This document shows positions 1-24,844 of a stretch of DNA of 24,844 bases, piece by piece; within the stretch, counting starts at the first letter, position 1, and every line of letters starts with the position of its first letter. The notes below the pieces were generated by a model. That model did not search any database and was not told where the DNA came from. It saw nothing but the letters and a program-made list of their open reading frames with translations. The DNA lies in IMG/VR virus record IMGVR_UViG_3300032562_000168, positions 1 through 24,844 of that record; one strand, written 5' to 3'. A program made the translations under genes and the position numbers. This DNA is from a virus.

Positions 1-123
1 TTTATGGACCCGAACAAGCAGGTGGTTATTTTAACAAATATGATAAAAGACCACGAAAACATCAACTGGTTTACCCAATTCCCGGCTTGCGTGGCAAAAT
101 ACGGACAGCCACCGGCTAATTAG
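1..123 (+). CDS. C-terminal end of an unknown protein (5' truncated or very short)
   Basis: The frame is open from the first base and stops at TAG (121-123). An ATG at 4-6 would give a 39-residue protein, but the frame is also open before it, so this is more likely the tail of a gene that begins outside the window. The visible residues include hydrophobic and aromatic stretches (VVILTNMIKD, NINWFTQFP) with no family motif I recognise. The stop codon is one base from the DnaA-box-like sequence of the next promoter, so the gene ends a transcription unit on the left. No function can be assigned. Confidence 0.5.
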   Translation, partial: FMDPNKQVVILTNMIKDHENINWFTQFPACVAKYGQPPAN

Positions 124-172
124 TTATCCACAACTGACAAGGTTTGACAGGACTTTACAGGCGGATTATAAT
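124..172 (+). promoter_or_regulatory. Promoter P1: consensus sigma70 promoter with upstream DnaA box
   Basis: TTGACA at 144-149 and TATAAT at 167-172 are separated by exactly 17 bases, a perfect sigma70 match. A perfect 9-mer DnaA box, TTATCCACA, lies at 124-132, followed by TGACAAGG (136-143), which is partly repeated at the -35 element (TTTGACAGG). The same arrangement with the same spacing recurs at 5960-6008. Transcription is expected to start about 7 bases after the -10, at or beside the A of the ATG at 179, so the message would be leaderless or nearly so. Confidence 0.85.
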
Positions 173-178
173 GTAAAT

Positions 179-865
179 ATGAACAAAGAACAATTTTTAT
201 CAAAAGTTAAAAAAAGCAAAGATTGTTGGATTTGGCAAGGAGCAATTAGTGGTAGAGGATATGGAAATGTCACATTTGACGGGAGAACGACTGGAGCACA
301 CAGAGTATCATACATTTTATTCAAGGGTGAAATCGTCGGGACAAAAGACGTATGCCACACATGTGATAATCCGAGTTGCGTAAACCCTAAACATTTATTT
401 TTGGGAACTCGAACAGATAACATGCACGATGCGATGAAAAAAGGACGAATAGCATGTGGAGAAAGATGCCCTCAACACATATTAAACGGAAACCAGGTAG
501 AGAAAATACGCAAGATTTATGAAGCAGGTGGAAGAACTCAAAGATCAATCGCAAAACAATTCGGGGTCGACTATAGAAGAATTAATGACATAATAAAAAA
601 TAACAATTGGAAAATGAGCAACGAGAAAAAAGTAAAAATTGAATTAGATAAGTGGTATAATATGCAAGAAATAGTCCGGGAAAAAATGTTCCCATGGGCA
701 TTGTCATTCTGGTCAGTCAGAAGAATTGTAGATCAGGACAGAATAAACAGCAACATACTAAAGGCGAACATCACCGGAGACGGCAGAGCAAAAAAATATC
801 ATTTCAAAGGAGAAAATATAATTAAGTTTATCAAAGAGTTTGAGGCAGGAAAAATCAAACTATAA
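179..865 (+). CDS. HNH homing endonuclease fused to a helix-turn-helix protein
   Basis: The 228-residue product has three parts. Residues 16-91 form an HNH nuclease module of the phage homing type: CWIWQG, then AHR (H41), then a Cys-rich core with H60, C62, C67, N69 and H72 (CVNPKHL), then LGT. Residues about 104-145 are the helix-turn-helix segment often found at the C-terminus of such enzymes, ending in NNNWK. From M146 (ATG at 614) a different domain starts, with WYNMQEI and a later KKYHF strand, resembling a small MerR/excisionase-type DNA-binding protein. The simplest reading is an endonuclease gene inserted upstream of, and in frame with, an older 83-residue gene at 614-865. The start at 179 lies exactly where transcription from P1 should begin. 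Whether one fused protein or two proteins are made is unknown. Confidence 0.85.
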   Translation: MNKEQFLSKVKKSKDCWIWQGAISGRGYGNVTFDGRTTGAHRVSYILFKGEIVGTKDVCHTCDNPSCVNPKHLFLGTRTDNMHDAMKKGRIACGERCPQHILNGNQVEKIRKIYEAGGRTQRSIAKQFGVDYRRINDIIKNNNWKMSNEKKVKIELDKWYNMQEIVREKMFPWALSFWSVRRIVDQDRINSNILKANITGDGRAKKYHFKGENIIKFIKEFEAGKIKL

Positions 866-875
866 AACAAAAAAA

Positions 876-1220
876 ATGGATGCAACACAATCAATAGCAA
901 AATATTCAAGGGCGGTGCAGGCGATGAAAGCCCATCAGGAAGAAAACAAGCCGGTGTTTGACAGACACAAAGAGCTTATGATGCAAATATTAGATGCAGA
1001 CAACGAACTGCGCGATGCAGTAGCCGAAAGCGGAGCCAGCATAAGTGACGACTTCACAGTAGTGACAGTCACACCGCAGACACAGACATTCGCAGACATC
1101 GTCGCCATAGACAAGCTAATAGCCGAGGGAAAAATCCCGGCAACATTAAGAGCCGAGATTGTAAAAACAGCCCAAAGGCCTCCGAGAATCACAGTCGGAG
1201 AAAAACACGTAAATAAATAA
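876..1220 (+). CDS. Conserved-looking phage protein of unknown function, upstream of RecT
   Basis: The frame extends upstream to an ATG at 840, but that start lies inside the previous gene. The ATG at 876 follows an A-rich run just after the previous stop (865), the usual start context here, giving 114 residues. The protein begins with a charged, helix-prone segment (KAHQEENKPVF, RHKELMMQIL) and continues into a more beta-like region (DDFTVVTVTPQTQ) and a basic tail. I recognise no family. Its position two genes upstream of recT in the same unit suggests a recombination accessory or host-nuclease inhibitor role, but that is inference from context only. Confidence 0.75.
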   Translation: MDATQSIAKYSRAVQAMKAHQEENKPVFDRHKELMMQILDADNELRDAVAESGASISDDFTVVTVTPQTQTFADIVAIDKLIAEGKIPATLRAEIVKTAQRPPRITVGEKHVNK

Positions 1221-1221
1221 C

Positions 1222-1404
1222 ATGGAGGAAGAACTTTTGCAGAGTTTGCTAAACATTGACGACGACGAAGACTGGGACAACGATGACGACGAGGACGAAA
1301 ACGAGGACGGCGACCCGATGGACGACGACTCGGGAGACGAGGACGACAGTATGGACGAACCGGCAGAATTTTGGGATGATAGACCCGATTCGTCAGGATT
1401 ATAA
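1222..1404 (+). CDS. Very acidic 60-residue protein (possible DNA mimic)
   Basis: The gene starts one base after the preceding stop, in the context AAATAACATG. By hand count 31 of 60 residues are Asp or Glu, with one Arg and no Lys. The centre is runs of D and E broken by N, G, M and S; the ends carry hydrophobic or aromatic patches (LLQSLL, EFWDD). No domain is recognisable. Such composition is known from DNA-mimic proteins of phages (Ocr-like restriction inhibitors, some anti-CRISPRs) and from acidic protein-interaction tails of single-strand-binding proteins. Either role would suit a gene directly before recT, but neither is shown by the sequence. Confidence 0.7.
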   Translation: MEEELLQSLLNIDDDEDWDNDDDEDENEDGDPMDDDSGDEDDSMDEPAEFWDDRPDSSGL

Positions 1405-1416
1405 ATAATTTAATTT

Positions 1417-1429
1417 TTATCAAAAACAT
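1417..1429 (+). promoter_or_regulatory. Leader element TTATCAAAA-N4 before the recT start
   Basis: TTATCAAAA at 1417-1425 is followed by four bases (acat) and the ATG at 1430. The same nonamer at the same distance precedes the ATGs at 2615 and 6050. There is no Shine-Dalgarno sequence, so this is a candidate translation-initiation element. Confidence 0.6.
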
Positions 1430-2311
1430 ATGGCAGAGCAACCAAAAAGCACTCACATTGCGACGACGCCGAACAAGAAGCCGGCGACGCTAATTGAGCA
1501 ACTAAAAAAAGACATGACCGGCGAATTAATGACGCAGGTCAAAAATTACTACGCCGGAAACAAAGAAGAAGCGATGCGCTTCATGACCTCGGCTGTAGAA
1601 TACGTGCGAAGAACTCCAAAACTGCTCCAATGCGACAAGCCCTCTTTAATGATGGCTTTTTTGCAATCCGCGCAATTCAGATTTTTGCCGAGCGGAGTGT
1701 CGGGAGAAGCATACGTCATACCATACGGTAACCAGGCGAAATTCCAAATTGGATACCAGGGCGTGATAACCCTGCTTTACCGGACAGAAAAAGTCTCGAC
1801 AATCAACGCACAGATTATTTATCAAAATGACACATTTGAATACGAGGAGGGACTGGAGCCGAAGCTAATCCACAAACCAGCATTGTTTGGAAAGCCCAAA
1901 GGAGAGGCAATCGGAGTTTATGCGGTCGCAACAATGAAAGACGGACACAGGATATTCAAGGTCATGGACAAAGAAGCGGTGATGGCGATTAAGAACTTAA
2001 GCAAGGCAAAAAACGTGGCAGACAGCCCGTGGAACAGCGACAAAGACCCGGAAAAATGGATGTGGAAGAAGTCGTGCCTGCTCCAATTATCAAAACTTTT
2101 GCCAAAAACACCGGACTTGCAGAAAGCCATCGAAAAGGATATGGACGGCGAGGGCATGGATAAAGGAGACCTGGACGCCGGCGGTCCGGCAGTCGGTGCC
2201 TCATACCACAACCCGAAAGATTTGGAAGCCGAAGAAGCGAAGATAAATGAGCAAGGGCAAAAAGCCGTAGACGACATCCCAATTATTAACGAAGACGAAT
2301 ATCCAAAATAA
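1430..2311 (+). CDS. recT: RecT-family single-strand DNA annealing protein
   Basis: RecT proteins coat single-stranded DNA left by a 5'-3' exonuclease and anneal it to a complementary strand, driving phage recombination. This 293-residue protein has the family layout: an N-terminal helical part in which residues 45-90 contain AMRFMTSAVEYVRRTPKL and LMMAFLQSAQ, the signature GEAYVIPYG followed by AKFQIGYQGVITLLYRT (about residues 92-119), and the later WMWKKSCLLQLSKLLPK segment (about 208-225). The C-terminus is acidic, which is common in annealing proteins. The start is fixed by the TTATCAAAA-N4-ATG leader. The usual partner, a RecE-type exonuclease, is absent nearby; the nuclease-translocase fusion at 2615 is the likely replacement. 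Confidence 0.95.
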   Translation: MAEQPKSTHIATTPNKKPATLIEQLKKDMTGELMTQVKNYYAGNKEEAMRFMTSAVEYVRRTPKLLQCDKPSLMMAFLQSAQFRFLPSGVSGEAYVIPYGNQAKFQIGYQGVITLLYRTEKVSTINAQIIYQNDTFEYEEGLEPKLIHKPALFGKPKGEAIGVYAVATMKDGHRIFKVMDKEAVMAIKNLSKAKNVADSPWNSDKDPEKWMWKKSCLLQLSKLLPKTPDLQKAIEKDMDGEGMDKGDLDAGGPAVGASYHNPKDLEAEEAKINEQGQKAVDDIPIINEDEYPK

Positions 2312-2312
2312 A

Positions 2313-2516
2313 ATGGAAAGTTTAATTTTTAAAGATAGTCGAGGTGCAATCCGTGCAAAAGAACATTGGCTGGAGACAGGTCACAAAATGATAGAAACCG
2401 GAGAAACCAAAGACAATATGAAAGGCGACGAAAGAGATTATATTTATAGGTACAAATGTCAGGAGTGCGATTTTGGATCAGTGGGAGGGAAAAGAGTTCA
2501 TTTGTGGAAATATTAA
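2313..2516 (+). CDS. Small protein with a single CxxC knuckle, unknown function
   Basis: This 67-residue ORF begins one base after the recT stop and ends just before a strong terminator, so it is the last gene of the first unit. Its C-terminal half reads YKCQECDFGS with a later HLWKY, so one CxxC and one His could form half of a zinc site, with the other ligands missing or provided by a partner. The rest is charged and probably helical. Tight coupling to recT argues that it is real. No function is assigned. Confidence 0.65.
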   Translation: MESLIFKDSRGAIRAKEHWLETGHKMIETGETKDNMKGDERDYIYRYKCQECDFGSVGGKRVHLWKY

Positions 2517-2521
2517 AAAAG

Positions 2522-2540
2522 GGGCGGAAACGCCCTTTTT
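2522..2540 (+). terminator. Rho-independent terminator with a GAAA tetraloop
   Basis: GGGCG (2522-2526) pairs with CGCCC (2531-2535) around a GAAA (GNRA) tetraloop, preceded by an A-run and followed by TTTTT. It closes the unit ending at 2516, immediately upstream of promoter P2. Confidence 0.85.
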
Positions 2541-2542
2541 AG

Positions 2543-2597
2543 TTATCCACTCATTGACAAGGGTTTGTAAGAAATGATAAGATTAAGATAATATAAT
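2543..2597 (+). promoter_or_regulatory. Promoter region P2 with near-consensus DnaA box
   Basis: TTATCCACT at 2543-2551 matches a DnaA box at 8 of 9 positions and is followed by TGACAAGG (2555-2562), as in P1. By alignment with P1 and P3, the -35 is probably TTGTAA (2565-2570), with GATAAT (2587-2592) as the -10 at 16 bases. A TTGACA at 2554-2559 and a TATAAT at 2592-2597 also exist but are 32 bases apart, so they do not pair with each other. A TGATAAGA box lies between them (2575-2582). The exact start is uncertain; that this is a promoter region is well supported. Confidence 0.65.
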
Positions 2598-2601
2598 TAA
2601 T

Positions 2602-2614
2602 TTATCAAAACCAC
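2602..2614 (+). promoter_or_regulatory. Leader element TTATCAAAA-N4 before the nuclease-translocase start
   Basis: TTATCAAAA at 2602-2610, then ccac, then ATG at 2615. Sequence and spacing match the elements at 1417 and 6037. Confidence 0.6.
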
Positions 2615-4747
2615 ATGAAGAAAGAGCAACAACAGGCAGAGCCGAAGACGGCGCTCATGCCCGTGAACAGAATGAGCTACTCAGGACTGACGCAACTTTT
2701 GCGCAACCCTTTGATTTTCAAGCTCAAGTTTATACTCGGAGTTTACGATGGGAAAATCGGAGTCCAGGGAATGATAGGCAGAGCGTCGCACGAAGCCCTC
2801 AAAGTCTATTACGGACCCGTAACGCACCCGGAAATATGGGGCGAGCCAAGACCGCACGACGATGCGGTAGCAAACGCAATCGACGCCGGAGCCAAGTACC
2901 TCGAGGACTTTGAGGACTCATACATAAACTACGGCAAGACCGGAAGCAGAGAGCAACTGCTCAAAGGCTACCACCAGGCGATGCAATTTTATTTCAGCGA
3001 GGAGCCGGAATACAATGAGATTTTATTCTCAGAAGAAAAGCTGGAAGCTAACCTCGAAACCGTGGACGGAGACAAACTGCCATTGCCTGGCACTTTTATA
3101 CCTGACATAGTCCACAAAAGAAAAGACGGCGGAGTGGAAATCATAGACACAAAATTCGTAAAGAGCTTCACAGATTACGAGACCGAAGACTACATAAAAA
3201 TCATACAGGCACAATTCGGCTGGCACGTCTTGAAAGGACAGACAGACATTGTGGCCGACCGGATGATTTTCAGGGAAATAAAAACCACAGAAAACACGCG
3301 CGAGAACGCAGGCAAGCCACAAATAAGAGACTACGTTATACCATTTGCACACGAGCAATACAGGATTATTTTTTATAACTTATACAAAGACGTGGTGAGA
3401 TTTTTGAGCAACCCGGACAGCATTTATTTGCCGAACTTGAGCGACCCATTTGACGGAGAACAGGCAGGACTTTTATACAGCCAAGGATTGCTGAACGCCG
3501 ACATGAGCGACGTGGAAGTGATGCACAAAGTAAAAGACGTGCAACTCGTATCAAAGAAATTCATAGCCAGCAGACTCGACAAAGTGGAAAACCAATACTT
3601 GAATCCGGAAGAAAAAATCAAATTGAGGATGGCAGAGTTTGGCATACCAATCGAGCCGGTGGAAGTAAAGAAAGGAACCAGCGTAACGCAATACAGATTT
3701 AAAGTCTCCGCCGGAGTGAGAATGGGAGTCTTTGAAAAGCATAAAGCCGACATTGCCCGAGCCATTGAAGCCAAGACCGAAATCAGGATTTTGGCACCGA
3801 TACCAGGAACATCGCTGGTTGGCATTGAGGTGGCAAACGACGAAAGGAAGACCGCATATTTGAGCAAGGAACACTTCAAAGCTGGGACATTGAGCCTGCC
3901 AATCGGCGTGGACGTCCATGGAGAAGCGCACCTGATGCCATTAGACGAAATGCCCCACCTTTTAATTGCCGGAAGCACAGGATCAGGCAAGAGCGTACTT
4001 TTACACTCAATGATTACCGCACTAACAAAGCAGATGCCGGCAGAGAAAATGGGACTGGTGCTGATAGACCCGAAGCGCGTGGAGCTGGTGGCATTTAAAA
4101 CCGTAAAACAGTTGCTCGGCGGAAAAATTGTATACGAATACGAGGAAGCATTGACGATTTTGAAAGGATTATCGGACGAAATGGAGCGAAGATATAAGAT
4201 TTTAGAACGCCACAAAGCGAGAAACATCGCCGAATACAACTACGACCAGGACACCGTAAACCCGAAATACAAGAACAAACTGCCCTACATTGTGGTGGTG
4301 ATAGACGAATTCGCAGACTTAATATTGCAAGGAAAAGCCGTGGAACGCAGGAAAAAAAGCGCCAGCTCGCTGAAAAACATCGCAGCAAGGGCAAAGGTCG
4401 AGCAGACAGCACGAACAATGGCTAAGATGGGCATACCATACGACCCAAAGGTTGAGACCACAGACGAGGAACCGCCGGCAGACGAGATGATTGCCAGGTT
4501 AGCACAGATGGCACGTGCGGTGGGCATTCATTTGATTATAGCAACGCAGAGACCGAGCGTGGACGTGATAACAGGGTTGATTAAAGCGAATTTTGTTAGT
4601 AGAATAGCTATGACGACGGCAAGTGCGACAGACAGCAAAGTTATCCTGGGAGTAGAGGGAGCCGAAAAGCTGGCTGGTAAAGGTGACTTATTATTCATGA
4701 CACCAGGGCAACCACTCGTACGTCTTCAGGGATTATTAAACAAATAA
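2615..4747 (+). CDS. Fusion of a RecB/Cas4-type PD-(D/E)XK nuclease with an FtsK-type DNA translocase
   Basis: The 710-residue protein joins two enzymes. Residues about 20-260 resemble the RecB/Cas4 nuclease family: SYSGLTQLLRNP near the start, GxxxH with H59, an acidic metal ligand D164 (TFIPDIV), the D178-T-K180 core (EIIDTKF), and a Gln motif at 198 (QAQFGWHV). The Cys of iron-sulphur Cas4/AddB enzymes are missing. Residues about 350-710 resemble the FtsK/SpoIIIE motor: an N-terminal alpha/beta region ending PGTSLVGIEV, Walker A GSTGSGKS (K459), LIDPKRVEL (483-491), Walker B VVIDEFADL (D564, E565), then HLIIATQRPSVDVITGLIKA (639-658) and KGDLLFMTPG. The sequence-reading gamma domain of FtsK is absent. 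An uncharacterised lysine-rich insertion (about 575-623) follows Walker B. Next to RecT, it may act as a motor-driven exonuclease that resects DNA ends; that role is inference. Confidence 0.9.
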   Translation: MKKEQQQAEPKTALMPVNRMSYSGLTQLLRNPLIFKLKFILGVYDGKIGVQGMIGRASHEALKVYYGPVTHPEIWGEPRPHDDAVANAIDAGAKYLEDFEDSYINYGKTGSREQLLKGYHQAMQFYFSEEPEYNEILFSEEKLEANLETVDGDKLPLPGTFIPDIVHKRKDGGVEIIDTKFVKSFTDYETEDYIKIIQAQFGWHVLKGQTDIVADRMIFREIKTTENTRENAGKPQIRDYVIPFAHEQYRIIFYNLYKDVVRFLSNPDSIYLPNLSDPFDGEQAGLLYSQGLLNADMSDVEVMHKVKDVQLVSKKFIASRLDKVENQYLNPEEKIKLRMAEFGIPIEPVEVKKGTSVTQYRFKVSAGVRMGVFEKHKADIARAIEAKTEIRILAPIPGTSLVGIEVANDERKTAYLSKEHFKAGTLSLPIGVDVHGEAHLMPLDEMPHLLIAGSTGSGKSVLLHSMITALTKQMPAEKMGLVLIDPKRVELVAFKTVKQLLGGKIVYEYEEALTILKGLSDEMERRYKILERHKARNIAEYNYDQDTVNPKYKNKLPYIVVVIDEFADLILQGKAVERRKKSASSLKNIAARAKVEQTARTMAKMGIPYDPKVETTDEEPPADEMIARLAQMARAVGIHLIIATQRPSVDVITGLIKANFVSRIAMTTASATDSKVILGVEGAEKLAGKGDLLFMTPGQPLVRLQGLLNK

Positions 4748-4748
4748 C

Positions 4749-5258
4749 ATGACGCAAAAAGTTGATTTAATAAATAAAAAATTCGGTAGGCTTACAGTTT
4801 TTGAGCCTGCCGAAAGTGGAAAGGATGGGCGAGCGAGATGGAAAACAGAGTGTGAGTGCGGAAAGATAATAATTGTTAGAGGTAAAAATCTATTAAGAGG
4901 GAACACAACAAGTTGCGGTTGCAGAAAAAAAGAGGGAACTCACACGACACATGGACTAAGCAAAGGAAAAAATCGAATTTACAACATATGGCTCGGAATG
5001 AAACAGAGATGCAATTACAAAAAAGCCATAAATTATAAAAATTACGGAGGTAGAGGAATCAAGGTTTGTGAACGATGGAAAAAGTTTGAGAATTTTTTTG
5101 AAGACATGGACAAATCATACAAAATTCATTTAAAAGAATTTGGAAAAATAAACACAAGCCTCGACCGAATAGACAACGAAAAAGGATACTCAAAAGAAAA
5201 TTGTAAATGGTCGACAAAAACAGAGCAATATTTTAATAGCAGAAGCATAAAAAACTAA
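4749..5258 (+). CDS. Homing-endonuclease-like protein (AP2-like DNA-binding module, LDRIDN core)
   Basis: The 169-residue protein has the two-part layout of free-standing mobile nuclease-associated genes in phages. The N-terminus (residues 8-60) is an AP2-like module with KKFGRLTVFE, a CECG, and TTSCGC. The C-terminus has IWLGMKQRC, NYGGRGIKVCERW, and SLDRIDNEKGYSKENCKW. The same C-terminal block recurs in the gene at 8300, so the two are paralogues. It starts one base after the translocase stop and is separated by four bases from the next gene, as expected for a mobile gene slotted between two phage genes. The codons are more AT-rich than those of the neighbours. Cleavage activity is not proven by the motifs alone. 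Confidence 0.75.
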   Translation: MTQKVDLINKKFGRLTVFEPAESGKDGRARWKTECECGKIIIVRGKNLLRGNTTSCGCRKKEGTHTTHGLSKGKNRIYNIWLGMKQRCNYKKAINYKNYGGRGIKVCERWKKFENFFEDMDKSYKIHLKEFGKINTSLDRIDNEKGYSKENCKWSTKTEQYFNSRSIKN

Positions 5259-5262
5259 AATC

Positions 5263-5907
5263 ATGAACAACGACCACTACCACCCATCAAAAATAAAACC
5301 GCTTGTGCAGATTATCGTCGACACGATAAAAAGGAATCCCGAGTTTTTAACAAACATTGATTATTTAATGGCACAGCTGGGCACGACAATCCCTGGACTT
5401 ACGGACCCGAAGAAGTGCATAAATTGCGACGCAAGCATGGCAGAGTACATATTTAATTTTTCAATTTTGGATGCATTTCTTTTGCAGGCGATGGCCGAAA
5501 ACGTGCGAGAAAAAATGAGCCAGGGCGTTCCATTTACCGAAGCCAACCGAATCCACGTCTCATCGCTTAAAAACACCACCAGCACCGTAATAGACCGCAA
5601 AACCATAGCATCAAAACAGGGTTTGATAGCGAAATACATGGTGGACAAGAAGCAGGTGCGCGGAACGTGGGTGATTACAACCGCAGGATGGGCAGCACTG
5701 CGCGGAGAGCCGGTCCAAGAATGGTGCAGAGTTTGGAGAGGTGCTATTTTGGAAAGAAGTGAAACAAAAACATCCATACCGCAGATTTTTTCAGGATACA
5801 AATCAAGGAACGCAATGACCGGAGGCAGGCACATGCCGACAATCCAGCGATACAACAAAGACGAGTGGGTAAACATCGCAGGATACCATCAGGGCAAGAT
5901 TTTATAG
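5263..5907 (+). CDS. Phage protein with a winged-helix-like region, unknown function
   Basis: The 214-residue product starts in the context AAAATCATG and ends 21 bases before a terminator stem. Residues about 50-56 contain KKCINCD, a CxxC. The middle (about 112-158) reads like a winged helix, with SKQGLIAKYMV followed by GTWVITTAGWAALRGEP, a pattern of helix, wing strand ending in Trp and Thr, and final helix. A C-terminal region rich in Arg, Lys and aromatics follows. A DNA-binding or regulatory role is plausible, but I cannot name a family. It is the last gene of the unit driven by P2. Confidence 0.8.
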   Translation: MNNDHYHPSKIKPLVQIIVDTIKRNPEFLTNIDYLMAQLGTTIPGLTDPKKCINCDASMAEYIFNFSILDAFLLQAMAENVREKMSQGVPFTEANRIHVSSLKNTTSTVIDRKTIASKQGLIAKYMVDKKQVRGTWVITTAGWAALRGEPVQEWCRVWRGAILERSETKTSIPQIFSGYKSRNAMTGGRHMPTIQRYNKDEWVNIAGYHQGKIL

Positions 5908-5928
5908 GCTGAGCAACGAGTTAAAGAG

Positions 5929-5949
5929 ACCGCCACCTGGCGGTTTTTT
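5929..5949 (+). terminator. Rho-independent terminator
   Basis: CCGCC (5930-5934) pairs with GGCGG (5939-5943) around ACCT, extended by an A-T pair (5929/5944) and followed by a T-run. It ends the transcription unit that started at P2, immediately before promoter P3. Confidence 0.85.
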
Positions 5950-5959
5950 CTTACAAAAG

Positions 5960-6008
5960 TTATCCACAGATGATAAGATTTGACAAGGAATTATAACGGA
6001 ATTATAAT
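5960..6008 (+). promoter_or_regulatory. Promoter P3: consensus sigma70 promoter with upstream DnaA box
   Basis: TTGACA (5980-5985) and TATAAT (6003-6008) are 17 bases apart. A perfect DnaA box TTATCCACA lies at 5960-5968, then TGATAAGA (5971-5978). The distance from DnaA box to -10 is 43 bases, exactly as in P1, so the two are copies of one regulatory module. It would drive the leader ORF and the replication initiator. Confidence 0.85.
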
Positions 6009-6036
6009 AAAGGAAATTAGATTAATTTTCTATTAA

Positions 6037-6049
6037 TTATCAAAACCAA
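6037..6049 (+). promoter_or_regulatory. Leader element TTATCAAAA-N4 before the 14-codon ORF
   Basis: TTATCAAAA at 6037-6045, ccaa, then ATG at 6050. The match to the elements before two solid genes (1430, 2615) is the main evidence that the short ORF is translated. Confidence 0.55.
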
Positions 6050-6094
6050 ATGTGCAATAAAATTGCTGAAAAAACAAACGGAGCAGGAGCGTAG
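6050..6094 (+). CDS. 14-codon leader peptide candidate
   Basis: ATG at 6050 opens a 14-residue ORF (MCNKIAEKTNGAGA) ending in TAG at 6092-6094. It carries the same start leader as longer genes, lies between promoter P3 and the first gene of the replication unit, and its last codons overlap the 5' arm of the hairpin at 6082-6113. That geometry is typical of translational attenuators, where ribosome position decides whether the downstream hairpin forms. It has no run of one amino acid that would indicate the controlling signal. Alternatively it is what remains of a deleted gene. Confidence 0.4.
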   Translation: MCNKIAEKTNGAGA

Positions 6095-6118
6095 CCAAAA
6101 AAGCCGACCTGCTTTTTT
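6082..6118 (+). terminator. Attenuator-like terminator within the leader of the replication unit
   Basis: AGCAGG (6082-6087) pairs with CCTGCT (6108-6113) around a 20-base loop that contains GTAGCC and AAAAAAGCC; T-rich sequence follows. The terminator lies between P3 and its genes and overlaps the end of the leader ORF, so conditional termination is possible. The long loop makes it weaker than the two terminators upstream. Confidence 0.45.
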
Positions 6119-6123
6119 AATTT

Positions 6124-6306
6124 ATGCAAATCGAAGAATACAAAATCAGGATGCGTGAAAAGGTACGGCTTTATTGGAGTCAGGGAGACCCACCGAAACT
6201 GATAAGCTACCGATTTGCAATCGAGCAAAAATTAATCCGTGAGATTTGCAAAGACGTTGTTGTTATTGAGCCGAAGAAAAGAAAAAAGTGCATAATTTAT
6301 TTATAA
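6124..6306 (+). CDS. Small basic protein of unknown function
   Basis: The 60-residue product starts 6 bases after the T-run of the leader hairpin and stops 2 bases before the initiator start. It is basic, with a helical first half (IEEYKIRMREKVRLYW) and a Lys-rich tail (EPKKRKKCIIYL). It may be a small DNA-binding or regulatory protein of the replication unit; no family is recognised. Confidence 0.55.
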   Translation: MQIEEYKIRMREKVRLYWSQGDPPKLISYRFAIEQKLIREICKDVVVIEPKKRKKCIIYL

Positions 6307-6308
6307 AA

Positions 6309-7028
6309 ATGGAAACAGAAAATCAAAACCAGCTGGGACTTTTTAAAATTGTTATCCGCGATTTGCGCCAAAAAGACCAATTTAAAATTGACGACAAATA
6401 CATCACCGGAGGATACGCAAGAGTCTGCGGAAAATATGCAACGGCAGTTTATACGTCACTTTGCCGATACGCAGAATTCAACAGCCAAAGAGCATGGCCT
6501 GCTCAGGAAAGAATCGCATACGAACACAACATCCCAGTAAAACAGGTCAGGCGAGGATTTAAAAAGCTGATGGACTTTAATATTATTATGGCGGAGACGA
6601 ACAGGCGCAAAGGGAAATTCGACAATTATACGTACCTTTTAATAGACAAAACCCAGTGGAAAGCCATCACCATAGGTCAAAACAGACCTACGGTGAACCA
6701 TAGGTCAAAAACCGCCGGCGGTAAATGGCCTACTAAGGATTACAAAGATTCAAGGATTACAAAATTATTATTAACTGGCGGAAAATCCGCCAGCGAGCAG
6801 AATGATATTGAATTATTGACCGGATACTTTTTATCGATAAAAAAAACACCGGACGAAAGACCGGCAAGACACTACGACGCAGCCGGACAGATTCTTACGC
6901 TTTGCAACAACAGCCTGGAAGACGCAATGGACAAAGTGGACATGGCAAAGCGGTGGGCGGATGGAAAGAAAATTGAATGGTGCCTGGATACAATCGTTAA
7001 AAGATTTTTGGAAATTAATATAAAATAA
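6309..7028 (+). CDS. Replication initiator-like protein with winged helix-turn-helix
   Basis: The frame extends upstream to 6288, but the ATG at 6309 (context TAAAAATG, right after the previous stop) is the better start, giving 239 residues. Residues about 35-115 form a helix-turn-helix of the phage replication initiator type: KYATAVYTSLCRYA, then RAWPAQERIAYEHNIPVKQV and RRGFKKLMDFNIIMAE, then a basic wing. A low-complexity linker follows (about 118-155), then a helical C-terminus that could recruit a helicase loader. The linker codons hold the repeats annotated at 6668-6793, just as the lambda origin lies inside gene O. The protein would open the origin and start phage replication. The family is inferred from architecture; sequence identity to lambda O is not claimed. 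Confidence 0.7.
   Translation: METENQNQLGLFKIVIRDLRQKDQFKIDDKYITGGYARVCGKYATAVYTSLCRYAEFNSQRAWPAQERIAYEHNIPVKQVRRGFKKLMDFNIIMAETNRRKGKFDNYTYLLIDKTQWKAITIGQNRPTVNHRSKTAGGKWPTKDYKDSRITKLLLTGGKSASEQNDIELLTGYFLSIKKTPDERPARHYDAAGQILTLCNNSLEDAMDKVDMAKRWADGKKIEWCLDTIVKRFLEINIK
6668..6793 (+). other. Candidate replication origin inside the initiator gene
   Basis: Three iteron-like copies occur: ACCATAGGTCAAAA at 6669-6682 and again at 6697-6710, with an inverted, imperfect copy (CACCGTAGGTCT on the minus strand) at 6684-6695. Next come a perfect palindrome CCGCCGGCGG (6712-6721), a direct repeat AAGGATTACAAA (6735-6746 and 6752-6763), an AT-rich stretch (6761-6774), and a perfect 8-bp inverted repeat CTGGCGGA/TCCGCCAG around AAA (6775-6793). 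Such clustering in 125 bases is unlike the surrounding coding sequence and matches the layout of lambdoid origins. Confidence 0.6.
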
Positions 7029-7032
7029 AAAC

Positions 7033-7332
7033 ATGAGCAACAAAATTATAATAAAAAAAGTAAAAACCGAGCAAGACAAAAAAGGAGCAGAGAGGCTGAT
7101 TTTAGAAGCAGGATTTGAGCCGAGGAATGCGAATTGCAAGCAATGCAACAAAGAGCCACGCCAGGACGGATCGTCACGATGTAAAACTTGTGCGAATTTG
7201 TACAAGGAACAAAAATTCAACAATGCTCGCTTACAGCGAAAAATTGAAAACCAAAGGTCGGCAGAGAATATTCAAACAAATAAAAAACATGAGCAAAACA
7301 ATGAAAATAAAAGCCAAGATAAAAAAGGTTAG
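7033..7332 (+). CDS. Small zinc-knuckle protein
   Basis: The 99-residue product starts in the typical AAAAACATG context four bases after the initiator stop. Residues 35-53 carry two CxxC pairs (CKQC and CKTC, 15 residues apart), a small zinc ribbon, preceded by a basic helix (KKVKTEQDKKGAERL) and followed by a long charged, Asn/Lys/Gln-rich tail likely to be disordered. It may bind nucleic acid. Its 3' end overlaps the next ORF by 44 bases. Confidence 0.65.
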   Translation: MSNKIIIKKVKTEQDKKGAERLILEAGFEPRNANCKQCNKEPRQDGSSRCKTCANLYKEQKFNNARLQRKIENQRSAENIQTNKKHEQNNENKSQDKKG

Positions 7333-7486
7333 CCGGGAAGACGGCAAGCCGGAAGCGATAATGCAGGTCTTAATCCCGATAAGCTCCAGCGCCGAAGTGC
7401 CGATGGGAATGGTAAACCTTACCATTGAAATTGCACAATTATCGATGCTGGAAGAAAAAAAACCTTTTCGTGGCAATAAAGGATAA
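7289..7486 (+). CDS. Small protein of unknown function
   Basis: The frame is open from 7115, but that start lies deep inside the zinc-knuckle gene; the ATG at 7289 follows AAATAAAAAAC, the usual context, and gives 65 residues. The protein is basic at the N-terminus (KTMKIKAKIKKVSR) with beta-like hydrophobic strands (IMQVLIPISS, MVNLTIEIAQL). It overlaps the preceding gene by 44 bases. No family is recognised. Confidence 0.55.
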   Translation: MSKTMKIKAKIKKVSREDGKPEAIMQVLIPISSSAEVPMGMVNLTIEIAQLSMLEEKKPFRGNKG

Positions 7487-7490
7487 AATT

Positions 7491-7598
7491 ATGCCAACAC
7501 AAAACGACGACGTATCAGCAGACCTCGACAACGAGGAAAACAACGATACATTCGAGCCAGGCGACATAGATGCCGACTCAGGAATGGTGCAAAATTAA
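7491..7598 (+). CDS. Small acidic peptide, 35 residues
   Basis: ATG at 7491 follows AAAATT four bases after the previous stop; the ORF ends at TAA 7596-7598. The peptide is Asp/Glu/Asn-rich with no Lys or Arg. It recalls the acidic protein at 1222 in composition, but no motif is shared. Spacing suggests a real gene; it is too short for certainty. Confidence 0.45.
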   Translation: MPTQNDDVSADLDNEENNDTFEPGDIDADSGMVQN

Positions 7599-7616
7599 AA
7601 TTAATTAAATTAGAAA

Positions 7617-7651
7617 AAGGACAATCGACCGCAGAGCGGTCTGTTCTTCTT
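7617..7651 (+). terminator. Terminator-like hairpin after the replication unit
   Basis: GACCGC (7627-7632) pairs perfectly with GCGGTC (7636-7641) around AGA. After a three-base bulge the stem continues with AAGGACA (7617-7623) against TGTTCTT (7642-7648, one G-T pair). A T-rich right flank (TTCTTCTTT) follows, so it probably terminates or attenuates transcription before the gene at 7669. Confidence 0.6.
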
Positions 7652-7668
7652 TAAAAAAACACAAAAAC

Positions 7669-8184
7669 ATGGACCCAATTCAATCAATGCCAGATATTTC
7701 AAGCCTTGCAGCAAACACATACACAAAAAGGCAATGGCTTAATTATTACAAAAACGTGTGGACAAGAAACTTAATGGCACGATGCATTGACGTGCAGACC
7801 GATACAACCTTGAAAGCCAAGAACCCCGAGGAAATGGTTCAGACCGACGACCAAAGAGCAGTGCCAGTAAAAGAGAGATTGGAAGTGAGAAAAATGCTCG
7901 TGCAGGACGCATTGGATTTAATAGCCGGAATCGATGCTTTGTTGGCAATTGAGGACGACAAGTTTGACGAGCAGGTTTTGAGCGCCGACGCTTTGAAAGT
8001 TGCACCCGACATGATTCCGCACGCAACCGGAGAAGCCTGCAAAACAGAAGACGACAAGGACGGCAGATACGAGCAAACCGCCCCAGGAAAAATGACCTGT
8101 ATCCCAACCGGACAGACCGTGGAAGATTATTTGAAAGCAAAAGTCGAAGCTGACAAAAAACCAGTTGAAGAAAATAAGCAATAA
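7669..8184 (+). CDS. Phage protein of unknown function
   Basis: The 171-residue product begins after a AAAAACATG context downstream of the hairpin at 7617. The N-terminus (about 1-45) has aromatic residues (RQWLNYYKNVWTRNLMARC); the middle is a helical segment (ERLEVRKMLVQDALDLIAGIDALLAI); the C-terminal half is charged with three Cys (EACKTEDD, MTCIPTG) and ends in a Lys/Glu tail. No known fold is evident. It sits between the replication unit and the methyltransferase unit and is followed at once by the long hairpin at 8188. Confidence 0.7.
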   Translation: MDPIQSMPDISSLAANTYTKRQWLNYYKNVWTRNLMARCIDVQTDTTLKAKNPEEMVQTDDQRAVPVKERLEVRKMLVQDALDLIAGIDALLAIEDDKFDEQVLSADALKVAPDMIPHATGEACKTEDDKDGRYEQTAPGKMTCIPTGQTVEDYLKAKVEADKKPVEENKQ

Positions 8185-8187
8185 AAA

Positions 8188-8251
8188 TATGCATAGGCGG
8201 ATGTTTGCGTGGGAAGTTCACCCCCTAACACAAGCATCCGTCCTGTGCATA
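8188..8251 (+). other. Long imperfect hairpin between two genes
   Basis: TATGCATAGG (8188-8197) plus CGGATGTTTG (8198-8207) pair with CAAGCATCCG (8231-8240), one bulged T, and CCTGTGCATA (8242-8251). That is 20 base pairs with two G-T pairs, around a 23-base loop containing GTGGG and CCCCC. No T-run follows, so it is not a standard terminator. It starts four bases after a stop and lies upstream of a homing-type gene. Confidence 0.7.
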
Positions 8252-8299
8252 AGTTCGGGTTTGATAACTTTTAATGGTGTGTTAAAATTAATAAAAAAT

Positions 8300-8719
8300 A
8301 TGAAAACACATCAAATGTCAAAAACGAGATTTTACAAGATTTGGAAAGGTATTATTTGCCGATGCAATAATAAAAATCATGTAAGATTTAAAGATTACGG
8401 AGGCAGAGGAATAAAAGTCTGCGAGCGGTGGCAAGAGTTTGAGAATTTTAGAGACGACATGCTATCAAAGTATAAAAACAATTTGAGCATTGACCGAATA
8501 GACAATAACGGAAATTACGAACTGAAAAATTGCAGATGGGCAACGGTAAAACAGCAAAATAAAAATAAGCGAATGAAAAAATTGTCTTTTGAAAAAGTAA
8601 AAGAAATCAGGCAACGATATAAAAAAGAGAGTGGGGTGATTTTAGCAAAAGAATATGGCGTGACGAAATCGGTCATATCTGAAATAGTAAATCACAAAAG
8701 AAATTATGCAAGAAAATGA
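8300..8719 (+). CDS. Homing-endonuclease-like protein with C-terminal helix-turn-helix
   Basis: An upstream extension to 8165 runs through the 8188 hairpin and lacks family features; the ATG at 8300 follows TAATAAAAAAT and gives 139 residues. It is a paralogue of the gene at 4749 without the AP2-like N-terminus: FYKIWKGIICRC, DYGGRGIKVCERW, SIDRIDNNGNYELKNCRW. It then adds a helix-turn-helix tail (SFEKVKEIRQRY, LAKEYGVTKSVISEI) like that of the HNH protein at 179. The end overlaps the methyltransferase start by 14 bases. It is probably a mobile nuclease-type gene inserted upstream of the methyltransferase. Confidence 0.75.
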   Translation: MKTHQMSKTRFYKIWKGIICRCNNKNHVRFKDYGGRGIKVCERWQEFENFRDDMLSKYKNNLSIDRIDNNGNYELKNCRWATVKQQNKNKRMKKLSFEKVKEIRQRYKKESGVILAKEYGVTKSVISEIVNHKRNYARK

Positions 8720-9974
8720 ATTAAAAGTAGAGCAGGTCGCAATCGGAGAATTAAAACCAGCAGAATATAATCCGAGGAAGTGGACAGATCAAGCAAGAAA
8801 AGGTTTGACCGATAGCCTTGAGGAATTTGGCATATTACAGCCGATTGTTGCCAACAGCAACCCCGAGCGAAAAGGAATCGTCATCGGCGGAAACTTTAAA
8901 TTAGACATCGCCACAAAAAAAGGACTGAAAACCGTGCCGGTGGTATGGGTTAATTTGTCATTGGCAAAAGAAAAGGCTTTGAATTTGCGCCTGAACAAAA
9001 ACCAGGGTGAATTTGACCTGGACTTATTGGCAGGGTTTGACCCGGCACTGTTGGCAGACGTGGGGTTTGACAGTAAGGAAATGGACAGAATATTCGGAGA
9101 AACCGACGAAGACGACTTTGACGGAGATAAAGAGGCAGAAGCGATTATTGTTCCAACCAGCAAGTACGGCGAGATTTACCAGCTGGGCAGGCATAGGTTA
9201 ATGTGCGGAGATGCAAGCAAAGGAGAAGACGTCGCAAAACTCATGGGGGGGGGCTTGGCGGATTGCATCTGGACAGACCCTCCTTACAATGTCGGTTACT
9301 CAGATATGTCATACTCAAGAATCGGACGTGGAACAATAAAAAACGACGATATGTCAGAGATAGATTTTAGGAGTATGTTATTTCATTGGTTTCAAAACTA
9401 CAAAGAATTTTCAAAGACCAACGTGGCTTTTTATTGTTGCTATGCATCTGCAAAACATCGGGAATTTGAAGACGCATTAAATCAGAATGGGTTTGAAGTA
9501 AGGACACAAATAATTTGGGCTAAATTAGTACCAAGCACAATGTGGGGAGATTACCGATGGAAACATGAGCCAATTTTTTATGCTGGAAAAAAAGGAATTA
9601 AGCCGGATTTTTTTGGTGATAGAAAACAATTTACCGAATGGAAAGAAGAACCCAGCGATGCCCAGCTTTTGAGCGAACTGAGGGCTATGGTAAAGAGAGA
9701 CGAAGCCGGAGAAAGTACAGTCTGGCGCCTGCACCGGGAAATGAAGTACGACCACCCAACGCAGAAGCCGTTAAAACTTGTGAGCATTGCCATCCGCAAC
9801 AGCTCGAAGCGAGACGACATAGTGCTGGATTTATTCGGCGGAAGTGGAAGCACGCTGATAGCAGCCGACCAGCTGAATAGGATTTGCTATTGTTGTGAGA
9901 TTGACCCGAAATACGTGGATGTTATTATTAAACGCTGGGAAAAAGTCTCCGGCGAAAAAGCAATAAAATTATGA
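8706..9974 (+). CDS. ParB-domain DNA methyltransferase (N4/N6 type)
   Basis: The 422-residue protein starts with a ParB-like nuclease-type domain (about 8-100: IGELKPAEYNPRKW, GILQPIVA, GIVIGGNFKL), a common fusion partner of phage methyltransferases. The methylase core follows: DPPY at 191-194 and the AdoMet-binding FGGSGST at 377-383, with HPTQKP just before it. This order (DPPY first) marks the beta class, which methylates adenine N6 or cytosine N4. It would protect phage DNA from restriction. A run of nine G at 9245-9253 encodes the end of Met180 and three Gly just upstream of DPPY; loss or gain of one G would truncate the protein before or near the catalytic motif. Confidence 0.92.
   Translation: MQENELKVEQVAIGELKPAEYNPRKWTDQARKGLTDSLEEFGILQPIVANSNPERKGIVIGGNFKLDIATKKGLKTVPVVWVNLSLAKEKALNLRLNKNQGEFDLDLLAGFDPALLADVGFDSKEMDRIFGETDEDDFDGDKEAEAIIVPTSKYGEIYQLGRHRLMCGDASKGEDVAKLMGGGLADCIWTDPPYNVGYSDMSYSRIGRGTIKNDDMSEIDFRSMLFHWFQNYKEFSKTNVAFYCCYASAKHREFEDALNQNGFEVRTQIIWAKLVPSTMWGDYRWKHEPIFYAGKKGIKPDFFGDRKQFTEWKEEPSDAQLLSELRAMVKRDEAGESTVWRLHREMKYDHPTQKPLKLVSIAIRNSSKRDDIVLDLFGGSGSTLIAADQLNRICYCCEIDPKYVDVIIKRWEKVSGEKAIKL
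9245..9253 (+). repeat. G9 homopolymer in the ParB-methyltransferase gene
   Basis: Nine consecutive G occur in a genome with few G runs above five. It lies in codons 180-183, ahead of DPPY. Long mononucleotide runs are classical sites of slipped-strand phase variation. Confidence 0.8.
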
Positions 9975-10126
9975 TAATTTTATCGCTATCAGACTGCATC
10001 TCATACGCATTGATATTTGCCGGCATTGGATTTATGGGAGACTGGAGCTTTTGCCTCGCATGCGGAAGTGCAATGGTGGAAAGAATCAGAAAAAAATTAG
10101 AAAAAAAAGAATTGCCAGGAGACTAA
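9971..10126 (+). CDS. Small membrane protein, 51 residues
   Basis: ATG at 9971 overlaps the methyltransferase stop in an ATGA junction, a sign of translational coupling. The product has a hydrophobic N-terminal half (IILSLSDCISYALIFAGIGF, then MGDW and CLACGSAM) able to span a membrane once, followed by a strongly basic tail (RIRKKLEKKE), so the tail should stay in the cytoplasm. Three Cys lie in or near the hydrophobic part. A holin-like role is not supported by position; function unknown. Confidence 0.55.
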   Translation: MIILSLSDCISYALIFAGIGFMGDWSFCLACGSAMVERIRKKLEKKELPGD

Positions 10127-10131
10127 AAAGT

Positions 10132-10893
10132 ATGAAAAAAATCTGTGTAAATTGCCAAAAAGAATACGAGAGAAAAAATGCAAGGGAATATTGCCCCGAG
10201 TGTTCAAAATTAATAAAAATAGCATTGAGCCGAAAAAGAAATCATGAGTATGATTTGCGTAGAGGAAAGCAATTAAAAAGAGAGAAACACCAACAAAGAC
10301 GAGCAATCGCAAGAGAAGAAAGTGCCAACAATGAAATTACCGAATATGATTCTACTCAAGGGCATGGAATTGTAGTGGTCGTGCCTTTTACAAGAGATTT
10401 TTCAAAAAATAAAATAATGGTTGCCAACGGTAGGATAATCAGACTGAAAAAAACAAACGACGCAATGGCTTTATTAAGAGATGAAATTGCAGAAATAAAT
10501 CACAAATTCTACCAAGCAAAAATATGGCTGGATATTAATATTTTTCAGCCAGACCACATGGGGGACGCTTTAAATTATGTTGATACATTTGCAGACGCAA
10601 TCCAAAATGCTATCGAAATAAATGACAGGTGGTATGCAATAAAAAATCTAAATTGGCAAATAGACAAAGCAAATCCGAGGTTAGTACTAAGAATATTACA
10701 AAATGCAAAAGAACATCACGCAATCTGTCAATTTTGCGGAACTGAGAAGCCATTCTCAGCATTTAACGAAGCGACACAAAAGAGATTAAATGCACAGATA
10801 GAAAATGGCGGTGGGAGGTCGGGACAGAAAATATGCTTAAATTGTAAGGCGATAAAAATACCAAGAGTAAAAACAGTAAAAATAACAAAATGA
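10132..10893 (+). CDS. RusA-like Holliday-junction resolvase flanked by zinc knuckles
   Basis: The open frame reaches back to 10051, but the ATG at 10132, five bases after the previous stop, is the likely start (253 residues). Residues 5-24 carry CVNC and CPEC, a zinc ribbon. The central part (about 80-190) resembles RusA resolvases: a VPFTRDFSKNK strand, a WLDINIFQP strand, the acidic cluster D145-A-L-N148-Y-V-D151 with D155 and D165, and a final QIDKANPRLVLRI strand. RusA cuts four-way DNA junctions during recombination and before packaging. Residues 199-238 carry a second knuckle pair (CQFC, CLNC). Two zinc modules around a RusA core are unusual. The RusA call rests on the acidic pattern and strand order. 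Confidence 0.7.
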   Translation: MKKICVNCQKEYERKNAREYCPECSKLIKIALSRKRNHEYDLRRGKQLKREKHQQRRAIAREESANNEITEYDSTQGHGIVVVVPFTRDFSKNKIMVANGRIIRLKKTNDAMALLRDEIAEINHKFYQAKIWLDINIFQPDHMGDALNYVDTFADAIQNAIEINDRWYAIKNLNWQIDKANPRLVLRILQNAKEHHAICQFCGTEKPFSAFNEATQKRLNAQIENGGGRSGQKICLNCKAIKIPRVKTVKITK

Positions 10894-11279
10894 CCGGCAC
10901 AATGAACTGGGAAAACCTGCGACAATTTAGATGCCCTTATTGCGGACACGCCCTTGAAAAGGGTCCGGCCAGCATAAGATGCACGCATTGCCATTTTAGA
11001 ATTGAGCCGGAGAGATTCAAAAGCATCGCAGAGAACAGGAGGCAGAACCCGACAAACAACATAAAAATAAAGTGGCAGAATTTAGTCAGCGGTTTATGCC
11101 CCATTTGCGGATCAATGCTTAGACCGAATGAAGAAAAAAAGCTGAGATTCCAAAAGTGCATAAACTACGACTGCACATTTAAGATTTCAGACAATAGGTA
11201 CGGCGAAATATTAAACGACCCGAACCACGCAGCAAATATTTTTTATCAACAAGAACATGAAACCAACAACGCAAAATAA
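10890..11279 (+). CDS. Double zinc-ribbon protein
   Basis: The 129-residue product overlaps the resolvase stop by four bases (ATGA). Residues 15-34 hold CPYC and CTHC, and residues about 70-95 hold CPIC followed by CINYDC, so two zinc ribbons are likely. Between them is a basic segment (ERFKSIAENRRQNP). It probably binds nucleic acid or a protein partner. An in-frame ATG at 10902 is an alternative start. Function unknown. Confidence 0.65.
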   Translation: MTGTMNWENLRQFRCPYCGHALEKGPASIRCTHCHFRIEPERFKSIAENRRQNPTNNIKIKWQNLVSGLCPICGSMLRPNEEKKLRFQKCINYDCTFKISDNRYGEILNDPNHAANIFYQQEHETNNAK

Positions 11280-11766
11280 AATAGCATTCTGTCAGTATTG
11301 CCACGGCGTGCTGACACAATATCAGGACAATTTTTGCAATGAAGTCTGCGAGAAAACAAAAAAGCAATTTGAAGCAGAAAGACCAGGCGTAGCCAGGAAG
11401 CTGTGGGTTTATTTGAATAAAAACATGCTGGACTTGACTCAGAGCCAAAAAGTGGAGCCGTATCAATTTTCATACTTTTTTTATAGTGGACACGAACTCG
11501 TTGGCGTGGCACAGTTTGACACAGACGAGTTGGAGGGCATCGGAGACCACGAAACCAACGTGTACGACGCCTGGTGGCGCGAAATAGGGCGATTAAACAC
11601 CAGCATCGAGCCACACAGACCACAAACTATGCGCAAGGATGGAATTTTGAGCTATTTGTGCGATGAACACGGAATCAGCACCGAGAAGAACGTGGCATGC
11701 GCAATCGGAGAGTTAACGGCTTACGAGGGGCATGAAAATCCATTGCAATTAATCAACAGCTTATAA
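11257..11766 (+). CDS. Protein with N-terminal zinc finger, unknown function
   Basis: The 169-residue product starts inside the previous gene (23-base overlap) in the context AACAAGAACATG. Residues 12-31 contain CQYC, CNEVC, a compact zinc site. The remainder is a mixed domain with aromatic stretches (KLWVYLNKNMLDL, YQFSYFFYSG), an acidic DTDELEGIGDHE and a helical C-terminus. No catalytic motif is clear. Coupled translation with its zinc-ribbon neighbours suggests they work together. Confidence 0.65.
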   Translation: MKPTTQNKIAFCQYCHGVLTQYQDNFCNEVCEKTKKQFEAERPGVARKLWVYLNKNMLDLTQSQKVEPYQFSYFFYSGHELVGVAQFDTDELEGIGDHETNVYDAWWREIGRLNTSIEPHRPQTMRKDGILSYLCDEHGISTEKNVACAIGELTAYEGHENPLQLINSL

Positions 11767-11768
11767 TT

Positions 11769-12020
11769 ATGGGAAAAAGAATAAAAAAACAAGGACTCGG
11801 CGATAGGCGAGCAAAAAGAATCGCAGGAGATATCAGTAGGCATTTGAAGCCAGTCGAACCAAAATTGCGATACGCAAAAGACGAGAAGTGCATTGTTTGT
11901 GGACAACAAGCGGTCTGTTTCTGGCCTATTATAGACCCGGACATACCTGAGCATCCATATTGCAGACCGTGCGTGACTGAGGCACAATACAGAGTTTTGA
12001 GCAATATTCATAAAGATTAA
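11769..12020 (+). CDS. Small zinc-finger protein
   Basis: The 83-residue product starts two bases after the previous stop. A basic N-terminus (GKRIKKQGLGDRRAKRIAG) precedes CIVCG and, 22 residues on, CRPC, a four-Cys zinc site. Aromatic residues (CFWPIIDP) fill the loop. It is the last of a run of four small zinc-binding genes before the structured RNA region. Function unknown. Confidence 0.65.
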   Translation: MGKRIKKQGLGDRRAKRIAGDISRHLKPVEPKLRYAKDEKCIVCGQQAVCFWPIIDPDIPEHPYCRPCVTEAQYRVLSNIHKD

Positions 12021-12024
12021 AAAA

Positions 12025-12152
12025 ACTGGTCTTTGCGACGGCCTCGCCCGTCAGCCCAGCACGCGCTACGCCACTGCGTACACTTAGACGGACTGACAAA
12101 AAATTAACGGCGCAAAGCGTAAGCGGACGTGTGGGGGAATTAGCCGGCCAGT
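12025..12152 (+). ncRNA. Candidate structured RNA, class unknown, possible pseudoknot
   Basis: This gap between ORFs is GC-rich in an AT-rich genome and has nested long-range complementarity: ACTGG (12025-12029) with CCAGT (12148-12152), and CTTTGCG (12031-12037) with CGCAAAG (12111-12117). Inside are GTCAG (12050-12054) with CTGAC (12093-12097) and ACGC (12061-12064) with GCGT (12076-12079). CCCA-G-CACG (12055-12063) can also pair with CGTGTGGG (12128-12135) in eight pairs with one bulge; that crosses the CTTTGCG helix and would be a pseudoknot, though it competes with the small ACGC/GCGT helix. I see no ORF and no match to a riboswitch or ribozyme I know. It could be a cis-element for the methyltransferase gene 17 bases downstream, or a free RNA. 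Confidence 0.55.
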
Positions 12153-12169
12153 ACTAAAGTTTTAAAAAC

Positions 12170-13240
12170 ATGGAAATATTATCATTATTTGACGGAATTT
12201 CAATAGCCCAACAAGCATTAAAAAATCTCGGCGTCACGCCACGAAGATACTTCTCAAGCGAGGTAGACAAATATGCAATACAGATTACACAGAAAAACTT
12301 TCCTGATACAATTCAGATCGGTGACGTGCGAGATATCGCAAAGAATTTTAATCCGTTTTGGAAAGGCATAGATTTGCTTATTGGCGGAAGCCCATGCCAA
12401 GATTTATCAGTTGCCAAAAAAGACAGGAGGGGACTGGATGGGGAGAGAAGCGGTCTTTTTTGGGAATACGTAAGAATTTTAAAAACAGTAAAGCCAAAAT
12501 ATTTTGTATTAGAAAACGTTAATTCAATGCCGAAAGAGGCAAAGGATTTAATAACAAGGACACTGGGAGTAGAACCGATTATGATTAACGCTGCACTCGT
12601 ATCGGCACAAAATCGAAAGAGACTATTCTGGACGAACATACCAAACGTGACACTTCCAGAAGACAGAGGAATTTTATTAAGAGATATTTTAGAAGAAGAC
12701 AATGAAAACGTACGTGCATGCTCGTTGAGAGGTAGGTACATATTGAATGGAAAGAGAAAAGATATAAAAGGAGCCAAAACAACACAAAGGCTGGAAGTTG
12801 GAGGATTAAAAGCAAATACAGTCACAAGCGTAACAAAAGACAGCCTGGTATTTTTGGGAGGGATAGGGAAAAAGGACTGGGCAGGTGACGACAAACAATT
12901 ATCGAGAAATTATCCGCAAGGTAACAGAGTGTACTCGCCAAACGGAAAGACGCCAACGCTATCGGCCAACGGGGGGGGGTTAGGAGCTAAAACAGGACTA
13001 TACGAGATTCCGTTAAAAAGTAAAACAGTAAGAACTGCGAAAAAGGGCGGAGGAATACAGGATCGTCATAATTGGGAAAACATTAACGATATCAGAAAGT
13101 TGACACCGATTGAATGCGAGAGATTGCAGAGCCTGCCAGATAATTATACGGCAGGAGTAAGCAATACCCAAAGGTACAAAGCATGCGGGAATGGTTTTAA
13201 TTGTGCAGTGATAGAACACATTTTGAAAAACATAATTTAA
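12170..13240 (+). CDS. Cytosine-C5 DNA methyltransferase (Dcm family)
   Basis: The 356-residue protein has the family motifs in order: motif I LSLFDGIS (4-11), motif IV GGSPCQDLS with catalytic C76, motif VI ENV (115-117), motif VIII QNRKRLFW (147-154), then a target-recognition region and the final motifs LTPIECERLQSLP and YKACGNGFNCAVIEHI. It transfers methyl groups to C5 of cytosine in a short DNA site; no restriction partner is adjacent, so self-protection is likely. A run of nine G at 12971-12979 encodes Gly268-270. With one G fewer the frame hits TAG at once; with one more it hits TAA within four codons, removing the C-terminal motifs. Confidence 0.95.
   Translation: MEILSLFDGISIAQQALKNLGVTPRRYFSSEVDKYAIQITQKNFPDTIQIGDVRDIAKNFNPFWKGIDLLIGGSPCQDLSVAKKDRRGLDGERSGLFWEYVRILKTVKPKYFVLENVNSMPKEAKDLITRTLGVEPIMINAALVSAQNRKRLFWTNIPNVTLPEDRGILLRDILEEDNENVRACSLRGRYILNGKRKDIKGAKTTQRLEVGGLKANTVTSVTKDSLVFLGGIGKKDWAGDDKQLSRNYPQGNRVYSPNGKTPTLSANGGGLGAKTGLYEIPLKSKTVRTAKKGGGIQDRHNWENINDIRKLTPIECERLQSLPDNYTAGVSNTQRYKACGNGFNCAVIEHILKNII
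12971..12979 (+). repeat. G9 homopolymer in the cytosine methyltransferase gene
   Basis: Nine consecutive G, with stop codons close behind in both shifted frames (TAG directly, TAA within 15 bases). This is the geometry of a phase-variable on/off switch, and it repeats what is seen in the other methyltransferase gene. Confidence 0.8.
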
Positions 13241-13264
13241 AAAAACCGAAATCTGGGGTATAAT
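13236..13264 (+). promoter_or_regulatory. Promoter before the HNH gene, probably leaderless
   Basis: TATAAT at 13259-13264 is exact; the -35 is weak (TTTAAA, 13236-13241, 17 bases upstream). The ATG follows the -10 after six bases, identical to P1, so transcription should start at or beside the start codon. Confidence 0.55.
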
Positions 13265-13270
13265 TGGGGT

Positions 13271-13774
13271 ATGACAAACAAATTAAAACGCTGGACAAGC
13301 GAAGATAGAATCCATATAAAAATGTATTATGCCACGACTCCAGTGGCAGATTTAGCAAGGGAATTGAAGCGGACGGAAAAAGCGACCCGGACACAGATTG
13401 AGCGAATGGGGCTGAGCCTAAAAATGCTAAAGAGAAACGAACCAAAACCAAAAATCGTGAGAAAAAAATACAACGGATGGCATTTTGATTCAAACGGCAG
13501 GAAACAGATATCAGTGAAAGGCAGGGGAAGTATGGCAGAACATAGATACATAGTCGAGCAGTTAATTGGCAGGAGGCTAACCAGAGAGGAACAGGTACAC
13601 CATATAAACTGCGATAAGACGGACAATCGACCAGGCAATTTATATTTATTCCAAAACATCAAATCGCATCAGATATCGCACCATTCGATTGAAAAAATAA
13701 TAAAGCAGTTATTGGAAAACGGAACGGTGGAATTTAACAGGGACACAGGAAGTTACGAACTGAAAAAGGAGTAA
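13271..13774 (+). CDS. HNH endonuclease with N-terminal helix-turn-helix, upstream of terminase
   Basis: The 167-residue protein begins with a Myb/SANT-like helix-turn-helix (residues about 6-48: WTSEDRIHIKMYY, DLARELKRTEKATRTQIERM). A basic linker follows, then an HNH core: AEHRYIVEQLIGRRL, EEQVHHINCDKTDNRPGNLYL, with paired His and the Asn of the motif. HNH proteins next to terminase genes are needed for DNA packaging in HK97-like phages (gp74 family); the layout of the core, though, is that of free-standing homing enzymes, so either role is possible. It appears to have its own promoter. Confidence 0.85.
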   Translation: MTNKLKRWTSEDRIHIKMYYATTPVADLARELKRTEKATRTQIERMGLSLKMLKRNEPKPKIVRKKYNGWHFDSNGRKQISVKGRGSMAEHRYIVEQLIGRRLTREEQVHHINCDKTDNRPGNLYLFQNIKSHQISHHSIEKIIKQLLENGTVEFNRDTGSYELKKE

Positions 13775-13790
13775 AAATTAAGCTAAGACA

Positions 13791-13817
13791 TTAACACTTC
13801 CAAAAGAGTGGTAGAAT
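13791..13817 (+). promoter_or_regulatory. Possible promoter for the packaging unit
   Basis: TTAACA (13791-13796) and TAGAAT (13812-13817) lie 15 bases apart in the gap before the small terminase gene. Both are near-consensus but the spacing is short, so this is tentative. Confidence 0.3.
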
Positions 13818-13838
13818 TAAAGAAACAACAGAGAGAAT

Positions 13839-14555
13839 ATGGCAGAAGACAAACAAAATCAAACTAATCAAAGTAAAGATAACCGCCAACGACTGCTTCC
13901 AAACAAAGCGAGTGTTTACGAGGAATTTATTTTGTGGAGTGCGATGCCACCAATGGAACAGAGAAGACTCGGAATCGAAACCCAAGAGCAATTCGGCGAA
14001 TATTACAAAGTCAGCGGAGTGACAATGTGGAAATGGAAGCAACGCACGGAATTCCATCAAAGAAGAATGAAGCTGGTAAGAGACTGGGCGCACGACCGGA
14101 CACCAGGAGTAATTCAATCAATTTACGCATCGTGCTTGAAAGGCAACAGCGACAGCCAGCGAATATGGCTTAAATATTTTGAGGGGTGGGTTGAAGAAAC
14201 TAAAGTAGACCACACGCTAAAAGTCGAAATCACGCAAAACGACATACGCCACTTAATCGAGGCGTTGCCGGAAAAAGAAAAATTAGAATGCTATGGACAC
14301 CTTAGACAAATCCTCGACATTGCGACCGCCGTCCGCAATTCTGGAAGACTTAACGACAGCACTGCCGGCTACAACGACGCTGAAGACGCTGTATTCACAG
14401 AGGCCGATAACGATGCACAAGACGTATCCGGCTCAGGAGCCAATGAACTGGCCGAAAGTTATCCGCACAGCATACGCGCAGATTTGGGCGACAACAGCAA
14501 CAGGACAGCACCTGCATCCACGTATCATAATCAAAGCGCCGAGAGGTGGTGGTAA
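13839..14555 (+). CDS. terS: Terminase small subunit-like protein
   Basis: Small terminases bind the phage packaging site and load the large subunit. Residues about 22-75 carry the usual helix-turn-helix (YEEFILWSAM, ETQEQFGEYYKVSGVTMWKW), followed by helical segments (FHQRRMKLVRDWAHDRTPGV, SDSQRIWLKYFEGW) typical of the phBC6A51-like small subunits. The position directly before the large subunit agrees. The C-terminal part (from about residue 152) is read from DNA that also encodes the N-terminus of the large subunit and is polar, rich in Asn, Asp, Ser and Ala; it may be disordered. The start context (GAGAGAATATG) is one of the few with purines resembling a ribosome site. Confidence 0.8.
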   Translation: MAEDKQNQTNQSKDNRQRLLPNKASVYEEFILWSAMPPMEQRRLGIETQEQFGEYYKVSGVTMWKWKQRTEFHQRRMKLVRDWAHDRTPGVIQSIYASCLKGNSDSQRIWLKYFEGWVEETKVDHTLKVEITQNDIRHLIEALPEKEKLECYGHLRQILDIATAVRNSGRLNDSTAGYNDAEDAVFTEADNDAQDVSGSGANELAESYPHSIRADLGDNSNRTAPASTYHNQSAERWW

Positions 14556-15921
14556 AAGCAAGTTGCTCGGAACCGTAGGATTTGATTTGTGGTATTTAAA
14601 AAGTCGAAAGGTTGTAAACATGGGCGGGTCCGCAGTCCAGGCAACGATTGTTTACAATTATTTCAAAGGATACACCGACATCCACGAAAGCATCGCATCG
14701 CAACACATAAAAGGCGTAGCCAAGGCTATCCAAACGATGGCCAACGACGGTGCGTATTTTAGTAGCGTGACCGCATCAACCAAACAGACCAGGGGCAAGC
14801 ACCCAGACGTTTTGATTTCAGACGAAACCTGCGAAACCAGCGACGAGTTGGTACACTCAGCTTTGCCAATGGTAGACAGCTCGCAGAGTCCGCTGGTTGT
14901 TATGGCAAGCACGTTCCACAAAATATACGGCATATTTCAAGAGACGTGGGATGACGCAGATCAGCGCGGATATTTAAGAATCCAGTGGGACATCTTTGAC
15001 GTTTGCAAACCATTCCCGGCGAACATTTGGGAAAGCGAACAATACAAAAACATTTCAGGTATTGATAAGCTAAAAAAATACGCCAAGGGCAGAACCGGAG
15101 ACCCAGAGGGATGGGTTCCAATTGAAAACGTCATCCAGGCGTGGCGAGAAAAACCAACCGAGGACTGGTTTGAGGTTGAGTATTTGGGAAGCCGTCCATC
15201 GGCAGCCGGGCTTGTTTTAAAACCCGAGGACGTTGATCGGGCTGTCTTTGACGAGACACTTGACAAGAGTTATAATTACAAAAAGGGTGCAACTTGCATT
15301 CTCGGAATCGACTGGGGATTTTCAAGCATGACATCGGTCGTGGAATTAATGGCCTGCCGAGATTCAGTGGTTGCAGTCATTGACAACAACAATTTTCAAC
15401 AAACTCCCAGCGACGATATTATAAAATGGGTTGTCCAAAAAGCTAAAGACCACGGTATAAGATTTATATATGCGGACAGCGCCGGAAAGTTCGAGAACGT
15501 AGCACTGCAGAACGCCCTCGCAAAAGAGGGAGTGGCATGTGCCGTTGTGGAGGTTGTTTTTTCAAAAGAAAAGTTCGGCACACCGGGCGTTGACGGAGCG
15601 ATTGGAATGCTGGGTAATTTGCGCGCGCACTTCGAACAGGCTAAAATAAAAGTAGCAAAGAAGTTTCGTGACGCTTATTGGCAATACAAGCGATATCGCT
15701 ATCAAGAGGGAACCGACAAACCCGAGAAGAAGATGGATCACATCCCCGACGCCACAATGTGCGCATTGCAACACTTTATGCTCGGGACATTTGCTCGGGC
15801 TATTCCAGTTCAGAACAACGCACAAGAATCTCAAAAGAAAAAATCAAGAGGCTACGACGCTGAGCCAGCAAAGCCAGCAGAAAAACCAATCACAGCCGGA
15901 TTGCTCAAAAAACAATTTTGA
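14293..15921 (+). CDS. terL: Terminase large subunit (packaging ATPase and nuclease)
   Basis: This motor pumps DNA into the capsid and cuts it. Motifs (numbered from the ATG at 14293): Walker A PRGGGKS with K88, Walker B DVLISDE (D177, E178), the coupling motif MASTF, and the nuclease acidic residues D340 (ILGIDWG), D395 (IYADSAG) and D482/D486 (MDHIPDA). The start is uncertain: the ATG at 14293 overlaps terS by 263 bases, while ATGs at 14413 and 14443 also leave Walker A intact and shorten the overlap. The C-terminus ends in LLKKQF, and the DNA around this end is duplicated after the HNH gene that follows. Ends with TGA. Confidence 0.93.
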
Positions 15922-15924
15922 TAT
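15904..15924 (+). repeat. Direct repeat, left copy (end of terL)
   Basis: CTC-A6-CAATTTTGATAT spans the terL stop codon. It recurs at 16363-16384 with one additional A and one G-to-A change, flanking the HNH gene. Confidence 0.7.
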
Positions 15925-16381
15925 GAAAAAAGGTCACTCAAGTTCATACGGAATGCTCGGCAAAAAACACAGTGAAGCGACCAGGAGAAGAATGGCAGAA
16001 ACTAAACGTGGAAATAAAAATGCGAAAGGTGCTGTCCGTTCTTTAGAGACGAGAATCAGAATAAGCGAGGGACATAAAGCAGAAAAATCTTACAGATGGA
16101 AAGGTGGTATAACATCGGTGAATGCACAAATAAGACAATCGCTTGAGTACAAATTATGGCGAAAAGCAGTCTTTGAAAGAGATAATTATACATGCATCTG
16201 GTGCAAACGCAAAGGAGGAAAATATCCAGGAAAAAAAAGAGTTATTTTAAACGCCGACCACATCAAACCATTTGCAGATTATCCAGAACTTCGCTTCGCA
16301 ATAGATAACGGTCGCACGCTTTGCGAAGATTGTCATAGAACAACAGATACCTGGGGAGTAAACTCAAAAAAACAATTTTAA
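15923..16381 (+). CDS. HNH homing endonuclease inserted after terL
   Basis: The 152-residue protein has a basic N-terminus of the NUMOD3 type seen in homing enzymes ([20 protein letters not shown], then [16 protein letters not shown]), followed by a nuclease core with [29 protein letters not shown] and [11 protein letters not shown], so a Cys-rich HNH with zinc knuckles. It starts inside the terL stop region (ATG at 15923). Its last residues, KKQF plus stop, copy the last residues of TerL because of the repeat around the insertion. It is most likely a mobile gene that spreads into terminase-carrying phages; a packaging role is less likely because another HNH gene precedes terS. Confidence 0.88.
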
Positions 16382-16384
16382 TAT
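16363..16384 (+). repeat. Direct repeat, right copy (end of HNH gene)
   Basis: CTC-A7-CAATTTTAATAT matches the terL end at 15904-15924, so the HNH gene is bracketed by near-identical 21-22 base sequences. Confidence 0.7.
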
Positions 16385-16394
16385 TTTAAAAAAT

Positions 16395-18854
16395 ATGAAA
16401 CACAGCGCATTCGATACAGACATGAGAATTGTAAGGGCAACCGAGCCAAACCCAGGGTCAATTTTGCCAGTTGACAACAGCCTTGAATCAGCAAATCAAA
16501 GAACGTTGCCTACAAGACCATTACAGGACTCATTCCCAAGAGCCGAACTCGGAGACTCCGGCACAAGATTGCTCCACGGTATAATCACCGAGGAATACAA
16601 TCCGCAGTTGCAGGGAATCCAGGGAATAAGAATCTACGACGAAATGCGAAAATCAGACGGCACAGTCAGAGCCGCTGTTTTGGTATGCACATTGCCGATA
16701 AGACGCGCACAATGGTTTATAAACCCGGCAACAGACAGCGAGCAAGACAAACAGGTTGCAGAATTTTTGGAACACGCATTGTTTGACTGGATGGACATAA
16801 ACTGGGACGACTTGGTAAGGCAGGCACTGCTCATGGTAGCGTTTGGGGTTATGGTATTTGAAAAAGTCTACGGCATAAAAAACGACCAGGGCAAGGACTG
16901 GGTGACGATTACAAAAATGGCACCACGTTTGCCAAAATCAATCCTGCAGTGGGAATTGCCCGACAGGACTTTTGGTATCCAGCAAATAAGGCAGGACGGA
17001 ATCCTGGCAATGATACCAGGAAGCAAGTTGCTTGTTTTTTGCAACGAAAGAGAGGGAGACAACTGGTGGGGAACGTCAATGTTGCGTGCCGCTTACAAGC
17101 ATTGGTATTACAAAAACAATTTTTATAAAATAGACGCCGTAGCATTTGAAAGGCAGGGAATCGGAGTGCCAAAGATTGTCATGCCCCAAGGTTACACCGA
17201 AAGCGACGAAAAAAAGGCACAGCAGGCAGCACAGAACCTACGCGCAAGCGAGTCGGCATTTTTGTTGTTGCCACACGGATACGAGGCAGAGTTCATGGAC
17301 ATGGGCGGAAGCAAAACAAGAGATCCGCACAACTCCATAAGCCACCACGATAAAGCAATCCTGCAGAGCGTGCTGGCGCAGTTTTTGGAATTGGGACAGG
17401 GCGGAAGCAATAGCGGAAGCCGGGCATTAAGCACAGACCACTCAGATTTATTCTTAAAAGCAGAAGAATCACTCGCCAACACATTGATAGGAGTTATCAA
17501 TAAGGACTTAATCCCGGAACTCGTGGATTTGAATTTTAAAAATATAACAGTTTACCCGAAGTTAGACTACTCGGGAATTTCAAAGGTGGACATGGCAGCG
17601 TTATCGGTAGCATACGCAAGCCTTGTGACAGCAGGAGCTATAACCCCAACCGATGATGACCAGCAATATATCAGGGCGGCATTGGGATTGCCACCAAGAA
17701 CCCAGGAAGACATCGACAAAGAAGCCGAAGACGAACCAAACACCGAGGAGCAATTAGACCACGCAGACATCGAAGACGACGGAGAACCTGCACCATCAGG
17801 ACCGGCTAAGGACGGCACAGATGACGGAAAGGTGGACAATGCATCCGGAAAAGCCAAGAAACCAAAACAAACAACGGTACAAAACAAAAAAACAGACAAA
17901 GGTGCAAAGCAGATAAAAGAAAAAGCCCACGAACATAAACAAAGAATACCGCGCAAGTTTGACGACGGCAAAGGATTTATGTCATGGAGACCGCTGACAT
18001 TTGCAGAGCAAAAAGTGAGCTGGAAAAACATCGAGGACAAAATGAACGATTTGGAAGCCAGCTTTAACGCAGACGCAAAAGAGCTTTTGAGCAACGCAAA
18101 GGACGATTTCATGGCAAAACTGCACGAAGCATTTGACAAAGGAGACACAAAAGCCATTGCGGATTTGGAATTGAAGTTTGTAAACGACTACAAAGCATTG
18201 CTAAAAGACACGATGACCCAAGCGTACGAGTATGGAAAAATAACCGTCAGCTCGGAAATGGGCATAACATATCCGCCAAACAACGCCGACACATTGGCAA
18301 ATATCAGCTTAATGGCAAATACCGTCGCCGAAAAAACAGCCTCGGATTTGGAAGCCAAGGCAAAGGCGCTGGCAGTAAACCATTTAAACCAGGAGACCAG
18401 TGTATACAAAGCCACCGGAGACATCGACGAAACTCTTGACGACAGCATAGACAGCAGCGTGGACGCAACCTCGAGTCTTTTGGTAGGACAAAGCATGAAC
18501 ATGGGCAGAAACGACGTGTTCCAGCGCAATTCAGACGACATTCACGCACTGCAGAGGTCGGAAATCTTAGACGATAAAACCTGCGACTTTTGCCTGAGCA
18601 TGGACGGACTGGTAGTGGACATCGGCTCAAAATGGGCAAGCACAGACGTCTTCCACAGCAGTTGCAGAGGAATATGGGTGGAGATTTTAAAAGACGAGCA
18701 GAATCCGCCGGAAATTACCGATGTGCCGGAAGAAATCGCCAAATACTGGGGCGGAACGCCGAACTCGTTGATTCAGCCAAGAAGCCCGATTGTAAGACCC
18801 GACAGCCCGGCAGCACAAGAAGCCCAGCGCCGAAAAGACGCCAAGAAAAAATAG
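16395..18854 (+). CDS. Portal protein (DUF935/Mu gp29-like) fused to a Mu F/SPP1 gp7-like minor head domain
   Basis: The portal forms the ring through which DNA enters the head. Residues about 60-455 follow the Mu gp29/DUF935 pattern: LHGIITEEYNPQLQGIQG, RRAQWFINPA, ALFDWMD, LMVAFGVMVFEKVYG, FCNEREGDNWWGTSMLR and the later HHDKAILQSVLAQFL. A charged linker (about 455-530) of Glu, Lys and Ala follows. After a helical region, residues about 715-765 carry the Mu F/SPP1 gp7 signature: LQRSEILDDKTCDFC and HSSCRGIWVEI. In Mu these are two proteins (gp29 and F, gp30); here they form one 819-residue chain. The start follows TTTTAAAAAAT, right after the HNH insertion. Confidence 0.9.
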   Translation: MKHSAFDTDMRIVRATEPNPGSILPVDNSLESANQRTLPTRPLQDSFPRAELGDSGTRLLHGIITEEYNPQLQGIQGIRIYDEMRKSDGTVRAAVLVCTLPIRRAQWFINPATDSEQDKQVAEFLEHALFDWMDINWDDLVRQALLMVAFGVMVFEKVYGIKNDQGKDWVTITKMAPRLPKSILQWELPDRTFGIQQIRQDGILAMIPGSKLLVFCNEREGDNWWGTSMLRAAYKHWYYKNNFYKIDAVAFERQGIGVPKIVMPQGYTESDEKKAQQAAQNLRASESAFLLLPHGYEAEFMDMGGSKTRDPHNSISHHDKAILQSVLAQFLELGQGGSNSGSRALSTDHSDLFLKAEESLANTLIGVINKDLIPELVDLNFKNITVYPKLDYSGISKVDMAALSVAYASLVTAGAITPTDDDQQYIRAALGLPPRTQEDIDKEAEDEPNTEEQLDHADIEDDGEPAPSGPAKDGTDDGKVDNASGKAKKPKQTTVQNKKTDKGAKQIKEKAHEHKQRIPRKFDDGKGFMSWRPLTFAEQKVSWKNIEDKMNDLEASFNADAKELLSNAKDDFMAKLHEAFDKGDTKAIADLELKFVNDYKALLKDTMTQAYEYGKITVSSEMGITYPPNNADTLANISLMANTVAEKTASDLEAKAKALAVNHLNQETSVYKATGDIDETLDDSIDSSVDATSSLLVGQSMNMGRNDVFQRNSDDIHALQRSEILDDKTCDFCLSMDGLVVDIGSKWASTDVFHSSCRGIWVEILKDEQNPPEITDVPEEIAKYWGGTPNSLIQPRSPIVRPDSPAAQEAQRRKDAKKK

Positions 18855-18858
18855 GGAC

Positions 18859-18897
18859 TTGACAACATTTGTTGACGAAAACAAACAGTGCTATAAT
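18859..18897 (+). promoter_or_regulatory. Promoter of the protease-capsid unit, with a small inverted repeat
   Basis: TATAAT at 18892-18897 with TGC before it (extended -10). The best -35 is TTGTTG (18869-18874, spacer 17); a TTGACA (18859-18864) and a TTGACG (18872-18877) also lie here at poor spacing. CAACA-TT-TGTTG (18863-18874) is an inverted repeat overlapping the -35, a possible operator. Confidence 0.6.
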
Positions 18898-18916
18898 TAA
18901 TTAATAAGATATTAAC

Positions 18917-20290
18917 ATGGCAAAAAAAACTAACGCACAAATGACCGATTGTATCGCAAGCGAAATGAAAACGAAGGGATGCGACAAAGCAACAGCGATG
19001 AAAACGTGCGAAGCAAAATATAAAGAAAAAGCGAGTGATAAGTTTATAGGAGTCTTCCCGTTTCAATTTGACGAGGAAGCAGGTGAAACTGGAGTAGCGG
19101 AGATACCGGACACCATACACCTGATCCCAATCGGTCAATGGCAACACGACGCCTACGGTCCGATTACAATCACAGCTTCCGACATTAGGGAATTCGTTCA
19201 GAACTTTAATGCCGGCATCCGCAAGGGTGTTCCGATAACGGCAGGCCATGAGGGAATGATGGAACTGCCGGCAGTAGGGTGGATTCAAAAAGTAGAAGCA
19301 AGAGATGACGGTTTGTGGGGAACCGTAGCCTGGACAGAACTCGGCGAAGAAGCACTCGAAGACAGACAGTACAAGTTCTTCTCCCCAGAATTTTACAGGG
19401 ACTACGAAGATCCGCAAGACCATCAAATCTACAGAAACGTTATAACCGGAGGCGCGCTGACAAAAGCTCCATATTTCAAAGAGCTTGAGGCAGTAGTCTT
19501 CTCAGAAAAAATTATTAAAAAGTTTAACGAAAAAACCATGACAATAGCAGAATTATTGGCAAAAAAAATGGAAGAATTATCCGACGAGGAAAAGACTTTC
19601 ATTAAAGAACACGCTTCGGAATTAACCGAAGAACAAAAGACTGCCTACACTTCAATCATTGAAGAACCAAAGGCAGAAACAGAGGAAGAAAAAACAGCCA
19701 GGGAAGCAAAGGAAAAGGCAGACGCTGATGCAAAGGCAGCAGAAGAAGCCAAGGCAAAAGCTGACGCAGATGCGAAAGCAACTGCAGACGCAAACGTAGC
19801 CGCCGGATTAAACGCCGATGGCACAGCAAAAGTATCGGGATCTGAAAAAGTTCAGATTTCAATGTCAGAATTGACAGCATTGAGAGCCAAAGCAGACGCA
19901 GGCGCACAGGCATATGCAGAATTGCAAAAAGCAAAATTGGACTCAGCAGTATCAGCTTTAACATTTAGTGAGACCAACAAAGTCGGTAAGTTCCTCCCTA
20001 AGAGCAAAGACACCCTACGTGCTTTTATGGAGACTTTGAATGAAGCCCAAAAGACATCATTCACCGCACTTTTGGCAGAACTGCCTAAAGTAGAAATCTT
20101 CTCGGAAAAAGGCGTAGACACAAAAGCCGCCGAGGGAACTGCAGAAGCAGAAGTCGAAGCCAAGGTCAACAAAAAAATGTCAGAGAACAAGGATATGAAA
20201 TATTCCGACGCTCTGAAGTTGGTAATGTCTGAAAATAAAGGGTTGGAAGAAAGATACGACTCAGAATTGCAGACAAAAGTAGTAGCATAA
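18917..20290 (+). CDS. Prohead protease (Mu I-like) with C-terminal scaffold
   Basis: The protein (457 residues) matures the capsid by cutting scaffold and coat. Residues about 55-200 follow the Mu gpI pattern: IHLIPIGQWQH, PITAGHEGM with the likely catalytic His, AVGWIQKVEARDDGLWG, WTELGEEAL, KFFSPEFYRD with the likely catalytic Ser, and GGALTKAPYF. The N-terminal 35 residues (MTDCIASEMKTKGCDKATAM) are an extension with Cys that I do not recognise. From M208 (ATG at 19538) a helical Ala/Glu/Lys-rich region with repeats of KADADAKA runs to the end, as in scaffolds. As in Mu, where Z is made from an internal start in I, the scaffold may be produced separately. Confidence 0.85.
   Translation: MAKKTNAQMTDCIASEMKTKGCDKATAMKTCEAKYKEKASDKFIGVFPFQFDEEAGETGVAEIPDTIHLIPIGQWQHDAYGPITITASDIREFVQNFNAGIRKGVPITAGHEGMMELPAVGWIQKVEARDDGLWGTVAWTELGEEALEDRQYKFFSPEFYRDYEDPQDHQIYRNVITGGALTKAPYFKELEAVVFSEKIIKKFNEKTMTIAELLAKKMEELSDEEKTFIKEHASELTEEQKTAYTSIIEEPKAETEEEKTAREAKEKADADAKAAEEAKAKADADAKATADANVAAGLNADGTAKVSGSEKVQISMSELTALRAKADAGAQAYAELQKAKLDSAVSALTFSETNKVGKFLPKSKDTLRAFMETLNEAQKTSFTALLAELPKVEIFSEKGVDTKAAEGTAEAEVEAKVNKKMSENKDMKYSDALKLVMSENKGLEERYDSELQTKVVA
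19538..20290 (+). CDS. Possible nested scaffold protein, in frame with the protease
   Basis: The ATG at 19538 (residue 208 of the protease) follows AACGAAAAAACC, similar to true starts here, and begins exactly where the protease domain gives way to the helical Ala/Glu-rich scaffold (250 residues: TIAELLAKKMEEL at the start). Internal starts of this kind make the scaffolds of Mu (Z) and lambda (Nu3). Independent translation is inferred. Confidence 0.45.
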   Translation: MTIAELLAKKMEELSDEEKTFIKEHASELTEEQKTAYTSIIEEPKAETEEEKTAREAKEKADADAKAAEEAKAKADADAKATADANVAAGLNADGTAKVSGSEKVQISMSELTALRAKADAGAQAYAELQKAKLDSAVSALTFSETNKVGKFLPKSKDTLRAFMETLNEAQKTSFTALLAELPKVEIFSEKGVDTKAAEGTAEAEVEAKVNKKMSENKDMKYSDALKLVMSENKGLEERYDSELQTKVVA

Positions 20291-20314
20291 TAATTAATTA
20301 TCTAAATAAAAAAC

Positions 20315-20695
20315 ATGTCACAATCAATTAGAGATTTTGAGCGATCGTTCACAACAGGGTCAAGCACCTTGATTGCAAAACAATATCGCGTAGTAAAACA
20401 AGACACCAACGGAACTCTTATCTTAGCCTCAGCAAGCACAGATAAATTCGTCGGAGTTTTGCAGAACAAGCCAGCTGTAGGCGCAGCCGGATTAGTAAGG
20501 TTCATTGGAACCACAAAAGTAGTCGCAGGCGGAACAATCAACCCTGGCGATTTGGTAACAGCAGATTCAAACGGAGCAGTTGTTGCAACAACAACAACCA
20601 AAGACAGAGTGCTGGGAACAGCAATTTTGTCCGCCGCCGCAGCAGCCGGAGACATCATCGAAGTTTTGCTCCACATCAGCTACTTAGCAGCCTAA
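20315..20695 (+). CDS. Capsid cement/decoration protein (DUF2190-like)
   Basis: The 126-residue protein has the small beta-rich layout of the DUF2190 family: FTTGSSTLIAKQYRVVKQD, GVLQNKPAVGAAGLVRFIG, VVAGGTINPGDLVTADSNG, RVLGTAILSAAAAAGDIIEV. Such proteins sit on or between capsomers and stabilise the head, and lie between scaffold and coat genes, as here. Gly/Ala/Val content is high. The start follows TAAAAAAC. It is the cement protein with good, but not complete, certainty. Confidence 0.8.
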   Translation: MSQSIRDFERSFTTGSSTLIAKQYRVVKQDTNGTLILASASTDKFVGVLQNKPAVGAAGLVRFIGTTKVVAGGTINPGDLVTADSNGAVVATTTTKDRVLGTAILSAAAAAGDIIEVLLHISYLAA

Positions 20696-20734
20696 GCTAA
20701 GCCGAGAATAATATTAAAATAACAACACAAAAAA

Positions 20735-21658
20735 ATGTTAGTTCAACAAGACGTAGTGGTAGACCCAGCATTGTCCAATGTGTCGATTAAATACACAAAC
20801 GACACTTTCATTGCCGACCAAATCTTCCCAATGGTCAAAGTCGCCAAACAAACCGGGAAATATTACATTTACGATAAGGCCAACATGCGCATTGATAAGA
20901 CCGCCCGAAGCGCAGGTTCAGGAGCCAACGAGATTGACTTCGGAGTAGCGCCAACAGGTACATTCGCTTGCGAAGACCACGCTTTGAAAGGATTCGTAGC
21001 AGACGAAGTACAGGATCAAGCGGATGCAGCCTTGAATCCATTGGTAGACGAAACAGAGACAGTCACAGAAAAATTATTGCTCGACAGGGAAAACAACCTC
21101 GCAGCAATATTGTCAAGCACAGCCGTGTTGACACAAAACACAACCTTGAGCGGAACAAGCCAATGGTCTGATTACTCAAACTCCGACCCAATCGGAGACA
21201 TCAGAACAGCCAGGACGACAATCCATCAGAACACATTCAAAAAGCCAAACACAATAATCATGGGCAAGCAAGCCTTTGACATGTTGGCAGAACACCCTCA
21301 AATCATTGAAAGGGTAAAATACAGCCAATTAGGAATTTTAACCGAAGAATTACTCGCAAGAATATTCCAGGTTGAAAAAATCTTAGTTGGAGAAGCCGGA
21401 GCCAACACAGCAAATGAGGGACAGACAGATGCAATGTCCTACATTTGGGGAAAGAACGCAGTCGTCTGCTACATCGCCCCACAAGTGAGACTAAAACAAG
21501 TCACACTCGGCTACACCTTTACATATTCACAAAGAATTGTGAAACGATGGAGAGATGAAGACAGAGAGGGAACATACGTAAGAATCGGAAACGACAACTA
21601 CGTACAGAAAGTAGTCGCCGCCGCCTGCGGTTACTTAATCGCAGCCTGCGTAGCCTAA
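20735..21658 (+). CDS. Major capsid protein (HK97-type fold expected)
   Basis: The 307-residue coat protein begins with the family pattern NVSIKYTNDTFIADQIFPMV followed by KQTGKYYIYDKANMRI, which is characteristic of a common phage coat family. Further markers are EDHALKGFVADEVQDQADA, ENNLAAILSS, KPNTIIMGKQAFDMLAEHP and the C-terminal KRWRDEDREGTYVRIGN. It forms the shell hexamers and pentamers. No N-terminal delta domain is visible, consistent with a separate scaffold. Two RNA hairpins follow its stop codon and may help set its expression level. Confidence 0.9.
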   Translation: MLVQQDVVVDPALSNVSIKYTNDTFIADQIFPMVKVAKQTGKYYIYDKANMRIDKTARSAGSGANEIDFGVAPTGTFACEDHALKGFVADEVQDQADAALNPLVDETETVTEKLLLDRENNLAAILSSTAVLTQNTTLSGTSQWSDYSNSDPIGDIRTARTTIHQNTFKKPNTIIMGKQAFDMLAEHPQIIERVKYSQLGILTEELLARIFQVEKILVGEAGANTANEGQTDAMSYIWGKNAVVCYIAPQVRLKQVTLGYTFTYSQRIVKRWRDEDREGTYVRIGNDNYVQKVVAAACGYLIAACVA

Positions 21659-21673
21659 TATTAAAATAGCAAA

Positions 21674-21727
21674 CCCAGGTATTCGGAATCCCCGAATACC
21701 TGGGAAACGGTGGATCGAATCCAACGT
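21674..21727 (+). other. Two tandem hairpins after the capsid gene
   Basis: The first is a perfect 13-bp stem, CCCAGGTATTCGG (21674-21686) with CCGAATACCTGGG (21692-21704), loop AATCC. The second is ACG-G-TGGAT (21707-21715) with ATCCA-A-CGT (21719-21727), one G-A mismatch, loop CGA. No T-run follows, so transcript protection or processing fits better than termination. Confidence 0.75.
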
Positions 21728-21754
21728 GACAGCTAAAAATAAAAACACAAAAAC

Positions 21755-22300
21755 ATGGCAAAAGAAGTCAAAATGTTAAAACAGGTCGCCCCGGAGTTTC
21801 AAATGAAGCGCGGAGCAATCAAAGCAGAATCCGGCTTAATCGTCGGAAAAATTGCGTCTGCAATCTTTGACACAGCGTCAAACGACAGCTCAGGAGTAAG
21901 CAACAAAACAATCGCCGCTCACGGATTGGGAGTATTCCTGCCAGTCGGAGCAATTGTAATAAGATCCTGGTATCAGGTAAAAACAACCTTTGCCTCAACA
22001 GCAGGAGGTTCAAACCTTGCTACAATCGCATTGAGCGTTGCATCAGCCGGAGATTTAGTCGCCGCAATTGCAATCGCAGACGGAACAACCCCATGGACAG
22101 CCGGCAACCACGGTTGCTTGCCAGGGTCATGGGCTGAAAGAACAGTAGCCGGAGACACCGCAGTATTAGACGCAGCATCAAGAGCCGGGAGCTTTATCGG
22201 AGCCTTGAGCGCCGAAAAAGAATTAACCGCAACTGTAGCAGTCGCAGCATTGACTGCCGGTAAGTTAATGCTCTTCGTCGAATACGTCCAAGGATTATAA
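21755..22300 (+). CDS. Phage structural protein of unknown role (head-neck region)
   Basis: The 181-residue product follows the capsid gene in the structural unit. It is rich in Ala, Gly, Val and Thr, with beta strands and one Cys. A recurring pattern in phage neck/head regions is seen: FDTASNDSSG, AAHGLGVFLPVGAIVIRSW, then short strands and KLMLFVEYVQGL at the end. I know it as a conserved but unnamed structural gene type; head fibre or neck are possible. Start context AAAAACATG. Confidence 0.7.
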   Translation: MAKEVKMLKQVAPEFQMKRGAIKAESGLIVGKIASAIFDTASNDSSGVSNKTIAAHGLGVFLPVGAIVIRSWYQVKTTFASTAGGSNLATIALSVASAGDLVAAIAIADGTTPWTAGNHGCLPGSWAERTVAGDTAVLDAASRAGSFIGALSAEKELTATVAVAALTAGKLMLFVEYVQGL

Positions 22301-22317
22301 TTAAGAGATAAAAACAA

Positions 22318-22749
22318 ATGAATTTTTTTCAAGTCATTTCAAATATCAGCCACAACGGAACAAAGTTCTCAATCGGACAAATCTTCCAGGCTGAGCTTGC
22401 AGAATTTGAACATTTAGTAAAAGCCGGTGCATTAAAAATAATCGAGGGAGTAGACTCGCTCGAGGAAGCACAAAACGCCGTTGAAGCAGGCAAACAAGCC
22501 GAATCCGAAAAGGCAGAAGAACCTGCCGAAGAAGCTGAAAACACCTGGGGTCCGAAAAAGGACGAAGTAAAAGCCCCAGAAACAGCCCCAGAAAACGCTT
22601 CGGACGCAAAAACGGACGAAGCCACAGATACCGCCGAAAAGCCACAGGCAGAGGCAAACGGAGCGGTAAACGCCCCATCGGAAACGGCTGACAAGCCAGC
22701 CGACGAGGGAGAGAAAGCAAAGGCTGACGACGCTGGCGATAATTTATAG
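22318..22749 (+). CDS. Structural-region protein with a disordered acidic tail
   Basis: Residues 1-42 form a small, SH3-like folded domain (FFQVISNISHNGTKFSIGQI, then LVKAGALKII) of a kind found in phage head-neck genes. From about residue 48 on, the sequence is low complexity: Ala, Glu, Lys, Asp, Pro with few hydrophobics, probably extended and disordered in the virion. The total is 143 residues. It may connect head or neck proteins; function unproven. Confidence 0.7.
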   Translation: MNFFQVISNISHNGTKFSIGQIFQAELAEFEHLVKAGALKIIEGVDSLEEAQNAVEAGKQAESEKAEEPAEEAENTWGPKKDEVKAPETAPENASDAKTDEATDTAEKPQAEANGAVNAPSETADKPADEGEKAKADDAGDNL

Positions 22750-22750
22750 C

Positions 22751-22789
22751 TTTTACACCATGGGCTTATTTGAGCCTATGGATGTGAAA
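22751..22789 (+). other. Hairpin between structural genes
   Basis: CCATGGGCT (22758-22766) pairs with AGCCTATGG (22773-22781, one G-T pair), loop TATTTG; after one bulged A the stem continues with TTTTACA against TGTGAAA. About 16 pairs in all. T-rich but no clean T-run after it; a weak terminator or processing signal. Confidence 0.6.
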
Positions 22790-22809
22790 ATTATTAACAA
22801 ACAAAAAAC

Positions 22810-23058
22810 ATGTTCTTCTTTACGAAAAAATCAAAGACCATAAACATCCAGGCGGAATCGGCAATTGCGGTAACGCCAGGCGTGACAACATTCGCCCCAT
22901 CAACTCTTTTTATTGGAACGGGCGGAAACATAACCGTGACAACAGCCAACGGAGAGACCGGAGTTGTTTTTAAAAACCTTTCATCAGGCTCAATTTTGCC
23001 AGTGCTCGTGACCGCAGTAACCGCGGCAACAGCAACCGACATAGTAAGATTAAGCTAA
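22810..23058 (+). CDS. Small structural-region protein
   Basis: The 82-residue product is beta-rich, with strands around a conserved pattern: TLFIGTGGNITVTTANGETG, VVFKNLSSGSILPVLVTAV, ATATDIVRLS. Small proteins of this kind with GNI.V and a G..LP core are common between neck and tail genes of many phages, without a named function. Starts after ACAAACAAAAAACATG and is followed by the equally typical 44-residue ORF. Confidence 0.7.
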   Translation: MFFFTKKSKTINIQAESAIAVTPGVTTFAPSTLFIGTGGNITVTTANGETGVVFKNLSSGSILPVLVTAVTAATATDIVRLS

Positions 23059-23062
23059 CAAA

Positions 23063-23197
23063 ATGCAGAACCACATCGGCATTACAAACATAATCGGCGG
23101 AGACGACAGCGATGGAATCGTGCCACCTCATTTTTTAAATCTGCAGGATGAGTCAGATTTAACTTTACAAAGCGGAGATCCTATAACATTAAATTAA
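23063..23197 (+). CDS. 44-residue phage protein (LQDESDLTLQSGD type)
   Basis: ATG at 23063 follows AACAAA four bases after the previous stop; TAA at 23195-23197. The tail LNLQDESDLTLQSGDPITLN recalls the short conserved peptides that often follow the preceding gene type in phage structural clusters. Function unknown. Its tight spacing on both sides argues that it is translated. Confidence 0.6.
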   Translation: MQNHIGITNIIGGDDSDGIVPPHFLNLQDESDLTLQSGDPITLN

Positions 23198-23204
23198 AAA
23201 AATT

Positions 23205-23942
23205 ATGGCAACAAAATTACAAGATTTACCAGCCGCATCCTCCGTCGCAGACACAGACATAGCCTACGAAGTAGCGACGCCAGGAACAGCACCAACGGAC
23301 AAAAAAGTCCCTTTTTCTGTTGTTAAAGCATACATTAAAGCCGACACAAACATTGCAGATGCTATTTCAAAAAAGCATTCGGCGGCAGGACAAATAAACC
23401 AAGCAACCCCGGCAGAAATATCCGCACTCACAGACAAGGCAACTCCAGTCGACGCAGATGTTATTTTGGCAGAAGACTCAGAAACGACTCCAACAGCTTT
23501 TGAAAAAATAAAAATCACCCTGGCACATTTAAAGTCATATTTAAAAACATATTTTGATACGCTTTACGCGCCAATCGGTGGAGGTGGAGGCGTGACATAC
23601 TCTGTGCAAGATAAAACAGACGACTATCCAGTCGTCGTTGCGGATTTAGGAGTTGGAAGCACGCTGACAATGGACAATGCAAGCCCAAAGACATTCACAT
23701 TGCCAACATTGTCCGCCGGAGATTTGGGAAAGCAGATAACCTTTGTTAAAAAAGGCGCTGGCAAGTTAACAATACAAGCAGGCACAGGTCAGAAGATAGC
23801 TGACAGCGGAGCCGCAGGCACGATTTATGATACGGAAGCTGGCGAAACGTACGCATCGATTACTTTAGTAGCAACAACCACAACGCAATGGAACATTGTG
23901 GGATTTGACGGAACGTGGACAACCACTGATCCGTTAGCATAA
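23205..23942 (+). CDS. Tail fibre/receptor-binding-like protein
   Basis: The 245-residue protein begins with two related modules (residues about 1-48 and 66-118), each a strand pattern with ADTDIAYEV or VDADVILAE and ending KKVPFSVVKAYI or KIKITLAHLKSYL, a repeat type found in phage tail fibres. A Gly-rich hinge (GGGGG at about residue 125) leads to a C-terminal beta domain: VADLGVGSTLTMDNASPKTF, LTIQAGTGQKI, TTTQWNIVGFDGTWTT. This resembles fibre domains that carry receptor or trimerisation functions. It directly precedes the probable DGR target, so both may sit in the same adhesion device. Confidence 0.7.
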   Translation: MATKLQDLPAASSVADTDIAYEVATPGTAPTDKKVPFSVVKAYIKADTNIADAISKKHSAAGQINQATPAEISALTDKATPVDADVILAEDSETTPTAFEKIKITLAHLKSYLKTYFDTLYAPIGGGGGVTYSVQDKTDDYPVVVADLGVGSTLTMDNASPKTFTLPTLSAGDLGKQITFVKKGAGKLTIQAGTGQKIADSGAAGTIYDTEAGETYASITLVATTTTQWNIVGFDGTWTTTDPLA

Positions 23943-23961
23943 AAATTAAACAAAAAAATCT

Positions 23962-24844
23962 ATGCCATCAACAAGAACACCAAAGTGCCAATTGCCAAAA
24001 ACAGGATGGACTACGCCATATGATGGCGCAGGTTATGACGACGGAGGAATTCAAGCCGGGAGTAAAATCTCTCCGCGATTTATAGACAATGGAGACAATA
24101 CGATAACCGACAGAGTCACAAATAGGCAATGGATAAAGCAACCCGAATTAATAATCCCAGACGGATTAAATGCCAACAATACAGGCGTGGCAAAAGGTTT
24201 ATGGGCAGCCAATACATCATACTCTGCCGGAGACATTGCAGATAAGGCAAGCGATTACTCAGCATGGATTTGCTTAGTGGCACACACGATCATTAATCCA
24301 CCATCATTTTTAACAGCAACGTCATACAGCACTGGCGATGTTGTTTTAGATGCAGCAGGAGACGGAACGTGGTATCAATGTGGAGCGAACGAAACATCAA
24401 ACGCACCAACACTGGGAACAATAGCAGAAGATGTCTCAAATGGAGGATCATGGACACAAATCGCAACCGATGTAAATTCATTATTTGATTTTGATAGAAC
24501 AGCACATCCATCATATTGGAGCCAGAGCATATGGGCAGGAGACGATGGCTCGGGTAATTTAGTGCCAGCACAAATGCAATGGAGTCCCGATGAAAATGGA
24601 ACAGTGAGTGCAGTGGGAAGTTGCAGAGCATTAACCAAGTCAGGAAAGAGCGATTGGTACTTGCCGAACATAACGGAACTTTTGAGCATAGTGGATTACA
24701 GCACATATTTGCCAGCGATTAATGCGACATTCTTTCCAGGAACCAGAACAGATAATTATTACTGGACAAGCACCCCGGACGCCAGCTTCCCGTCCGGCGA
24801 CGCCTGGGTCGTGGGCTTCAGCGCTGGCGGCACCGGCGGCTACG
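23962..24844 (+). CDS. DUF1566/Lcl-type lectin-fold protein, probable DGR target (3' end missing)
   Basis: The gene is open to the window end (294 residues visible). The N-terminus has the DUF1566-associated pattern LPKTGWTTPYDGAGYDDG, then RFIDNGDNTITDRVTNRQW. Residues about 80-170 hold two CBM-like repeats (WAANTSYSAGDIA with WICLVAHT; TATSYSTGDVV with WYQCGAN), a type found in adhesion proteins. Residues about 218-294 are the lectin-like DUF1566 core: CRALTKSGKSDWYLPNITEL, then NYYWTSTPD and DAWVVGFSAG. In DGR target proteins this last part is the variable region. Start context CAAAAAAATCTATG. Role: receptor binding. Confidence 0.85.
   Translation, partial: MPSTRTPKCQLPKTGWTTPYDGAGYDDGGIQAGSKISPRFIDNGDNTITDRVTNRQWIKQPELIIPDGLNANNTGVAKGLWAANTSYSAGDIADKASDYSAWICLVAHTIINPPSFLTATSYSTGDVVLDAAGDGTWYQCGANETSNAPTLGTIAEDVSNGGSWTQIATDVNSLFDFDRTAHPSYWSQSIWAGDDGSGNLVPAQMQWSPDENGTVSAVGSCRALTKSGKSDWYLPNITELLSIVDYSTYLPAINATFFPGTRTDNYYWTSTPDASFPSGDAWVVGFSAGGTGGY
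24757..24844 (+). other. Probable DGR variable repeat (incomplete)
   Basis: From the YYW codons on, composition changes sharply: by hand count 58 of 76 bases from 24769 are G or C, and 20 of 25 codons end in C with none ending in A, unlike the A/T-rich third positions of the rest of the gene. This is what adenine-specific mutagenesis of AAC-rich template codons leaves behind. Confidence 0.75.

Follow-up and report, generated by a model that had tools for sequence, protein, structure and literature searches.

The window analysed here (24,844 nt) is an entire IMG/VR virus record, IMGVR_UViG_3300032562_000168. It encodes a RecT-family protein, an FtsK-like ATPase, DNA methylases, a Mu-type portal, a Mu-like protease and a major capsid protein. 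HNH-endonuclease-type genes are found among these phage genes (179-865, 13271-13774 and 15668-16381). The prokaryotic contigs with a related capsid are mainly MAGs and come from many phyla. Near the right end, a small gene (22810..23058, + strand) displays a weak match to a PHROG family annotated as tail fiber (phrog_12296, E=6.5e-5). The gene at 23205..23942 (+ strand), which has a weak PHROG match with no function given, lies directly 5' of the last gene of the record, and this pairing is kept in two related viral contigs, L001 and L002 (tblastn synteny). The last gene (23962..24844, + strand) encodes 294 amino acids and its 3' end is open at the end of the record. Its product shares 77% identity with the L001 protein and 52% with that of L002, and its C-terminal residues 199-291 match the C-type-lectin-like family Lcl_C (PF07603, formerly DUF1566; Pfam, E=1e-18). 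DUF1566 is a common target domain of diversity-generating retroelements (DGRs; PMC6642488). A search of the PDB for a sequence relative of the protein found none. The AlphaFold2 model, obtained from a 7-row alignment, had a mean pLDDT of 31 and was left unused, so that the lectin fold is taken from the family assignment.

The right end of the record falls inside a GC-rich patch, situated at the C-terminal end of the available part of this protein. From 24769 to 24844, 58 of the 76 nucleotides are G or C (76%, against 44% for the genome) and eight are A. Among the 24,769 windows of 76 nt, at least 58 G+C is reached by three, the mean being 33 and the best value away from the right end 49, and no other window contains eight A or fewer. 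The 25 codons of the patch have a third base C in 20 cases, G in four, T in one and A in none; the best other 25-codon stretch in the main genes has 15 codons ending in C. The initial annotation had reported this composition, these codon endings and a DUF1566/lectin-type domain at the end of the gene: the recounts are exact, the composition is unmatched elsewhere in the window, and the domain corresponds to the Lcl_C match described above. The motif YYWTS is encoded at 24757-24771, and its first four residues (24757..24768, + strand) are identical in L001.

Because the record stops inside the patch, the parts of a DGR were sought in relatives. Five viral contigs encode the target gene or its domain. 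In L002, an Lcl_C/DUF1566 target gene (10001-10756) contains a variable region (VR, from 10637); next come, in this order, a bAvd-family gene (10786-11142), the template repeat (TR, from 11234) and the reverse transcriptase (RT, from 11372). Of the 114 positions compared between the TR and the VR of L002, 19 differ, each with A in the TR; the repeat of L034, aligned over 100 positions, shows 15 differences, likewise all at template A. L005, which represents a different phage, contains two Lcl_C genes with VRs together with a bAvd-like gene, a TR and an RT. The RT was found in L002, L034 and L005 and in partial form in L035, and Avd was found in L002, L034 and L005 and in truncated form in L001. 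The Avd proteins match bAvd, the NCBIfam model DivGenRetAVD (below its cut-off) and PHROG Avd, and the RTs resemble those of phage DGRs. DGRs typically have an invariant GC-rich 3' end in the VR (IMH) and a similar but distinct end in the TR (IMH*); in the relatives the VR ends in ...CCGCCAGTATTAA and the TR in ...CCGCCAGCACTTC.

The patch was aligned without gaps to the TR of L002. Differences are found at 19 of the 23 A positions and at 13 of the 53 other positions (p=2.9e-6). Over the 31-nt core that begins with AACTTC, the corresponding values are 13 of 15 and 2 of 16 (p=4e-5), whereas the 90 nt located 5' of the VR, taken as a control, display no A bias (p=0.54). The template used is that of a relative, and 10 of the 28 differences in the homed part fall outside its A positions, as would be expected if the template had diverged. 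Between the window and L001, the differences within the VR are mostly at codon positions 1 and 2 and those upstream mostly at position 3 (p=0.002); of the 76 rotations compared, the true register gives the best overlap between the differing sites and the A positions of the template.

Since the patch differs from the L002 TR in an A-linked manner and the upstream sequence shows no such bias, we consider that 24769..24844 (+ strand) most probably represents the 5' two thirds of a DGR VR (76 nt, the full length being about 114 nt), carried by a tailed phage whose head genes are Mu-like, a reading to which we attribute a probability of about 0.92 from sequence comparison. The initial annotation had proposed a DGR variable region at 24757-24844. 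This interpretation is borne out by the complete DGR directly 3' of the same gene in relatives and by the A-linked pattern, and its extent needs one correction: the VR is retained from 24769 onward, and 24757-24768 is a fixed flank. The ungapped alignment and the composition support the VR assignment, and its start near 24769 is set by homology to the TR/VR boundary of L002. The invariant 3' end of the VR, TATGTCCGGCCAGTCCGCCAG, was not detected in the window with three mismatches allowed; the window stops before its expected place, and this end of the target gene lies outside the window.

A GC content so far above that of the genome could also have arisen without any DGR, if the end of the lectin gene had been transferred in or had evolved under ordinary diversifying selection. 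We judge this very unlikely, as the differences track the A positions of a homologous TR, the third codon bases stay C, the homologues adjoin Avd, TR and RT, and the VRs and TR of the relatives are likewise GC-rich. The position of the compositional shift at the extreme end of the record could moreover suggest a foreign GC-rich read joined during assembly; this origin is still more improbable, given that the same flank is followed, with the reading frame kept, by homologous sequence in L001 and in two genes of other records (the second targets in L088 and L089, see below).

No TR, RT or Avd was found in the record of the window, which ends before their expected place, and a scan of the window alone found no TR/VR pair, which is what a truncated record would give. 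A degenerate pattern built for the TR or VR of this virus matched no viral contig, and the right flank of the window was not found in the scanned collections. Contig L037, found through the connector protein of L001, may represent the right half of a comparable virus but was set aside: it begins 3' of the DGR site and has no tie to the window.

The VR may be read either as part of a working element or as a remnant. If an ancestor's DGR wrote the patch, the TR and the RT could since have been lost in this virus, as in L001. For Nanoarchaeota, VRs that persist as fossils in the absence of an RT have already been discussed (PMC4372165). L001, the closest relative, possesses a full VR, and in its segment 3030-3430 the avd gene is cut after 37 codons matching L002, with most of avd, the TR and the RT gone. 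The cut avd is followed by an HNH-like ORF that runs into the next conserved gene; this ORF is 41% identical over 68 aa to an HNH-endonuclease gene of the window and has no Pfam match. The ends of L001 and L008 overlap by 138 nt (99.3% identical) and a single sample yielded both, which makes it probable that they belong to the same virus; no RT was found in either record. Judged from its sequence, the VR of L001 is a fossil VR. The RT of L002 is also damaged, a 35-bp deletion near 12140 breaking the frame by comparison with L035 (near 137-171), where the frame is open and which is otherwise identical to L002 over 5.2 kb. The RT of L034 contains a frame shift at a stretch of 12 A that may be an assembly error.

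Against such a loss in the virus of the window stands the manner in which the records end. The records L003 and L004 match L002 exactly for 10,652 nt and stop at a common base, after 16 nt of the VR. The window also breaks inside its VR, whereas the records that cross it are L001, without RT, and L002, with a broken RT. A contig break at the VR suggests a variable population, with the reservation that the cases are few and that the sequence common to TR and VR can also break assemblies. We hold the loss of TR and RT in this virus to be possible, on the doubtful side, and consider that it probably retains a TR and an RT of its own beyond the right edge of the window. The initial annotation had stated that both must lie there; we take this as likely rather than necessary, these parts being missing in the nearest relative. 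The relatives form a series from a complete cassette (L005), through a broken RT frame (L002, perhaps L034), to the loss of the cassette with retention of the VR (L001), and finally to close capsid relatives with other genes in the slot (L009, L010, L012, L015 and L041).

Relatives with capsids 74-85% identical to that of the window have other genes between the capsid and the connector, which indicates that the DGR sits in an exchangeable module. In DGR-less relatives, the same slot contains a protein of 540-630 aa, possibly a fibre, that consists of short near-identical repeats such as TETGVARITATTSK (L012:7068-8966, L009:16924-18552 and L041:4655-6493). The record of L034 (38,095 nt, with L103 and L104) has pieces of the RT at both ends, suggesting that the genome is circular and was opened within the RT gene. 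No match to the window capsid was found among its head genes, yet its DGR is 77-83% identical.

A DNA search with the invariant VR end detected a further VR in the records of L001 and L003, and a search with mismatches allowed detected another remote VR in the record of L034. The corresponding second target genes are located in the early region of three related records (L088:4546-5184, - strand; L089:4333-4986, + strand; L104:2457-2876, - strand). All three combine the N-terminal motif SxCCxAPMxxxVQCExCGSxGK with a C-terminal Lcl_C domain, and their neighbours are recombination, single-strand-binding-like or lysis genes. HNH-endonuclease-type genes similar to those of the window are found in L088, next to the second target, and in L037. 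When the remote VR of the L003 virus is compared with the TR of L002, whose genotype is identical, 18 of 34 A positions and 1 of the 74 remaining positions are changed (p=2.5e-10). In the record of L034, 22 A positions and five others differ, four of these five being in the first 6 nt. The VRs of the second targets would thus have been written from the same template family.

The window itself contains a single Lcl_C match, that of the target gene. When its left edge is aligned to the record of L001, the second target is placed about 1.5 kb beyond the edge. This cysteine-motif target is the least expected part of the system and is located outside the window. A speculative proposal, to which we give a low likelihood, is that one DGR diversifies both a lectin whose gene lies among those of the virion, namely the gene of the window, and an early, zinc-ribbon-like cysteine-motif protein that is not part of the virion and acts in the cell, for example against variable host factors, and that the virus of the window has this second target about 1.5 kb past its left edge. 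Binding of zinc by the cysteine motif and absence of the protein from the virion are both guesses.

The DGR of Bordetella phage BPP-1 is composed of mtd, avd, TR and brt, and its target has a C-type-lectin fold by family. Every anatomical feature seen in the relatives points to the same mechanism, but the target here is Lcl_C instead of Mtd and the RT is only a distant relative, Bordetella phages being found among the hits below 60% identity. A closer parallel is provided by the Bacuni phages of Bacteroides uniformis, whose DGR has one adjacent and one distant DUF1566-type target; in phages F1, F2 and F4 the VR is at the 3' end of the targets and the order is target, Avd, TR and RT (PMC8143477). 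The RT of Bacuni F2 is 38% identical to that of L002. The phage and the host are nevertheless different, the adjacent target of F2 is otherwise unlike the gene of the window, and the second target here, known from the relatives alone, is an early-region gene with the conserved cysteine motif. The tentaclin phages nd4 and nd12 also use one TR for two different C-type-lectin targets, but both are in the DGR cassette and one has Ig-like domains (PMC10743442), whereas the second target described here is short and far from the cassette. The DGR is therefore of an already known type, its two-target layout being known from the Bacuni phages. Roux et al. state that their survey misses remote targets (PMC8144416).

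By analogy with known DGRs, the TR located just 3' of the target would be transcribed, and an error-prone reverse transcriptase acting with Avd would copy the transcript, misreading the A of the template. The cDNA would then replace the VR at the 3' end of the Lcl_C target gene. AAC-type codons would become NNC codons, and amino acids on the binding surface would thereby change. The target is probably a receptor-binding protein, and its ligand would be a host receptor.

The locus extends the known DGRs by a lineage from uncultivated phages whose heads are Mu-like, and it indicates that composition alone can reveal when a record ends in a VR. In this virus group, the same template serves a gene of the virion locus and an early gene, so the role of the second target is testable.
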